From Sinomicrobium kalidii (GTDB taxonomy: Bacteria > Bacteroidota > Bacteroidia > Flavobacteriales > Flavobacteriaceae): a stretch of DNA of 64,000 bases. Position 1 is the stretch's first letter. Each line of letters opens with the position of its first letter. The notes below the pieces were generated by a model. It worked only from the letters and a program-made list of their open reading frames with translations. It did not search any database and had not been told where the DNA came from. This document shows, one piece after another, positions 1 through 64,000 of this stretch. The stretch lies in the NCBI RefSeq assembly GCF_021183825.1, contig NZ_CP089211.1:992001-1056000 (forward strand), read 5' to 3'. The position numbers and the translations under genes were made by a program.

Positions 1-569
1 ATGCTGAGTTTACACAGCGGTACACAGTTTACGGAGACGGCAGGATACACGTAGCTAACAGTTTTAAGGCCGGAAAAGGCGAACACACCCCCATGTTCAA
101 GTTCGGGAATACCATGGTGCTCCCCGAAGGCTTTGAAAACGTGGAGTGGTACGGCCGCGGACCTTTCGAGTCTTATACCGACCGCAAGACCGCTGCGCTT
201 ATCGGCCTGTACAAAGGGACCGTTTCGGGGCAGTACCACCCTTATATCCGTCCGCAGGACAGCGGGAACAAGACGGATGTCCGTCATGCCACCCTGAGTA
301 ACGGCAAAGGCGCTGTTCTACAGATCATAGGTGATGCTCCCGTACATTTTTCGGCATTGCACTACAATACCGATGACCTGGACGGGGGAATGGAAAAAGC
401 GCAAACGCACTCCGGAGAACTCGTTCCGCGGAAAAAGACTTTTGTCAATGTGGATGGCATGCAGTCCGGCGTAGCGGGTATTGACAGCTGGTACAGCCTT
501 CCCCTGGAAAAATACCGGTTGCCTTATGCTTCGTATGCTTACGGGTATTGGATCGTTCCTTCGAGGTAG
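1..569 (+). CDS. Beta-galactosidase (GH2), C-terminal fragment
   Basis: This is the 3' part of a glycoside hydrolase family 2 beta-galactosidase that starts before the window; the frame is open from base 3. The visible ~188 residues correspond to the C-terminal LacZ 'small chain' beta-sandwich. The family signature VEWYGRGPFESYTDRK is clear, followed by HPYIRPQDSGNKTDVR, which is the equivalent of the 'PQENGNR' motif in LacZ. The catalytic TIM barrel lies outside the window, so substrate specificity cannot be judged. No start codon is assigned, because the ATG at 93 is internal to the domain. The gene ends in TAG at 567-569. Confidence 0.9.
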   Translation, partial: AEFTQRYTVYGDGRIHVANSFKAGKGEHTPMFKFGNTMVLPEGFENVEWYGRGPFESYTDRKTAALIGLYKGTVSGQYHPYIRPQDSGNKTDVRHATLSNGKGAVLQIIGDAPVHFSALHYNTDDLDGGMEKAQTHSGELVPRKKTFVNVDGMQSGVAGIDSWYSLPLEKYRLPYASYAYGYWIVPSR

Positions 570-718
570 AATTTTAGCTTTACAGGGCTTCCCGCTTTTC
601 TGGGCGGGGAGTTTGCCCGGCAGGTCCCGGGACTTCCCTACAGATCCGTACTATTCCGTGACATGGGCTTTCTAATCCTCCGGTCCCGATCAAAGAGAGG
701 GACTATCAGGCAGTTCCT

Positions 719-1135
719 TTATTTTATAAAACTCTGAATGGCCAGCACATAGCTTTGAAGCCCGAAGCCCAGTATAACACCTTTTGCATTGGGCGATATA
801 TAGGATTGATGACGAAATGATTCCCGCCCGAAGGTATTGGAAATATGTATCTCCACTACGGGGGTGGTTATACCCTTTATAGCGTCTCCTATACCTACGG
901 AAGTATGTGTATAAGCCCCGGCATTGAGGATGATACCATCATAGCTGAACCCCGTTTCGTGCAGCTTGTCTATGATCTCGCCTTCTATATTAGACTGGTA
1001 GTACTCCAGGTCTACACCCGGAAAATCCGACCGTAGTTTAAACAGGTAGTCTTCGAAGGTTTCGGAACCGTATATTTCGGGCTCACGCTTACCGAGCAGG
1101 TTCAGGTTGGGACCGTTGATGATGATCAATTTCAT
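719..1135 (-). CDS. aroQ: 3-dehydroquinate dehydratase, type II
   Basis: This cytoplasmic shikimate-pathway enzyme converts 3-dehydroquinate to 3-dehydroshikimate. At 138 residues it is close to the usual ~145 for the type II (dodecameric) class. The N-terminal GPNLNLLG motif (8-15), the active-site Tyr22, the NAGAYTHTS motif (71-79) and the catalytic His97 in VEIHISN are all visible, as is the ESFRHQSYIS segment near 105-114. It stands alone, downstream of and convergent with the beta-galactosidase, and is separated from the proline operon by a terminator. The other aro genes of the window are 10-20 kb away. Confidence 0.97.
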   Translation of the reverse strand: MKLIIINGPNLNLLGKREPEIYGSETFEDYLFKLRSDFPGVDLEYYQSNIEGEIIDKLHETGFSYDGIILNAGAYTHTSVGIGDAIKGITTPVVEIHISNTFGRESFRHQSYISPNAKGVILGFGLQSYVLAIQSFIK

Positions 1136-1226
1136 TTTTCTGTATCTTTTGACCGGAAATCAATCCGAAAAAATTTTCATTGTAAAAATATTCATAATAT
1201 TATGGATAAAAATGGAAAAAGCCGAT

Positions 1227-1265
1227 AAAAAAAGTCCCGGATGATCTGGTGACCTTCCGGGACTT
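1227..1265 (-). terminator. Intrinsic terminator of proCBA operon
   Basis: A 9-bp stem (AAGTCCCGG at 1232-1240 pairing with 1257-1265) is followed on the minus strand by a run of T. It lies 70 bases past the proA stop and upstream of aroQ. Confidence 0.85.
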
Positions 1266-1336
1266 GTGTATTTATTCAAAAAGGGTTCTGTTTCAGCCTC
1301 TGTGTAAAACAGATAACAGTGAATGTCTAAAAGCCT

Positions 1337-2539
1337 TTATACACGCACCTGACCGTTACCATACACATAGTACTTATTGGTGACCAGTTGTTCCAGTCCC
1401 AGCGGGCCCCTGTGGTGCAGCTTGTCGGTACTGATGGCCAGTTCGGCACCTACGCCCATTTGTCCGCCATCGGTAAAACGGGTGGAGGCATTCTGGTATA
1501 CCGCAGCACTGTCTATCTGTTCCATAAAGGCCTGTGCCGTAGTATCATCTTCCGTAAGTATACAGGCGGAATGCCCACCGGAATACTTGTTGATCCGGTC
1601 TATGGCTTCATCTACATTATCCACGGCACCGATCACTGCCTTGAGCGCCAGGAATTCTTCATACCAAACCGACTCTTCTTCCACCAGGGAAGCATCCGGG
1701 AGAACCTTCTTGATGTTCTCATCAACCAGGAGTTCTACGGAATTTTGCCGCAATTCCTTTTCCAGCTCTTTTACTTTGGTCTCATAGCCGGAGATATTCT
1801 TATCGATCAAAATTTTGTCCAGAGCATTGCACCCGGAGATCTTGTCGGTCTTGGCATTGATAATGACCTTGAGGGCCTTGTTCCAGTCGGCATCCTTATT
1901 CACATAAAGGAAATTATTCCCTCTTCCACTCACCAATACGGCACAGCGGGCGTGGTCTTTTACAAACTGAATAAGCCTTTCCCCTCCTCGCGGTACGATA
2001 AGGTCCAGTTTTTCCGGCGGATTCTTCAAAAATTCCTGGGTTTCCTGTCGGTTCATGTTCAGTAATTGCACCCAGGCTTCCGGTTCCAGGCCGTTTTCTT
2101 TCAGGGCCCTGTGCCAGCATTCCTCGAGTTTTTTATTGCTGTTCCAGGCTTCTTTCCCGCCTTTGAGCAATATCTTATTATTGGCTTTAAAGGCCAGAAC
2201 GGATGCTTCTATGGTTACATCCGGCCGGGACTCATATATGATCATTATCGTACCGAACGGGGCGGTTTTATTCAGTATTTTCAGGCCGTTCTCCAGTTCA
2301 CGGGACGATTTTACCTTCCCGACAGGGTCGTCCTGCCCGCGGACTTCTTTCACCGCCTGGATCATACCGTCTACCTTGGCCTGGTTTACCACCAGCCTGT
2401 CATACATGGCACGGTCTGAACTGTCAAAGGCATCCAGATCCTTTTTATTGGCCGCAATTATGGCTTCGCGCTCTTCGTCCAGGATACGCTCCATGGATTC
2501 GAGCACCTTGTTTTTTATATCTTTTGCTAATAGTTTCAT
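1337..2539 (-). CDS. proA: Glutamate-5-semialdehyde dehydrogenase
   Basis: The enzyme reduces gamma-glutamyl phosphate with NADPH to glutamate-5-semialdehyde, the second step of proline synthesis. The protein has 400 residues and belongs to the aldehyde dehydrogenase superfamily. Visible motifs are IYESRPDVT (101-109), IVPRGG (181-186) and the catalytic Cys237 in ISGCNALDK. It is the last gene of a minus-strand operon in the order proC-proB-proA, so all three proline enzymes are together. The ATG at 2539 gives a natural N-terminus. The 108-base gap to proB contains an inverted heptamer repeat. Confidence 0.97.
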   Translation of the reverse strand: MKLLAKDIKNKVLESMERILDEEREAIIAANKKDLDAFDSSDRAMYDRLVVNQAKVDGMIQAVKEVRGQDDPVGKVKSSRELENGLKILNKTAPFGTIMIIYESRPDVTIEASVLAFKANNKILLKGGKEAWNSNKKLEECWHRALKENGLEPEAWVQLLNMNRQETQEFLKNPPEKLDLIVPRGGERLIQFVKDHARCAVLVSGRGNNFLYVNKDADWNKALKVIINAKTDKISGCNALDKILIDKNISGYETKVKELEKELRQNSVELLVDENIKKVLPDASLVEEESVWYEEFLALKAVIGAVDNVDEAIDRINKYSGGHSACILTEDDTTAQAFMEQIDSAAVYQNASTRFTDGGQMGVGAELAISTDKLHHRGPLGLEQLVTNKYYVYGNGQVRV

Positions 2540-2575
2540 TTTTTCTGATTTTTTGTGAATGAAGTTTTTTTGATG

Positions 2576-2641
2576 CCGAAAGTCGGGAGTCCGGAGTCGA
2601 AAGTGAAAAATACTTCGGACTCCGGACTTCTGACTTCGAAC
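2576..2641. repeat. Inverted heptamer array between proB and proA
   Basis: About four 7-base units of the form AGTCGGA/AGTCCGG run along the left arm. Units of the complementary form ACTTCGG/ACTCCGG follow on the right arm after an A-rich loop, so the block can fold into a long imperfect hairpin. It sits inside the proline operon. A related block is at 59226-59291. Confidence 0.7.
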
Positions 2642-2647
2642 CTTTTT

Positions 2648-3418
2648 CTATTCCACAATCCGTGTCCCCACGTCTTTTCCTGCCACGATATCAAGGATCA
2701 CACGGTCCTTCTTACCGTTGGCAATATAGGTAGGGATATTCTTGGCCGCCGTGTTCTTGGCGATCTTGAGCTTGGAGCCCATACCGCCACGGCCGGAGGT
2801 TTCCCCTTTGTCCGTTTCCTCGATGAACTGTTCCACTTTCTGGTTTACTCTTACCTCGGGAAGCAGCTCGGAATCGTCATTGTCCGGGTGTCCGGTGTAG
2901 AAACCGTCTATATCCGTAAGGATGATCAGCATATCGGCATGGATCAATTCAGCAATAAGGCTTGCCAGCTCGTCATTATCGGAAAACATGGAATGTGTTA
3001 CCGACACGGCGTCGTCCTCGTTGGCAATGGGGATAACTCCTTCAGACATCAACCCTTCATAACAGTTGATCATATTCTTGCGGTGCTCACCGGGATTAAA
3101 ATCCCTTTTGGTGGCCAGCACCTGTGCACAACGCATACCGTAATCGTGAAAAATGCTGTAATAATAACGCATCATCCTCGGTTGTCCTATGGCAGAATAG
3201 ACCTGCCTTCGTATGGACTTGTTCTCTATATCGCTCTCTCCCAGAATTTCCCGTCCTGCATTGGCCGAACCTGAAGAGACCAGTACGGTCATAATATTCT
3301 GTTCGTACAATTCGGCAACCTGGTCTACGAGTCTTTTTAAGATAGGCTGTACAATGCGGTTGTCTTTATTGATCATTACATTGGTACCTACCTTGACTAC
3401 TATTCTTTTATCGTACAT
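2648..3418 (-). CDS. proB: Glutamate 5-kinase, PUA-less
   Basis: The enzyme phosphorylates glutamate to gamma-glutamyl phosphate, the first and normally feedback-inhibited step of proline synthesis. From the chosen ATG the protein is 256 residues: only the amino-acid kinase domain (RIVVKVGTN near the N-terminus, SSGSANAG, GGMGSKLKIA). The C-terminal PUA domain of the E. coli enzyme is absent. Two in-frame ATGs further upstream (3436 and 3469) are possible. I prefer 3418 because KRIVVKVGTN then starts as in homologues. This start overlaps the proC end by 11 bases, suggesting translational coupling. Confidence 0.93.
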   Translation of the reverse strand: MYDKRIVVKVGTNVMINKDNRIVQPILKRLVDQVAELYEQNIMTVLVSSGSANAGREILGESDIENKSIRRQVYSAIGQPRMMRYYYSIFHDYGMRCAQVLATKRDFNPGEHRKNMINCYEGLMSEGVIPIANEDDAVSVTHSMFSDNDELASLIAELIHADMLIILTDIDGFYTGHPDNDDSELLPEVRVNQKVEQFIEETDKGETSGRGGMGSKLKIAKNTAAKNIPTYIANGKKDRVILDIVAGKDVGTRIVE

Positions 3419-4232
3419 ATTCCTTATTGTTTTCATTACCCAGCTGTACCGCTCTCTCAAAAGCAGCATGGGCTGCGTCCTTGATGAGTTCTTTTACGTT
3501 GTTCTCCTCCATGGAGTCCAGCGCGGCACGGGTAGTACCTCCTTTTGAAGCCACTCTGTCCATCCATGCATTGGGGTCGAGATCAGAACTGTTGAACAAT
3601 TCTACAGCCCCCTGGAACGTCTGGGCCACCATAAGGCGGGCGTCTTTCTGGGTAAATCCCATTTTCATTGCAGCTTCCATCATGGACTGCATAAAATAGA
3701 ATATGTAAGCGGGTCCGGAACCGGAGATCCCGGTAGATTTGTCTATTTCCATTTCGCTGGCAAGCTTAATAGACCTTCCGGTGGTATCTATCAGCTTTTC
3801 AACGGTAAGGAGCTCCAGTCTGGAAACGTCCTTGGAAGCGGTAAAGGAAGTAAATCCGTGACCTACCCTGGCCGCGAGGTTAGGCATGGCACGCACTACC
3901 TTTTTAATGTCCATGGCTTCCTGCATGGTTTTGATGGTGACACCGGCCATGATGGATATAAAAATCTGATCCGGCCGTTTGTGTTCCTTGATCGCCTGAA
4001 AGAGCTCATCGCTGTGGTAGGGCTTTACCGCGATGAACACGATATCTGCATTGGGTAAACAATCTTCAATTTTTTCGTAGACGTCGAATTCGTCGTTTTT
4101 TTTCAGTGCGTCGGTTCGCTCCCGGGCACTGTCTAGAATCATTAAATCTTTTTTCTTTAATAAGTCTGATTGGGCCATTCCCTGGGCATACGTTAGCCCC
4201 ATGTTTCCGGCGCCAATTACAAGAACTTTCAT
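3408..4232 (-). CDS. proC: Pyrroline-5-carboxylate reductase
   Basis: The enzyme reduces 1-pyrroline-5-carboxylate to proline with NAD(P)H. The 274-residue protein starts directly with the Rossmann motif MKVLVIGAGNMG. The C-terminal dimerisation domain carries the STGISGSGPAY motif and SKGGTTRAAL, both typical of ProC. It is the first gene of the proC-proB-proA operon, with ~430 bases of non-coding DNA upstream. I looked in that leader for a proline-rich attenuator peptide and found none. Confidence 0.97.
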   Translation of the reverse strand: MKVLVIGAGNMGLTYAQGMAQSDLLKKKDLMILDSARERTDALKKNDEFDVYEKIEDCLPNADIVFIAVKPYHSDELFQAIKEHKRPDQIFISIMAGVTIKTMQEAMDIKKVVRAMPNLAARVGHGFTSFTASKDVSRLELLTVEKLIDTTGRSIKLASEMEIDKSTGISGSGPAYIFYFMQSMMEAAMKMGFTQKDARLMVAQTFQGAVELFNSSDLDPNAWMDRVASKGGTTRAALDSMEENNVKELIKDAAHAAFERAVQLGNENNKEYVR

Positions 4233-4665
4233 TTGTTGAAGTTTTATAGTTATTATTAAATTCCGTCAGGTTACTGCAAGGAATGTGCTGAAAATTAGGA
4301 AAAACCTACAAACACGGATAAAACGCATCAATCCGGGACACACAATATGCTAAAAAACAGTAAGTTAATTGTGCCAGGTTAAGTTTTTAACAATTTTAAG
4401 GAAATTTCTGTCTCCCTACTGCCAGCCCAAAAAAGCCCGACATATGTGCATAAACCTGAAAAAAAGGCAGGTTTTGCTCTCTAAAATTAACACAACTTTA
4501 ACATATGAAAAAATGTCAGGGATGCTCAATACTCCTCTTCCCGTCACTAATTTACGAATATATTTTTATGTCGGCAGTTAAAACCTATTTATATACTTCT
4601 GCTTTAAACAAAAAAAGGGAGTCCGCAAAGACTCCCTTTTTTGTACCATTTAAAATGGTAAGTGT
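4233..4665. other. 433-base intergenic region upstream of proC
   Basis: This gap lies between the proC start and the end of the 191-aa barrel gene. It must hold the proC promoter, but I cannot pick a convincing TAnnTTTG box. It contains a strong bidirectional terminator at its left-gene side (4610-4642) and a weaker AACCTG/CAGGTT hairpin near 4455-4478. A 70-codon plus-strand frame here has no recognisable features. Confidence 0.5.
4610..4642. terminator. Bidirectional intrinsic terminator
   Basis: AAAAAAGGGAGTC (4611-4623) pairs with GACTCCCTTTTTT across a 6-base loop. The A and T tracts flank both sides. It lies 24 bases past the stop of the minus-strand barrel gene. Confidence 0.9.
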
Positions 4666-5241
4666 TTAAAATCTATACCCCACACCTACCTGGAAATTCC
4701 GTGTTTTCATTTCAAAGTCGGCAAACTCGGTACCATCTACATCCAGGATATCCGATACCCCCAGATTGTATCTGGCATCAAAAAAGAGACCGGTGGGCAG
4801 TTCATATCCCGCACCAAAACTAAGGCTGAAATTTGTAGATTTAAGGTCGTCTGTACCTCCATCAGCATCTACCACTATACCTAACTGCGGACCGGCATGG
4901 ATATTAAAACCTTCCACTACATAGAACTTGGCCAATATCGGAATATTAATAAATGAAATCTCGGCATCCACTTCTTCATTTGTAAAAACATCTTGTCCTT
5001 TAGCTCCTTCACTGGAATACAATACTTCGGGCTGAATGTGAAACTTTTCAGAAATTCCGAAATCTGCCAGACCACCTATATAAAATCCGGTTCGTCCATC
5101 ACTGGTTCCGCTTCCAAAGTCTGCTTCAACCTTTAGGTTAGAAAAATTCAACCCACCTTTCACCCCGAAGGTAACATCCTGTGCGGCGGCGTTAAACCCA
5201 AAACCGAGTGCCATTACGGCAATAAGTAATACTTTTTTCAT
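4666..5241 (-). CDS. Outer-membrane beta-barrel protein (porin family)
   Basis: This 191-residue protein has a clear signal peptide (MKKVLLIAVMALGFGFNAAAQ). The mature part begins VTFGVKGGLNFSNL, characteristic of the small PorT/OmpA-like eight-stranded barrels common in Bacteroidetes. Strands with alternating hydrophobics end in an aromatic residue (VGVGYRF), as expected for barrel assembly. It is clearly paralogous to the next upstream gene (same QPEVLYSSEGAK and LAKFYVVEGFNIHAGPQLGI blocks). The function is unknown beyond an outer-membrane location. Each of the two genes has its own terminator, so they are probably separate transcripts. Confidence 0.88.
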   Translation of the reverse strand: MKKVLLIAVMALGFGFNAAAQDVTFGVKGGLNFSNLKVEADFGSGTSDGRTGFYIGGLADFGISEKFHIQPEVLYSSEGAKGQDVFTNEEVDAEISFINIPILAKFYVVEGFNIHAGPQLGIVVDADGGTDDLKSTNFSLSFGAGYELPTGLFFDARYNLGVSDILDVDGTEFADFEMKTRNFQVGVGYRF

Positions 5242-5298
5242 ATTGCTATATTTTTAGATTAACGCGGCTAAGATAAATGATATTTTATTTGATATCAC

Positions 5299-5333
5299 AA
5301 AAAAAGCGAAAGTGTAAAAACAACTTTCGCTTT
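5299..5333 (-). terminator. Intrinsic terminator of second barrel gene
   Basis: AAAGCGAAAGT (5303-5313) pairs with ACTTTCGCTTT (5323-5333) and is followed on the minus strand by T7. It lies about 30 bases past the 5361 stop. Confidence 0.88.
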
Positions 5334-5360
5334 GAATATGCTTTTATTTGAAATATCCTC

Positions 5361-5897
5361 CTAAAAGAACAGGTAACCTACGGATAACTGGAATACGGAG
5401 TTTTTTATGTCTCCTTCGTCAGCCACGTCACTAAGCCCGAAGTTATACCTTCCCTGAGCAAAAAAGCTTCCTATTCTATATTCCACACCTACGGCCCCGG
5501 TCATATCAAGGCTCTTTACATCGGTATCAAAACCTTCCCAATCATCTTTTACGTTGATCCCGAACTGGGGCCCGGCCTGTATACTAAAGCCATCTGTAAG
5601 GTAGTACTTGGCCAATATCGGTACATTGACATAATCCAGATTAAGATCTGTATCCGATAATTTTGCACCCTGTGCAGAATAGAGCACTTCCGGCTGGATA
5701 GAGAACTTATCGGTTAGGCCCAACTCTGCCAATAAGCCGATATGGAAACCAGTACGTCCGTCAGTTCCGTCTGCATCATCTCCATTTAAACTGGCAAAGT
5801 TCACCCCGCCTTTGGCCCCGAAATGAATGGATTGGGCATTACCGTATAACGATACGCCTACGACTGCCATAATTACTAAAACAACTTTTTTCATCAC
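5361..5897 (-). CDS. Outer-membrane beta-barrel protein (porin family)
   Basis: This 178-residue paralogue of the neighbouring barrel protein has a signal peptide (MMKKVVLVIMAVVGVSLYGNAQ) and starts its mature part with IHFGAKGGVNFASL. Shared blocks are GFHIGLLAELGLTDKFSIQ, PEVLYSAQGAK and LAKYYLTDGFSIQAGPQFGI. The C-terminus ends in an aromatic residue (LSVGYLFF). The protein is acidic in the loop regions (NGDDADGTDG). It probably arose by tandem duplication. Nothing in the context assigns a substrate. The second of two adjacent Met codons is an equally possible start. Confidence 0.88.
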   Translation of the reverse strand: MMKKVVLVIMAVVGVSLYGNAQSIHFGAKGGVNFASLNGDDADGTDGRTGFHIGLLAELGLTDKFSIQPEVLYSAQGAKLSDTDLNLDYVNVPILAKYYLTDGFSIQAGPQFGINVKDDWEGFDTDVKSLDMTGAVGVEYRIGSFFAQGRYNFGLSDVADEGDIKNSVFQLSVGYLFF

Positions 5898-6148
5898 TAA
5901 TAGTTTTTGTGTTTTGTAAAGTAAATATACTCATATTTTGCTCCAAATGGTAAAAATTGTCTTATTTTTATTACATATAGCCTGTAAAAACCCTTTGAAA
6001 TCGGGCGAAATACTGATTTTCACTGTATAATATACCTCATATAAAAGCACTTTTTGACGTACAGTAAATTATCGCTTTGTTTTGCATTAGTTGCATTCCT
6101 GCTCCTATTTTGTATATTTATATGGCATACATCAATGAACATTTAAAC

Positions 6149-7051
6149 ATGAACAATCGTATCAATATTATAGAATTTCCGTCAAACCTCGGGCTTAAAG
6201 CACCTGAACCGGGTGTGGAACCCGGTGTAAAAAACCTGCCCGACTGGCTTCGTGGCAACGGTTTTTATCAACAGCTGAAACCCAAAAACATCTATACCTT
6301 AGCTCCGCCCTCATATAGCATGAACATGGATACAGAGGCCAGGGTGCGCAACAGCGATGCTATTATAGCCTACGCAAAACAGCAGGCGGAAATGCTGGAT
6401 AATGTACTGGACGAAGCGCCTTTTCCCATAATCATTGGCGGGGATTGCAGTATTCTTATAGGTAATGCCATAGCCCTCAAAAAAAGGGGGAACTACGGCC
6501 TGTTCTTCCTGGACGGCCATACGGATTTTATATTGCCGGAACTCTCGCAAACCGGGGGCGTGGCCGGAATGGACCTGGCCGTAGTCACAGGGCACGGCCA
6601 CCCGAAACTGACCGATATTGACGGACTAAAGCCCTATTTTAGGGAAGAACACGTATGGTGTGTGGGCAACCGGGAATACGATAAAGACTACGTGGCTCCG
6701 ATACTGGATTCGAACATACACTATTACGACCTGGAAAGACTACAGGAAAAGGGGACGGAACAATGCACGAATGATTTTCTTCAAATGGTCACCGACCAAA
6801 AACTGGACGGCTTTTTTATCCATCTCGATGTGGATGTGCTGGACGATGGCATAATGCCCGCGGTAGACAGCAGAACACACGACGGGCTTACCTATGCAGA
6901 GTTGAACCATATACTGGAAAAACTGTTGCCCCATAAAAAAGCCGTAGGTATGGAAATTACCATCCTCGATCCGGACCGTGACCCTTCGGCAGAATATACC
7001 AAAGAATTCATTGCCAACATGACAAAAAATATCCGGAACGCGCGGAGGTAG
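6149..7051 (+). CDS. Arginase/agmatinase-family protein
   Basis: This 300-residue ureohydrolase-fold protein begins MNNRINIIEFPSNLG from the ATG at 6149. The open frame extends to 6077, but the extra residues look like untranslated leader. Metal-site motifs are LDGHTDF (Asp122, His124, Asp126) and HLDVDVLDD (Asp227, Asp229), with MEITILDPDRD near the C-terminus. The first motif reads GGDCS (Cys100), where canonical arginases and agmatinases have GGDHS, so one metal-ligand His is replaced by Cys. The substrate is therefore uncertain: arginase, agmatinase, formimidoylglutamase or another guanidino hydrolase. It is transcribed alone, divergent from the barrel genes. Confidence 0.85.
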   Translation: MNNRINIIEFPSNLGLKAPEPGVEPGVKNLPDWLRGNGFYQQLKPKNIYTLAPPSYSMNMDTEARVRNSDAIIAYAKQQAEMLDNVLDEAPFPIIIGGDCSILIGNAIALKKRGNYGLFFLDGHTDFILPELSQTGGVAGMDLAVVTGHGHPKLTDIDGLKPYFREEHVWCVGNREYDKDYVAPILDSNIHYYDLERLQEKGTEQCTNDFLQMVTDQKLDGFFIHLDVDVLDDGIMPAVDSRTHDGLTYAELNHILEKLLPHKKAVGMEITILDPDRDPSAEYTKEFIANMTKNIRNARR

Positions 7052-7057
7052 GTGATG

Positions 7058-7132
7058 TGTTATTGAATTACCGGGGTACCGAGTTATTGCGTTGGATTGC
7101 TTTTACCTAATAAAGTTATCAGTTATCGGGTT
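7058..7132. repeat. Degenerate GTTATTGA-type repeats
   Basis: Loose 8-9 base units of the form GTTAT(T/C)G(A/G) occur between the arginase-family gene and rlmN. A cleaner array of the same motif is at 44032-44071. Confidence 0.35.
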
Positions 7133-7178
7133 ATATCCCCAATTGATCTTATAGCCTATAAGGCTGATAAACATCCCT

Positions 7179-8219
7179 CTACGATTTATTCGCTAATTGT
7201 CCGCAGGCAGCGTCAATGTCTTTTCCGCGTGACCGGCGAACAGTTACCGTAATGCCGTTCTTTTCCAGTATGTCGCGGTAAAGTTCCAGCGCTTCGGGAT
7301 CGGCCTGGGCAAAGTGCTCGTCCCCTATGGGGTTGTATTCTATAATATTGACCTTGGAGGGTGCAAACCTGCAAAAACGAACCAGTGCCTCGGCATCTTT
7401 CCTCTGGTCATTGATCCCCCGCCACACTACATATTCATAGGTGATCCGGCTTTTGGTCTTTTGGTACCAGTATTCCAGTGCTTCCCTTAAATCTTTCAGC
7501 GGAAAGTGTTCGTTAAACGGCATGATGGAGGTCCTTACCTCATCAATAGCGGCATGCAGGGAAACGGCAAGTTTGAACTTTACTTCGTCATCGGCCAGTT
7601 TTTTTATCATTTTGGGCACGCCGGAAGTGGATACCGTGATCCTCCGGGGCGACATACCGAGGCCTTCGGGATCGGTAATCTTGTCAATGGCCTTTATAAC
7701 GTTATTGTAGTTCATCAGGGGTTCGCCCATTCCCATAAAAACGATATTGCTCAGCGGCCTGCCGTGGTAAAGGCGGCTCTCGTTGTCTATGGCCACCACC
7801 TGGTCATAAATTTCATCGGGGTTCAGGTTCCGCATCCGTTTCAGGCGTGCGGTGGCACAGAATTTACAGTCCAGACTGCACCCCACCTGGCTGGACACAC
7901 AGGCAGTAGTACGGGTATCCGTAGGTATCAATACCGATTCTACAATAAGTCCGTCGTGCAGGCGTACGGCATTTTTTATGGTGCCGTCGTTACTGCGCTG
8001 CATACGATCTACCCGAATATGATTAATGACAAAATGGTTTTCGAGCATTTGCCGGGTTTCCTTAGAGAGGTTGGTCATACCTTCAAAAGAATGTACGCCT
8101 TTACCCCAAAGCCATTCATAGACCTGGTTGCCACGAAAGGCTTTATCGCCCCGGTCAACAAAAAAATCGCGGAGTTGTTCCCTGCTCAGTGCCCGTATGT
8201 CTTTTTTAACTGTCTGCAT
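7179..8219 (-). CDS. rlmN: 23S rRNA (adenine2503-C2)-methyltransferase
   Basis: This radical-SAM enzyme methylates C2 of A2503 in 23S rRNA and A37 of some tRNAs. From the ATG at 8219 the protein has 346 residues; the extra 10 codons upstream do not resemble the family. The cluster motif CX3CX2C is C114-SLD-C118-KF-C121. The two additional catalytic cysteines typical of RlmN are Cys107 and Cys339 (in AACGQL), so the full mechanism is supported. FMGMGEPL and the SVSLHA-like segment (KLAVSLHA) are also present. It is the last gene of a long minus-strand run, after queA. Confidence 0.96.
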   Translation of the reverse strand: MQTVKKDIRALSREQLRDFFVDRGDKAFRGNQVYEWLWGKGVHSFEGMTNLSKETRQMLENHFVINHIRVDRMQRSNDGTIKNAVRLHDGLIVESVLIPTDTRTTACVSSQVGCSLDCKFCATARLKRMRNLNPDEIYDQVVAIDNESRLYHGRPLSNIVFMGMGEPLMNYNNVIKAIDKITDPEGLGMSPRRITVSTSGVPKMIKKLADDEVKFKLAVSLHAAIDEVRTSIMPFNEHFPLKDLREALEYWYQKTKSRITYEYVVWRGINDQRKDAEALVRFCRFAPSKVNIIEYNPIGDEHFAQADPEALELYRDILEKNGITVTVRRSRGKDIDAACGQLANKS

Positions 8220-8259
8220 GTGGTACAAAGGTAATGAACTATACAACATTAAAATGCAA

Positions 8260-8303
8260 ATCCCAAACCCGGACTATTTTAAAACATTCCGGATTCGGGA
8301 TCT
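8260..8303. other. Hairpin between queA and rlmN
   Basis: An imperfect inverted repeat (ATCCC...CCCGGA with TCCGG...CGGGAT) has no flanking T-run, so it is not an intrinsic terminator. It may be an intra-operonic stem-loop. Confidence 0.4.
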
Positions 8304-8327
8304 GCAATTTCTTAGTACGGGAAACAC

Positions 8328-9377
8328 TTACAATATAAGCATAGCGTCCCCGTAAGAATAGAACTTATATTTTTCTTTAACCGCTTCCTCATAGGCCTTT
8401 TTGATAAGATCGTGCCCGGCAAAGGCAGAGACCATCATCAGTAAAGTGGATTTCGGGGTGTGGAAATTGGTGACCATACAATCTGCAATACTGAAGTCAT
8501 ACGGAGGAAAGATAAATTTATTGGTCCATCCCTCGTATGCGTTCAGCAGTTTTTCGGACGATACGGAACTTTCAAGGGCACGCATCACCGTAGTTCCAAC
8601 GGCACACACTTTCTTTTTGTTCTGCTTGGCCCCGTTCACTATATTGGCGGCATCTTCGGGAATAAGCAGCTCTTCACTGTCCATTTTATGCTTGGAAAGG
8701 TCTTCCACTTCTACCGGGTTAAACGTTCCGAGCCCCACATGTAAGGTGACTTCGGCAAATTTGGCTCCCTTGATTTCCAGCCTTTTCAAAAGGTGTTTGG
8801 AAAAGTGCAGGCCGGCCGTGGGTGCTGCCACAGCCCCCTCGAACTTGGCGTATATGGTTTGGTAACGTTCTTCGTCTTCGGGCTCTACTTCCCTTTTGAT
8901 GTACTTGGGAAGTGGTGTTTCCCCGAGCTCCTTGAGTTTTCTCCTGAAATCTTCGTACGAACCGTCATAGAGAAAACGAAGGGTGCGCCCCCTGGAGGTG
9001 GTGTTGTCTATAACTTCGGCCACCAGGCTTTCATCATCGCCAAAATAGAGCTTATTCCCTATCCTGATCTTCCTGGCCGGGTCTACCAATACATCCCACA
9101 GGCGTTGTTCCTCGTTGAGCTCACGCAAAAGGAACACTTCTATCCTCGCACCGGTCTTTTCCTTGTTACCGTATAGACGGGCCGGGAATACCTTGGTATT
9201 GTTCAATACCATGACGTCTCCTTCATCAAAATAGTCTATAAGATCCTTGAACATTTTGTGTTCAATAGTGCCTTCTTTTCGGTTTACTACCATTAACCTG
9301 GCTTCGTCCCTGTTTTCTGAAGGATATTCTGCCAGCAATTCCTTCGGGAGATCGAAATTAAAATGAGATAACTTCAT
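8328..9377 (-). CDS. queA: tRNA preQ1(34) S-adenosylmethionine ribosyltransferase-isomerase
   Basis: QueA transfers and isomerises the ribosyl group of SAM onto 7-aminomethyl-7-deazaguanine at tRNA position 34, giving epoxyqueuosine. The 349-residue protein starts [19 protein letters not shown], a typical N-terminus. An upstream in-frame GTG/ATG extension to 9500 runs through GC-rich hairpins and is not part of the protein. Family blocks [32 protein letters not shown] and [12 protein letters not shown] are visible, and [21 protein letters not shown] is near the C-terminus. It lies between the fructosamine-kinase-like gene and rlmN, both on the same strand. Confidence 0.97.
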
Positions 9378-9393
9378 GTGTTTGATTTTTTTT

Positions 9394-9446
9394 GCACCGG
9401 TGAGGCCGGTGCCTCTCCTCCCCGCCTTGCCCGCGGGGTTTGCTTC
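9394..9446. other. Two GC-rich hairpins upstream of queA
   Basis: GCACCGG...CCGGTGC is followed by CCCCGC...GCGGGG. Together they form two adjacent stem-loops in the queA leader. They lack T-runs and I see no known riboswitch (for example no preQ1 aptamer consensus). Confidence 0.45.
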
Positions 9447-9558
9447 TTCTGTCTTTTTTACGAAGCTGCAAATATACAACCCCGGAACAGGCGTTGTCAA
9501 GGAAATAACTAAAATTATTTGAAAAACAGGGATGTACTCCGGCCGGTAAGAAAAAAGA

Positions 9559-10404
9559 TCAGGTATACCGGCCTACAATTCTTCGGACACCTTGCAGGTA
9601 ACCCGTACCGAACAGGTTGAGATGTACCAGCAGATAGTAGAGCTGCCACAGGTCCATGCGTTCTTTCCATCCTGCGCACAGGGGAAAGGTTTCATTATAG
9701 GCATCTATCATGGGAGACGGAAACCCGCCGAAAAGGTGCATCATGGCTATATCGGTTTCGCGGTGGGCATAGGCCACCGCCGGGTCTATCAGGCAGGGAT
9801 TGCCGTCCTTGCTTACAAGATAATTCCCTCCCCATAAATCACCGTGTACCAGGGCCGGTGCTTCTTCCGGGATCACAGCTTCCAGGTTTTTATAAAGCGG
9901 AACGGTATCAAAGCGATATCCGAGGTCATGTGCCAGTTTGAACTGGGGTTGCAACCTTTGGGCGACATAAAATTCGGCAGCACGTTTACAATATTCATTA
10001 TACTGCGGCAGGCTGCCTATGTAATTGGAATGTTCAAACCCGAAATTATCCGCCGTATTCCGGTGCAATCCGGCAAGTTGTCGTCCGAAGGCCTCCCAGA
10101 ATCCGGGGCCGGGGTTTCCCGGTTCCATGTATTCCAGTACAAGGTAGGCCGTTCCCCCGGCTGTTCCCTGTTCAATAACGGCAGGGATATGAATGGCCCC
10201 GGTACTGCCCAACACTTCCAGCCCTTCGGCTTCCGCAGGGAACATCCCGGGGTAGCGGGAAGCGCTGTTTAGTTTCACCACAAATTTCCCGGCGGTGGTA
10301 TCCAGCAGGTAGACGTCATTAATATCACCTCCGGAAAGGGGACTTGCCTTCCGTATCTCTGCCTGAAGGGATTGCTGAAGGTTATGTTTGACGGTTTCTG
10401 TCAT
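9559..10404 (-). CDS. Fructosamine kinase family protein
   Basis: This 281-residue protein is related to fructosamine-3-kinase / ketosamine-3-kinase, which phosphorylate sugar adducts on protein lysines and so start deglycation. The aminoglycoside-phosphotransferase-like fold is supported by the catalytic loop HGDLWGGN and the metal-binding [16 protein letters not shown]. An N-terminal lobe contains [11 protein letters not shown] and the nucleotide-binding Lys of FVVKLN. It lies downstream of aroA with a palindromic repeat between them. The real substrate of bacterial members is often unproven; this is a family-level call. Confidence 0.88.
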
Positions 10405-10468
10405 ACGATTCCTTTAGAAATACGTCCTGTTTGGAAATCATCTGTTGTATACCGAAAAATCACGTTTT

Positions 10469-10496
10469 GAGACGGACGGACGGCCGTCTCTACGTG
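10469..10496. repeat. Palindromic GAGAC...CGGCCG...GTCTC element (copy a)
   Basis: GAGACGG pairs with CCGTCTC around a CGGACGG centre, with TACGTG on the aroA side. It lies just past the aroA stop codon. It belongs to a family of six in this window. Confidence 0.75.
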
Positions 10497-10501
10497 TTAT
10501 A

Positions 10502-11728
10502 TTATAACGATTCTATTTGGAAATACAATTTTTCCATGTCCTTCCAGAAATCGGGATAGGATTTACCCACAACTTCGGCTTCTTCGATGATAATCGGCAC
10601 TTTCAGTCCCAACGGGGCAAATGCCATGGCCATGCGGTGATCGTTGTATGTAGGAATGGCAATATTTTCCCTGATCGTGGTTGAGGGTTCCAGGAACAGC
10701 TCGGCATCGGTCACCTTTATGGATGCTCCCAGTTTGGTCAATTCCGTTTTCAGGGCTTCCAGCCTGTCGGTTTCCTTGATCTTCAGGGTGTGCAGCCCGG
10801 TAAGGTGACACCCCCATCCCAAACCGAAACAGGTCACGGCTATGGTCTGGGCAATATCCGGAGCATTGGCCAGGTCGAAATTAATAGGTTCGGAAGGCTT
10901 AATTTCTTTTTTTGTCAGGGTAATGGTATTGCCGTTAAAGGTAGTCTCCACTCCAAAACTCCTGTACAGTTCCGTCAGGACACTGTCGCCCTGAAGGCTG
11001 GATGCCTTGTAGGCCGACAGGGCTATTTCCGTACCTTCTTCGCACAGTGCGGCTATACTGTAAAAATAGGAAGCCGAACTCCAGTCCGATTCTACCGTAA
11101 GGGTTGCGGGGGCTATTTCTTCCCTGGGATATACATTTATCACATGGCCTTCAAAACAGGTTTTCACCCCTATTTCATTCAACAGGGCCAGGGTCATTTT
11201 TATGTAGGGTACGGAGGTTATTTTTCCTTCCAGGGTAAGTTCCAGTCCGTTGGGTAATTTCGGTGCTACCAGCAACAGGGCAGAAATATACTGACTGCTT
11301 ACATTGGCCTGTAACGACACCTTGTTTTTTTCCAGTCGTTTTCCGTGTATTCTTAACGGCGGGTACCCTTCTTCCTGTGTATATGTAATTTCCGCACCGA
11401 GCTGTTTCAGGGCATCGACGAGTATTTTTATCGGGCGTTCCGTCATTCTTTCAGACCCGGTAAGGACAACTTCCCTTCCTTCACGGGTAGCAAAAAAGGC
11501 GGTCAAAAAGCGCATGGCCGTTCCGGCGTGGTGGATATCGGCTATGGCAGCATCCGTAGTCAATGCTTTTTGCATGACTTCGGAATCGTCAGAATTGGAA
11601 AGGTTTTCTATTTTCAGCTGCGGATACAGGGCCTGTAACAATAACAAACGGTTGGATTCGCTTTTGGAACCGGTGATACGGATGTCACCTGCAATTTTAG
11701 TCCGGGGATTGGATATTTTGATATTCAT
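10502..11728 (-). CDS. aroA: 3-phosphoshikimate 1-carboxyvinyltransferase (EPSP synthase)
   Basis: The enzyme joins shikimate-3-phosphate and phosphoenolpyruvate to EPSP, the sixth shikimate step and the target of glyphosate. The 408-residue protein from the ATG at 11728 starts MNIKISNP. A GTG seven codons upstream lies inside a palindromic repeat and is unlikely to be used. GSKSESNR (20-27), HAGTAMRFLTAF, SSASYFYSI, KETDRLEAL and YNDHRMAMAF are standard EPSP synthase motifs. It follows the MazG-like gene on the same strand and so belongs to the aromatic gene run that begins with pheA. Confidence 0.97.
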   Translation of the reverse strand: MNIKISNPRTKIAGDIRITGSKSESNRLLLLQALYPQLKIENLSNSDDSEVMQKALTTDAAIADIHHAGTAMRFLTAFFATREGREVVLTGSERMTERPIKILVDALKQLGAEITYTQEEGYPPLRIHGKRLEKNKVSLQANVSSQYISALLLVAPKLPNGLELTLEGKITSVPYIKMTLALLNEIGVKTCFEGHVINVYPREEIAPATLTVESDWSSASYFYSIAALCEEGTEIALSAYKASSLQGDSVLTELYRSFGVETTFNGNTITLTKKEIKPSEPINFDLANAPDIAQTIAVTCFGLGWGCHLTGLHTLKIKETDRLEALKTELTKLGASIKVTDAELFLEPSTTIRENIAIPTYNDHRMAMAFAPLGLKVPIIIEEAEVVGKSYPDFWKDMEKLYFQIESL

Positions 11729-11744
11729 TGATCTTTCGGCTATA

Positions 11745-11762
11745 GACACACGGCCGTGTGTC
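11745..11762. repeat. Palindromic CGGCCG-centred element (copy b)
   Basis: A perfect 18-base palindrome (GACACACGG and its complement) is followed by GCTACA. It is 17 bases past the stop of the MazG-like gene and upstream of aroA. Confidence 0.8.
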
Positions 11763-11778
11763 GCTACATATTATTTTA

Positions 11779-12105
11779 TTATTTTAATTTTTCGTTGTTA
11801 TGGTGGCGGTCGTGGTCGCGTTTGGTCTTTTTGTCCATTTTTTTGTCAAAGGCGGCCTGTAAATCTATGCCTGTCTGATTGGCCAGGCACAGGACCACGA
11901 ATACCACATCGGCCAGTTCTTCTCCCAGATCCTTCTCCTTATCGCTTTCCTTTTCACTCTGCTCTCCGTATCTCCGGGCAATGATCCGGGCTACCTCACC
12001 TACCTCCTCGGTAAGCTGGGCCATATTGGTAAGTTCATTGAAATAACGGACCCCGTGTTCCTTGATCCATATATCGACTTCTTCCTGGGCGTTTTTTAAG
12101 TGCAT
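11779..12105 (-). CDS. MazG-like nucleotide pyrophosphohydrolase
   Basis: This small (108-residue) all-alpha NTP pyrophosphatase is of the MazG/dCTPase type. The metal-binding motifs are EEVGEVAR and, about 25 residues later, EELADVVF, matching the EExxE...ExxD pattern. Members hydrolyse non-canonical or excess nucleotides to monophosphates. The C-terminus is a charged His/Lys-rich tail (KKTKRDHDRHHNNEK). It lies 3 bases from the stop of the downstream-coded DUF3857 gene, so it is probably cotranscribed with it and with aroA. Confidence 0.9.
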   Translation of the reverse strand: MHLKNAQEEVDIWIKEHGVRYFNELTNMAQLTEEVGEVARIIARRYGEQSEKESDKEKDLGEELADVVFVVLCLANQTGIDLQAAFDKKMDKKTKRDHDRHHNNEKLK

Positions 12106-12108
12106 TGT

Positions 12109-14133
12109 TTATATTTTGGTTAAAACTATTTTTTCCGTTTCCTTTTCTACCAGTTGTTTATAAAATTCCCTGACCGCACCGTAATATACCGGTGATAATA
12201 CGGCCGAGTTCATTTCGGTCTGGACCATTACCTGGATCATGGCCCCGGACCGGGTAATGTTAAACAAAAACGATCCCATATTATCCGGTAAGACCAGCCG
12301 TGCAGGTTCGGGGAGTACCTCTGCCTCATAACCGGAAGGGATTTTTATATTGACCATGTATTTATCTGCCCAGGGATAGGAAAAATCTATGGGGTATTCC
12401 CTTTTATCCAGCTTGAACGGGTTTTCTTCCGTTGTGAAAAACAACATGGGTGAAAGATATACCTTATCTCCGATAACATCGCAAGCGTTCTCCTTGGAAA
12501 AACTATAGGTTTCCTCCAGGGGCTTGCCTATGTTGTCCTTATTTTTCAGTTCGTATTCCGACACTTCCATGCCGTTAAATGTGTTCTCAAGGTGCTCCAG
12601 GTATTCTTCCTCGTCTACGGAATAGTATTTCTGCCGGAACGCCAGGGCATGGTGATCGGTGAATTTCTTACGTATTTTCCCCTCGGCCATACCCTCCGGT
12701 GATATGATGTAATTAACAGACACATATTCCTTTGAGACTTCACGAGGCGACAAACTGATTTCCTCGGAGGTACCATCTTTCTTTATCAATCTCCCGTTCC
12801 AGTTATGTGTTCTGGAGGGCAGGATACCCGGCGTACTGAACTTATCGGTCGCGTCCATCAGTATATGGCCGTCTTCGTGGGTTACCGCACTGACTACATA
12901 ATTAAACCCTTCCCTTGTGGGAAACAACGGGATACCGTTGGAGCGGGTACTTACCAGTACGGGATTGGCATCCAGGCCGGCATGACGGAGCATCGCGGTA
13001 AGCATCAGGTTGATCTCGGCCACATTCCCCACTTTTTCCTTATAGGCTTTCCGGACACCATCATCGCAATAATATCCAAAATAACCGTTCCAGTTCATCC
13101 TGGATTTCACATGACCAAAAACAAGGGCTATCTTTTGCAAGGGATCAGACACTCCTGCCAGCAATGATTCCAGATCGTTTTCAAAATAACCGGTTTTTTT
13201 AACCTCATTTCCGAAATCAGGGGTGTTGTAGATGCGCTTGGCTACATCCTTCCATGTTGAAGAATAATACTCTATGGTAGAATTCGGAAACTTTACGTAT
13301 TGCAATTCATATTTTATGGCCGACCTGTAATTGTCAATATTATTGACATAGGGTTCTTCTTTAAGCGCGGGTATATTTTCCTGGTTTATGGTATATACAT
13401 TTGTGGTGTAATCTATTTTATTGTTGCTGTAGTTCGTTTGCACAGCACCAAATCCACCCCCTCCGCTTCGTTGTTTATTGGTAAAGTTAATAGTTCCCCT
13501 TTTAGTTGATGAGCTGATCTGAAAAGGATAATATCCTTTCATCAGGGGTTTAAAGTTAAAATATTCCGGGGTTTCTACCTGCGCTTCTATTTTTTTGACC
13601 GGGATGTCATATTGCAATGCGATCTCATCCATATTTCCCAGGAATGGGGAATTCAGGTGATAGGTCAGTTCTATAACGGAACCGGGTTTTATATCGGGCA
13701 TCGTAAACTTGGTACTGCTCCAGTACCTGGATTCTTCATTTTCAAACACGTTGCTCCGTTTTAATTTGGTTTCTTCTATCTTACCGTTGTTCAGGTTATA
13801 GGTTACTGCTTTTAAGCCAGCTACTTTTTCCTCATCGCCCCCGGACGGTGTATAGCGCATTATCTTTTTGGTGGCATAGTCAAATCCTTCCCGGGTATAC
13901 AGCTTGATGCGTTCCTGCACATCGGTAACCAGCTCAAACCCCGTATTTCTGGTATACCGGTAATACACCCTGGTCTTTTTATACAGGATGGCCGCATTTG
14001 CCGAGGAATCCTGCGGACAAAATTTTTCTTTCAGTTCCTCTTCGGATACTTTTCCGAACTTATAGTTCTGGGAAAAGAGCGGGTTAAAGTTAAGGATACT
14101 TAAAAACAAAAAGCACAGTAAAATTCTTTTCAT
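12109..14133 (-). CDS. DUF3857 / transglutaminase-like protein, active site lost
   Basis: This exported 674-residue protein has a signal peptide (MKRILLCFLFLSILNFNPLFSQ). The order is an N-terminal DUF3857 domain (~40-250), a transglutaminase-like domain (~280-430) and a C-terminal beta domain. Compared with the adjacent paralogue, the position of the catalytic Cys is Val371 (VGNVAEINLML) and that of the catalytic His is Tyr412 (FNYVVSAV); only Asp427 remains. It should therefore not act as a cysteine protease or transglutaminase. The tandem arrangement with an intact paralogue suggests a paired periplasmic role, but its function is unknown. Confidence 0.88.
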   Translation of the reverse strand: MKRILLCFLFLSILNFNPLFSQNYKFGKVSEEELKEKFCPQDSSANAAILYKKTRVYYRYTRNTGFELVTDVQERIKLYTREGFDYATKKIMRYTPSGGDEEKVAGLKAVTYNLNNGKIEETKLKRSNVFENEESRYWSSTKFTMPDIKPGSVIELTYHLNSPFLGNMDEIALQYDIPVKKIEAQVETPEYFNFKPLMKGYYPFQISSSTKRGTINFTNKQRSGGGGFGAVQTNYSNNKIDYTTNVYTINQENIPALKEEPYVNNIDNYRSAIKYELQYVKFPNSTIEYYSSTWKDVAKRIYNTPDFGNEVKKTGYFENDLESLLAGVSDPLQKIALVFGHVKSRMNWNGYFGYYCDDGVRKAYKEKVGNVAEINLMLTAMLRHAGLDANPVLVSTRSNGIPLFPTREGFNYVVSAVTHEDGHILMDATDKFSTPGILPSRTHNWNGRLIKKDGTSEEISLSPREVSKEYVSVNYIISPEGMAEGKIRKKFTDHHALAFRQKYYSVDEEEYLEHLENTFNGMEVSEYELKNKDNIGKPLEETYSFSKENACDVIGDKVYLSPMLFFTTEENPFKLDKREYPIDFSYPWADKYMVNIKIPSGYEAEVLPEPARLVLPDNMGSFLFNITRSGAMIQVMVQTEMNSAVLSPVYYGAVREFYKQLVEKETEKIVLTKI

Positions 14134-14163
14134 AACGGTGGGTTTTGTATTAGTGTAAGGTGA

Positions 14164-16077
14164 TTATTGCTTTAACAATACGATTTTCGACCGGTCCGTA
14201 CGCGCCACTTTTTTCCGGAAATCCCTGTAGGCTTCATAATCTTCTGCCGGATAGGTACCGCCCCGTATTTTCAAATGGCGTTTGTAGGTGATGGTGTTAT
14301 CACCGGTTTTGGCCAGTTCGATACCGTATTCCCCGAACTTATTTTCGAGTGACAGTCCCTCGGGCATGGCCTCTACTTTATAACCTTCGGGAAGGTGTAC
14401 CACAAATTCGTCTTCGTCCAGGTAGCCCCGGTCTATCCGTAGCGGAAGTTTTCTGTTCCGGTAACGATCGGGTACAAAGCTGTTCCGATTAAAGGCATTG
14501 ACTACAAAAAGGAGCCTGTCGCCACTCCGGGATGCATAGCCGGAAGCCTCGATGTCCACTGCTTCGGTAAACTCCACGGCTTCCTTGTCATTTTCAAATT
14601 TATAACCATTAACAATCAGATTATTAACACCACTCCAGTATTGCTTATAGCCTTCTACAATGTCTTTTTCCGGTTGCTTTTCCCGGTATATCCTACGGTC
14701 GTACTGGATTCCTTTTGTAATGATCTCTACATTACCGCGTATTGCTCCTTCGATATCGAGATAATAATCGGCCCCGGTATGCTGGTAGTTATTTTCATTT
14801 TCGTACGCTACCGTACGTACAATTTCTCCTCCCTCCGGTTTCATGACGAGCACATTCCGGTCGTCGGTAAAATCGCCTATAAAACCAAACGGATGGATCT
14901 GGCTGGTGCAGTCAATCCACACCATTTTATCATCGTTTGGTATCCCCAGGATCACGTGATTACCCTGGGCCAGTGATGCAAAATCGGGCTCCAGCCCCAT
15001 CTTTTCATTCCCCGCCTCCACATGAGTATAGTAGGATGTTACCCCCACAAGGTCCAGGAGCCCCCTGGTGTAATTGGACAGCCCTTTACAATCGCCGTAT
15101 TTTACCCGGTCTACTTCTGCTGCAGTGATGGGTTGCAAGCCTCCTATACCAACCTGTACGCTTACATATCTCGTATTGTCCTGAACGTATTTGTACACTA
15201 TTTCCGCCTTTTCCAACGGGTCTTCCACACCGGCTACCAATGCTTTTACTTTTCGGGCCGTAGCTTCCGGGATCTTGTCCCGGCCTTTCAGTATTTTTTC
15301 ATACATCCACCTGCCCAGCTCTTCCCAGTTTTCTGCTTTTCCGTCATAGCCGTTCACGTGAAACCTGTCGAGGGCGATCATCAGTTTCGGGGCAAACTCA
15401 GGAAATGCAGGGCTCAATGCTTCCTTTTCTATCGCCGGGAGCAGTTTTCCGGAAAATTCAATGCCTTCTCCGGTCTCCGTTTTCCTTATCCCGTACTCAG
15501 AAAAGTGTTTTTCCCTGAACCTGGGGGTGAACTCCGCTTTGTCATACACCAGCCGGTAATGACTTTCTTCGGTACTCACATTATAGCCGTCCAGAAAATA
15601 CCACGAAGGGACGACCCCGGTATTGGGCGTTCGCACTTCATAACTGAACTCCATTGTATACGGATAAGTTGTAGGGGTATAATCCAGGTAAAGTATCCTG
15701 GAATCAGAATACAGGGTCCCGTTAGTCACTGCACTGACATCCTTGAAGTCCTTTTCCTTAAACTTATTTATTTCTTTACCGAAGGCATCGTAAACCACAG
15801 CATTTACACGCTTCACCTTCCGGTTATCATCATACCTCACTACGGCGTGTACATGCTTGTTACCCTTTTTATTCATCACCGTCACGATGCGTTTCAGGCT
15901 GATCGTCATATTTTTTTGCGAGGCTATTTCCACCTGCATTTCGTCCAGGCGGACAATGGCATCGGCATCTTCGGTAAGTCCGTTATCCGGAAACACGGCC
16001 AGATATTTTTCGGACTGAGCTTTTGCGAGAATTGAACAGAGGGAAAAAAACAGGGTGAGACAGGTGTTGGCATTCAT
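14164..16077 (-). CDS. DUF3857 / transglutaminase-like protein, intact triad
   Basis: This 637-residue exported protein has an N-terminal signal peptide ending near SILAKAQ. DUF3857 occupies roughly residues 40-210 and the transglutaminase core roughly 250-400. The catalytic triad is readable: Cys330 in YGDCKGLS, His374 in GNHVILGI and Asp389 in WIDCTS. A C-terminal beta-rich region follows. It is immediately upstream (30 bases) of the catalytically degenerate paralogue. Family members are periplasmic and of unproven substrate; a peptidase, transglutaminase or peptide-binding role is possible. Confidence 0.9.
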   Translation of the reverse strand: MNANTCLTLFFSLCSILAKAQSEKYLAVFPDNGLTEDADAIVRLDEMQVEIASQKNMTISLKRIVTVMNKKGNKHVHAVVRYDDNRKVKRVNAVVYDAFGKEINKFKEKDFKDVSAVTNGTLYSDSRILYLDYTPTTYPYTMEFSYEVRTPNTGVVPSWYFLDGYNVSTEESHYRLVYDKAEFTPRFREKHFSEYGIRKTETGEGIEFSGKLLPAIEKEALSPAFPEFAPKLMIALDRFHVNGYDGKAENWEELGRWMYEKILKGRDKIPEATARKVKALVAGVEDPLEKAEIVYKYVQDNTRYVSVQVGIGGLQPITAAEVDRVKYGDCKGLSNYTRGLLDLVGVTSYYTHVEAGNEKMGLEPDFASLAQGNHVILGIPNDDKMVWIDCTSQIHPFGFIGDFTDDRNVLVMKPEGGEIVRTVAYENENNYQHTGADYYLDIEGAIRGNVEIITKGIQYDRRIYREKQPEKDIVEGYKQYWSGVNNLIVNGYKFENDKEAVEFTEAVDIEASGYASRSGDRLLFVVNAFNRNSFVPDRYRNRKLPLRIDRGYLDEDEFVVHLPEGYKVEAMPEGLSLENKFGEYGIELAKTGDNTITYKRHLKIRGGTYPAEDYEAYRDFRKKVARTDRSKIVLLKQ

Positions 16078-16217
16078 GGTTTTACAATCTGCTTTTTTGT
16101 TAAAACTTTCTAAAAATAGAAAAAATCGAAGAGAAGGTTATCCGATTTACACATAAATACCTGTTCTTGACATCAAACGAAAAACAATTCCCTGACGTCT
16201 TGCAGGAAAACACTTGT

Positions 16218-16670
16218 TTATTCCCTGTTTTTCGTATCTATGATTATAGTAACAGGGCCATCATTGACAAGGGCCACTTTCATATCGGCCCCGAACTCGC
16301 CTGTCCCCACACTTTTACCCAGGTCTTCCCCGATTTGTTTGACAAATGTTTCATACAGCGGAACGGATACCTCCGGTTTGGCAGCCCTGATGTACGAAGG
16401 GCGGTTTCCTTTTTTGGTGGAGGCATGCAGGGTAAACTGGCTTACCACAATAATGTCTCCATCACTGTCGGCAACCGACTTGTTCATAACATTGTTTTCG
16501 TCATTAAATATCCTGAGGTTGACTATTTTTCGCGACAGCCAGGTTATATCTTCTGTAGTATCGGCACCTTCAATTCCAAGGAGGACCAACAGTCCTGTTT
16601 TTATGGACGATCTTGTCGTTCCGTCTATAGTTACGCTTGCTTCTTTAACACGTTGTATTACTGCACGCAT
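16218..16670 (-). CDS. dtd: D-aminoacyl-tRNA deacylase
   Basis: Dtd removes D-amino acids (and glycine) mischarged on tRNA. The 150-residue length is standard. MRAVIQRVKEASV is the usual N-terminus. The conserved SQFTLHA motif and the Gly-Pro motif (NDGPVTI), which build the chiral-proofreading site, are both present. It lies 11 bases downstream of rsgA on the same strand, so the two are probably cotranscribed. Both are translation-quality genes placed inside the aromatic gene run. Confidence 0.97.
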   Translation of the reverse strand: MRAVIQRVKEASVTIDGTTRSSIKTGLLVLLGIEGADTTEDITWLSRKIVNLRIFNDENNVMNKSVADSDGDIIVVSQFTLHASTKKGNRPSYIRAAKPEVSVPLYETFVKQIGEDLGKSVGTGEFGADMKVALVNDGPVTIIIDTKNRE

Positions 16671-16681
16671 ATTTTTCCATA

Positions 16682-17629
16682 TTATTCTTCTCCGTAAATA
16701 TCGGTACGGTAATTTTCTTCCTTGCCTTCCAGTATCTGTAAATAGCTTTTATACCTGCTCCAGGGGATCTCTCCGTCTTCCAGGGCTTGTTTTACGGCAC
16801 AATGCGGTTCGTCCACATGCAGGCAATTATTGAACCGGCACTCCCCTTTCCGGGCAAAAAATTCGGGAAAATAGTCGCCTATCTCTTCTTTTTCCATATC
16901 AATAATGCCAAACCCTTTGATCCCGGGAGTGTCTATAATCCTGGTATCGTCAAAACCGAGATCGAACATTTCCGCAAATGTGGTGGTATGCTGGCCCTGT
17001 CTGTGTTGTTCGGAAAGTTCGGCAGTCCTGAGGTTCAGGCCGGGTTCTATGCTATTCACCAAAGTGGATTTTCCCACTCCGGAATGACCGGAGAACATAC
17101 TTACTTTCCCCCGCATCAATTCTTTTACCTTATCCGTATTTTTCCCGGTGACCGCAGACACGCCAATACATTCATACCCCACCTGACGGTACATGTTTGC
17201 CAGGTATTTTACTTCCAGCAACTCTTCATCATCGTATTGATCGGCCTTATTAAAAAGCAATACCGCCTTGATGTCATAAGCCTCGGCCGTGACCAGGAAA
17301 CGATCGATAAAAGTAGTGAGGGTGAGCGGATTCTTCAGGGTAACCAGCAAAAAGACCAGGTCTATATTCGCCGCTATGATATGTTTTTGCTTCGACAGGT
17401 TTACCGACCTGCGTACAATGTAGTTTCTCCTGTCGTGAATACGTGTGATGATCCCGGTGTCGGCATTCGTTTCGGGCTCAAAGTCCACTACATCACCCAC
17501 CGCAACCGGGCTCGTACTTTTTATTCCTTTTATACGGAATTTCCCCTTGATCCTGCAATCGAATAACCGACCTTCATCGGTTTTTACCGCGTACCAACTG
17601 CCGGTAGATTTATAAACTGTTCCTGTCAT
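16682..17629 (-). CDS. rsgA: Ribosome small-subunit-dependent GTPase A
   Basis: RsgA is a circularly permuted GTPase that checks late 30S maturation. The protein has about 315 residues, beginning MTGTVYKSTGSWYAVK (the ATG two codons upstream is also possible). An N-terminal OB domain is followed by G4 (NKAD), then G1 (GHSGVGKST), then G3 (DTPGIKGFG), the permuted order diagnostic of the family. A C-terminal zinc site reads C-RFNN-C-L-H-VDEPH-C. It follows the DAHP synthase gene with a 10-bp stem-loop repeat between them. Confidence 0.97.
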   Translation of the reverse strand: MTGTVYKSTGSWYAVKTDEGRLFDCRIKGKFRIKGIKSTSPVAVGDVVDFEPETNADTGIITRIHDRRNYIVRRSVNLSKQKHIIAANIDLVFLLVTLKNPLTLTTFIDRFLVTAEAYDIKAVLLFNKADQYDDEELLEVKYLANMYRQVGYECIGVSAVTGKNTDKVKELMRGKVSMFSGHSGVGKSTLVNSIEPGLNLRTAELSEQHRQGQHTTTFAEMFDLGFDDTRIIDTPGIKGFGIIDMEKEEIGDYFPEFFARKGECRFNNCLHVDEPHCAVKQALEDGEIPWSRYKSYLQILEGKEENYRTDIYGEE

Positions 17630-17656
17630 AGGCATTGAAAAGGGCTTCCGAAAATT

Positions 17657-17688
17657 GCTGTCACCCCTCGACTCCGCTCGGGGTGACA
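17657..17688. repeat. Stem-loop repeat (GAGCGGAGTCGAGG type)
   Basis: CTGTCACCCC pairs with GGGGTGACAG around a TCGACTCCGCTC loop. This resembles the short dispersed repeats with a GAGCGNAGTCGA core seen in many genomes. It lies between the DAHP synthase stop and rsgA; a divergent relative is at 34303-34331. Confidence 0.7.
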
Positions 17689-17751
17689 GGTTATATAATT
17701 TCCGGATATTCCCCGAAATATTAATTACGAAAATTTGTATTGCTTACAAAT

Positions 17752-18834
17752 TTACGCTTTTAATATTTTCTCCTGATGGTTAATGGATTCCTGATGAATG
17801 GCCTTGAACATTTTCAACACAAATTCTTCGCTAAGTCCTTTTTCCTGGCCTTCGAGGATCATTCTTCCCAAGATTTCATTCCATCGCTTGCTTTGCAGCA
17901 CGGCAACGTTCTTCTGCTTTTTGAGTGTTCCGATCTCATCTGAAATTCTCATGCGTTTACCCAACGTTTCAACAAGCCCGTTGTCAATAATATCGATCTG
18001 CGCACGGAGCATCCCCAGTTTGTTGTTGTATTCGGCTTCCGCGTCGGTCTCCTTTCTTATTTTGAGGTCTTCCATAATCCGGATAAGGCTTGCGGGGGTT
18101 ACCTGTTGTGCGGCATCACTCCACGCATTGTCCGGATCGGTATGTGTTTCGATCATCAGTCCGTTAAAATTCAGGTCGAGTGCGGTCTGTGCCACATCGA
18201 AGATCATATCGCGTTTACCGGTAATGTGCGACGGATCGCAGATCAACGGCAGGTCGGGAAACCTGTTTTGCAGTTCAATGGCCAGCTGCCACTCGGGAAT
18301 ATTCCTGTACTTGGTTTTTTCATAAGTGGAAAAGCCCCTGTGAATCACTCCCAGTTTCCTGATATCTGCCGAATACAAACGTTCTATACCACCGAGCCAC
18401 AGTGCGAGATCGGGGTTTACCGGGTTTTTCACCAGCACCACCTTGTCCGTTCCTTTCAATGCATCGGCAATTTCCTGCACAATAAACGGGCTAACCGTAG
18501 ACCGGGCACCTATCCACAACAAGTCTACATCGTGTTCCAAAGCCAGTTTTACGTGAGCTGCATTGGCCACTTCGGTGGCCGTGAGCATCCCGGTTTCTTC
18601 CTTGGCTTTTTGCAGCCATTTTAATCCCAGGGCTCCTACACCTTCAAAATTTCCGGGACGTGTTCGGGGTTTCCAGATTCCCGCCCGCAGGTAGGTGACA
18701 TCGCTATCTTTGAGCTCATGCGCTATTTTTAATACCTGTTCTTCGGTTTCGGCACTGCAGGGCCCGGCAATTACCAGAGGGTGATCCAGTCCCAGATCGT
18801 CCAGCCATGCCCTCATCTCTTTCGAATTTTCCAT
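17752..18834 (-). CDS. aroF: Bifunctional DAHP synthase / chorismate mutase (type II)
   Basis: The first ~250 residues are a type I DAHP synthase (PEP + erythrose-4-phosphate to DAHP, entry to the shikimate pathway), with AGPCSAE, GIWKPRTRPGNFEG and CDPSHITGKR. Residues ~265-360 are an AroQ-type chorismate mutase helix bundle (LRAQIDIIDNGLVETLGKRM, SKRWNEIL). In such fusions the mutase domain often also acts as the allosteric sensor. No other chorismate mutase domain is on PheA or TyrA here, so this domain likely serves both branches. It is the fourth gene after the Phe/Tyr attenuator: pheA, aminotransferase, tyrA, then this gene. Confidence 0.96.
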   Translation of the reverse strand: MENSKEMRAWLDDLGLDHPLVIAGPCSAETEEQVLKIAHELKDSDVTYLRAGIWKPRTRPGNFEGVGALGLKWLQKAKEETGMLTATEVANAAHVKLALEHDVDLLWIGARSTVSPFIVQEIADALKGTDKVVLVKNPVNPDLALWLGGIERLYSADIRKLGVIHRGFSTYEKTKYRNIPEWQLAIELQNRFPDLPLICDPSHITGKRDMIFDVAQTALDLNFNGLMIETHTDPDNAWSDAAQQVTPASLIRIMEDLKIRKETDAEAEYNNKLGMLRAQIDIIDNGLVETLGKRMRISDEIGTLKKQKNVAVLQSKRWNEILGRMILEGQEKGLSEEFVLKMFKAIHQESINHQEKILKA

Positions 18835-18904
18835 GATCGTTTTTAATTTGTAAATCTTAGTTTTGGTTTCTTATTTTTTGTTGTGACTATTCTTTTTTTG
18901 AAAG

Positions 18905-18922
18905 GACCTACGGCTGTAGGTC
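18905..18922. repeat. Palindromic element (copy f)
   Basis: GACCTACGG...GTAGGTC has a G-T mismatch near the centre and is followed by TCCACG. It lies between tyrA (stop at 18949) and the DAHP synthase gene, and is the most divergent of the six like-oriented palindromes. Confidence 0.55.
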
Positions 18923-18925
18923 TCC

Positions 18926-18944
18926 ACGGGGTATCGTACCCCGT
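18926..18944. other. Hairpin directly after tyrA
   Basis: ACGGGGTA and TACCCCGT form a perfect 8-bp stem with a 3-base loop. It begins 5 bases past the tyrA stop, in the gap before the DAHP synthase gene. Confidence 0.6.
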
Positions 18945-18948
18945 AGGA

Positions 18949-19812
18949 TTATGACGCGGTGACATTCATCCCCTTCAGAATTTCCTTTATCCTGTTGGTG
19001 TTTTCCATCTCGTTGTAAATGGCATTGAAATCACCTTTCTGCATCAATTCCTTGAACTGTTGCAAATTGGCAATATACTCTTCCAGGGTTTCTATGACAT
19101 TGGCCTTGTTCTGCTCGAAAATAGGCGCCCACATGGCCGGTGAACTTTTTGCCAGGCGTACCGTGCTTTCGAATCCACTCCCGGCCATGTCAAAAATATC
19201 GCGTTCATTCTTTTCTTTTTCAATAACCGTCTTTCCCAACATAAAAGAACTGATATGTGACAAATGGGACACATAGGCTATATGCCTGTCGTGAGAGGCG
19301 GGATCCATGTACCGGATACGCATCCCGATATCCGTAAACAGTTTCAGTACTTTTTCCTGAAGCTTAAAAGCGGTCTTTTCCACCTCGCAAATAATATTCA
19401 CCTTGTTTTTATACAGTCCTTTCAGTGCCGCCGAAGGCCCGGAAAACTCCGTACCTGCAATGGGGTGGGCCGCAAGAAAGTTCCTCCGTTTGGGATGGTC
19501 TGCCACCACCTCACAGATCAGTGATTTGGTTGATCCCACATCAAAGACTACGGTATCGTCCCGCACCACGTCCAGGATCCCGGGCAGAAGTTTCATACTT
19601 GTGCTTACCGGTACGGCAACAATAACGGTATCTGCCTTTTCCAGGTCCTTTGGCTGGGCCTTTTTATCAATCAGCCCCAGGTCCAATGCCTGGCTCAGGT
19701 GTTCTTCGTCCGTATCGATACCGTAAACTTCCACATCTTCATACACCGATTTGATATCGAGGGCGAAAGATCCGCCTATCAGTCCGAGGCCTATTACGAA
19801 TACATTTGTCAT
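18949..19812 (-). CDS. tyrA: Prephenate dehydrogenase
   Basis: The enzyme oxidatively decarboxylates prephenate to 4-hydroxyphenylpyruvate on the tyrosine branch, with NAD(P). The ATG at 19812 gives 287 residues beginning MTNVFVIGLGLIGGSFALDI, a Rossmann GxGxxG at the very N-terminus. The upstream extension to 19869 is not homologous in style. FVVHPIAGTEFSGP-like (FLAAHPIAGTEFSGP) and SHLSHISSFMLG are prephenate dehydrogenase motifs. There is no chorismate mutase or ACT domain, unlike the E. coli T-protein; the mutase is on the next gene. Confidence 0.96.
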   Translation of the reverse strand: MTNVFVIGLGLIGGSFALDIKSVYEDVEVYGIDTDEEHLSQALDLGLIDKKAQPKDLEKADTVIVAVPVSTSMKLLPGILDVVRDDTVVFDVGSTKSLICEVVADHPKRRNFLAAHPIAGTEFSGPSAALKGLYKNKVNIICEVEKTAFKLQEKVLKLFTDIGMRIRYMDPASHDRHIAYVSHLSHISSFMLGKTVIEKEKNERDIFDMAGSGFESTVRLAKSSPAMWAPIFEQNKANVIETLEEYIANLQQFKELMQKGDFNAIYNEMENTNRIKEILKGMNVTAS

Positions 19813-19894
19813 TTTTTGTCTGTTTATCGGTCGGAAAAAGGCTAATCCTTTTTCTTTCTTTGTGAACATACGGGCCGTGTTTTCCCGGGAAGGG

Positions 19895-19916
19895 GAGACA
19901 TACGGCCGTATGTCTC
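19895..19916. repeat. Palindromic GAGAC...CGGCCG...GTCTC element (copy c)
   Basis: This is a perfect 22-base palindrome: GAGACATACGG and its exact complement. TACG follows on the aminotransferase side. It is 14 bases past the aminotransferase stop. Confidence 0.85.
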
Positions 19917-19929
19917 TACGTTATTTATA

Positions 19930-21090
19930 TTATATTCTGTTTATGGCTTCTTCTATTTTTTCTTTCGGTACGCACAGTGAAAAACGGATATATCCCTCAC
20001 CGTTTTTCCCGAAAATGGTTCCCGGGGTGATAAAAATACTTTTGTCGTACAGTATTTTATCGATAAATGCTTCTGCCGAATAAGGCACATGGCCATGCGT
20101 TTCCATGGGTAATTTTGCCCAGATAAACATTCCCACTGCATTTTTATCGTATGTACAACCCAGTTTTTCCGCCAGGCGGTATATCAGCTCCCTGCGTTCG
20201 CCATATACCTTGTTGATACCGGCGTACCAGTCTTCCGAACATTGCAATGCTGCCACGGCACCTTTCTGGATACCGTAGAACATGCCACTGTCCATGTTGC
20301 TCTTTACCTTCAGTACGGCGTTGATATTATTTTCACTCCCCAGCACCATCCCCACACGCCATCCGGCCATGTTGAACGTTTTGCTCAGCGAGTTGAGTTC
20401 AAGGGCCATGTCACCGGCCCCTTCCACCCCGAGTATACTGCGCGGGGAATCATTGAGCACAAAGCTGTACGGATTGTCATTGACCAGGAGGATATTATTT
20501 CTCCGTGCAAAAGCAACAAGATCGGTATACAGTTCCTGCGTCCCGTTGGTCCCCGTAGGCATGTGCGGATAGTTGAGCCACATTAACTTAACCCCGGAAA
20601 GGTCTTCTTTTTCGAGCGCCTTGAGGTCCGGCAGCCAGCCGTTACCTTCCGTGAGGTCGTAATACCTGGGTTTCGCACCTACCAGCCTGGTCACGGATGT
20701 ATAAGTGGGATAACCCGGATCGGGGATGAGCACCTCATCGCCCTCGTTCAGGAAGGTCAGTGAAATATGCATGATCCCTTCCTTAGAGCCCATTAGCGGG
20801 AGAATTTCCGTATCCCTGTTCAGTGTAACCCCGAACCGTTCTGCATAAAAATCCTTGATGCTTTCCCGGAGTTCCGGCAATCCCTGGTAGCTCTGGTATT
20901 GATGCGCCAGGCTGTCTTCTACGGAATTCCGCAAAGCGTTTATCACTTCCGGGGCAGGATGGAGATCGGGACTTCCTATCCCCATATTGATCACCGGTTT
21001 TCCTTCCGACATAAGCTGCCTTACCTCCCTCAGTTTCCTGGAAAAGTAGTATTCCTCTATCGTATTTAACCGTTTGGCTACCTCAATCAT
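19930..21090 (-). CDS. Pyridoxal-phosphate aminotransferase (probable aromatic)
   Basis: This 386-residue class I/II aminotransferase has the PLP-binding lysine in SLSKTFNMAGWRVG. Its N-terminus contains INMGIGSPDLHPAPEV, a typical fold-type I start. Its position between pheA and tyrA, overlapping pheA by 4 bases (ATG within the end of pheA), implies that it transaminates phenylpyruvate and 4-hydroxyphenylpyruvate to Phe and Tyr. Sequence alone cannot exclude aspartate or another amino donor preference. It is the second gene of the attenuator-controlled operon. Confidence 0.9.
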   Translation of the reverse strand: MIEVAKRLNTIEEYYFSRKLREVRQLMSEGKPVINMGIGSPDLHPAPEVINALRNSVEDSLAHQYQSYQGLPELRESIKDFYAERFGVTLNRDTEILPLMGSKEGIMHISLTFLNEGDEVLIPDPGYPTYTSVTRLVGAKPRYYDLTEGNGWLPDLKALEKEDLSGVKLMWLNYPHMPTGTNGTQELYTDLVAFARRNNILLVNDNPYSFVLNDSPRSILGVEGAGDMALELNSLSKTFNMAGWRVGMVLGSENNINAVLKVKSNMDSGMFYGIQKGAVAALQCSEDWYAGINKVYGERRELIYRLAEKLGCTYDKNAVGMFIWAKLPMETHGHVPYSAEAFIDKILYDKSIFITPGTIFGKNGEGYIRFSLCVPKEKIEEAINRI

Positions 21091-21914
21091 AATTTTGCAT
21101 TTTTGTATTCTCCCAGTATTTTAAAACTTTCCGTCATGATATCCAGCAGGGATTTCGCCTTTTTAAAGTCGTCATACTTTTCAAAAGTCACGTCTACGAA
21201 AAAGGAATATTTCCAGGGTGTTTCTATAACGGGAAGGGATTGTAATTTGGTCAGATTCAGCCGGCAATCGCTCATTACATTAAGTACGGTAGCCAGGCTT
21301 CCGCGTTTGTGATCGGTCATGAATTTCACCGAGGCCTTGTTTATGTCTTCTTCGGGCAGTACCGAGTTTTTGGTCTGTAAAATAACGAACCGGGTGGAAT
21401 TGTCCCGGATGGTCTGGATATTTTCAGCAAGTATTCCCATACCGAAAAGTTCCGCAGCGGTTTTGCTGGCTATTGCCCCCACGCCTTTAAGGCCGTTCTG
21501 CTGAATTCTCCTCGCTGTCTCTGCCGTATCGGCATCTTCCACGAGTTTTATGTGCGGGAACTGCTTAAAAAACTGTTTACATTGCAGGAGTGCCATGGGA
21601 TGAGAGTACACTTCCCTGAGATCGTCTATTTTCTGTCCCGGCAACGCCATCAGGTTATGGTGGATGTTGACGTAGTGCTCCCCGATAATGTGCAGTTGAT
21701 TATTGTCTATGAGTGCGTAATTGGGGATGATAGACCCTGCTATGGAATTTTCTATGGCCATAACGGCACTGTTTACGGTTTTGTCCAGAAGGCTGTCTAC
21801 CAGAATATCGAAAGAAAGGCATTCCAGGATATCGATATCCTCACTGAAATATTCTCTTGCCACCTGGTGGTGAAAAGATCCTTTAATTCCCTGTATGGCT
21901 ACTTTCCTGTTCAT
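21087..21914 (-). CDS. pheA: Prephenate dehydratase
   Basis: The enzyme converts prephenate to phenylpyruvate, the committed phenylalanine step. The 275 residues comprise the dehydratase domain (MNRKVAIQGIKGSFHHQVAREYF; NSTRFVILQTK with the conserved Thr-Arg-Phe) and a C-terminal ACT domain (GSLATVLNVMSDCRLNLTKL) for phenylalanine feedback. It has no N-terminal chorismate mutase, unlike the E. coli P-protein. It is the first structural gene after the leader peptide and attenuator at 21963-22096 and overlaps the aminotransferase by 4 bases, so it is likely translationally coupled. Confidence 0.96.
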   Translation of the reverse strand: MNRKVAIQGIKGSFHHQVAREYFSEDIDILECLSFDILVDSLLDKTVNSAVMAIENSIAGSIIPNYALIDNNQLHIIGEHYVNIHHNLMALPGQKIDDLREVYSHPMALLQCKQFFKQFPHIKLVEDADTAETARRIQQNGLKGVGAIASKTAAELFGMGILAENIQTIRDNSTRFVILQTKNSVLPEEDINKASVKFMTDHKRGSLATVLNVMSDCRLNLTKLQSLPVIETPWKYSFFVDVTFEKYDDFKKAKSLLDIMTESFKILGEYKNAKL

Positions 21915-21962
21915 ATTGTTGCAATTACCTGCATATTTTTTGTGATTGCGATTTTTCAGACC

Positions 21963-21990
21963 AAAAAAAAGTCCCGGAAAATCCGGGACT
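21963..21990 (-). terminator. Attenuator terminator of the phe/tyr operon
   Basis: On the minus strand, AGTCCCGGA and TCCGGGACT form a 9-bp stem with a TTT loop, followed by 7-8 T. It lies upstream of pheA (48 bases before its ATG) and downstream of the leader peptide, so it must act as a conditional (attenuator) terminator. Its 5' arm (21984-21989) is complementary to an upstream CGGGAC segment, which defines a competing antiterminator. Confidence 0.9.
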
Positions 21991-22084
21991 CGTCATATAT
22001 TTTTGCATTCAAAATAACTTATAACTGTCCCGTCCTTCCTTTAAAAAAGTAAAAGAAGAAAAAATAAAAGTTCCAGTTATAAGT
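21984..22084 (-). promoter_or_regulatory. Phe/Tyr transcription attenuator, competing helices
   Basis: Three mutually exclusive helices are readable in the transcript. Helix 1:2 is a perfect 11-bp pairing of ACTTATAACTG (22074-22084, leader codons 5-8) with its complement at 22017-22027. Helix 2:3 pairs CGGGAC-A-GTTATA (22020-22032) with TATGAC-GA-GTCCCG (21984-21997), 12 bp with a small internal loop. Helix 3:4 is the terminator. A ribosome stalled on the Phe/Tyr codons (codons 10-18), which follow region 1 directly, would mask region 1 and free region 2 to form the antiterminator. With ample Phe-tRNA and Tyr-tRNA the terminator forms. Confidence 0.85.
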
Positions 22085-22096
22085 AATCTGAGTCAT
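22019..22096 (-). CDS. Phe/Tyr-rich attenuator leader peptide
   Basis: This is a 25-codon open frame with ATG at 22096-22094 and TAA at 22021-22019. Residues 8-18 are Trp-Asn-Phe-Tyr-Phe-Phe-Phe-Phe-Tyr-Phe-Phe. In total there are 7 Phe, 3 Tyr and 1 Trp among 25 residues, and the C-terminus is KGRTGQL. Its position between promoter and attenuator terminator, directly upstream of pheA-aminotransferase-tyrA-DAHP synthase, makes it a regulatory peptide comparable in role to PheL of enterobacteria. The Phe/Tyr codon mix matches an operon that makes both amino acids. There is no obvious Shine-Dalgarno. A minimal ATG-AAA-TAA frame lies just upstream. Confidence 0.88.
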   Translation of the reverse strand: MTQITYNWNFYFFFFYFFKGRTGQL

Positions 22097-22118
22097 TTGT
22101 TTATTTCATTTGACGCTG

Positions 22119-22148
22119 CTAAAGTAATTATAAATTTGAAATAGGCAA
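22119..22148 (-). promoter_or_regulatory. Predicted promoter of the phe/tyr operon
   Basis: On the minus strand, TTG (22148-22146), a 19-base spacer and TACTTTAG (22126-22119) fit the Bacteroidetes pattern TTTG-N19-TAnnTTTG with one or two mismatches. The expected transcript start is ~22113, giving a ~17-base leader before the leader-peptide ATG. Confidence 0.6.
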
Positions 22149-22267
22149 CACGGGAAAAGCATTTTTTTTGATTTCCCCGGAAAAAAACAGGAAAATGACA
22201 AATTGAAAATTTAAGCAAGTGTTTTTTAGTAAATAAACGCAGGTAAGATGTAAGACTGCAGGACTTA

Positions 22268-22515
22268 GAGCTTGTTTAAAAAAAATTCATCCCGATAAAT
22301 ATCGGGAGGCTAAAAAAATGCCCTTTTTGTTGCCGGCGCGCCACCTGGCCCCTTCACTAAAAACAGCCGCTGGCTGTTTTCTTAACGTTCGGTCCTGTCT
22401 TTTTCTCCCACCATAGCTACGGCTATGCTCCCGATAGAAATCGGGATCAAAAAAGCCTTCATATGGAGCAAAAATCATCATTTTTCGCTACAATCAATCC
22501 TTTCTAAACAAGCTC
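22268..22515. repeat. 248-bp palindromic element with terminal inverted repeats
   Basis: GAGCTTGTTTA (22268-22278) and its complement TAAACAAGCTC (22505-22515) bound a block with several internal hairpins: CCCGATAAATATCGGG, AAACAGCC/GGCTGTTT near 22354-22381, CATAGC/GCTATG, and CCCGAT/ATCGGG near 22430-22453. A 64-codon minus-strand frame spans it, but its sequence is explained by the hairpins, so I do not call a protein. A related element with covarying hairpin arms is at 43067-43260. There is no transposase, so it is a non-autonomous or structural repeat. The rest of 22097-22709 holds degenerate TAAGAC-type repeats and the gldA promoter. Confidence 0.7.
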
Positions 22516-22646
22516 TTAAGACGGAGGATCTTATGCGAACCGTTCGACCGATGGTTAGTTCTGTGTCTTAAATCCTGATATCCTGAATCAAAATTGTTTT
22601 TTGGAAAAGTCCGGATCACTTCTATTTGAAGAAGTATTTAAAAACA

Positions 22647-22677
22647 TTTAGCCTTAATATCCGTTTATGTATTTTTG
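22647..22677 (+). promoter_or_regulatory. Predicted gldA promoter
   Basis: TTTA (22647-22650), a 19-base spacer and TATTTTTG (22670-22677), the last an exact TAnnTTTG box, precede the gldA ATG by ~33 bases. Confidence 0.6.
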
Positions 22678-22709
22678 AAGACCGATAACAGCCGCTAAAC
22701 ATCCGAACC

Positions 22710-23624
22710 ATGTCTATAGAAGTTACCGATATATCCAAGACTTACGGAAACCAAAAAGCCCTGGACGCCGTATCCTTCGCCATACAAAAAGGTGAGATCG
22801 TGGGATTCCTTGGGCCCAACGGTGCCGGAAAATCGACCCTGATGAAGATACTGACCACCTATATTACTGCCGACAGCGGCCGGGCCAGGCTAAATGGTTG
22901 TGATGTGACCACCCGGAAAAAGGAGGTCCAGAAAAGCATCGGGTATCTCCCGGAACACAATCCCTTGTACCTGGATATGTACGTAAAGGAATACCTCGGT
23001 TTCAGTGCTTCCGTATACCGGTCGGCGGGGAAAAGAATCCGGAAAGACCGTATTGCAGAGGTTATCGAACTTACCGGACTTGCGCCGGAGGCTCATAAAA
23101 AGATAGGACAGCTTTCCAAGGGATACCGCCAGCGTGCCGGACTTGCCGCGGCCATGCTGCACGATCCGGAAGTACTTATTCTCGATGAGCCCACTACCGG
23201 CCTTGACCCTAACCAGCTTGTCGAGATCAGGGGACTCATCAGGGACATGGGGAGTGAAAAGACCGTACTGCTCTCCACCCATATCATGCAGGAAGTAGAG
23301 GCTATCTGCGACAGGGTGATCATTATCAATAAGGGAACAATCGCGGCGGACAAAAAACTGGCTTCCCTGAGGGAAGGAACCGCACAAATTATCGAGGTGG
23401 AATTCGATTACCGGGTGGAACCTGTTTTATTGGAAAACCTTCCGAACATCGCTTCAGTAAACAATATTTACGACTTTGTCTACGAACTCCGGTTTGACAC
23501 TTCGAAGGACATGCGGCCGACCGTATTTGATTTTGCCCACGACAACGGGCTAAAGACCCTGCAGCTCAACAAAAAGAACCGGAACCTGGAAAGTCTGTTC
23601 CGGGAATTGACCAAGGCCCAATAA
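22710..23624 (+). CDS. gldA: Gliding-motility ABC transporter ATP-binding protein GldA
   Basis: This 304-residue ABC ATPase has Walker A GPNGAGKST (35-43), signature LSKGY (135-139), Walker B VLILDE (155-160) and the switch His191. Sequence style and length fit GldA, which with the GldF and GldG membrane proteins is required for gliding motility in Flavobacterium. gldF and gldG are not adjacent, which is usual in this family. A C-terminal ~85-residue extension after the ATPase core (LENLPNIASVNNIYDFVYEL onward) is like the substrate-specific tail of GldA and related exporters. Other ABC-2 type ATPases remain possible. Confidence 0.85.
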   Translation: MSIEVTDISKTYGNQKALDAVSFAIQKGEIVGFLGPNGAGKSTLMKILTTYITADSGRARLNGCDVTTRKKEVQKSIGYLPEHNPLYLDMYVKEYLGFSASVYRSAGKRIRKDRIAEVIELTGLAPEAHKKIGQLSKGYRQRAGLAAAMLHDPEVLILDEPTTGLDPNQLVEIRGLIRDMGSEKTVLLSTHIMQEVEAICDRVIIINKGTIAADKKLASLREGTAQIIEVEFDYRVEPVLLENLPNIASVNNIYDFVYELRFDTSKDMRPTVFDFAHDNGLKTLQLNKKNRNLESLFRELTKAQ

Positions 23625-23745
23625 TCCTGAATATTTCGTTCCGGCAACCGGAACTCCATACATACCACATTGAAAATAAGCATATAATCAAATATTTTGC
23701 TTAACTTCAGGTTCTGTTATCATCCATATAAAATTCGCGGGCACG

Positions 23746-24441
23746 TTGAGGATAACCGGTTTTTCAGATCAAAAAAACAGACAGGTTGCCGCCGTCATCC
23801 TTTTTTTTTACCTTTTGGTGCAGGGATTTCAGTTTTACATATTCGCAACTTCCCCCTCAGCAGAAACTCCCGCGGAACGACTGATCAGGGAGGCCACGGA
23901 CATCCATCTCTGGCGTTCATTTCTGCTTCTCGTCTCCTTTTTTCTGATGATCCATGTATTCCTGGTCATCTGTTCCTATAACCTGAACTACAATTTTACA
24001 CTCACGGCGTGTGCCTTTATCGGGTTGTTCAGCTTCTGTTTCCTGGAGATCCTTATCCGCTCTGTCGAATTGTTTTACATACAGCGCTCTCTTCCCGGTG
24101 CTTTTGTTTCGAAAGGCAGTGATAAGGAAAACATTTTAATGCAATACACCTTGTTTCAGTCCGTTCAATACGCCTTGTATTTCCCGTTAATGTTAACACA
24201 GGCTATCGGAAGCACCATTCTTGCATTTAAATTTTCCAATCGTCGCAAAATAAATATCCTGATAAACATAGCCTTCGGTATCAACGCCATCCGCCTGGGC
24301 ATAAGGTTGTTGGGCATGTACCTGGAAATAGATCTCCTCAACAGGTGGAGTTTCAATATTTACCTGCCTGCCATTATCACAATTTTCGGATTGATGATCG
24401 CATGGCTTCTCAGGGTAAAGGAAGAATCATTTAATCCCTGA
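23746..24441 (+). CDS. Hypothetical multi-pass membrane protein
   Basis: I do not recognise a family for this 231-residue protein. It has about six hydrophobic segments (around residues 15-33, 55-78, 82-103, 133-155, 168-190 and 203-224). Short polar loops and a charged C-terminal end (RVKEESFNP) follow. An extracytoplasmic or cytoplasmic loop near 108-128 contains RSLPGAFVSKGSDKENI. The gene follows gldA by 120 bases on the same strand. Its 3' end overlaps the convergent DUF2807 gene by 11 bases. The function is unknown; a role with GldA is only suggested by neighbourhood. Confidence 0.75.
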   Translation: MRITGFSDQKNRQVAAVILFFYLLVQGFQFYIFATSPSAETPAERLIREATDIHLWRSFLLLVSFFLMIHVFLVICSYNLNYNFTLTACAFIGLFSFCFLEILIRSVELFYIQRSLPGAFVSKGSDKENILMQYTLFQSVQYALYFPLMLTQAIGSTILAFKFSNRRKINILINIAFGINAIRLGIRLLGMYLEIDLLNRWSFNIYLPAIITIFGLMIAWLLRVKEESFNP

Positions 24442-25174
24442 ATCGCAATTTTCCCCTGTAATGCTCCGTGATATCCACCTCGGGAGGACGGTTTACGGAT
24501 ATGATGTCACCCGTGCTGTAAATATCTCCTGAAATACGCTGTACGGGATGAACAATAATATCGTTGGAACTGCGGTGATAGATATGTACTTCATCCGCAA
24601 TAAAATCTGCAGCTTCGATACGGGAATTCCCTGCCGCAAGATAGAGGTTCACTCTTTTCGTACTCCCCTTCAGATAGCAATTGGACAGATTGTTAAACAC
24701 CAGCCCGAAACTGTTGTTTTCCATATGCAGGTAAAAATCACCTACATTTTGATAGTCGCTCTGATAGTTTTCGGAAACAATCCTGAGGTCCGGGTAGGTA
24801 AGCACTCCGTCCGACCGGATATCGAACTGGGTGGAACTCCGTATTTCAGTAATATCCGGGGCAGTTACGTATATTGTTGTTTTATCGTAGTCCCTCAGAA
24901 AATTACAGGAAGCAGTATTGGAAAGGACTAATTGTCCGTCATTTACTTCGGCCCTGATGTCATTGACCAGGTTTTTCCCCGTTTCTACGACCACGCTGTG
25001 TTGTTGGCCTTCCTTCAGCACCATTTCCACTCCTTCCCTGACCAGGATCGTCGTAAAACCCGTTACTTCGACTTCACGCCGTACCGTACTACCGGCCGTT
25101 TTAAAACAGTCGTTGCCATCCTCACTGTTACAGGAAAGGAGAAGCACCATAAATATACATGCCAGTTTTCTCAT
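24431..25174 (-). CDS. DUF2807 (auto-transporter-like head) lipoprotein
   Basis: This 247-residue secreted lipoprotein has a signal peptide with lipobox LLLSC, giving acylated Cys15. The following NSED residues are acidic, as in surface-export signals of Bacteroidetes lipoproteins, so a cell-surface location is plausible. The mature part is a right-handed beta-helix-like DUF2807 domain, with REVEVTGFTTILVREGVEMVLKEG-like segments (GFTTILVREGV, VVVETGKNLV, IEVRSS-type turns). It lies 9 bases downstream of the PagL-like gene on the same strand, so the two are probably cotranscribed. The function of DUF2807 is not established. Confidence 0.85.
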   Translation of the reverse strand: MRKLACIFMVLLLSCNSEDGNDCFKTAGSTVRREVEVTGFTTILVREGVEMVLKEGQQHSVVVETGKNLVNDIRAEVNDGQLVLSNTASCNFLRDYDKTTIYVTAPDITEIRSSTQFDIRSDGVLTYPDLRIVSENYQSDYQNVGDFYLHMENNSFGLVFNNLSNCYLKGSTKRVNLYLAAGNSRIEAADFIADEVHIYHRSSNDIIVHPVQRISGDIYSTGDIISVNRPPEVDITEHYRGKLRFRD

Positions 25175-25183
25175 CTGTCCGAA

Positions 25184-26284
25184 TTATAAGCGTATCCCCA
25201 TACCAAATTCCACGGCCTCAGCCTTGGCCGCATGTGTTTTCAGGGTCAACGCCCCGAATATTTTATCATTAAGATAGTATTTCAGCCCTACACGTTGGTA
25301 AAACCGTCCCTCAAAATCTACCGGGTAATACACATAATACCCCAGTTGTGTAATCAGGGACAGCCTGTTTACAAACAACTCGTGCCCTATAAACATTCCG
25401 GCTCTTTTGTAATCCTCATTCCCGGAAATACCATCTTCAGGGTAGGCTATACTTTTGAATTTTATATATTCTTTCAGGAAATTGGAATAGAAGACGTCAG
25501 TTCCCAGTTGTACGGCACTTTTTCTGCTCAACCGTTTATCGGCATAAAATGAAAAAATATAAAAAGGGTACTGCCCGCTGTTTACAATATCACTTTCATT
25601 TACTCCGGAACGGAATATCATATTGAACCTGACGGGCTCTGTAAACCTTTCATGACCGACTGTCCGTATAAATTCCGGTTGTTCTTCGTCCAACTGGTAA
25701 TTGACACCGATATTGAACGCAATACTGTTAATACTGGTATTCGGAGCCTTGACATTGGCATTGGAATAATGGATCAGGGAAAAACCTGCCTGAAGGCCTA
25801 TCCGGTCTATAATCCGCTCCTTCTTATAGTTAAGCATGAGGTAGGTACTGCTCATGATCTGCGACCCGAAGGCAATATTCCGGTAATTTTCCTCCTTATC
25901 GTACGGGTTGGTGGTATAGGCCAGTCCCTGCCCTATACGCAACATCAGGTTTCGCTTGAAGAAATAGAAATTGTAATGGGCGTAAAGACCATAATTCTCA
26001 CCCAAATATCCGTTTTTCAGGTTCTGATAGCTCATGGAAACCCCATAATCCGGATAGTTAAAACGTTGTTCCCATTCGTTTTCCCCGAAGGTTTTCCGGT
26101 TCCAGCTCAGGATCATCCCTTCCGGGTGGCCGGTAATAAGGTGTTGAATATCGGTATTGTGGAGCGCTATATTCCCGTAGAAATAATTGACATCTATATA
26201 GGAAAAGTGTTTGCCCCCTTCTTTTTCCTGTCCGGAAACAAACACCTGGAATATTATAAAAAAGCCAAAAAATACTCTCTTCAT
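25184..26284 (-). CDS. Acyloxyacyl hydrolase / PagL-like outer-membrane protein
   Basis: From ATG 26284 the protein is 366 residues with a signal peptide (MKRVFFGFFIIFQVFVSGQ). A central segment reads IHYSNANVKAPNTSIN, matching the PagL active-site pattern H-x-S-N...PN with His172 and Ser174. PagL is an outer-membrane lipid A 3-O-deacylase that remodels LPS. The protein is about twice the length of Pseudomonas PagL; the extra N- and C-terminal parts also look beta-rich. A lipid A or other lipid substrate is inferred only from the motif. The frame continues upstream to 26359 but without a signal peptide. Confidence 0.82.
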   Translation of the reverse strand: MKRVFFGFFIIFQVFVSGQEKEGGKHFSYIDVNYFYGNIALHNTDIQHLITGHPEGMILSWNRKTFGENEWEQRFNYPDYGVSMSYQNLKNGYLGENYGLYAHYNFYFFKRNLMLRIGQGLAYTTNPYDKEENYRNIAFGSQIMSSTYLMLNYKKERIIDRIGLQAGFSLIHYSNANVKAPNTSINSIAFNIGVNYQLDEEQPEFIRTVGHERFTEPVRFNMIFRSGVNESDIVNSGQYPFYIFSFYADKRLSRKSAVQLGTDVFYSNFLKEYIKFKSIAYPEDGISGNEDYKRAGMFIGHELFVNRLSLITQLGYYVYYPVDFEGRFYQRVGLKYYLNDKIFGALTLKTHAAKAEAVEFGMGIRL

Positions 26285-26341
26285 GCCGTTGAATTCAGCA
26301 CAAAAGTATATTTTATTTTCTACATAAACGGAGGAGACAGA

Positions 26342-26440
26342 CTTAAGACTTCCGGACACAGGAGGTAAGCCCCGGGATATCTTCTCTTAATGTCTTGTGT
26401 CTTACCTCCTTTCGTCCTGCATCCCTATGTCTTATCAAAA
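26342..26440. repeat. TAAGAC-type degenerate repeats with inverted arms
   Basis: AGGAGGTAAG (26360-26369) is exactly complementary to CTTACCTCCT (26401-26410), flanked by repeated AAGAC/GTCTT units. The block fills the gap between metF and the PagL-like gene. Similar units occur at 22230-22270 and 22515-22575. Confidence 0.55.
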
Positions 26441-27388
26441 TACTTCCGAAGCGATCTTCCTGATATTGTCTGATTTTCCCATGGAATAATAATGCAAAAC
26501 GGGGACACCTGCATCTTTTAATTCCCTGGATTGCCGTATACACCATTCGATACCTACCTGTCTTACTTCCTTGTTATTTTTACATTGCTCCACGGCATGA
26601 ATAAGGTCCTCCGGCAGGTCTATTTTAAATACCTGCGGCAGTAACTGCAGGTGTCGTTTTACCGCAATGGGCTTAATTCCGGGAATAATGGGCACATTAA
26701 TCCCCATTTCCCGGGCTTTCTTTACAAACTCAAAGAATTTGCTGTTGTCGAAAAACATCTGGGTCACCACATAATCCGCTCCCGAGTCCACTTTTTCCTG
26801 AAGTTTTTTCAGGTCATAGTCCAGTGAAGGGGCTTCCAGGTGTTTTTCGGGATAACCGGCTACTCCAATGCAAAAATCGGGCTTGTTATTGGTTTCCGCC
26901 ACATCGTGGAGGTATTTTCCACGGGTTATGTCCCTGATCTGCTTTACCAGTTCATTGGCATAGGTATGCCCTCCTTTTGTAGGTTCAAAATAGCGCTGGT
27001 GCTTCATGGCGTCTCCCCGGAGCGCCATAACATTTTCGATACCCAGGTAGTGGCAATCGACCAGCATGTATTCGGTCTCTTCACAGGTAAACCCGCCACA
27101 AAGCACGTGGGGCACGGTATCCACTTTATATTTGTGTTTTATGGAAGCACAAATACCCACGGTTCCGGGGCGCATCCGTACGATCTTACGGTCGAGCAAC
27201 CCGTCTTTTTCGATGTACACATATTCTTCCCTGGAAGTGGTGACATCGATAAACGGCGGTTTAAACTCCATCAGGGGATCTATGTTATTGTACAGGTCCT
27301 GTATGTTCGCCCCCTTTTGCGGCGGCACAATTTCAAACGAAAACAGGGTTTTCCCGTTGGCCTGTTCTATATGTTCTGTTACTTTCAT
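26435..27388 (-). CDS. metF: 5,10-methylenetetrahydrofolate reductase
   Basis: This flavoenzyme makes 5-methyl-THF, the methyl donor for methionine synthase. The 317-residue protein has the N-terminal FSFEIVPPQKG motif (catalytic Glu region), followed by a TIM barrel with GGFTCEE, ALRGD and QMFFDN. It is the last gene of the metH(N)-metH(C)-metF operon, 53 bases after metH(C). It is therefore presumably under the SAM-I riboswitch at the operon head, which fits, as its product feeds the two MetH proteins. Confidence 0.97.
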   Translation of the reverse strand: MKVTEHIEQANGKTLFSFEIVPPQKGANIQDLYNNIDPLMEFKPPFIDVTTSREEYVYIEKDGLLDRKIVRMRPGTVGICASIKHKYKVDTVPHVLCGGFTCEETEYMLVDCHYLGIENVMALRGDAMKHQRYFEPTKGGHTYANELVKQIRDITRGKYLHDVAETNNKPDFCIGVAGYPEKHLEAPSLDYDLKKLQEKVDSGADYVVTQMFFDNSKFFEFVKKAREMGINVPIIPGIKPIAVKRHLQLLPQVFKIDLPEDLIHAVEQCKNNKEVRQVGIEWCIRQSRELKDAGVPVLHYYSMGKSDNIRKIASEVF

Positions 27389-27441
27389 GTTTCAGCTTCG
27401 TTCAGCGATCCGGAATTACCGGTTTATTGTTGGTTATAAAA

Positions 27442-30192
27442 TTAATCTGCTATGTTCGGGTTCAGCCATTTTTGAGCCGTTTCAAGCGGAATCCCTCTTC
27501 TTTCAGCGTAATCGGCCACCTGGTCTTCCTTGATCTTTCCCAGTCCGAAATACTTGCTTTCCGGATGCCCGAAATAATACCCGGAAACAGAAGATGCAGG
27601 CCACATAGCAAGGCTTTCGGTAAGTTTTACCCCGGTATTCTCTTCCACCCGCAACAACTTCCAGATCGTCTGTTTTTCCAGATGATCCGGACAGGCGGGA
27701 TAACCGGGTGCCGGGCGGATTCCTTTATAGGACTCCCTGATGAGTTCGTCGTTGGTCAGGGATTCTCCTGTGGCATATCCCCAGAATTCCGTTCGTACTT
27801 TCTTATGCAGGTATTCGGCAAAAGCTTCCGCCAGCCTGTCAGCCAGGGCTTTTATCATAATGGAATTATAATCGTCGTGTTCCTTTTCAAATTCGGCTGC
27901 TTTTTCTTCTACACCAAAGCCTGCGGTAACGCAAAACGCCCCTACATAATCGCGGATCCCTGTGGTTTCAGGTGCTACAAAATCGGCCAGGGCTATATTA
28001 GAGGCCCTTTTGTTCTTTTTGGATTGCTGCCGGAGGGTCAGGAACGTATCAACCTGATTGCCCTCTTCATCATAAATTGCTATATCATCATCATTGACCT
28101 GGTTTGCCGGGAAAAGGCCATAAACACCTTTGGCCCGCAACCATTTTTCCCCGGTCAAAGCCGCCAGCATCTTTCGTGCGTCTTCAAAAAGGGAAACCGC
28201 CTGTTCACCCACCACCTGATCCGTGAGAATGTCCGGGTATTTTCCGTGAAGGTCCCACGTACGGAAAAAGGGAGTCCAATCTATATAGTCCAGCAGTTCT
28301 TCCAGGTCTACTTCTATGCTGTGCACACCGGGTTTCGCAGGTTTTACAGGTTTATAGTTCTCCCAGTCCAACTGCAATTTATTTTGTCTGGCACCGGCAA
28401 TGCTAAGGTATTCTTTCACCTTGGAACGGTTGAGGAACCCCTCGCGCAACTTGTCGTATTCCAGCCTGATTGATTTGCAGTATTCGGTCTTCGTCTTCGC
28501 GTTGAGCAGGTTACTGGCCACGGTCACTGCACGCGATGCATCATTGACATGCACCACGGTCTCCCGGTATGCCGGGGCTATTTTTACGGCCGTATGTGCC
28601 CTGGAAGTCGTAGCTCCCCCTATAAGCACGGGGATATTGATATCCAGTTTGTCCAGCTCCTTGGCCAGGTAAACCATTTCGTCCAGTGACGGGGTGATAA
28701 GTCCACTAAGACCGATAATGTCCACATTTTCGTCCAGGGCGGTCTGGATGATTTTTTCGGGCGGCACCATGACACCGAGGTCCACTACTTCGTAATTGTT
28801 ACATCCGAGCACTACACTCACGATATTCTTTCCGATATCGTGCACATCACCTTTAACGGTGGCCATGAGTATTTTTCCTACCGCCCGGGCTTCCCCGGCC
28901 CCTCCGGGCAACTTTTTCTTTTCTTCCTCGATAAACGGGAGCAGATAGGCTACTGCTTTTTTCATTACCCGGGCAGATTTCACCACCTGGGGCAGAAACA
29001 TTTTTCCGCTTCCGAAGAGGTCGCCCACCACGTTCATACCGTTCATCAGATAGGTCTCGATCACCTCTATGGGCCTGTCTACCTGAAGCCGGGCTTCTTC
29101 TACATCGGTCTCTATAAATTCATCTATACCTTTTACCAGGGCATGCGTTACCCGTTCCTGTAAATCCAAAGAACGCCATTCCTGTCGTTTTTTCTCCGAA
29201 GTCTTTCCGTTTCCCTTTACCTGTTCTGCATAATCCAGCAAGCGTTCGGTAGCGTCATCCCTCCGGTCCAGGAGTACATCTTCTATATATACCAGCAGTT
29301 CTTTCGGAATTTCATCATAGACTTCAAGCATTTCGGGGTTTACGATCCCCATGTTCATGCCGTGCTGTATGGCATGGTACAGGAACGCAGCATTCATCGC
29401 TTCACGCACCGTATTGTTGCCCCGGAAAGAAAAAGAAACATTGCTCACCCCTCCGCTTACACTGGCATAGGGAAGGTTTTCCCTGATCCATTTGGTGGCC
29501 CTGAAGAAATCTACCGCATTTTTACGGTGCTCTTCCATTCCCGTACCCACGGGAAAAATATTGGGGTCGAATATGATGTCTTCCGGAGAAAATTTCACCC
29601 GCTCCACCAGAATATCATAGGAACGCTTACAAATCTCAATCCGCCGTTCGTAGGTATCGGCCTGCCCTGCTTCATCAAATGCCATGACAATAACGGCTGC
29701 ACCGAACCTCCTAATGGTCTTGGCATGACGGATAAATACCTCTTCCCCTTCTTTCAGGCTGATGGAATTTACCACACATTTTCCCTGTACCACCTTGAGG
29801 CCGGCCTCTATGATCTCCCATTTGGAACTGTCGATCATGATCGGGACGCGGGAAATGTCGGGTTCGGACGCGATAAGGTTCAAAAAGGTGGTCATGGTAC
29901 TCGCCCCGTCTATCATCCCTTCGTCCATGTTCACATCAATGATCTGGGCACCTCCTTCAACCTGTGCCCTGGCCACTTCCAGGGCTTCGTTATATTTTTC
30001 TTCTTTGATAAGACGCAGGAACCTGCGTGATCCGGTAACGTTGGTCCGCTCACCAATATTGATAAAATTGCTCTCGGGTGTAATAATCAGAGGTTCGAGC
30101 CCCGACAGTTTTAACGGTCGGGCCGCTTTACCGCTTTTTATCTCCTTCTGATCATTATCGTATGTATTCCCTTCTGTTATTTCTTTTTCCAC
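27442..30192 (-). CDS. metH: Methionine synthase, pterin-, cobalamin- and activation-domain subunit
   Basis: This 916-residue protein corresponds to the C-terminal three quarters of cobalamin-dependent MetH. The order is the pterin-binding barrel (~35-300; [16 protein letters not shown]), cobalamin cap (~330-440), B12-binding domain (~440-560) with the [10 protein letters not shown] motif whose His ligates cobalt, and the AdoMet-dependent reactivation domain (~600-916; [12 protein letters not shown]). The homocysteine/zinc domain is encoded by the next upstream gene. The split falls exactly between homocysteine and folate modules. The N-terminal ~30 residues are a charged linker. Confidence 0.96.
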
Positions 30193-30268
30193 TTGTGTCG
30201 ACCGATATAATTTGTTTCTCCCTCATTTTGAATCCGGCCCTGAAGGAACGATTCGGACCGTATATTGC

Positions 30269-31273
30269 TCAGTAGCTTGCCACTTCCGGTTTCCTCGGAC
30301 CGTACTGTGCCACCGCCTCAACGATAAGCCTGATGTGTTCCGGGGTAGTCCCGCAACATCCCCCTATAATATTGACCAGATTATCGTTCAGGTATTCCTT
30401 TATCTGGGCCTGCATTTCTTCGGGAGTCTGGTCATATTCCCCGAAAGCATTGGGCAACCCGGCATTGGGATGGGCCGAGATATTGAGATCGGTGTTTTGT
30501 CCCAGCCGTTTCAGGTAGGGTTTTAACTGATCGGCCCCCAGGGCACAGTTAAACCCTACGCTGAGCAAGGGGATATGCGTTATGGAGATCAAAAAGGCCT
30601 CTACCGTCTGCCCGGAAAGGGTCCTTCCCGAGGCATCTGTAATAGTACCGCTAACCATTACAGGTGTGTCCAAGCCTTGTTCTTCTTTCATTTCCTCTAT
30701 GGCAAAAAGGGCGGCCTTGGCGTTCAGGGTGTCGAAAATGGTTTCCACAAGGAGAATATCCACTCCTCCGTCTACCAGTGCTTCTGCCTGCTGTTTATAT
30801 GCCGTTTTGAGTTCGTCGAAACTAATGGCCCTGTATCCGGGATCGTTAACATCGGGCGACATGCTGGCCGTTTTGTTGGTGGGGCCTATGGCTCCGGCAA
30901 CAAACCTGGGTTTTTCCGGGTTTTCTGAAGTAAATCTATCCGCCACCTCCCGGGCTATCCTTGCCGATTCATAATTCAGTTCGTACACCAGGTCTTCCAT
31001 ATGGTAATCGGCCATGGCGATGGTTGTGGACGAAAATGTATTTGTTTCCACAATATCGGCGCCCACCTCAAAATATTTGGCATGAATATCTGCGATCGCT
31101 TTGGGTTGCGTCAGTGACAACAGGTCGTTATTTCCTTTCAGGGGGTGCTGATAATCCTTAAATCGCTCTCCCCGGAAATCTTCTTCCGTAAACCGGTACT
31201 CCTGAAGCATGGTCCCCATGGCACCGTCCAGTACCAGTATCCTTTTTTGCAGTTCTTCTCTTAATGCACTCAT
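30269..31273 (-). CDS. metH: Methionine synthase, homocysteine-binding subunit
   Basis: This 334-residue homocysteine S-methyltransferase domain binds and activates homocysteine through zinc. Its cysteines are visible in VGFNCALG and in [11 protein letters not shown], the classic Cys...CysCys zinc site. DGAMGTMLQ at the N-terminus is typical of MetH. It is the first gene after the SAM-I riboswitch, 76 bases upstream of the larger MetH subunit, and the two together rebuild one complete MetH. A stand-alone methyltransferase using another donor is less likely because of this pairing. Confidence 0.95.
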
Positions 31274-31393
31274 GAGATGACATAGTTAATGACCGTTACA
31301 CAGCAACGAAGGTAAAAAAACCGACATTCAACCGTAACGATGGTTACATTTATAAAAGCTATCAGGAAACAGGGGAAAAATACGGGAAGTATT

Positions 31394-31505
31394 TTCGTCA
31401 TCTGTCCCTGTCGGTACAGGGTAGAATTTAGCACCTTCTCCACGAAGGAGGGTTGCTAAGGCTTCACCGGGTCTAGTCCCTCTGCCTTTCTTGATAACTG
31501 CTCAG
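31394..31505 (-). ncRNA. SAM-I (S-box) riboswitch upstream of the metH operon
   Basis: The minus-strand RNA contains the S-box core in order: TTATCAAGAAAGG at the 5' side of P1, GAGGGACTAGACCCGGTGAA, then GCCTTAGCAACCCTCC, GGTGCTAAATTC with its P3 hairpin, and AGATGA closing P1. These match the conserved SAM-I kink-turn, SAM-binding J1/2 and P4 parts. It lies 120 bases before the first metH gene. The expression platform is unclear: a short stem before a T7 run at ~31314-31320 could be a terminator, or control may be translational. Confidence 0.92.
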
Positions 31506-31521
31506 TAAATCAGACTGCAAA

Positions 31522-31548
31522 GAAATGTAATCCCTTTTTCATTTGCAA
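31522..31548 (-). promoter_or_regulatory. Predicted promoter of the SAM-riboswitch transcript
   Basis: TTG (31548-31546), 16 bases and TACATTTC (31529-31522) approximate the Bacteroidetes TTG/TAnnTTTG pattern, about 15 bases before the aptamer. Confidence 0.45.
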
Positions 31549-31569
31549 GCTAATTGTGTTTTTTATTGC

Positions 31570-31607
31570 TATACAGCCCTGCGGGTAAATCCCTGCAGGG
31601 CTGTATA
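31570..31607. other. 12-bp hairpin after the reductase gene
   Basis: TATACAGCCCTG (31570-31581) pairs perfectly with 31596-31607. It has no T-run in either direction. It lies between the ferredoxin-NADP reductase stop and the met operon promoter, in the ~420-base gap 31274-31691 that otherwise holds the riboswitch and palindrome copy d. Confidence 0.6.
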
Positions 31608-31642
31608 CATGATCATTATATATTCGATTTTACATTCCGTGG

Positions 31643-31664
31643 GAGACGCACGGCCGTGCGTCTC
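31643..31664. repeat. Palindromic GAGAC...CGGCCG...GTCTC element (copy d)
   Basis: This is a perfect 22-base palindrome (GAGACGCACGG and its complement) followed by TACATG. It is 28 bases past the reductase stop. Confidence 0.85.
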
Positions 31665-31691
31665 TACATGGCCCGCCATGTAACGGACCGA

Positions 31692-32750
31692 TTATACCTC
31701 GATGGCCCTGATGACCTCTTTCTTGGCTTCTTTCCTGGAACCGTCAAAACCTTGTATTCCGCCTACGGTGGTGTATTTCATCACATATCGTTTGTCGGGG
31801 AATATACGTTGATAGGCACTCTGGCACATAATGGCCGCTTCGTGGAAACCGGAGAGGATCAGTTTTAATTTTCCCTTATAGGTATTTACATCCCCTATGG
31901 CATAGATACCGGGTATATTGGTGGAATAATCATAAGAATTGTCCACTTTAATGGCATTCTTTTCAATCTCCACCCCCCAGTTGGCAATAGGCCCCAGTTT
32001 GGGAGACAGACCGAACAGGGGAATAAAGTAATCCGTATCCCGGATAAACTCTCCTTCTTCTTTATGGCGTATGACTACGGAATTCAGTTCATCTTCCCCG
32101 AGCAGCCCCACAACTTCGGCCTGGGTAACGAGGTTGACTTTTCCGAGTTTTGCCAGTTCTCCCACTTTTTCCACGGAATCCAGTGCTCCGCGGAACTCGT
32201 TCCTGCGGTGTACCAGTGTAACTTCGGATGCGACATCGGCCAGGAAAATAGACCAATCCAACGCCGAATCACCGCCCCCGGCTATGATTACCTTCTTATC
32301 CCTGTAGACTTCGGGGTCCTTGATCATATAGGCTACCCCCTTGTCTTCGTAATCCGTAATATTGTCAATAAGGGGTTTTTTCGGTTCAAAGGAACCCAAT
32401 CCTCCCGCAATGGCTATTACCGGAGCATGGTGTTGTGTCCCTTTATTGGTGGTCACGATAAAAGTTCCATCCTCGAGTTTTTCTATGGTCTCTGCCCGCT
32501 CTCCCAATGTAAACCCGGGACTGAAAGGCTTTATCTGTTCCATCAGATTATCCACCAGGTCACCTGCCTTGATCTCCGGGAAACCGGGAATGTCGTATAT
32601 AGGTTTTTTAGGATACAATTCGGAACATTGCCCCCCCGGTTGCGGCAGGGCATCGATCAAATGTGTCTTTAATTTTAACAACCCGGCCTCAAAGACCGTA
32701 AACAGACCGGTTGGTCCGGCGCCGATAATTAAAATATCCGTCTTTATCAT
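31692..32750 (-). CDS. Ferredoxin-NADP reductase, thioredoxin-reductase-like
   Basis: This 352-residue FAD/NAD(P) oxidoreductase has the FAD motif IIGAGPTGL at the N-terminus and the NADPH motif IAGGGDSALDW in the middle. The block GGQCSELYPKKPIYDIPG is characteristic of the TrxR-like ferredoxin-NADP reductases. No CxxC redox pair of a true thioredoxin reductase is seen in the NADPH domain. It closes the sulfite reductase operon and may regenerate reduced ferredoxin for that enzyme; the partner ferredoxin is not in the window. The direct electron link is my inference. Confidence 0.88.
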   Translation of the reverse strand: MIKTDILIIGAGPTGLFTVFEAGLLKLKTHLIDALPQPGGQCSELYPKKPIYDIPGFPEIKAGDLVDNLMEQIKPFSPGFTLGERAETIEKLEDGTFIVTTNKGTQHHAPVIAIAGGLGSFEPKKPLIDNITDYEDKGVAYMIKDPEVYRDKKVIIAGGGDSALDWSIFLADVASEVTLVHRRNEFRGALDSVEKVGELAKLGKVNLVTQAEVVGLLGEDELNSVVIRHKEEGEFIRDTDYFIPLFGLSPKLGPIANWGVEIEKNAIKVDNSYDYSTNIPGIYAIGDVNTYKGKLKLILSGFHEAAIMCQSAYQRIFPDKRYVMKYTTVGGIQGFDGSRKEAKKEVIRAIEV

Positions 32751-32853
32751 TTTCTGTTTCTGTTATATATTTATTGTAGTGTTAATCTTTTTCTTTTACA
32801 GCGATTTTTTTATTTTTTTGGTCTGAAGGAGTCCCCTTCAAGGTGGGAATTGT

Positions 32854-33432
32854 TTAGCTTTTATTGATGAATGAGCGGGTGATGTGGTTTAGTTTTTCCA
32901 CCTTGTTTTCGAAATTTTCCTTCAGGGTACCGCGGTAGCGGTTCAGGTTTTCCACGAGTTCGTTAATATCGTCGGGGATAATCTCTTCGAAAAGCTGCCG
33001 CAGTCTTTTGGCCATGGTGGGCGACTTTCCGTTGGTGGAAATGGCAATCTTTACATTTCCCTTGGTTACGACCCCCCCGAGATAAAAATCACATAATTCC
33101 GGAGTATCCGCTACATTGACCAGTATGTTCCTCTCCCTGGCATCTTCACATATCTGCTTGTTGACCTCCGGGTCACTGGTTGCAGCTATGACCAGGTGTT
33201 TCTTGTGCAGCACATTGGTAGTGTACGGCCTCAAAAGGAGGGGCACCCCGTGTTTTTCGGCCAGCACCTTCACCTCGTGACAAAACTCCTCGGCGACTAT
33301 GATCACCCTGGCGGCAGGACTGGACTTTAGCATGAAGGACAGTTTTTCATGGCCTACATTGCCGCCTCCCACGATCAGCACATTCAGTTCGTGTAATTTC
33401 AGGAATACCGGGTATAATTCGTTCTTTTCCAT
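32854..33432 (-). CDS. Precorrin-2 dehydrogenase / sirohydrochlorin ferrochelatase
   Basis: This 192-residue Met8p/CysG-N type protein oxidises precorrin-2 with NAD and usually also inserts iron to make siroheme. The NAD-binding motif LIVGGGNVGHEKL is near residues 18-30, followed by FYLGGVVTKGNVKIAISTNGKSPTMAK, whose STNGKSP portion is the conserved active-site region. The C-terminal helix bundle (RLRQLFEEIIPDDINELVENLNRYR) is short, as in single-domain enzymes. It lies 18 bases downstream of cobA and supplies the siroheme for the reductase encoded first in the operon. Confidence 0.92.
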   Translation of the reverse strand: MEKNELYPVFLKLHELNVLIVGGGNVGHEKLSFMLKSSPAARVIIVAEEFCHEVKVLAEKHGVPLLLRPYTTNVLHKKHLVIAATSDPEVNKQICEDARERNILVNVADTPELCDFYLGGVVTKGNVKIAISTNGKSPTMAKRLRQLFEEIIPDDINELVENLNRYRGTLKENFENKVEKLNHITRSFINKS

Positions 33433-33450
33433 AGTTTTCCGAAAACTCTA

Positions 33451-34254
33451 TTATCTCTTAAACAACGCTGCGTTTTTCCGGACGGAATCATGGGCAGGGG
33501 ACACTAATGTATTCATTTCTTCGAACAACCCCCTGAGCTTTACACTTTCCCTTACCACTTCGCCTATAACGATGACGGCCGGGGTGCCCAGTTTTTTGTT
33601 GCGCACCACTTCCCCGATGGTGTTTACGGTTCCGCACCCCAGGTTCTCATGGGCTGTGGTACCGTTCTGGATCACCGCTACGGGGACTTCCCCTTTTCCG
33701 TATTCACGGAACAGCTCCATGATAGCATTCAGCCTGCTCATTCCCATCAGTATCACCACCGTAGCCGTAGACTGTGCGGCAAGGCGTATGTCTCCGGATA
33801 ATTTCCCGGAAGACGTGGTTCCCGTTACCACCCAGAAACTTTCGGTGACATGTCTTTTGGTAAGCGATATCCCCTGATATGCAGGTACGGCAACAGAAGA
33901 AGTGATCCCGGGCACAACCCCGGTCTCTACGCCGAAACTTTCGGCATAATCGATCTCTTCGGTACCGCGTCCGAAGATAAACGGGTCTCCCCCTTTGAGC
34001 CGCACTACCGTTCCGCATTCAAAAGCACGCTGTACGATAAGCCTGTTGATCTCTTCCTGGGTATGGGCATGGTATCCCTTTCGTTTCCCTACGAAAATCT
34101 TTTCGGCATTCACGGCATGCTCCAGGATATCCCTGTTGATAAGGGCATCGTACAGTACTACATCTGCTTCTTGCAATGCCTTTATCCCCTTCAGGGTGAT
34201 CAGCTCCGCATCACCGGGGCCTGCTCCTACTACTATTAATTTCGGTTTTTTCAT
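33451..34254 (-). CDS. cobA: Uroporphyrinogen-III C-methyltransferase
   Basis: This enzyme uses SAM to methylate uroporphyrinogen III at C2 and C7, giving precorrin-2. The 267-residue length is usual. Signature motifs are LIVVGAGPGDAELITLKGIKAL at the start (GAGPGDAELIT), VRLKGGDPFIFGRGTEE in the middle and VVPGITSSVAVPAY. It sits between the sulfite reductase gene and the precorrin-2 dehydrogenase, so the three form a siroheme production-and-use unit. Confidence 0.96.
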   Translation of the reverse strand: MKKPKLIVVGAGPGDAELITLKGIKALQEADVVLYDALINRDILEHAVNAEKIFVGKRKGYHAHTQEEINRLIVQRAFECGTVVRLKGGDPFIFGRGTEEIDYAESFGVETGVVPGITSSVAVPAYQGISLTKRHVTESFWVVTGTTSSGKLSGDIRLAAQSTATVVILMGMSRLNAIMELFREYGKGEVPVAVIQNGTTAHENLGCGTVNTIGEVVRNKKLGTPAVIVIGEVVRESVKLRGLFEEMNTLVSPAHDSVRKNAALFKR

Positions 34255-34302
34255 GTTTATCTAAAAACGGGCTGTCATTTGATCCGGATCGGTCGGAACA
34301 GA

Positions 34303-34331
34303 AAGGTCTCGACTACGCTCAACCTGACGGT
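34303..34331. repeat. Short dispersed repeat (GAGCGTAGTCGA core)
   Basis: On the minus strand, GTCAGGTTGAGCGTAGTCGA is followed by GACC. It is a divergent relative of the stem-loop repeat at 17657-17688. It lies between the sulfite reductase stop and cobA. Confidence 0.6.
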
Positions 34332-34374
34332 TCATCATTTTCACTTATCCGTCCTATAGTTTCGGGGCTGCTTC

Positions 34375-36492
34375 TCAGCTTGCCACCAGTTCCTGTTCCC
34401 TGTATGCTTTTATCCGGTTCAGGAATGTCCTGGAATCGGCCAAGTATTTGGTTGCGAAATCTTCGGAAGGTTCATTCTTGTTGATCTGGTAAACCAGGTC
34501 TGAGAAAGTGCCCCCGTTCGTACCGTCCAGCCGTACCTTTCCTTCATCTACAAAAACTTCCTGAAATTGCTTTATGATACCGGCATGGGTATTGGTCTTT
34601 TTATTTTCAGACAGCAACAGGGCTTTTGCGGTATTTACCAGTGCCGAATAGGAATGATAAATACCATCTGCCCAGCGCTGTTCTTTTATGGACTCGTCTG
34701 CATTGTCTATTTTCTCTTCGCTCTCATACAGGAGTGTGGCCACGAGGTCAATAACTACGCCGGCACATTCACCTACTCCCACTTCCTGTTTATAGTTTTC
34801 GGTATGTCCCCAATCTTTAAACTCGTCTTCCGTAAGGTTATCCGTATCCGAAAGCGGTTTCAGGATGTCGTAAAAATACGTTTTTCCCTGCCGGTCATAA
34901 TAATCCAGGAATGTTTCGTTTCCGTTCACATTGGCTTTAAAGTCATCCAGGATGGTCCGCAATGCATTCGGACCGCGTTTGCTGGGTATTTTTATCACTT
35001 TGTCAGAAAACCTTCCGTTCCCGTTCCCCAGTACACCTCCGCCGAGCAGCACCTGCAGGGCGGGAGCTACCAGTTTTCCAGACCGGATGGACATTCCCTG
35101 AAAACCGATATGGGCCATCATATGCTGGCCGCAGGCATTCATACATCCGCTTATTTTTATCGCGACGTCCTTATTGTTCAGGTACTCCGGATATTCTTCT
35201 TTCAATACACCTTCCAGTACCTCTGCTATTCCGGTACTGTTGGCAATACCCAGGTTACAGGTATCGGTGCCGGGGCAGGCAGTAATATCTGCCGTGGTGT
35301 TGTAGCCCGCATCGGTGAAGCCCAGTTTGCCCAGTTCCACATAAAAGAACGGCAACAGGTCTTCCCGTACGTGACGCAGCAAAATATTCTGTCTCAGGGA
35401 AAGCCGCAATTCATTACCCGCGTAATCCTTTATAAGGTCTGCCAGTTTCCTGGCCTTATCCGTATAAAAATCTCCCAGGAGTACTTTTATACCTATGGCT
35501 ACAAAACCTTCCTGTTTTTGCGGAATTACGTTGGTCCTTTTCCATTGTTCGTAAGTCTCCTTATCTTCTATCTCTACTTCAGGAATTTCTATGTGTTCCA
35601 GGTTTTTCAAAGCTATGGCATGACTGTCGAAACCATCGGTATCGATAGCGTATTCCTTGTGCGACAATGCCTTCTGTTCTTCTTTTACCAGGCGGATAAA
35701 TTCTTCCGCCCCCATATCCTTCAGCAAAAATTTCATCCTTGCTTTCATCCGTTTGGCCCTTTCGCCGTACCGGTCAAAAACACGGACAACCCCTTCTATA
35801 AGCGGGATAATACGTTCTTCTTCGAGAAATTCATAAATAACGTCAGCGTGCCGGGGCTGTGAACCGAGCCCTCCGCCGAGCAATACTTTGAACCCGCGTT
35901 TACCATTTTCTATTTTCGGGATAAACCCAAGGTCGTGCATATAGCTCAGGGCCGTATCTTCATCGGAGGAAGAGAACGATATTTTAAATTTCCGCCCCAT
36001 CTCCTGCCCCACGGGATTCCGCAGCATATGCTGAAAAGTGGCGTGAGCGTACGGTGTAACATCAAAAACTTCGTTGATATCAACCCCCGCAGTTTCGCTG
36101 GCAGTGACATTCCGCACCGTGTTACCACAGGCTTCCCGGATGGTTACATCATCTTTTTCCAGTTGCGCCCACAATTCCGGGGTTCGTTCCAGGCTCACAT
36201 AGTGTATCTGTATGTCCTGCCTGGTGGTAATATGCAGGCGTCCGGTAGAATATTCATCAGAAACATCGGCTATACGATGTAATTGTTCCCCCGTTACCTT
36301 TCCGTAAGGTAACTTTATTCGTATCATCTGCACACCGGGCTGTCGCTGACCATAGACTCCCCTGGCCAGCCGCAGGCTCCTGAAGCGCTCTTCGTCTATT
36401 TTCCCATCGCGGAACAATCGTATTTTTCGTTCCAGTTCGACAATATCTTTTTCAACAACGGGATTCTCTATTTCTGTCCTAAAGCTCTGCAT
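34375..36492 (-). CDS. Siroheme sulfite/nitrite reductase with C-terminal HEPN domain
   Basis: This 705-residue protein has a ferredoxin-type sulfite/nitrite reductase core (~1-560). The siroheme-[4Fe-4S] ligands are Cys406 and Cys412 (CPGTDTC) and Cys450 and Cys454 (SGCMNAC). Residues ~575-705 form a HEPN-like helical domain (YHSYSALVNTAKALLLSEN, then THAGIIKQFQEVF). The core reduces sulfite or nitrite by six electrons. Sulfite is favoured because of the siroheme genes and the lack of nitrate genes nearby, but nitrite cannot be excluded. The HEPN role is unknown. It is first in the operon, with cobA, precorrin-2 dehydrogenase and a reductase after it. Confidence 0.9.
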   Translation of the reverse strand: MQSFRTEIENPVVEKDIVELERKIRLFRDGKIDEERFRSLRLARGVYGQRQPGVQMIRIKLPYGKVTGEQLHRIADVSDEYSTGRLHITTRQDIQIHYVSLERTPELWAQLEKDDVTIREACGNTVRNVTASETAGVDINEVFDVTPYAHATFQHMLRNPVGQEMGRKFKISFSSSDEDTALSYMHDLGFIPKIENGKRGFKVLLGGGLGSQPRHADVIYEFLEEERIIPLIEGVVRVFDRYGERAKRMKARMKFLLKDMGAEEFIRLVKEEQKALSHKEYAIDTDGFDSHAIALKNLEHIEIPEVEIEDKETYEQWKRTNVIPQKQEGFVAIGIKVLLGDFYTDKARKLADLIKDYAGNELRLSLRQNILLRHVREDLLPFFYVELGKLGFTDAGYNTTADITACPGTDTCNLGIANSTGIAEVLEGVLKEEYPEYLNNKDVAIKISGCMNACGQHMMAHIGFQGMSIRSGKLVAPALQVLLGGGVLGNGNGRFSDKVIKIPSKRGPNALRTILDDFKANVNGNETFLDYYDRQGKTYFYDILKPLSDTDNLTEDEFKDWGHTENYKQEVGVGECAGVVIDLVATLLYESEEKIDNADESIKEQRWADGIYHSYSALVNTAKALLLSENKKTNTHAGIIKQFQEVFVDEGKVRLDGTNGGTFSDLVYQINKNEPSEDFATKYLADSRTFLNRIKAYREQELVAS

Positions 36493-36535
36493 TTCTATTA
36501 GTCTATTTAATCGATAGGTTTATAGGTTTATAATG

Positions 36536-36572
36536 CAAATGTAAGAGATAATTCTTTATAAACTATAGAATT
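36536..36572 (-). promoter_or_regulatory. Promoter box and inverted repeat of the sulfite reductase operon
   Basis: TACATTTG (36543-36536), an exact TAnnTTTG box, lies 44 bases before the ATG. Just upstream, AATTCT (36550-36555) and AGAATT (36567-36572) form an inverted repeat separated by 11 bases over the -33 region. It is a candidate operator; the regulator is unknown. Confidence 0.45.
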
Positions 36573-36784
36573 AAACAACTTTTTTTATCACACTGCCCGG
36601 TAAAATAGTTAAATGCGGTCAGACAAGGAAAAAATATTCCGGATTCCCCCGGGACCAACACATCATATAAGTCGGGTGAAGACGATTATCCGGGAACCGG
36701 TATTCTGATTAAGGTTGCCTGTTCAGATGTTTCTTAAACTTACGATAATGCAAAATTTTATTTTTTTTTGCTTATTTTTCATCC

Positions 36785-37459
36785 ATGAATCTAATCGTCC
36801 TCGCCTTAGCACCCGTAGCTGCCATCCTCCTTTATATCTATATCAAGGATAAATATGAAAAAGAACCGCTGCGCCTCCTGTTCTACAGTTTTGTCCTGGG
36901 CACTGTGGTGAGTGTTATCCTCACCGTTATTCTTTCGTTTGTATATAACACGATATTGCCTTTGCCTGACAATGGCAGTATACTACAGCAGTTCATAAAG
37001 GCCTTTCTCGTGGTGGCCCTTACCGAGGAATTCAGCAAATACGTTGTAGTCCGCTATTTTGCCCAACCCAAAAAGGCTTTCAACGAACGTTTTGACGGTA
37101 TTGTTTATGCCGTGATGGTCTCCATGGGATTTGCGGCTACCGAAAATATTTTTTACGTGCTCGGCGGTGGTTATGAAGTGGCGCTCCTCAGGGCATTCAC
37201 GGCAGTCCCTGCACATGCCACTTTTGGTATACTCATGGGGTATTTTATGGGGAAGGCCAAGTTTTCCCGAAACAGGACCACATTAAATTTGTACGGGTTG
37301 CTATTCGCTGTTTTATTTCACGGGGCCTATGATTTTTTTCTGTTCATCAATTTTATTCCCGGCACATGGACAGGTGCGCTGGTTTCCCTGGTCATAGCGA
37401 TTTTCCTGTCCCGGAAAGTCATAAAAAAACACCAGGACAGTTCCCGGTTTAGGCTCTAA
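36785..37459 (+). CDS. PrsW-family intramembrane protease
   Basis: This 224-residue multi-pass membrane protein carries the PrsW pattern: EEFSKY with Glu81-Glu82, ATENIFY with Glu120, AHATFG with His144, and FHGAYDF with His179 and Asp183. These form the putative metal site of this CAAX-protease-related superfamily. B. subtilis PrsW cleaves the anti-sigma factor RsiW; the substrate here is unknown. There are about six or seven hydrophobic segments. It is transcribed divergently from the sulfite reductase operon and stands 124 bases before the carboxylase genes. Confidence 0.9.
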   Translation: MNLIVLALAPVAAILLYIYIKDKYEKEPLRLLFYSFVLGTVVSVILTVILSFVYNTILPLPDNGSILQQFIKAFLVVALTEEFSKYVVVRYFAQPKKAFNERFDGIVYAVMVSMGFAATENIFYVLGGGYEVALLRAFTAVPAHATFGILMGYFMGKAKFSRNRTTLNLYGLLFAVLFHGAYDFFLFINFIPGTWTGALVSLVIAIFLSRKVIKKHQDSSRFRL

Positions 37460-37582
37460 CGCGAAAGAATTTATATCTTTATACCTAAGCCGGAAGATCA
37501 GGTAGTGCCAAAACACGGGGATCCACCTGAACCTTTCCGGTTTCCTACCCCGAAATGTGCGAATTAAAATATTTCGTCGTCT

Positions 37583-38071
37583 ATGGACAAAACATACAAA
37601 ACAAAGGTTAATGATACCTTCGATTTTACGATCGACACCCGAGATATTACGGCATTAAATGTAGCCGGGAACGGGAAGGATGCCTTTCATCTGCTAAAAG
37701 ACCACAGGTCGCGGAAAGCCGAAATAACTGCGGCCGATTTCCTGAACAAGACCTATACCATCCGGATGGACGGGGAAACCTACAGGGTACAAATATCCGA
37801 TGACCTGGACCAGCTTATCGAGGATATGGGATTCACCCGGAAAGCAGCCGAACATATACTGGAAATCAAGGCTCCCATGCCGGGACTCGTGCTGGACGTA
37901 CAGGCAGAACCCGGGCAGACCGTCAGCGAAAACGACACCCTGATCGTACTCGAAGCCATGAAAATGGAAAATGTTATCCTTTCACCACGCAACGGCACTA
38001 TTAAATCCGTCACAGTCAAAAAAGGAGATGCTGTGGACAAAAAACAGCTCTTGTTGATATTCGAGGAATAA
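37583..38071 (+). CDS. Biotin carboxyl carrier protein of acyl-CoA carboxylase
   Basis: This 162-residue protein has a C-terminal biotinyl domain (~95-162) with the biotinylation motif EAMKMEN, the modified residue being Lys127. KAPMPGLVLDV is the conserved start of the domain. The N-terminal ~90 residues (KTYKTKVNDTFDFTI) form a small beta domain like the BT linker of propionyl-CoA carboxylases rather than the AccB leader. It is the first of three plus-strand genes encoding carrier, biotin carboxylase and carboxyltransferase. Confidence 0.92.
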   Translation: MDKTYKTKVNDTFDFTIDTRDITALNVAGNGKDAFHLLKDHRSRKAEITAADFLNKTYTIRMDGETYRVQISDDLDQLIEDMGFTRKAAEHILEIKAPMPGLVLDVQAEPGQTVSENDTLIVLEAMKMENVILSPRNGTIKSVTVKKGDAVDKKQLLLIFEE

Positions 38072-38156
38072 TGCCATATACCGGCCCACGGACAAAAGTG
38101 AACTCCGCATCCCTGATACCAATACTCATGCTATTGTTTAACCTAAACACCATGTT

Positions 38157-39599
38157 GTGAAAAAAATACTGATAGCCAACCGGGGAGAGATTGCCATACG
38201 CATAATGCGCACAGCCAGAAAAATGGGGATCAGCACTGTTGCCGTTTACTCTGAAGCAGACAGGAACTCCCCGCATGTAAAATATGCAGACGAAGCAGTC
38301 TGTATTGGAGAAGCCCCGGCGGAAAAATCCTATCTCAATGCCGATGTAATTATCCGTACAGCTCAAGAACTGGGGGCAGACGCTATCCATCCGGGCTATG
38401 GATTCCTGAGTGAAAATGCCGAATTTGCAGAGCAGACCGAAGCCGGCAACCTAACTTTTATAGGCCCCCTGTCAGAATCTATCCGGGTCATGGGCAGTAA
38501 ACTCGCTGCCAAGGAAGCTGTTAAGGCATATGACATCCCGATGGTTCCGGGAACCGAAAAAGCAATCACAGACATTGCCGATGCCAAACGTATTGCCAAG
38601 GACATCGGCTACCCTATACTTATAAAAGCATCTGCCGGGGGCGGAGGAAAAGGTATGCGTATCGTAAAAGCCGAAAAAGACCTGGAAACACAAATGACAA
38701 GAGCCGTCAGTGAGGCGCGGTCGGCATTCGGCGACGAGGCGGTCTTTATCGAAAAGTACGTCGCTTCGCCCAGGCATGTGGAAATACAGGTGATGGCTGA
38801 TAATCACGGGAACATCATTCACCTCTTCGAACGGGAGTGCAGTATACAGCGCAGGCATCAGAAAGTGATCGAGGAGGCGCCTTCGGTTATACTCACCCCG
38901 GAACTCCGAGCTGAAATGGGGGAAGCTGCGGTTAAAGTGGCCAAAGCCTGTGATTATCGCGGTGCCGGGACCGTGGAATTCCTGATGGATGAAAACCTGA
39001 ATTTTTATTTCCTGGAAATGAATACCCGCCTGCAGGTGGAACACCCGGTTACCGAGCTCATCACGGGAACTGATCTCGTAGAACTGCAAATAAGGGTGGC
39101 CCGGGGAGAAAAACTGCCTTTAAAACAGGAAGACCTGGAAATAAGGGGACATGCCCTGGAATTGCGGGTATATGCCGAAGACCCGCTGAACGAGTTCCTT
39201 CCCAGCGTGGGGTACCTCGAAGATTACAGTATCCCATCCGGCAGGGGCATACGTGTGGACAACGGTTTTGAGGCCGGTATGGACGTCCCGATTTATTACG
39301 ACCCCATGCTTGCCAAACTCATCACCTACGGCAGCACAAGGGAAGAGGCCCTGCAGATCATGGTGGAAGCCATTGATCAATATACCGTAAAAGGTGTGGA
39401 GACCACCCTGCCTTTCGGAAAGTTCGTATGCCTCCACGAAGCGTTCCGGTCGGGAAATTTTGACACGCATTTTGTCGCTAATCACTATACTCCCGATGCC
39501 CTGCTCGCAGCGCAGAAGGATGCTGCCCGAACAGCCGCCCTGCTCGCTGTAAAACAATATACCGAAGACCTGAAAAAATTACGTCTCCCAAAACTATAA
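38157..39599 (+). CDS. Biotin carboxylase subunit of acyl-CoA carboxylase
   Basis: This ATP-grasp enzyme carboxylates the biotin of the preceding carrier protein. The 480 residues start MKKILIANRGEIAIRIMRTARK. The start codon is GTG at 38157; no suitable ATG exists nearby in frame. The ATP loop is ASAGGGGKGMRIV, and EMNTRLQVEHPVTE is the conserved active-site strand. The length (480 rather than ~450) and the ~30-residue C-terminal tail fit the alpha subunit of propionyl/acyl-CoA carboxylases. It is part of a three-gene operon. Confidence 0.94.
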   Translation: MKKILIANRGEIAIRIMRTARKMGISTVAVYSEADRNSPHVKYADEAVCIGEAPAEKSYLNADVIIRTAQELGADAIHPGYGFLSENAEFAEQTEAGNLTFIGPLSESIRVMGSKLAAKEAVKAYDIPMVPGTEKAITDIADAKRIAKDIGYPILIKASAGGGGKGMRIVKAEKDLETQMTRAVSEARSAFGDEAVFIEKYVASPRHVEIQVMADNHGNIIHLFERECSIQRRHQKVIEEAPSVILTPELRAEMGEAAVKVAKACDYRGAGTVEFLMDENLNFYFLEMNTRLQVEHPVTELITGTDLVELQIRVARGEKLPLKQEDLEIRGHALELRVYAEDPLNEFLPSVGYLEDYSIPSGRGIRVDNGFEAGMDVPIYYDPMLAKLITYGSTREEALQIMVEAIDQYTVKGVETTLPFGKFVCLHEAFRSGNFDTHFVANHYTPDALLAAQKDAARTAALLAVKQYTEDLKKLRLPKL

Positions 39600-39647
39600 G
39601 CCGTTACCATTCTGCAAGAGGCATTCAAGATTTTAAACACGCACACT

Positions 39648-41189
39648 ATGGATTCCAAAATAAAAGAACTCAATGAAAAACTGGCCAAAGCGTACTTTGG
39701 CGGCGGTCAGGAACGGATAGAGAAGCAACACCAAAAGAAAAAGCTGACCGCCAGGGAACGGATAGCCTACCTTCTGGATAACGGTTCTTTTGAAGAGATC
39801 GGTGCCCTGGTCATTCACCGTACCAAAGATTTCGGGATGGAACAACAACAATACTACGGCGACGGGGTGGTCACCGGGTACGGCACCATCAATGAACGTC
39901 CCGTGTATATCTTTGCACAGGATTTTACCGTATTCGGAGGGTCGTTATCCGAAACGCATGCGGAAAAAATCTGCAAGATCATGGATTTGGCGGTAAAATC
40001 GGGTATCCCCCTTATCGGACTCAACGATTCGGGAGGGGCACGTATCCAGGAAGGCGTGCGTTCACTGGGCGGCTATGCCGACATTTTTCATAGAAATGTA
40101 AAGGCTTCCGGTGTAGTTCCCCAGATTTCTGCCATTATGGGGCCCTGTGCCGGAGGTGCCGTTTATTCTCCCGCCATCACCGATTTTACCATTATGGTGG
40201 AAGACACCAGCTATATGTTTGTTACCGGGCCCAATGTGGTCAAAACCGTGACCAATGAAAACGTCACTTCCGAAGAACTCGGAGGTGCCAGCGCCCATGC
40301 TTCCAAATCGGGTGTGGCCCATATCACCTCATCCAACGATGCCGAATGCCTGGAAGATATAAGAAAACTCCTCAGCTACCTGCCGCAAAATAACAGGGAA
40401 AAACCGCGCAAACTGGATTTTACCCCGGGAGACGAGACCAGGAACAACCTCCTTTCCATCATTCCGGACCACCCCAACAAACCTTATGACATGCGTAAAG
40501 TGGTTACCGGGATCATCGATGACAATACTTTCTTTGAGATCCACAGGGATTATGCAAAGAACATCATTACAGGCTTTGCCCGGCTGGGAGGGCAGAGTAT
40601 CGGTATCGTGGCCAATCAGCCGATGTTCCTTGCGGGCGTGCTTGATGTAGACAGTTCCAAAAAAGCGGCCCGTTTCGTAAGGTGCTGCGACAGTTTTAAC
40701 ATTCCGTTACTGGTATTGGTGGATGTCCCGGGATTTTTACCGGGAACGGACCAGGAATGGAACGGTATTATAATGAATGGGGCCAAGCTGCTCTATGCAT
40801 TCAGCGAAGCTACCGTGCCACGTATCACCCTGATCACGAGAAAAGCCTACGGAGGGGCTTATGACGTAATGAATTCCAAACACATCGGGGCAGATATGAA
40901 CTTTGCCTGGCCAAGTGCCGAAATTGCCGTTATGGGAGCCAAGGGTGCTGCCGAGATCATTTTTAAAAAGGATATTTCGGATGCGGAAGACCCGGAAAAA
41001 AAACTCAGCGAAAAGGAGGCCGAATATGCCGCCTTGTTCGCCAATCCCTATATTGCCGCCAACCGCGGGTTTATTGATGAAGTGGTCTTACCCCAGGACA
41101 CCCGGCGGAAACTCTTGAAGGCCTTTGCCATGCTCGGGAACAAACAGGTGGAAGGACCAAAGCGAAAACACGGGAATATTCCGTTGTAA
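39648..41189 (+). CDS. Acyl-CoA (probably propionyl-CoA) carboxyltransferase beta subunit
   Basis: This 513-residue crotonase-fold carboxyltransferase transfers CO2 from biotin to an acyl-Co[13 protein letters not shown] at the N-terminus, [29 protein letters not shown] and [17 protein letters not shown] are propionyl-CoA carboxylase PccB-type motifs. A single-chain ~510-residue subunit, rather than separate AccA and AccD, points to propionyl- or methylmalonyl-type activity, used to route propionate from odd-chain or branched-chain catabolism to methylmalonyl-CoA. Acetyl-CoA activity is not excluded. Confidence 0.93.
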
Positions 41190-41300
41190 ATCGGTATCCC
41201 GGTAGCTCAAGGATTATAAATTGAACCGGAAGAAACCGTTGCATGTCATTTCACCGGTTCGGAAGGAACTATTTCTCCCCTCTGTCAAGGGAACAGAAGC

Positions 41301-43058
41301 CTACTCTACCAGATTATTATCTGTTAGTCCCACACCATCTTCGATCAGGTGTGCAATTTTCGGGGATTCCGCTTTTATTTTATCCAGGTGTACGAGTATT
41401 TCCCGGGCAAAGGCATCATCACCTTTATCTACAGCAAGTTCATACAGTTCTACGGAAAGGAGCCAGTCTTTCGGGTGGTTAGCCTTTACACTTTCAAAGA
41501 TACCGTGTACCTCCATAGTTATTTCCCTGTTTTCCCGGATATCACGTACGCTTTGATATAAGGTTTCCAGCGCAATTTGTTCTTCAGATTTTTTCCTTCT
41601 GATGGTCCCTTCGGAAGGTACGTGGGTAATCAGGTCGAAACTACGGGTATCCGCCGGACCTGAAAAAGCAGATACCACCTTTTTGCCTACAGCCATATCA
41701 TATATGCCCCATTCCGGTTTAAAGAGGATTTTGTCGCCATGGGTCACCGTACAGTTCTCAAAGCTTATCAGAATGATCTTGCCCTGCAGGTTGCGGGTCC
41801 CGGTGATGATATCCCCGGTAACCTCAATGCCGCCTTCGAACTCCAGGGTTACCCGTTCGCCTTCATAGATATTGTATGCTTTCAGGTCGCGCGGGCTCAT
41901 GTCTTCGATGGCCAGGTTAATCCCCTTCAGTTTTCCCACAGGGCTGCCAAAGCCTTCGGCATGATAAGCCGTGCCGTGCCCTACCAGTTCTTTTTCCCTG
42001 TAGGACAGGGCGGTCTTCCCTTTGGTTTGCAGGTATATGGGGTGCCCTTCGTGTTCAATTACATCTGTAAATACCCCGGATATCTGGAGGCCGGTACTCA
42101 ACTCGGCAGTGCCCAATGCACCGGAAGCTATCAGTTTTTTAATACCACTCAACCCTCCCGTCCGCAGGGCCATGGTGTTGGCAAATTCTTCCAGCACGAG
42201 GCTCAGATGGGCAAAATCGGGAGTCACATACAGTTGAGGCTGTGGCTTGGTGATATCAAATTCTCTATAGGCTGCTTCTATGGTATAAGGAAGTTTTTTT
42301 ACATTATCGGTCATGCACCAGGTACTTTCCCCTATGGAAGACAGCAGGCCCGCACCGTATATTTTGGGATGCTCCAACGGCCCTATCAAACCGTATTCCA
42401 CGGTCCACCAGTGCAGATTCCGAATAAGCGCCATCTCGCTGGGCTCTCCCATATTGTTTTGCAGTTCGTCCACTTTTTTTTCCGCTTCCTCAATTTCAGA
42501 GGCAGGTGTGTCCGGGGCTTCCTTGATAATGGACAAATGCCTTATGGCTTCATACATGTCATGGTCCCTGGCACTGGAAATCGCCTTGCAACCTATTTCC
42601 CCGAACCTTCTCAGGTATTCGGCATACTCCGGGTTGGCGATAATGGGGGCATGTCCCGCCCCTTCGTGGATAATATCCGGTGCGGGGGTGTATTCGATAT
42701 GTTCCAGCTGCCGTATGTCTGACGCAATGACCAGTACGTTATAGGCCTGGAACTCCATAAAAGCACTCGGGGGGATAAACCCGTCCACAGCCACGGCTGC
42801 CCAGCCTATTTCTTCCAGTATGCGGTTCATGCCATACATATTGGGAATACTGTCTATGGAAATCCCCGTTTGTTTCAGCCCGTCCAGGTAGGAAGCGTGG
42901 GCCACTTTGCTGAGATAATCCACATTTTTGCGCATAACATAACGCCATACCGCCTGGTTTACTGCCGAATAGTTTTCGTAATTCTGGGGTTTTACGAACT
43001 GCTTCAGATGCACAGGGAGTTTGTCTAATACAGGATTGCTTTCATATGCTGGTTCCAT
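41301..43058 (-). CDS. phhA: Aromatic amino acid hydroxylase (phenylalanine 4-hydroxylase), long form
   Basis: This pterin-dependent, non-haem iron enzyme most likely converts phenylalanine to tyrosine. The iron ligands are His131 and His136 (HEGAGH) and Glu221 (WTVEYGL). The catalytic domain spans ~20-330. A further ~250 residues follow with no hydroxylase homology I can name, making 585 residues against ~270-300 for most bacterial enzymes. The start is MEPAYESNPVLDKLP at 43058. The open frame runs on to 43199, but those 47 codons are the dispersed repeat at 43067-43260. Confidence 0.9.
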   Translation of the reverse strand: MEPAYESNPVLDKLPVHLKQFVKPQNYENYSAVNQAVWRYVMRKNVDYLSKVAHASYLDGLKQTGISIDSIPNMYGMNRILEEIGWAAVAVDGFIPPSAFMEFQAYNVLVIASDIRQLEHIEYTPAPDIIHEGAGHAPIIANPEYAEYLRRFGEIGCKAISSARDHDMYEAIRHLSIIKEAPDTPASEIEEAEKKVDELQNNMGEPSEMALIRNLHWWTVEYGLIGPLEHPKIYGAGLLSSIGESTWCMTDNVKKLPYTIEAAYREFDITKPQPQLYVTPDFAHLSLVLEEFANTMALRTGGLSGIKKLIASGALGTAELSTGLQISGVFTDVIEHEGHPIYLQTKGKTALSYREKELVGHGTAYHAEGFGSPVGKLKGINLAIEDMSPRDLKAYNIYEGERVTLEFEGGIEVTGDIITGTRNLQGKIILISFENCTVTHGDKILFKPEWGIYDMAVGKKVVSAFSGPADTRSFDLITHVPSEGTIRRKKSEEQIALETLYQSVRDIRENREITMEVHGIFESVKANHPKDWLLSVELYELAVDKGDDAFAREILVHLDKIKAESPKIAHLIEDGVGLTDNNLVE

Positions 43059-43066
43059 GATGCGTT

Positions 43067-43260
43067 CAAATATGTTTTGGTTATTAAGAGTCTTTTCCGC
43101 CACGTAGCTAAGGCTATGTATCTTGCCCTCGCGGCAGTCTGACTCCTTCGCTAAAAAGGTCTCCCAGACCTTTTTTATACGCTCGGCCCTGCCTGACAAA
43201 AAAATGCACTATAATCCCGATAATTATCGGGACCAAAAACAAAATTTAGACAGACTCTAA
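43067..43260. repeat. Palindromic element related to 22268-22515
   Basis: The ends read TTAAGAGTC...GACTCTAA. A core shares TTGCC, CGCG, CCTTC, CTAAAAA, TCGG and CCTG in the same order as the first element. The central hairpin arms are different but still pair: AAAAAGGTCT/AGACCTTTTT here, AAAAACAGCC/GGCTGTTTTC there. CCCGATAATTATCGGG is a second hairpin. It lies directly upstream of the hydroxylase start and fills most of the 302-base gap. Confidence 0.65.
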
Positions 43261-43324
43261 CAAATTTACGAAAAATAGCAGAGAATCTTAACTATATTCC
43301 CGTCGAATAGATTTGGCCATCACC

Positions 43325-43350
43325 GGGACGCACAGCCATGCATTTCTACG
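43325..43350. repeat. Degenerate palindromic element (copy e)
   Basis: GACGCACAGCC...GCATTTC followed by TACGTG matches the CGGCCG-centred family with several changes. It is 11 bases past the mnmD stop. Confidence 0.45.
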
Positions 43351-43360
43351 TGAAAAACAC

Positions 43361-44020
43361 CTATTTAACCGCTCTCAGCATTTCCCTTTTACCGGGCGGG
43401 CCTGGCAGGCGTTCGACCGTAAATCCTACGGATTGCATGGCACGTCGCACACTCCCCTTGGCAGAATATGTAACCAGAACGCCTTTTTCTTTCAGGGCAT
43501 CGTACATTCGGGAAAAAATTTCCCTGGTCCACAGCTCGGGTTGTACGCGGGGGCCAAAGGCGTCGAAATAAATCAGGTTGAATTTTTCTTTATCTTCAAT
43601 AGCTGTAAAGGACTGTTTTCTCTTGGTCAGTGCAAACTCTCCGGATATACGGTGTATCTCTTCCCAGGAAACCGCATGCATCTTCCCGAAAAGGGGCAAC
43701 TGCTGTTCGGCCTTTAACTCCCCGACATAATTTAACTGTTGTAATTCTTCGGAAGCGACCGGATAAGCCTCGACCCCGGTATAGTCTATCGCAAGTCCGC
43801 GCCTCTTGGCTTCCAGAAGGGTAATAAATGCATTGAGCCCCGTACCGAAACCTATTTCCAGTACAGCTACCTTCCCGTCCGGAAACGTATCCAGGCCGTT
43901 CTTTATGAACACGTGACGGGCTTCCTGTATGGCGCCGTGGACAGAATGATAGTGTTCGTCCCATTCCTCCAGGTGAATGGTCGTGGAACCGTCGGCAGTT
44001 TTGATGATTTTTCGTTTCAA
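43361..44020 (-). CDS. mnmD: tRNA 5-methylaminomethyl-2-thiouridine methyltransferase MnmD
   Basis: This 219-residue SAM-dependent methyltransferase (DUF752 family) carries out the last step of mnm5s2U34 formation in tRNA. Motif I is VAVLEIGFGTGLNAFITL, and FNLIYFDAFGPRVQPELWT contains the DAFxP motif characteristic of MnmD/MnmC. The FAD-dependent MnmC1 domain of the E. coli fusion is absent, so this is the stand-alone MnmD type. YSAKGSVRRAM near the C-terminus is also typical. It is preceded by a tandem octamer repeat. Confidence 0.95.
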   Translation of the reverse strand: MKRKIIKTADGSTTIHLEEWDEHYHSVHGAIQEARHVFIKNGLDTFPDGKVAVLEIGFGTGLNAFITLLEAKRRGLAIDYTGVEAYPVASEELQQLNYVGELKAEQQLPLFGKMHAVSWEEIHRISGEFALTKRKQSFTAIEDKEKFNLIYFDAFGPRVQPELWTREIFSRMYDALKEKGVLVTYSAKGSVRRAMQSVGFTVERLPGPPGKREMLRAVK

Positions 44021-44031
44021 GGGGGAGTCGG

Positions 44032-44071
44032 GTTATTGAGTTACTGGGTTATTGGGTTACTGAGTTGATCA
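44032..44071. repeat. Five-unit tandem octamer GTTAYTGR
   Basis: The units are GTTATTGA, GTTACTGG, GTTATTGG, GTTACTGA and GTTGATCA in direct succession, a regular 8-base period, between mnmD and the DUF4920 gene. Confidence 0.75.
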
Positions 44072-44151
44072 GGTGATACGTTTAAACCATTACCTTTTCG
44101 GGAAAACATTATCCCGTATCAAATTTTACGGCAACCCGAAAACCGATTTAA

Positions 44152-44646
44152 CTATTGTTCTATCAGCACGCCATTAGCTTCTATGGCATAAGTAATTACC
44201 GGTTCGGTGATCTGTGCTATTTCTTCCTCGGACTTTCCTGCATCCGCTGCATAATGCCTCAGGTCTTTGACGGGCATTTTCTCTACATAGGCTTTTCCCT
44301 CGATCACTACTTTTCCCGAAGCATCCTTGGGCACGAAAAAGCCGTAATCCTTAAACCGTACCATGGCTTTCCGGTCGTCTGCGAGTTTTACTTTCATCCA
44401 GCATCCCTTTTTGGGGCAAACTTCAAGTATCTCCGAAGCGAACTTCACAGATAGGGTATCGTCTTTTCCAAGTGTGGCAAACCTGCTGTCCATCTCTGCT
44501 GCTTTCCAATGTCCGGAAAGGGTTATGGAATCGCCGAAAGACGTGTAAGCCCGGTCTGGGGTATCTGTTTTTTCGGCAGTCTGTTTACAAGCTATAAACA
44601 CCAGCAAAAACAACACCGTTAAAAATTTTGCACTTAACTGCCTCAT
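44152..44646 (-). CDS. DUF4920 lipoprotein
   Basis: This 164-residue exported protein has a lipobox VFIAC, so it is likely a lipoprotein. After a short linker, AYTSFGDSITLSG begins the DUF4920 domain. Two cysteines in EVCPKKGCWMKVKL form a CxxxxxC pair that is conserved in the family and could bind metal or form a disulfide. The VRFKDYGFFVPKD segment is typical. Its function is unknown. It is transcribed away from ilvE, with about 130 bases shared for the two promoters. Confidence 0.85.
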   Translation of the reverse strand: MRQLSAKFLTVLFLLVFIACKQTAEKTDTPDRAYTSFGDSITLSGHWKAAEMDSRFATLGKDDTLSVKFASEILEVCPKKGCWMKVKLADDRKAMVRFKDYGFFVPKDASGKVVIEGKAYVEKMPVKDLRHYAADAGKSEEEIAQITEPVITYAIEANGVLIEQ

Positions 44647-44775
44647 ATTTCAATATTTTAAGAATTACAACAAATCATTACCCTTTTATACCTGCAAAAT
44701 AAATGAATTTTATGTGATTTTTTAATTCCATATACGTATTTATTTAATTACTTTAGCTATAAAATTTATTTGACC

Positions 44776-45852
44776 ATGAAGACAGAAGAAGTTACTCCCA
44801 TTAAAATTGAAAAAGCAGCAAGTTCCCGGATCGGAAAAGTAGATTTTGACAACCTTACTTTCGGAAGTGTTTTTACCGATCACATGTTTGTCTGTGACTA
44901 TGCAGATGGCAGTTGGGGAACTCCTCAGATCATACCTTATCAACCTCTTCAACTGGACCCTTCGGCCAGGGTGTTCCATTATGCCCAAGCCGTCTTTGAG
45001 GGCATGAAAGCCTACAAGGACGACAATGACGAGATATGGCTTTTCCGCCCCGAAGAGAATTTTAAGAGGATCAACAAATCTTCTGAGCGCATGGCCATGC
45101 CCGTCTTCCCGGAAGATTATTTTTTTGAAGGATTAAAAACCCTGCTCAAACTGGATAAGGAATGGATCAGGAAAGGCATCGGGAATTCGCTTTACATCCG
45201 TCCGTTTGTCATTGCCACGGAACCCAGTGTAATGGCTTCCCCTTCCGGGCGGTACAAATTTGTTATCATATGTTCCCCCGCACAATCCTATTACGGGGGC
45301 GAAGTACGGGTAAAAATAGCCGATCACTACAGCCGGGCCGCTTCCGGAGGGATCGGTTATGCAAAAGCCGCCGCCAACTACGGAGCGCAGTTCTACCCTA
45401 CCAACCTGGCCCAGAAAGAAGGATACCAACAGGTGATCTGGACCGATGCAAACACACACGAATACCTGGAAGAAGCAGGCACCATGAACGTCTTTTTCCG
45501 GATCGGAGACACACTCCTCACTGCACCTACCAATGACAGGATACTGGACGGGGTTACCCGTAAAAGTGTTATTGCCGTAGCAGAGGCCAATGGTATAGAC
45601 GTAGCGGTTCGTCCCATAAAAGTAAGCGAGATCATGGCCGCGGCAAAAGACGGCAGCCTCAAGGAAATTTTCGGCAGCGGTACTGCTGCAGTGATCAATC
45701 CGGTGGCAGGGTTCGGCTACAAAGGTGAAAAGTTCGAGCTTCCGAAAATAGAAAAATCTTATGCCTCACTCATCAAGAAACAAATTGTAGACATCCAGTA
45801 CAACAAGGCGGAAGATCCTTACGGATGGCGTTACAAAGTAGACGTAGAATAG
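44776..45852 (+). CDS. ilvE: Branched-chain amino acid aminotransferase
   Basis: This 358-residue fold-type IV PLP enzyme interconverts Leu/Ile/Val and their 2-oxo acids. The PLP lysine lies in GYAKAAANYGAQ; QAVFEGMKAYK and EEAGTMNVFF are group II BCAT motifs. The ATG at 44776 is chosen; a TTG two codons upstream is less likely. A TACTTTAG box at 44749-44756 is a possible -7 element, implying a very short leader with no attenuator. It converges on the pyrophosphohydrolase gene across a bidirectional terminator. Confidence 0.96.
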   Translation: MKTEEVTPIKIEKAASSRIGKVDFDNLTFGSVFTDHMFVCDYADGSWGTPQIIPYQPLQLDPSARVFHYAQAVFEGMKAYKDDNDEIWLFRPEENFKRINKSSERMAMPVFPEDYFFEGLKTLLKLDKEWIRKGIGNSLYIRPFVIATEPSVMASPSGRYKFVIICSPAQSYYGGEVRVKIADHYSRAASGGIGYAKAAANYGAQFYPTNLAQKEGYQQVIWTDANTHEYLEEAGTMNVFFRIGDTLLTAPTNDRILDGVTRKSVIAVAEANGIDVAVRPIKVSEIMAAAKDGSLKEIFGSGTAAVINPVAGFGYKGEKFELPKIEKSYASLIKKQIVDIQYNKAEDPYGWRYKVDVE

Positions 45853-45860
45853 ACAATATA

Positions 45861-45909
45861 TTAACGGGCAGGCCCTGGTGGTAAACCTACCTTTTCCCCC
45901 TGCCCGTTA
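45861..45909. terminator. Bidirectional terminator between ilvE and the pyrophosphohydrolase gene
   Basis: TTAACGGGCAGG (45861-45872) pairs with CCTGCCCGTTA (45899-45909), followed by TTTT. It separates two convergent genes. Confidence 0.75.
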
Positions 45910-45918
45910 GTTTTCACT

Positions 45919-46305
45919 TTATTTATCGAGTACCGTAGAAATGTCCGGTTTAAAGTAATTGGGTCCTTTCATTACTTTTCCGTCTTCCCTGTAAATGGGC
46001 AGACCATCCTCACTCAGTTTGCTCATATTACTGCGTTGTATTTCCTCGAACACTTCCTCTATCTTGTGTTGCAGTCCGTGTTCCAGAATTGTTCCGCACA
46101 AAATATAAAGCATGTCGCCAAGGGCATCCGCCACTTCCACCAGGTCATTGTTTTCGGCGGCTTCGAGATATTCTTCATTTTCCTCGGCCATGAGTTTAAA
46201 ACGGAGGTCTATTTTATCTTTTCCGAGGTTGACTGTAGGTGCTGAAGCTACCCCCAGTCCGAATGCGCGGTGAAATTCTGCTACGGCTTCCAGTTTTCTT
46301 TTCAT
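45919..46305 (-). CDS. MazG/PRA-PH-like nucleoside triphosphate pyrophosphohydrolase
   Basis: This 128-residue all-alpha NTP pyrophosphohydrolase is of the phosphoribosyl-ATP-pyrophosphatase-like family. The metal motif is AEENEEYLEA followed by VEVADALGDMLYILCGT (EExxE and ExxD spacing). An N-terminal FHRAFGLGV and C-terminal KGPNYFKPDI are features of this clade. A real HisE role is unlikely because there are no his genes nearby; house-cleaning of modified nucleotides is the family expectation. It differs from the smaller MazG-like protein at 11779-12105. Confidence 0.85.
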   Translation of the reverse strand: MKRKLEAVAEFHRAFGLGVASAPTVNLGKDKIDLRFKLMAEENEEYLEAAENNDLVEVADALGDMLYILCGTILEHGLQHKIEEVFEEIQRSNMSKLSEDGLPIYREDGKVMKGPNYFKPDISTVLDK

Positions 46306-46421
46306 TATAATTGATGATTTTTCCGGTTTGACATAAATACAGGATTATTTTTACAGAAAGGACTTCGAACAGCACGCTCTTCCTGCCGATAAATTGGTTA
46401 TTTTTGCCTAAAAATAAAGAT

Positions 46422-46610
46422 ATGTTCACAACAGGACAACTCATATTCACCATTTTTTTCTTTATTGCCTTCGCCCTGGTGGTTTTCTTCAGTTACAAAA
46501 AGGACAAAAAACTGCATGCCAGGCATTATACCGGAAGTATCAGGATTTTAATTGGTTTCATCCTCTTTCTCGTTATTTTATTCCTGTTAAAGACCTGGGT
46601 AAGGTCCTGA
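46422..46610 (+). CDS. Small two-helix membrane protein
   Basis: This 62-residue protein starts MFTTGQLIFTIFFF at ATG 46422, with two hydrophobic helices (residues ~6-24 and ~42-59). They are joined by a strongly basic loop (YKKDKKLHARHYTGS), so both termini are probably outside the cytoplasm by the positive-inside rule. I recognise no named family. The gene is divergent from the pyrophosphohydrolase gene. Good coding character and a compact intergenic context support a real gene. Confidence 0.65.
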   Translation: MFTTGQLIFTIFFFIAFALVVFFSYKKDKKLHARHYTGSIRILIGFILFLVILFLLKTWVRS

Positions 46611-46747
46611 AGACTGACAACATCTTAAAAAAGATACGGTTTTTCCGGTATATCTGTAAAACACTGCGTTGTTTTTTGTTTCCTTTAACTATCGTTTTTC
46701 TAAAAAAAGTTATAAATTAGCGCCGTGGTTTAAAAAAATAAAAAGCA

Positions 46748-46924
46748 ATGATTACATTTTTAGGTGTATTACTTTCGCTTCTTCTTATCAATGTCTTTCT
46801 TTTAACTTTCAGCATCAATAAGACAGAGAAGAAAACAAACAAGCCTTTTCGGTTCTATCCGGAAAACCCGGAAAAAAAACTTACCGCTTCTTTTAGTATC
46901 AAAAACTATAAGGAAGCCGTTTAA
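46748..46924 (+). CDS. Small single-helix membrane protein
   Basis: This 58-codon gene has ATG at 46748 and TAA at 46922-46924. Residues ~2-23 (ITFLGVLLSLLLINVFLLTF) form one hydrophobic helix. A basic, Lys-rich cytoplasmic tail follows and ends in NYKEAV. A TAAATTAG box about 35 bases upstream and an A-rich leader resemble local promoters. I recognise no family. Upstream (46611-46747) I see no other gene. Confidence 0.6.
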   Translation: MITFLGVLLSLLLINVFLLTFSINKTEKKTNKPFRFYPENPEKKLTASFSIKNYKEAV

Positions 46925-47064
46925 GGAGGTATTTTCTGTTTGTGGGGTCGCTTTGGCGACAATATCCATTCATTTTTTCGATCATCGGGAAAATGAAAGT
47001 GATTTCTTTTGTGTAAATTTTTACGTTATTGTGTAAATTAGCATTATTTCAAACAAGAGAAATC

Positions 47065-48108
47065 ATGAAAATCCTGAAATATCTTTTTTTCCTCATTCTT
47101 ATCCTGGCAATCGGTATCTCCATATATATTGCCATACAGCCTTCGTCATACCGGGTGTCCAGGACACAGGTTATAAATACACATGCCCCGGTAGTCTATA
47201 ATTATGTACAGGAGCTGAAAACCTGGAAAAGCTGGATTCCATGGCTGGAAAAAGATCCGGATATGGCCATTACATACGGAGAATCCACCCGTGGGATTGG
47301 CGCCAGCTATACCTGGATAAGCAAAGAAAGAAGCGGAAAGCTGGAAACTACGGCCGCCACGCCCAACACTAACCTGGAACAAAAACTGACTTATGAAAAG
47401 CGGCCCCCTTCCGCCGTATCCTGGACTTTTGAACCGGAGGAAAACACTACAAAAGTAACCTGGGAAATCAGCGGAAAGCTTGATTTTATGTCCAAGGCCT
47501 ACATTCTGTATAAGGGAAGCATGGAAAAAAATATAGGCCCCGACCTGGAAAGAGGGCTCCACAAACTGGACAGTGTAATCCTTGAAGATATTAATAAGTA
47601 TAGTATCAGTATTGACGGTATTGCCGAACAGAGCGGGGGTTTCTATCTTTACACCACCACTTCCAGTAAGATTTCAGACAGCAGAAAAAAGATCTCCGAA
47701 CGCATTCAGGCCATGCGTGAGTACATTGCCAATAACAATATCAGCAATGTAGGGCTTCCGTTCACCTACTATCATTCCCGGGACGAAGAAAATGACGCCA
47801 CCATATTTTCCAACGGGGTCTTTACCTCTTCCAAGATCGTCACGGAACCCGGAAGCGAAATACTGACCGGGAAAATACCGCCTTTCCGTGCACTTAAAGT
47901 CACCCTCCGGGGAAATACGGAACATCTTGATGAGGCCTGGGACAGTGCTTTTGCATATCTCGAAGAACGACGGATAGCACAGGACACCACCGGCCCTTAC
48001 CTGGAATTTTACCCTTCTGATGCTTCCAGGACCCTCAACCCCGCAAAATGGGTTACCGAGATCTATGTACCGGTATCCGAACTGAACATTCCGCCTATAG
48101 TGGAATAA
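47065..48108 (+). CDS. SRPBCC plus GyrI-like domain protein, membrane-anchored
   Basis: From ATG 47065 the protein has 347 residues. One N-terminal transmembrane helix (ILKYLFFLILILAIGISIYI) is followed by an SRPBCC/polyketide-cyclase-like domain (~30-165; VYNYVQELKTWKSWIPWLEKDP). A GyrI-like small-molecule-binding domain (~195-345) ends in EIYVPV. The combination is common in Bacteroidetes and has no assigned function. Both domains have hydrophobic ligand pockets, so binding of a lipid or other small molecule is plausible. A strong terminator follows. Confidence 0.85.
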   Translation: MKILKYLFFLILILAIGISIYIAIQPSSYRVSRTQVINTHAPVVYNYVQELKTWKSWIPWLEKDPDMAITYGESTRGIGASYTWISKERSGKLETTAATPNTNLEQKLTYEKRPPSAVSWTFEPEENTTKVTWEISGKLDFMSKAYILYKGSMEKNIGPDLERGLHKLDSVILEDINKYSISIDGIAEQSGGFYLYTTTSSKISDSRKKISERIQAMREYIANNNISNVGLPFTYYHSRDEENDATIFSNGVFTSSKIVTEPGSEILTGKIPPFRALKVTLRGNTEHLDEAWDSAFAYLEERRIAQDTTGPYLEFYPSDASRTLNPAKWVTEIYVPVSELNIPPIVE

Positions 48109-48141
48109 AAGCATTACACCTGTACCATTTATTCAAAGGTG

Positions 48142-48176
48142 ATACCCCCGGGATTTCTTTCCCGGGGGTATTTTTC
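48142..48176 (+). terminator. Intrinsic terminator after the SRPBCC/GyrI gene
   Basis: ATACCCCCGGG (48142-48152) pairs with CCCGGGGGTAT (48161-48171), followed by T5. It is a very stable 11-bp stem. Confidence 0.92.
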
Positions 48177-48268
48177 TTTCCGTCTATAAAACAGATTTTT
48201 ACATCCCTGAAAGACACTTTCCGGACACTGTAAAACCCAAAGTCGCATAATATTCCTGTTATCGGCTT

Positions 48269-48284
48269 TCGAAAACGTTTTCGA
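48269..48284. promoter_or_regulatory. Perfect 16-bp palindrome, LacI-operator-like
   Basis: TCGAAAACGTTTTCGA is self-complementary and has the AAxCGxTT core typical of LacI-family operators. It lies ~200 bases upstream of the PII gene. No LacI-type regulator is encoded in the window. Confidence 0.45.
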
Positions 48285-48368
48285 TTTTTCAATTCTCTTT
48301 CAAAAAGGCTGTTTTTTATATCACCAAAAATACAGATACCATATTTTTACTACATATTTTTGAAGTTA

Positions 48369-48386
48369 CCCCTAATAATTTAGGGG
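48369..48386. promoter_or_regulatory. CCCCTAA-N4-TTAGGGG inverted repeat before the PII gene
   Basis: This is a 7-bp perfect inverted repeat with a 4-base TAAT spacer in the ~380-base leader of the PII-amtB operon, about 100 bases before the ATG. It is a candidate binding site for a nitrogen or two-component regulator. The rest of 48109-48487 is AT-rich with possible promoter boxes such as TATATTTT near 48424. Confidence 0.45.
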
Positions 48387-48487
48387 GTATTAATGAATTA
48401 TACATAAAAATAAGAACATTTAGTATATTTTAGTAAGGGGTGTATTCAAATTAATATAAATTTAACATTCTTAAAATTTAGTCTCTT

Positions 48488-48826
48488 ATGAAAAAAATAG
48501 AAGCAATTATCAGAAAGTCAAAATTTGATGATGTGAAAGAAGCCCTTCATCGGGTTGGAGTGAATTTTTTCAGCTATTGGGATGTTACCGGGCTGGGCAA
48601 TGAAAAACAGGGGCATGTGTACAGGGGGGTCACCTACAGTACTGCCGACATTCAAAGAAGGTACCTCTCTATTGTAGTCTCTGATGAATTTGCAAACAAA
48701 GCGGTTGAAGCCATTTTGGATGCTGCAGGCACAGGGAGCGTGGGCGATGGAAAAATATTCGTGTCTTCCGTGGAAGAAACGTATCGAATCCGTACACGCG
48801 AAAAGGGAAAACCCTCGCTCAATTAA
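48488..48826 (+). CDS. glnK: Nitrogen regulatory protein PII
   Basis: This 112-residue PII-family protein senses 2-oxoglutarate, ATP and ADP. The N-terminus MKKIEAIIRKSKFDDVKEAL and the C-terminal GDGKIFV...RIRTRE nucleotide-binding block are standard. In the T-loop the YRGVTY segment keeps the tyrosine equivalent to Tyr51 (Tyr50 here), the site uridylylated in proteobacteria. The loop is one residue shorter than in E. coli GlnB. Its position 50 bases before amtB makes it a GlnK-type partner that plugs AmtB when nitrogen is ample. Confidence 0.93.
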   Translation: MKKIEAIIRKSKFDDVKEALHRVGVNFFSYWDVTGLGNEKQGHVYRGVTYSTADIQRRYLSIVVSDEFANKAVEAILDAAGTGSVGDGKIFVSSVEETYRIRTREKGKPSLN

Positions 48827-48876
48827 TTCATAAATAAAACTAACCGAAAAAGCAAACAATTTAAAGAAGCACAGTT

Positions 48877-50121
48877 ATGGAAGAAACTTTATTGACAGCC
48901 AATAACATATGGATGATGGTGTGTACCGGATTGGTATTCTTTATGCACCTGGGGTTTTCCTTTCTCGAAATAGGACTTACCCGGCAAAAAAACACGATAA
49001 ACATCCTTTTCAAAAACGTATTTATTATATGTGTGGGCTTATTGCTTTACTGTTTCATAGGTTTTAACCTCATGTATCCCGGAAGTTTTATAGGAGGTAT
49101 ACTTCCCGACTACTTTATAGGCCTGTTCGGACTTTCGGTCCCGGAAGGCGGATTAACCGCAGCATATGCCGACGGCGGATATACATACTGGACCGACTTC
49201 CTTTTTCAGGGCATGTTTGCGGCCACTGCCGCAACCATAGTTTCCGGAGCAGTTGCCGAAAGGGTGAAAATCGGAAGCTTTATGCTCTTTTCCATTATTT
49301 ATGTAGGTGTCGTATACCCCATTGCAGGTTCCTGGAAATGGGGCGGCGGATTCCTGGACGAATGGGGATTCTATGATTTTGCGGGCTCCACCCTGGTACA
49401 TTCCGTAGGCGGATGGGCTGCCATAGTAGCCGTGTATTTATTGGGGGCACGTATAGGTAAATTCAGTAAAGACGGAAAGGTCAACGCCCTTCCGGGGCAC
49501 AATATCCCCATGGCCACTGCCGGGGTGCTTATCCTGTGGCTGGGATGGTTCGGTTTTAACGGGGGTTCCGTACTCTCCGCCGATCCCGGGGCCACCTCAC
49601 TGACATTGGTGACCACCTGTCTCGCCGCAGCTGCCGGAGGTGTTTCGGCATTTATCATTTCTACCATACTTTATAAAAACTATGACCTTACCATGTTTCT
49701 CAACGGTATTCTCGGCGGACTGGTGGGTATCACCGCCGGAGCCGACCAGATGGCCCCTACCGATGCCATAATTATAGGTGTTGTAGCCGGAGTAATTATC
49801 GTACTGGGTGTAGCTTTCATAGATAAACTGAAACTGGACGACCCGGTAGGTGCTATTGCCGTTCACCTGATATGCGGCATATGGGGAACACTGGCCGTAG
49901 GTATTTTCGGTGCAATGGCCGGCCTTAATCAATTCCTCGTTCAGCTTGCCGGTGTAGCCATTATCGGTGCATTCTGTGTGGTATCGGCATTTATCATACT
50001 TATAATCATCAAAAAGACCATAGGGTTACGGGTTACCAAAGAAGAAGAGCTCGAAGGGCTCGATCTCCACGAACATGGAGGAATGGAAGCCTATCCCGAC
50101 TTCAGGATGAATCAGCACTAA
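48877..50121 (+). CDS. amtB: Ammonium transporter
   Basis: This 414-residue Amt/Rh-family channel has eleven or so transmembrane segments. Motifs: FLFQGMFAATAATIVSGAVAERV, DFAGSTLVHSVGGWAAIV (the pore His in LVHSVGG) and AVHLICGIWGTLAVGIFG (the second pore His in VHLICG). These place the conserved twin histidines in the conduction path. The N-terminus MEETLLTANNIWMMVCTGLVF resembles mature AmtB without a long signal. It is cotranscribed with the PII gene and followed by a hairpin and a porin gene. Confidence 0.96.
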   Translation: MEETLLTANNIWMMVCTGLVFFMHLGFSFLEIGLTRQKNTINILFKNVFIICVGLLLYCFIGFNLMYPGSFIGGILPDYFIGLFGLSVPEGGLTAAYADGGYTYWTDFLFQGMFAATAATIVSGAVAERVKIGSFMLFSIIYVGVVYPIAGSWKWGGGFLDEWGFYDFAGSTLVHSVGGWAAIVAVYLLGARIGKFSKDGKVNALPGHNIPMATAGVLILWLGWFGFNGGSVLSADPGATSLTLVTTCLAAAAGGVSAFIISTILYKNYDLTMFLNGILGGLVGITAGADQMAPTDAIIIGVVAGVIIVLGVAFIDKLKLDDPVGAIAVHLICGIWGTLAVGIFGAMAGLNQFLVQLAGVAIIGAFCVVSAFIILIIIKKTIGLRVTKEEELEGLDLHEHGGMEAYPDFRMNQH

Positions 50122-50183
50122 CCGAACAACTGACCAACACTAAACTAACTATAAAGTCCTGAAAAATCTTTAAAAAATGAAAA

Positions 50184-50209
50184 GCGGAGCGTTTGGCAGA
50201 ACGCTCCGC
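50184..50209 (+). other. Strong hairpin between amtB and the porin gene
   Basis: GCGGAGCGTT (50184-50193) pairs perfectly with AACGCTCCGC (50200-50209). There is no T-run after it (ATATAATCC), so it may be an mRNA processing or stability element or a partial terminator. Confidence 0.6.
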
Positions 50210-50291
50210 ATATAATCCTCATTCATAAAAAAGAGTTTCAGGCGTTGTTCGACACACATAAACAAGTAAAAAAACAACTAATCCTTTTATT

Positions 50292-51368
50292 ATGAAATCG
50301 ATTACTATGACAAAGTTCGTAAAAAATGCGTTTTTTGCCATTGCGGCACTCGTAAATTTAACCGTCTTCGCACAGGAGGAAAAAAAGAAATTTGAAATAA
50401 GCGGTAGTGTAGACGGGTACTATCGCTACAACTTTTCGGATGAACAGCGACAGGCCCCGGCTTCTTCCTTCGCAAATGACCCCGGATTTGCCCTGGGTAT
50501 GGCCAATATAATTGCTTCTTACGAGGGTGAAAAAGTAGGCTTTGTTGCCGACCTCGTCTTCGGCCCGCGCGGGGAAGATGCCGTGTTTCTGTCCACCGGT
50601 TCCTCCAATATCGTAAACCAGTTGTATGTGTACTGGACCGTCAGTGATGCCGTAACCCTGACTTTTGGTAATTTCAACACCTTCCTGGGCTATGAGGTGA
50701 TCTCTCCCACAGGGAACTTTAACTATTCCACCTCATACATGTTCTCTTACGGACCGTTTTCACACACCGGATTAAAGGCAGATTTCAGCCTCTCCGACAA
50801 CTGGTCGCTCATGCTGGCTGTTATGAACCCTACCGATTATACCGAATACAACCCGTCGGGAGTGTACACATTCGGTGCACAGATCGGTTATGAAACGGAG
50901 AACGGCGGTACATGGCTCAACGCGATTTACGGCAAGCAATACGACGGAGCAGCAGAAGCGATCATTGAAGACCCTACCTTCCAGATCGACCTTACCACGG
51001 GTTATGACCTGACAGACATGTTCTACCTGGGACTCAATGCCACGTATAACGAAACCAAGGATGCCGGAGGGTTTTACGGGGTAGCCCTGTATCCGCAATT
51101 AAAAACATCCGAGCATTTTGCACTGGGACTCCGGGCCGAATACTTCAAAGAACTGGAAGATGGAGGGCCCGTTTACGGATCGGACGTCGAAACCCTGGAT
51201 TTCACGCTCACCGGAAGTTATACCGTAGGGGACCTTACCATAAAACCCGAACTCCGGCTGGACAGTGTATCTGAAGATGTATTTTTTGACAAGGACGGCT
51301 ATGACAACGGCATGTCTTCCGAAGGGAGCCTGGGCTCCTTTGTCCTGGCCGCCATATATCAATTCTAA
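50292..51368 (+). CDS. Outer-membrane porin, amtB-linked
   Basis: This 358-residue protein has a signal peptide ending LTVFAQ. The mature sequence shows repeated amphipathic beta strands (SGSVDGYYRYNFSD, LTFGNFNTFLGYEVISPTGN, TGLKADFSLSDNWSLMLAV) and a C-terminal aromatic residue (LAAIYQF), typical of the Bacteroidetes BBP2-type porins. Its position right after glnK-amtB suggests that it helps ammonium or other nitrogen compounds cross the outer membrane, but no substrate residue can be read from the sequence. Confidence 0.88.
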   Translation: MKSITMTKFVKNAFFAIAALVNLTVFAQEEKKKFEISGSVDGYYRYNFSDEQRQAPASSFANDPGFALGMANIIASYEGEKVGFVADLVFGPRGEDAVFLSTGSSNIVNQLYVYWTVSDAVTLTFGNFNTFLGYEVISPTGNFNYSTSYMFSYGPFSHTGLKADFSLSDNWSLMLAVMNPTDYTEYNPSGVYTFGAQIGYETENGGTWLNAIYGKQYDGAAEAIIEDPTFQIDLTTGYDLTDMFYLGLNATYNETKDAGGFYGVALYPQLKTSEHFALGLRAEYFKELEDGGPVYGSDVETLDFTLTGSYTVGDLTIKPELRLDSVSEDVFFDKDGYDNGMSSEGSLGSFVLAAIYQF

Positions 51369-51412
51369 AAATCTCTCCTGATTTTTTAAGTTACTTGTTA
51401 CTTATGTTTTTC

Positions 51413-51446
51413 AGGTCCGGCTTCCTTTCGGGAGCCGGACCTTTAA
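51413..51446. terminator. Bidirectional terminator between the porin and DUF1684 genes
   Basis: AGGTCCGGCT (51413-51422) pairs with AGCCGGACCT (51433-51442), followed by TTAATTT. It separates convergent genes. Confidence 0.85.
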
Positions 51447-51458
51447 TTTAGGCGTGGT

Positions 51459-52106
51459 TTAATTTTCCTCAAAGGACTTTACTCCGGCCCTGACAGGAAC
51501 GGGCAGGGTATTTTCTTCAGGCACAATAGGGCAGGAATATTTTTTGTTGTAAGCACAATAAGGATTATAAGCCTTATTAAAATCCAGCACGATCTCATCG
51601 CCTTCAGGTATACGAAGATCGATATACCGCCCGCCCCCATAGGTCTCCTCGCCGTTCGTAGCGTCAGAAAAAGGCAGGAATAAATAATCTTCATACCCTT
51701 CACGGGTAATCAATTCCTGGTTCTGGTACACATTGAGCCTATACTCTTTGTTGTTTATGCTGAAATGCAGGATGCCGTACCTCACCTCTTCCGTTACCCT
51801 GTCTGTAGTTGTCGGCATGGTAAAGGGGAGGTCCTGCGGAGTTCTTTCCAGCCTGGCCCTTACCCGGAGGGTCGTATCTATCGGGAAAAAATCCAGTCCC
51901 TGAAAGTCCTTTCGGTCACGATTTTTCAGGGGAGATATTTTGGGGTCCCTGAACTCTTCGTTCAATTCCCGCTGAAACTGTTCTATGTCCCAAACCGCAC
52001 TCGTACTGTCCGCGGAGATCATATCCTCCCTGTCGTGATATCTTTTATCTCCCTTGCAGCTCGTCAGGCAAATCAGAAAGAGCAGTGTTATTAGCGTTGT
52101 TTTCAT
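51459..52106 (-). CDS. DUF1684 lipoprotein
   Basis: This 215-residue exported protein has lipobox ICLTSC, then a KGDKRYHDRED stretch. The DUF1684 domain covers most of the rest. Characteristic blocks are FFPIDTTLRVRARLE, LFLPFSDATNGEETYGGGRYIDL and the C-terminal FNKAYNPYCAYNKKYSCPIVPEEN, with two conserved cysteines and the NPYCAY motif. The function of the family is unknown. It is divergent from the MFS transporter, with ~140 bases between them. Confidence 0.88.
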   Translation of the reverse strand: MKTTLITLLFLICLTSCKGDKRYHDREDMISADSTSAVWDIEQFQRELNEEFRDPKISPLKNRDRKDFQGLDFFPIDTTLRVRARLERTPQDLPFTMPTTTDRVTEEVRYGILHFSINNKEYRLNVYQNQELITREGYEDYLFLPFSDATNGEETYGGGRYIDLRIPEGDEIVLDFNKAYNPYCAYNKKYSCPIVPEENTLPVPVRAGVKSFEEN

Positions 52107-52249
52107 AAGTATTCAACTGTTTTTTGTGTCCTGAAGTATTCCCGTTGCAAAGCTATAATTTATTTATTTATCCGGGTAAAAATAACCTTCCCCATCCTTT
52201 ATTCTAATGAATAATTGAGTAAGTTTGGCCTTCCAATTTCAGACATCTC

Positions 52250-53476
52250 ATGCCAAATTCATTCCTGAAAAAATACGTTTCCTCTTTCGAAGGATTCTCC
52301 AGGGAAATCTGGTTCCTCACGCTCATAACCTTTATCAACCGGGCGGGCACCATGGTATTGCCTTTTTTGTCCAGGTACCTGAAGGAAGACCTTCATTTTT
52401 CCTACGGCCAGATCGGATGGATCATGGTATGTTTTGGCCTGGGTTCCATGACAGGGTCATGGCTGGGCGGAAAGTTCACCGATAAAATCGGCTTTTACAG
52501 GGTTATGGTCTTCAGCCTGTTTACCAGCGGAGTCCTGTTTCTGGCCCTTCAATTCGTTACCGGGTTCCAGGGATTGTGTGCCGCGATGTTCATTATTATG
52601 ACCGTTTCGGATATGTTCCGTCCCGCCATGTTTGTTTCCCTCGGGACCTACAGCAAACCCGAGAACAGGACCCGGGCGCTCACCCTGGTGCGTCTTGCCA
52701 TAAACCTGGGATTTGCTGCCGGGCCCGCCCTGGGCGGATTTATCATAATTCAGATGGGTTATGCCGGGTTGTTCTGGGTAGATGGCATCACCTGTATCCT
52801 GGCCATTGTACTGTTTCGCATACTGGTCGGTGAAAAGCGAACAAATACCAAAGATGATGTGCCGGATACGGCGGTTTCGAAAGAAGGGAAACCTGTGTTC
52901 AGGGACAAACCATACTGGGTTTTCCTGTTTGTTACATTTGTATTGGGCATGCTGTTTTTCCAGCTCTTCACCACCCTTCCCATTTATCACGAGGAAGTGT
53001 ACGGGCTTACGGAATTCCAGACCGGCCTGTTAATGTCCCTTAACGGGTTGTTGATCTTCGTTTTTGAAATGCCCCTTGTCAGTTATATTGAAAAACAAAA
53101 AGCGGCAAAGACAAGACTTATCCTCCTGAGCACAATACTCATGGCAACCAGCTTTTTTGTCCTGTTGTTTCCGGGCTGGGCCGGTGTATTAGTGCTAAGT
53201 ATGGCTATCATTACCCTGGGAGAAATGATCGGGTTCCCTTACACCAATGCCTTTGCCATGAGCCGTGCCAGTAAGGGCAGGGAAGGTCGTTACATGGCCC
53301 TTTACACCATGAGTTTTTCTCTGGCACACATATGGAGTGCGAAAACAGGTATGGAAATCATTGACCGTTGGGGTTATAACGCCAACTGGCTGTTTATGGG
53401 GACACTGGGAGTGATAGCCCTGGTCTGTGCCCTCTTTCTCCGGAATATGGTAAGGAAAGAGGAGCAGGAGGCATAG
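52250..53476 (+). CDS. Major facilitator superfamily transporter
   Basis: This 408-residue protein has about twelve hydrophobic helices arranged as two six-helix halves. A loop 2-3 motif (GSWLGGKFTDKIGFYRVM) matches the MFS signature G-x3-D-R/K-x-G-x-R/K. The central cytoplasmic loop (VGEKRTNTKDDVPDTAVSKEG) is charged. The sequence resembles drug/proton-antiporter-like members, such as the MdtH/YceL type. The substrate is unknown and the neighbours give no hint. Confidence 0.88.
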   Translation: MPNSFLKKYVSSFEGFSREIWFLTLITFINRAGTMVLPFLSRYLKEDLHFSYGQIGWIMVCFGLGSMTGSWLGGKFTDKIGFYRVMVFSLFTSGVLFLALQFVTGFQGLCAAMFIIMTVSDMFRPAMFVSLGTYSKPENRTRALTLVRLAINLGFAAGPALGGFIIIQMGYAGLFWVDGITCILAIVLFRILVGEKRTNTKDDVPDTAVSKEGKPVFRDKPYWVFLFVTFVLGMLFFQLFTTLPIYHEEVYGLTEFQTGLLMSLNGLLIFVFEMPLVSYIEKQKAAKTRLILLSTILMATSFFVLLFPGWAGVLVLSMAIITLGEMIGFPYTNAFAMSRASKGREGRYMALYTMSFSLAHIWSAKTGMEIIDRWGYNANWLFMGTLGVIALVCALFLRNMVRKEEQEA

Positions 53477-53642
53477 ATTTCCAGTGATCCTGACAAATCA
53501 TACCCGGTGGTCTGTACATGGCAAAAGCTCCGTATCAATGACATTTTGGCACTTTCTGGAAGGTATAACCGCCCGAAAATCGCCCTGTAATGTTTGGCAG
53601 TACTTTTGCGGTATGGAAAGCCGGTATAAATTGTATATACGT

Positions 53643-54218
53643 ATGGCAAAAAAAGATAAAAAGGAAGAGACCAACAGCAAAGATATCATGGCAGAAGAGC
53701 AAACCGCACCTGCCACTGAAGAAAAGACAGAAGCTCAGGAAGTTCCGGTGGAAGAACAGTTAAAGGAGGAACTGGCAAAGGAAAAGGACAAATTCCTGCG
53801 CCTCTTTGCAGAATTTGAAAACTACAAAAAGCGAACGTCCAAAGAGCGTATTGAATTGTTCAAAACGGCAGGACAGGATGTCGTGTCTGCCATGCTGCCC
53901 GTACTTGATGATTTTGACAGGGCCCTTGTTGAAATACAAAGACCCGACCATGACAACAATAGCACGGAAGGGAAAAAGGAACTCCTGAAAGGGGTGGAAC
54001 TCATAAGCAACAAGTTCAGGGAAGCCCTGAAAAGCAAAGGCCTCACGGAAATTGAAACAGCACAGGGCGATGCGTTCGATGCTGAATTGCACGAAGCCAT
54101 AACCCAGATTCCCGCGCCTTCGGACGACTTGAAAGGAAAGATTATCGATGTAGTGGAAAAAGGGTATAAACTGGGAGACAAGATCATAAGGTACCCCAAG
54201 GTAGTAGTAGGACAGTAA
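53643..54218 (+). CDS. grpE: Nucleotide exchange factor GrpE
   Basis: This 191-residue DnaK co-chaperone promotes ADP release. From ATG 53643 (MAKKDKKEETNSKDI) it has an acidic disordered N-terminus (~1-45) and a long coiled coil (~45-95; KEKDKFLRLFAEFENYKKRTSKER). The C-terminal beta domain contains VEKGYKLGDKIIRYPKVVVGQ, the GrpE signature. The open frame begins at 53484 but the extra residues are not GrpE-like. A TACTTTTG box at 53601-53608 is a likely -7 promoter element. It forms an operon with dnaJ; dnaK is not in the window. Confidence 0.95.
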   Translation: MAKKDKKEETNSKDIMAEEQTAPATEEKTEAQEVPVEEQLKEELAKEKDKFLRLFAEFENYKKRTSKERIELFKTAGQDVVSAMLPVLDDFDRALVEIQRPDHDNNSTEGKKELLKGVELISNKFREALKSKGLTEIETAQGDAFDAELHEAITQIPAPSDDLKGKIIDVVEKGYKLGDKIIRYPKVVVGQ

Positions 54219-54295
54219 GGAGAAATAGCAGGTGACAGACGAACGGGGCACACCCGTCACCTGTAATCGTCTGTCATCAGTCTAAAACCAAACAG

Positions 54296-55411
54296 ATGAA
54301 ACAAGATTATTACGAAATACTGGGCATTGACAAGAGTGCTTCCGCCGCGGAAATAAAAAAGGCCTACCGCAAGAAGGCCATACAATACCACCCGGACAAA
54401 AACCAGGGGGATGCCCATGCGGAGGAAATGTTCAAGAAATCTGCGGAAGCATATGAAGTGTTAAGTGACCCCGACAAGCGCGCCAGATACGACCAGTACG
54501 GACATGCCGCTTTTGACGGCAACGGTGGATTTAGCGGCGGCGGTATGAATATGGAAGACATATTCAGCCAATTCGGTGATATCTTCGGCGGCGCCTTCGG
54601 TGGCGGATTCAGTGGTTTCGGAGGTGGTTTCAGCGGTCAGCGCCGTACCAAGGGAAGTAACTTGAGGATTCATGTAAAACTCAGCCTGGAAGATATAGCC
54701 CAGGGCGCGGAAAAAAAGGTGAAAGTACGCAGAAAGGTACAAGCTCCCGGAGTTTCTTATAAAACCTGCCCCACATGTCATGGCACAGGACAGGTGACCC
54801 GGATAACCAATACCATTTTGGGTAGAATGCAAACTTCCGCACCCTGCAATGCCTGTGGCGGTTCCGGACAAACCCTGGATAAACGGCCTTCCGATGCCGA
54901 TGCACAGGGCCTTAAAGTGACTGAAGAAACCGTTTCCATTAAAATTCCCGCAGGAGTTATGGAAGGGATGCAGCTCAAGGTAACCGGAAAAGGAAACGAA
55001 GCGCCGGGTAACGGTATTCCCGGCGACCTTCTCGTAGCAATCGAAGAAGTTGAACACCCGACCCTGAAACGGGAAGGCGATAACCTCCACTATGACCTTT
55101 ATATCAGTGTCCCGGAGGCCGTACTTGGTGTTTCCAAGGAAATAGATGCCGTTACCGGAAAAGTGCGTATCAAACTCGAAGCGGGTATCCAATCCGGAAA
55201 AATTCTGCGGTTAAGAGGCAAGGGAATTCCCAGCATCAACGGTTATGGCAGTGGTGACCTGCTGGTCCATGTTAATGTGTGGACCCCTAAAACACTGAAC
55301 AAAGAGCAGCGGGAATTCTTTGAGCAGATGTTAAACGACGAACACTTTACCCCCAAACCCGAAAAAAGCGATAAATCTTTCTTTGAAAAAGTAAAAGACA
55401 TGTTTTCATAA
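54296..55411 (+). CDS. dnaJ: Chaperone DnaJ with half of the zinc-binding motifs
   Basis: This 371-residue Hsp40 has a J domain with HPD (32-34) and a Gly/Phe-rich linker (~75-115). It also has a central zinc region and C-terminal substrate-binding domains. Only two CxxCxGxG motifs are present: C158-PT-C161-HGTG and C184-NA-C187-GGSG, corresponding to motifs 2 and 3 (zinc centre II). Motifs 1 and 4 (zinc centre I) are replaced by cysteine-free sequence (VQAPGVSYK and RPSDADAQG). From memory this variant is common in Flavobacteriaceae. It lies 77 bases after grpE. Confidence 0.95.
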
Positions 55412-55434
55412 AGAAAGGGTAAACCGGACTATAT

Positions 55435-55461
55435 AAGCCGGAGCAGAACTCCGGCTTTTTT
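55435..55461 (+). terminator. Intrinsic terminator of grpE-dnaJ
   Basis: AAGCCGGAG (55435-55443) pairs with CTCCGGCTT (55449-55457) over a 5-base loop, followed by T5-6. It is 24 bases past the dnaJ stop. Confidence 0.93.
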
Positions 55462-55546
55462 ATACCCTGAAAACCTGAAATATACGGCTATACAAAATAT
55501 TTCGGTCAATTTTTATTCAATCCTTAAAAATATCATAAAAAAAATG

Positions 55547-55647
55547 TATATTTGAAAACCCACTAAGAGATCTTAGTGTTAATTTTTTTCTTTTTCATAG
55601 CAATTTTTTCCCATCCTTGACACCGATTAAGGATGGGTTTTGTTTTT
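55547..55647 (+). ncRNA. Candidate small RNA between dnaJ and rarA
   Basis: An exact TAnnTTTG promoter box (TATATTTG, 55547-55554) is followed by a short hairpin (CACTAAGA/TCTTAGTG, 55561-55578) and a T-rich single-stranded stretch. A second hairpin comes next (CCCATCCTT 55610-55618 with AAGGATGGG 55629-55637), then TTTTGTTTTT. No open frame of note lies within. The layout promoter - two stems - terminator suggests an ~85-nt transcript starting near 55560. I do not recognise an Rfam family. Alternatively the second hairpin is a back-up terminator for dnaJ. Confidence 0.4.
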
Positions 55648-55694
55648 AAGGATAATTATCAGGGTTTTACACGAAACTTATCATTTACACCCAC

Positions 55695-56972
55695 TTATTT
55701 ATCGTATTTGCCTTTCCAACGTTTCTGCATGAATTCCTTTATATTCTTTTCCCTTGCATTTTGTCCCGGGATATAAAAGGAAGTCCCTTTTATATCGTCG
55801 GGCAGAAACTCCTGATCTACAAAATTTGCATCGTAGTCATGGGCATATTTATAGGTTTCGCCGTAGCCCAGCTCTTTCATCAACTTGGTAGGTGCATTCC
55901 TGAGGTGCAGGGGTACGGAAAGGTCACCGGTTTGCCTTACGGTTTCCTGTGCCTTGTTTATGGCCATATAAGTGGAATTGCTCTTTGGCGATGTGGCGAG
56001 ATAGACGGCACATTGGCTCAATATGATCCGGGATTCGGGATAACCTATAGTGGTTACAGCCTGAAAGGTATTATTGGCAATGACAAGTGCAGTGGGATTG
56101 GCAATACCGATATCTTCCGAAGCAAGGATAAGCAGCCGCCTGGCTATGAACTTTACATCTTCCCCGCCTTCAATCATCCGTGCCAGCCAATATACCGCAC
56201 CATTGGGGTCGCTCCCCCTTATTGATTTAATGAATGCCGAAACGATATCGTAGTGCTGTTCGCCGGTCTTATCGTAAAGTACGGTGTTTTTCTGTACTTT
56301 TTCCATGACCAGCTCATTGGTAATGGTCACTTCCTCCGTTCCTTCGGAATTGATGACCAGTTCAAAGATATTCAGTAATTTCCGCCCGTCACCTCCGGAC
56401 AACCGCAGCAGGGCTTCGGTTTCTTTCAGGTTTATCGTGAACCCGGACAACACCGAATCCTTTTCAAGTGCCCTGTGCAATAACGCTTCCAGGTCTTCCT
56501 TGTTAAAAGCATTAAGCACATATACCTGGCATCTGGACAACAGTGCGGGGATTACCTCAAAACTGGGGTTTTCCGTAGTGGCTCCGATAAGGGTTACCCA
56601 TCCTTTTTCCACCGCCCCGAGCAGGGAATCCTGTTGTGTTTTGCTGAAACGGTGTATTTCGTCGATAAACAGGATAGGGTTTTTGGCCGTAAAAAGCCCT
56701 CCGCTCTGTTTGGCCTTATTAATGACTTCCCTGACTTCCTTCACCCCGCTGCTAATGGCACTCAGTGTATAAAACGGCCTGTCGCTTTCATTGGCTATGA
56801 TATTGGCCAGGGTGGTTTTTCCGGTTCCGGGCGGCCCCCAGAATATCAGGGACGGGATAATCCCCCGTTTTATCTGTTTTGTCAGGGAGCCCGTCTCTCC
56901 CACCAGATGGGACTGGCTGATATATTCGTCCAGGGTTTTGGGTCGTATTCGTTCTGCAAGTGGTTCATTCAT
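55695..56972 (-). CDS. rarA: Replication-associated recombination protein A (MgsA/RarA)
   Basis: This 425-residue AAA+ ATPase acts at stalled replication forks. It begins MNEPLAERIRPKTLDEYISQSHLVG. Walker A is GPPGTGKT (46-53) and Walker B is ILFIDEIH with Asp104-Glu105. The sensor and arginine-finger region contains GATTENPSFEVIPALLSRC, a RarA hallmark. A C-terminal tetramerisation domain follows, with GSDPNGAVYWLARM and YGETYKYAHDYDANF. It is convergent with the dnaJ transcript. Confidence 0.97.
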   Translation of the reverse strand: MNEPLAERIRPKTLDEYISQSHLVGETGSLTKQIKRGIIPSLIFWGPPGTGKTTLANIIANESDRPFYTLSAISSGVKEVREVINKAKQSGGLFTAKNPILFIDEIHRFSKTQQDSLLGAVEKGWVTLIGATTENPSFEVIPALLSRCQVYVLNAFNKEDLEALLHRALEKDSVLSGFTINLKETEALLRLSGGDGRKLLNIFELVINSEGTEEVTITNELVMEKVQKNTVLYDKTGEQHYDIVSAFIKSIRGSDPNGAVYWLARMIEGGEDVKFIARRLLILASEDIGIANPTALVIANNTFQAVTTIGYPESRIILSQCAVYLATSPKSNSTYMAINKAQETVRQTGDLSVPLHLRNAPTKLMKELGYGETYKYAHDYDANFVDQEFLPDDIKGTSFYIPGQNAREKNIKEFMQKRWKGKYDK

Positions 56973-57065
56973 GCCATAAAATTACTATATTTATTTTGAT
57001 GACAATTTACCATGTTCCTGTTTTTGGCAATGTGTTTGCCCTACTAAAAATTCATATAAACGTAT

Positions 57066-57132
57066 TTGATAATGTGTCAATGTGATAATTTGATACTATG
57101 ATGATGTATTGGCACATTAGCTAATTGACTCA
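57066..57132. repeat. Degenerate AATGTGATAATTTGAT / CACATTAG repeats
   Basis: Related 8-9 base units (AATGTGTC, AATGTGAT, AATTTGAT, CACATTAGC, TAATTGAC) fill the gap between rarA and the rhomboid gene. No gene is visible here. Confidence 0.4.
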
Positions 57133-57143
57133 TTTAAAACACC

Positions 57144-57833
57144 ATGAAAGACCACAAGACTTTTCATTTTTCAATAACTACGGTCCTCTATCCTTTCCTG
57201 TTCATTGTACTGATATGGACAATATACTGGATACAGATCAGGTACAGCTATGATTTTACGGATTACGGGATACTTCCCAGGACAGTTTCCGGACTCCGGG
57301 GCATTGTGTTCAGCCCCTTCCTGCACGGTTCGGTAAAGCATTTATACAACAATACCTTCCCCCTGCTTATACTGGGTACCATACTGCTTTATTTTTACGG
57401 CAGGCAGAGCACCAAAGTTATTATTTACGGTACGTTTCTCAGTGGTTTCCTCACCTGGCTTATCGGCCGGGAGGCGTACCATATCGGTGCCAGCGGACTT
57501 ATTTACGTATTCAGCAGTTTTATTTTTTTCAAGGGGATCTTTACCCGGTATTACCGTTTGATAGCACTTTCCCTGGTGGTCGTGTTCCTCTACGGCAGTT
57601 TACTTTGGTACATTTTCCCCATAGACGGGGAAATTTCATGGGAAGGCCACCTTTCCGGTTTTATTGCAGGATTTATTCTGGCCGTAATTATCCGGAACAA
57701 CCTCCCTAAACCTGTAAAATACGCCTGGGAAGAGGAGGATTATGACGAAGAGAACGATCCTTTTTTAAAGCATTTTGACGATGAAGGCAACTTTATAGAA
57801 AACCCTGAAGGATCTCCGGAAGAAGAAGATTAG
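57144..57833 (+). CDS. Rhomboid-family intramembrane serine protease
   Basis: This 229-residue membrane protein has about six transmembrane helices. The catalytic dyad is Ser117 in GASGLIY and His169 in EGHLSGFIAG, the standard rhomboid pair. HGSVKHLYNNTFPLL (61-75) is the conserved H-x-x-x-x-H-x-x-x-N region on helix 2. The C-terminal ~45 residues are strongly acidic (EEEDYDEENDPFLKHFDDEG), probably a cytoplasmic tail. The natural substrate is unknown. Confidence 0.93.
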   Translation: MKDHKTFHFSITTVLYPFLFIVLIWTIYWIQIRYSYDFTDYGILPRTVSGLRGIVFSPFLHGSVKHLYNNTFPLLILGTILLYFYGRQSTKVIIYGTFLSGFLTWLIGREAYHIGASGLIYVFSSFIFFKGIFTRYYRLIALSLVVVFLYGSLLWYIFPIDGEISWEGHLSGFIAGFILAVIIRNNLPKPVKYAWEEEDYDEENDPFLKHFDDEGNFIENPEGSPEEED

Positions 57834-57854
57834 CTCTCCTTTTTCAGCACTTTT

Positions 57855-58658
57855 TTAGAATTTGATATTCAGTTCCTGTTCTACGTGTTTACCGTTTTCA
57901 TAATATTCGGCAATCCACTTTCCGTCCTTGCGGGTAAGCATACCGTTTTTGTCCCTTATGATAAAGACATTGTCTGCACTGGTCTTTTGCAATATAAAAA
58001 TCACTTTGGGGCTGCTGTCCACTAATTGATAACCGTTTTCTACGGGCTGCGCATACAACACGGTATTTTTATCTACCGTTTTGGCAACCGGCGCATGCTG
58101 AACTTCAGCAACAGCTTTTTGTCGTTCTGCGGGCTCAACCGCAGCCTCGGAGGCAGCAGTCGCAGCACGGGGTTTTTCAACAGCAACCGGAGCTGTCGTT
58201 ACAGCCTGTCGTTGTGAAACTATGGACATGGACGGATCGTAGCTGTAGTTCAATTCCTCTACGGACGTAAATGTCTTGCGGAGCGCATCGTGATAAGCCG
58301 TTTTATAATCCTTTTCCTTACTCTTTCCTTCTTCGGAGACAAAGACCACCTCTCCCCTGCAATTTGTCAACTCCACACTCAATTTGGTTGTGAACATATT
58401 GGAGTTGTCCTTAACATCGGCTTTCAGGGCGAGGCAACTGCTCTGTTCTATATCTACGGGAAGATTATTGGCATAGACAGCATTAAAGTTATATTTTTCA
58501 AACAGGAACTTGGTGAGGGCGTTTACCTGATACTGGTTTTCCTTTTTAAGGAAATCAAATTTCTGGGGTACTATAACGTATTTATAACCATTAACACTGT
58601 TCTGGGCATTCCCGAACAGCAGACCGAACAAAGCAAAAACAACTATTATTCTTTTCAT
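57855..58658 (-). CDS. Hypothetical exported protein
   Basis: From ATG 58658 the protein has 267 residues. A signal peptide (MKRIIVVFALFGLLFGNAQ) is followed by a compact N-terminal region (~20-130; YKYVIVPQKFDFLKKENQYQVNALTKFLF). A low-complexity Ala/Val/Pro/Glu linker (~140-190) and a C-terminal beta-like part containing DKNGMLTRKDGKWIAEYYENG complete it. I recognise no named domain. The linker suggests two separate modules in the periplasm. The open frame begins at 58826, but those codons lack coding character. Confidence 0.8.
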   Translation of the reverse strand: MKRIIVVFALFGLLFGNAQNSVNGYKYVIVPQKFDFLKKENQYQVNALTKFLFEKYNFNAVYANNLPVDIEQSSCLALKADVKDNSNMFTTKLSVELTNCRGEVVFVSEEGKSKEKDYKTAYHDALRKTFTSVEELNYSYDPSMSIVSQRQAVTTAPVAVEKPRAATAASEAAVEPAERQKAVAEVQHAPVAKTVDKNTVLYAQPVENGYQLVDSSPKVIFILQKTSADNVFIIRDKNGMLTRKDGKWIAEYYENGKHVEQELNIKF

Positions 58659-58844
58659 TGTATTTATAATTTTTAGCAGGGTAAGCCACATGGATATCAC
58701 CTGAACCCAGGATTTCTTCAACTCCCGTTTTTCACCACCGGCCCGACACCCCCATATTTTTGCTAAGTTCTGAAATTCTGTCCATATATCCACCAAAACC
58801 CGACAAATTATGTGTCCGGGGAACATAAAAACAGCATCGGAGTC

Positions 58845-58879
58845 AAAAAAAGCCCCGAACCGGAAGGCTCAGGGTTTTT
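58845..58879 (-). terminator. Terminator of the rpoC-DUF3467 transcript
   Basis: On the minus strand, AACCCTGAGCC pairs imperfectly with GGTTCGGGGC across a TTCC loop and is followed by T7. It lies 11 bases past the DUF3467 stop. Confidence 0.75.
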
Positions 58880-58889
58880 ATATATTTTG

Positions 58890-59204
58890 TTATGCTTCTC
58901 CCGTAGGACCGAAATTCAACGGCAGGGGAGGTTGCTCATAATCCTTGATTTCACCGTGAGCAGATTCAAAACGGTGAACATTATCCGCAAGTGCCTTCAA
59001 AAAGCGTTTGGCATGCTGCGGCGTGAGTATGACACGGCTCTTTACTTTTGCCTTGGGTGCACCCGGCATCATACTTATAAAGTCCACCACAAATTCAGAC
59101 ACGGAATGATTGATGACGGCCAGATTGGAATATGTACCTTCCGCAACACTTTCATCAAGTTCTATATCTATCTTTTCCCGTTTGGGTTTGTCCTGATCGC
59201 TCAT
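58890..59204 (-). CDS. DUF3467 domain protein
   Basis: This 104-residue cytoplasmic protein has a charged N-terminus (MSDQDKPKREKIDIELDESV), then the DUF3467 core TYSNLAVINHSVSEFVVDFI and the PGAPKAKVKSRVILTPQHAKRFL block. The C-terminal GEI-type end (HGEIKDYEQPPLPLNFGP) is standard. Its place right after rpoC is one I recall as conserved in Bacteroidetes, so a link to transcription is suggested but unproven. It ends the rpoB-rpoC operon before the terminator at 58845. Confidence 0.9.
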   Translation of the reverse strand: MSDQDKPKREKIDIELDESVAEGTYSNLAVINHSVSEFVVDFISMMPGAPKAKVKSRVILTPQHAKRFLKALADNVHRFESAHGEIKDYEQPPLPLNFGPTGEA

Positions 59205-59225
59205 GATATAAATTGGTATTAGAAC

Positions 59226-59291
59226 AGTCCGAAGTCGGAAGTCCGGAGTTCGAAGTAAAAATCCGGGTTACTCCGACCTCCGACTTCGGAC
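59226..59291. repeat. Inverted heptamer array between rpoC and DUF3467
   Basis: Left-arm units AGTCCGA, AGTCGGA, AGTCCGG and AGTTCGA have a 7-base period. The right arm reads ACTCCGA, CCTCCGA, CTTCGGA in the complementary sense after an A-rich loop. It is the same family as 2576-2641 and again lies inside an operon. Confidence 0.7.
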
Positions 59292-59299
59292 CGCTGGCT

Positions 59300-62200
59300 T
59301 TAATAAAGACTGGCTTCTTTCTTATTGCTCATGATCTCATCGTATTCTTCCTTGGAACCTACGATGATATTATCATAGTCGCGCATACCAGTTCCCGCAG
59401 GTATCTTGTGCCCTACGATGACATTTTCCTTCAGTCCTTCCAGTGTGTCTACCTTACCGCTCACAGCAGCTTCGTTCAGCACCTTGGTGGTTTCCTGGAA
59501 CGATGCGGCTGAGATGAACGATTTGGTTTGCAGTGACGCCCTGGTAATACCCTGAAGTACCGGTGAAGCTGTAGCCGGAACCACATCCCTGGCCACAACA
59601 AGGTTCTTGTCTGCCCGCTTGAGGATGGAATTTTCGTCCCTCAGCTGGCGCAATGTAACGATCTGGCCCGGTTTGAGGTTGGCGGATTCTCCCGCGTCCT
59701 CAACAACTTTTTTACCGAACAGTCCGTCATTCTCTTCGATAAAGTCATCTTTATGGACAAGTTGTCCTTCCAGGAAGATAGTATCGCCGGGATCGTTGAT
59801 CCGCACTTTTCGCATCATCTGACGTACCACTACCTCAAAGTGTTTGTCGTTGATCTTCACCCCTTGCAGGCGATAAACTTCCTGTACTTCGTTAACCAGG
59901 TACTGCTGTACGGCAGAAGGTCCTTTGATGTTCAGGATATCTTCCGGAGTCACGGAACCGTCAGACAACGGCATTCCCGCTCTCACGAAGTCATTCTCCT
60001 GAACGAGGATCTGATTGGAAAGCTTCACGAGATATTTTTTAATTTCTCCCAGTTTGGATTCCACAATGATCTCGCGATTACCTCTTTTTATCTTACCAAA
60101 CGAAACCACACCGTCTATTTCGGAAACGACGGCAGGATTTGACGGGTTCCTTGCTTCGAAGAGTTCGGTAACCCTGGGCAGACCACCGGTAATATCCCCG
60201 GCCTTGGCCGATTTACGCGGTATTTTAACCAGAACCTTACCTTCCTTGATCTTCTCACCGTCGTCCACCATAATATGTGCACCTACGGGGAGGTTGTACG
60301 AACGCAGGGTCTCTCCCTTGCTGCCTTTGATAAGCAGGGTAGGAATGAGTTTCTTGTTCCTGGATTCGGAAATAACCTTTTCCTGGAAGCCGGTTTGTTC
60401 GTCGATCTCAACCTGATAAGTTACCCCTTGTTCTATATTCTCGTAAGCAATGCTCCCGGAGAATTCGGAGATAATCACACCGTTATAAGGGTCCCACTGA
60501 CAGATTACATCGCCTTTGCTTATCTTTTCGCCTTCCTTGATAAAGATTTGCGATCCGTAAGGAATATTACTGGTACTCAATACTATGCCCGTTTTTTCAT
60601 CAGTGACCTTCACCTCAGACGTACGGGATATTACAACATCTACTACCTTTCCTTCGCTATTTTCACTTTTTACGGTTTTGAGGTCTTCTATCGTGGCAAT
60701 ACCGTTGAACTTGGCCAGCAGCTTGTTTTCTTCGGAGATGTTTCCGGCGATACCACCAACGTGGAACGTTCGAAGTGTCAACTGTGTACCGGGCTCCCCG
60801 ATAGATTGTGCGGCAATCACACCCACTGCTTCTCCCCGTTGTACCATTTTACCGGTAGCGAGGTTCCGGCCGTAGCACTTGGCACAGATACCGTGTTTTG
60901 CTTCACAGGTGAGGGCAGAACGTACTTCGAGCCTTTCCAGTGGAGAAGCGTTGATCTTTTTCACGATCTCCTCGGAGATCTCCTCTCCGGATTCTACCAA
61001 CAGTTCTTCCGTAAGCGGATCATAAACATCGTGCAGTGATACACGTCCGAGTATCCGCTCCCCGAGTGATTCAACGATCTCTTCGTTCTTCTTGAGGGCT
61101 TCCACTTCTACGCCCCTCAGGGTTCCGCAATCGGCAGTATTGATAATGACATCCTGGGAAACATCCACCAGACGACGTGTCAGGTAACCGGCATCGGCCG
61201 TTTTAAGGGCGGTATCCGCAAGACCTTTACGTGCACCGTGGGTGGAGATAAAGTATTCCAGGATGGAAAGTCCTTCCTTAAAGTTGGACAGGATGGGGTT
61301 TTCAATAATTTCACCGCCTCCTGCCGTAGATTTCTTCGGCTTGGCCATCAGTCCCCGCATTCCCGTAAGCTGTCGGATCTGTTCCTTCGATCCCCTCGCC
61401 CCGGAGTCGAGCATCATAAACACGGAGTTGAAGCCCTGTTTGTCTTCCCGGATACGCTTCATGGCCAGTTCGGTAAGCATGGCATTGGTTGATGTCCACA
61501 CGTCGATCACCTGGTTATAACGTTCGTTATTGGTGATCAATCCCATGTTGTAGTTCATCATAATACCGTCCACCTGCTCATTGGCTTCACCTATCATCTG
61601 GTGTTTTTCTTCAGGGATAATAATATCCCCGAGACTGAACGACAATCCTCCACGAAATGCCATCCTGTATCCGGTATTCTTTATCTTGTCCAGAAAGTCT
61701 GAAGTGGTAGGCACATCGGTTACTTTTAATACGTACCCGATAATGTCTCTCAGTGACTTCTTGTTAAGTACGGTGTTGATGTAACCGGCTTTTTCCGGAA
61801 CCACTTCGTTGAACAACACCCTACCTACAGTAGTTTCTATGATCTGCCGTGTCAATTCTCCCTTATCGTCAAAGTCTATGGTTCTGACTTTAATGATAGC
61901 GTTCAAATCGACTTTCTTTTCATTATATGCAATGATCACCTCTTCCGGAGAATAGAAGGTAAGCCCTTCTCCTTTTACAGGTTCTTCCGGGGTGCTCCTT
62001 CTTTCCTTGGTCATATAATACAGTCCGAGTACCATATCCTGTGAAGGCACGGTAATCGGTGAACCGTTTGCTGGGTTGAGGATGTTATGAGAAGCCAGCA
62101 TTAACAGTTGTGCCTCCAGTATGGCCTCCGGACCAAGCGGAAGGTGTACCGCCATCTGGTCACCGTCGAAGTCGGCGTTAAATGCCGTACACGCCAGCGG

Positions 62201-63601
62201 GTGCAGCTGGATGGCCTTACCTTCTATCAGTTTGGGCTGGAAAGCCTGGATACCAAGCCTGTGCAGCGTGGGGGCCCGGTTCAGTAATACCGGGTGTCCC
62301 TTGATCACGTTATCCAGGATGTCCCATACCACGGGTTCTTTCCTGTCAATGATCTTCTTCGCGGATTTTACGGTTTTTACGATGCCCCGTTCTATCAGTT
62401 TACGGATAACGAAGGGTTTGTAAATTTCCGCAGCCATGTCTTTCGGCAGCCCGCACTCGTACATTTTCAGTTCCGGACCTACAACGATCACCGAACGCGC
62501 GGAATAGTCCACACGTTTACCGAGCAGGTTTTGACGGAAACGTCCTTGTTTACCCTTGAGGGAATCGGACAGGGATTTCAGCGGTCTGTTAGACTCGGTC
62601 TTCACTGCGGAAGACTTACGGGTATTATCGAACAACGAGTCTACAGATTCCTGGAGCATCCTCTTTTCGTTCCGGAGGATCACTTCCGGTGCTTTAATTT
62701 CCATGAGTCTTTTCAGGCGGTTGTTCCTTATGATTACCCTTCGGTAAAGGTCGTTCAGGTCGGAAGTGGCAAAACGCCCTCCGTCCAGCGGCACCAGCGG
62801 GCGCAGTTCCGGCGGAATGACCGGGATGACCTTCAGGATCATCCACTCCGGTTTGTTTTCCCTGTTTTGTTGTGCTTCGCGCAGCGCTTCCACCACCTGG
62901 AGCCTTTTCAGGGCTTCGGTCTTCCTTTGTTTGGAGGTTTCATTATTGGCCTTGTGACGCAGGTCGTAAGACAGTGCATCGAGGTCAATCCTGTTCAGGA
63001 GTTCAATGATACATTCCGCTCCCATTTTCGCAATGAACTTCTCGGGATCACTGTCTTCCAGGTACAGGTTTTCCTGGGGAAGGCTGTCCAGTACGTTCAG
63101 GTATTCCTCTTCGGTAAGGAAATCCATTTTCTGTAACGGTTCTCCTTCCTGATTTTTAGCCGCTCCGGGCTGGATAACCACGTAACGCTCGTAATAGATA
63201 ATCATGTCGAGCTTCTTGGAAGGAAGCCCCAGCAGGTACCCTATCTTGTTGGGCAGGGACCTGAAATACCATATATGTGCAATAGGAACAACAAGGTTGA
63301 TGTGCCCTACGCGGTCTCTTCGTACTTTTTTCTCAGTAACTTCTACACCACACCGGTCGCAAACAATGCCTTTATATCTGATCCTCTTGTATTTTCCACA
63401 AGCACATTCGTAGTCCTTAACAGGACCAAAAATCCGTTCACAAAACAGCCCGTCACGTTCCGGTTTATGAGTCCGGTAATTTATGGTTTCCGGCTTTAAA
63501 ACCTCTCCGCGTGACTCCGCCAGGATAGACTCCGGCGACGCCAGGCCTATGGAGATCTTGTTAAATCTCGTTACTGTATTCTTATCTTTTCCTCTTGCCA
63601 T
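59300..63601 (-). CDS. rpoC: RNA polymerase subunit beta'
   Basis: This is the 1433-residue largest RNA polymerase subunit. The N-terminal zinc ribbon is [20 protein letters not shown]; the catalytic magnesium loop is [28 protein letters not shown] (trigger-loop region TLRTFHVGG) and the second zinc cluster ([13 protein letters not shown]) are present. The length is longer than E. coli RpoC by ~25 residues, as usual in Bacteroidetes. The start [21 protein letters not shown] is the common Bacteroidetes N-terminus. It is 90 bases downstream of rpoB. Confidence 0.99.
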
Positions 63602-63691
63602 GATGTATGGTGATAATGAATTAAGTGTAATTTGGTACGATTCCCGGCAAGCTGTTTTGAAAACAGTTTACCGGGAGGTTCGTTATATAAA

Positions 63692-64000
<309 letters not shown>

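Follow-up and report, generated by a model that had tools for sequence, protein, structure and literature searches.

How does Sinomicrobium kalidii adjust transcription of its genes for phenylalanine and tyrosine synthesis to the supply of these two amino acids? The question is raised by the region upstream of pheA in a 64-kb window of its genome (the whole stretch of DNA analyzed here, 64,000 nucleotides), which had been predicted to hold a Phe/Tyr leader-peptide attenuator. Control by a pheA leader is little studied in these bacteria, members of the Bacteroidota, for which unusual promoters and initiation of translation without a Shine-Dalgarno sequence are reported (PMC9723704). In 2010, leader-peptide systems had, to the knowledge of the authors of one study, been shown only in Proteobacteria and Actinobacteria, ermC aside, and that study added a system in Firmicutes (PMC2965389); short frames reminiscent of attenuation leaders are reported for Bacteroides thetaiotaomicron (PMC7366714). 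The original prediction knew of no studied case in the family, a statement that has to be softened, since a 2021 report on Flavobacterium psychrophilum describes strong signs of attenuation by leader peptides ahead of operons for amino-acid biosynthesis, as well as a structured 5′ element before pheA that is conserved in other genera (PMC9723704). No experimental test of leader-peptide attenuation in Bacteroidetes was recognized in the open-licence literature. Earlier computational predictions in Bacteroidetes may exist, and a comparative study of attenuation was reportedly published in 2010. We put the probability that the pheA leader region is a ribosome-mediated transcription attenuator at about 0.9; most likely, a ribosome stalled at the leader tells RNA polymerase to continue.

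The predicted operon stands as described, with its genes named by Pfam (Table 1), and an RsgA gene comes after the gene for DAHP synthase-chorismate mutase. PheA of the window is 81–89% identical to PheA of five Sinomicrobium genomes, its closest named relatives, and the order pheA, aminotransferase, tyrA, and DAHP synthase-chorismate mutase is intact in 12 of 13 named loci, the sequence of the thirteenth (L010) stopping within tyrA. Beyond the family, the neighbors of pheA vary (in loci with ~1.5 kb of downstream DNA): among the 17 leader-bearing class loci counted, seven have both the aminotransferase and tyrA beside pheA, and in five the only match near pheA is DAHP synthase-chorismate mutase. 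As read from its sequence, the operon content of the window matches both Phe and Tyr as putative signals.

Table 1. Features of the pheA leader region and operon of S. kalidii (positions are those of the window).
Feature	Position	Strand	Basis
ABC-transporter gene, divergent, on the other flank of the leader region	22710–23624
Promoter-like TTG-N19-TACTTTAG, whole span	22148–22119	-
-33 element TTG of putative Bacteroidota-type promoter	22146–22148	-	sequence
-7 element TACTTTAG of putative promoter	22119–22126	-	one mismatch to consensus TAnnTTTG (PMC9723704)
Leader peptide ORF, 25 codons, ATG to TAA, MTQITYNWNFYFFFFYFFKGRTGQL	22019–22096	-	sequence and conservation in relatives
Predicted stalling run, codons 8–18, aromatic 10/11	22043–22075	-	sequence; relatives
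Segment 1, partner of 22027–22017	22074–22084	-	sequence; leader folds vs. synonymous recodings
Segment 2, overlaps leader stop codon	22017–22032	-	pairing analyses
Segment 2, antiterminator portion CGGGACAGTTATA	22032–22020	-
Segment 2, portion for 1:2 helix CAGTTATAAGT	22027–22017	-
1:2 helix, 11 perfect base pairs	22084–22074 / 22027–22017	-
Segment 3 TATGACGAGTCCCG, antiterminator partner, includes core of terminator 5′ arm	21984–21997	-
Intrinsic terminator, 10-pair stem and T8	21963–21991	-	sequence; consensus stem over 34 loci
Terminator arms, nine Watson–Crick pairs and one G-U	21991–21982 / 21978–21969	-
T8 tract of terminator	21970–21963	-
pheA, prephenate dehydratase	21087–21914	-	PF00800
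Class I/II aminotransferase	19930–21090	-	PF00155
tyrA, prephenate dehydrogenase	18949–19869	-	PF02153, PF20463
DAHP synthase fused to chorismate mutase	17752–18834	-	PF00793, PF01817

The anatomy of the leader region is that of an attenuator, and most of it was described correctly from the letters: the putative promoter, the leader with 7 Phe, 3 Tyr, and 1 Trp, its aromatic cluster at residues 8–18, and the perfect 11-bp helix between segments 1 and 2 (1:2 helix) are all present. An intrinsic terminator stands between the leader and the first gene, pheA; its stem, predicted at 9 bp with a T run, has a G-U pair in addition to nine Watson–Crick pairs. The antiterminator, formed by segments 2 and 3, had been given as a 12-bp helix; its pairs exist, although they are arranged as two six-pair blocks (CGGGAC/GTCCCG, and GTTATA/TATGAC with one G-U) with a small internal loop between them, not as a continuous helix. 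When both strands of the window were scanned for ATG frames of 10–45 codons with at least six aromatic residues in nine, the leader was the sole match. Codon runs for Phe and Tyr, taken without the other features, were rejected as a genome-wide leader signal, since a reversed control did as well: the genome has seven occurrences of a 7-codon F/Y pattern (three of these overlapping the leader) vs. nine of the reversed pattern, and none of three other F/Y-run sites, judged by eye, resembled a leader before an amino-acid gene. The nucleotide run by itself is thus not rare; the combination of run, terminator, and position upstream of pheA is far from chance.

Conservation of this combination was assessed with one detector, the same for all 139 pheA loci, covering up to 600 nt upstream of pheA. 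The detector accepted frames of 10–45 codons with at least five aromatic codons in nine, beginning with ATG, or with another start codon if at least eight in nine were aromatic, and followed no more than 95 nt past the stop codon by a terminator (a hairpin of -7 kcal/mol or better plus a T run). The class sample comprises the genomes with a PheA match, minus one (G040); that from other classes comprises 25 of about 96 PheA matches, picked to spread across families. Five duplicates (L015–L019, of L002–L006) were removed beforehand, overlap removal being limited to these, and three loci had less than 600 nt of upstream DNA (L110, L178, and L182, the first two negative). All six loci of the genus have a Phe/Tyr leader plus terminator upstream of pheA, as do 49/51 of the rest of the family (55/57 for the family overall), 7/9 from other families of the order, and 33/48 from other orders of the class. 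This gives 95 of 114 pheA loci, and 21 of 30 families, for the class, and at least six codons in nine are aromatic in 90 of the 95. The same detector accepted 5/570 dinucleotide shuffles and 2/548 control windows from other loci, all at five aromatic codons in nine. It found no leader plus terminator in 19 of the 114 class loci, and neither leader nor terminator in the six pheA loci of one family, f58 (L169, L171, L172, L174, L176, and L181). In other classes of the phylum, 3 of the 25 pheA loci examined were positive, and these are the three with the most similar PheA (44–45% identical). Because the PheA query matched just 52 of 198 genomes in an evenly drawn class sample, the conservation count covers genomes with a recognizable PheA.

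A promoter-like motif accompanies the leader: of the 55 family loci with a leader, 50 have the -7 motif TAnnTT[TA]G no more than 60 nt upstream of its ATG, vs. 3 of 55 control windows. In five of the 98 positive pheA loci, Phe/Tyr leaders are repeated in series, and a separate terminator follows each of them: three leaders in L085, and two each in L088, L089, L189, and L196.

What is conserved in the short frame, rich in codons for the amino acids that the operon produces, is both the frame itself and the choice of amino acids. The densest 9-codon stretches of 104 attenuators (936 codons) hold 436 Phe, 296 Tyr, and 30 Trp codons; the stretches were picked for aromatic content, which biases the Phe and Tyr frequencies upward. 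That Leu is nearly missing from the other residues (8 codons, vs. 439 in frame 2 of the same DNA) is not explained by a choice based on aromatic content, and, as judged from these sequences, selection appears to act on amino-acid identity. The run is also U-rich at the RNA level, and could accordingly be a site for an RNA-binding protein or for Rho, its reading frame being incidental. We consider this extremely improbable given the Leu counts in the two frames, though the aromatic-based pick biases that comparison, and given the conserved geometry of terminator and segment 2.

The second line of evidence for attenuation is pairing between the end of the leader and the terminator. A complement of the terminator 5′ arm was found at the leader end in all 36 leader-bearing loci first examined; because the best helix was searched for in each, it is the controls that carry the weight. 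Terminator arms vary between lineages, and the leader end varies along with them, with compensatory changes in the core pairs (CGGGAC/GTCCCG, CGAGAC/GTCTCG, AGGACT/AGTCCT, and, in L043, GAGGCTTTTA/TAGAAGCCTC). In a swap test on 74 loci (of 107, those accepted by an earlier detector), leader ends scored a mean of 18.5 with their own arm vs. 13.8 with the arms of other loci (0 of 5000 permutations); with one locus per distinct arm (49 loci), the scores were 18.4 vs. 13.3 (0 of 10000 permutations). The peptide does not account for this complementarity: own tails scored 17.9, vs. 12.7 when synonymous codons encoded the same tail peptide, in a comparison of 99 of 104 attenuators that left out the five with tails under three codons (Wilcoxon P 4e-17); singly, 35 of the 99 reach P 0.05. 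The leader RNA is likewise more stable than its synonymous recodings (mean z -2.1; 70/104 below -1.5), in support of a helix inside the leader that is under selection. RNAalifold, applied to a MAFFT alignment of 34 sequences, recovered the terminator alone; pairing was tested per locus because the alignment leaves segment 2 displaced by one base from lineage to lineage.

The position of segment 2 is tied to the aromatic run. In a search from the start codon to the terminator, two of 104 attenuators dropped out because no helix reached the set score; in the other 102, the start of segment 2 lies a median of 11 nt past the last aromatic codon (96/102 within 6–18 nt), and this spacing is tighter (MAD 2) than that to the stop codon (MAD 5). 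In 59 of 101 cases, all of segment 2 falls between -18 and +14 nt relative to the stop codon; in the remaining cases, a ribosome at the stop codon may cover it just partly. Between them, conservation of the frame and the terminator (in 55/57 family and 95/114 class loci) and pairing that follows compensatory changes support the attenuator reading of the layout, and these were the features that the original prediction had proposed to look for in relatives.

Folding of the states that the ribosome would impose gives a more qualified picture, in models that cannot represent pseudoknots. With the RNA folded up to the terminator loop, before completion of the terminator, the arm pairs upstream in 102/104 attenuators when the ribosome is in mid-run and in 2/104 when it is at the stop codon. 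In these models the contrast is that expected of the switch, although much of it is geometry common to the swapped sets: attenuators with swapped terminators show upstream pairing in 856/1040 and 69/1040, respectively. At equilibrium with the whole terminator, the antiterminator wins in 31/104 with the ribosome in mid-run (29/1040 when swapped), a count too weak for equilibrium folding to serve as proof of the switch, and in 24/104 when the ribosome occupies the last aromatic codon; in the sequence of the window itself it wins at the former position and not at the latter. Mutual exclusion of antiterminator and terminator is thus borne out by the swap and synonymous-codon tests and is weak at equilibrium. 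Because the antiterminator wins the equilibrium in few attenuators, most species must rely on a switch governed by kinetics. The same counts bear on whether the terminator could be constitutive, setting a fixed low level of operon transcription while the leader is translated without switching: the terminator is the equilibrium fold in 73/104 despite a stalled ribosome. That the leader end complements its own arm beyond the constraint of the peptide, and tracks changes in that arm, makes constitutive termination highly unlikely.

Less certain is the role that the classic layout gives to the 1:2 helix. The helix is present, and the full RNA of the window folds into this helix plus the terminator; RNA that begins at 22050 or 22040 adopts the antiterminator fold, and in RNA that begins at 22070 the terminator still forms. 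The pre-terminator snapshots, however, do not show the arm protected in untranslated RNA: it pairs upstream in 82/104 attenuators, including that of the window (365/1040 when swapped). The pattern of an arm open without a ribosome and at the stop codon, and paired when the ribosome is stalled, occurs in 20/104, more rarely than in the swapped sets (503/1040). On these two results, the 1:2 helix is at most a putative protector of the terminator.

From the anatomy and the tests of pairing, we infer the following course of events for the attenuator in the cell. RNA polymerase would start no more than about 20 nt before the leader, as placed by the -7 box, and a ribosome would follow it along the leader frame. 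With charged Phe-tRNA and Tyr-tRNA plentiful, the ribosome would reach the stop codon and cover segment 2, the terminator would form, and transcription would end before pheA. If Phe-tRNA or Tyr-tRNA were scarce, the ribosome would stall in the aromatic run, leaving segment 2, which starts just downstream, to pair with the 5′ arm of the terminator; the terminator would be blocked, and transcription would proceed into the operon that makes Phe, Tyr, and the precursor common to both. In a variant of the same mechanism, compatible with attenuation, the leader would sense Phe alone, with Tyr codons as tolerated neighbors. Phe exceeds Tyr by 436 to 296 in the runs, and two of the three serial leaders of L085 are without Tyr; that both residues occur in 102 of 104 leaders, and that the operon makes both amino acids, renders the Phe-only variant rather doubtful, and both amino acids probably count in the attenuator.

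Among the closest known systems is the enterobacterial pheA leader (RF01859 Phe_leader; pheL), which in its classic model likewise has a Phe-rich leader, alternative helices, and an intrinsic terminator before pheA. The present case differs in its mixed Phe/Tyr run and in an operon that includes tyrA and DAHP synthase, and resemblance in sequence was not found: the best score here against RF01859 is 22.7 bits (E 0.11), below the gathering score of 55. None of the known Rfam leader families fits; at the gathering threshold, the window yields only a SAM riboswitch elsewhere (31395–31500, minus strand, 83.9 bits), with putative metH- and metF-like frames, judged by eye, ~1.2 kb downstream on the minus strand (30192–26435). 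Bivalent leaders are familiar from Escherichia coli thrL (Thr/Ile) and the ilv leaders, in which, as here, one leader reads several amino acids produced by the operon; the pair here is Phe and Tyr, and we know of no other leader with that pairing. The F. psychrophilum element lies before the same gene in the same family, and the passages that describe it do not give the leader, the helices, or the distribution (PMC9723704). The serial leaders of relatives resemble the tandem attenuators of Salmonella mgtCBR in having more than one short frame in a single leader region (two in mgtCBR), and differ from them in repeating the same amino-acid signal (PMC3641672).

Other amino-acid operons were scanned in 13 genomes. 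By scan count, a leader plus terminator was observed before hisG in 11/12 loci (the one missed, L119, being recovered by another scan), before trpE-family genes in 11/14 (two of the three misses, L164 and L165, are weak family matches), and before ilvD in 8/13. The S. kalidii genome itself encodes a His-rich leader, MNRIVLHHYHFYTCTQAR, with a terminator before hisG (L121), and a Trp-rich leader, MQIILNNAWWWSNLRQNVVS, with a terminator before trpE (L158). Two serial Ile/Val-rich leaders, each with a terminator, precede its ilvD (L141), and double Ile/Val leaders also occur in L139, L140, L142, and L144 (five of six genomes of the genus, by scan).

Upstream of thrA, the first scan found no such leader in 14 loci, but 12 of these reached insufficiently upstream. 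Six of eight stretches (L205–L208, L211, and L212) show a frame rich in Thr and Ile codons, with the ending ...TP(L/F/C)G(V), the last codons of which fold at the stop codon into an ACCCC/GGGGT hairpin. No T-run terminator was seen with this frame, the frame itself was unseen in L209 and L210, and no ATG was found for it in the stretch from S. kalidii (L205); a different mechanism is possible for this frame.

Because one genome has Phe/Tyr, His, Trp, and doubled Ile/Val leaders, and serial attenuators occur in several lineages, we lean towards leader-peptide attenuation as a main, largely undescribed, control of amino-acid operons throughout this class of Bacteroidota. If true, class-wide attenuation would require ribosomes close behind RNA polymerase, despite the unusual promoters and initiation without a Shine-Dalgarno sequence in these bacteria. 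Because the switch needs ribosome and polymerase in step, its breadth makes transcription–translation coupling in the phylum directly testable, and the effect of repeating one signal on the response can be studied in a natural setting, the consecutive attenuators. For aromatic amino-acid synthesis in Bacteroidota, the pheA leader provides a regulatory switch that is concrete and can be tested, and comparison of relatives shows that attenuation of the classic kind occurs widely beyond the groups from which it was originally reported.
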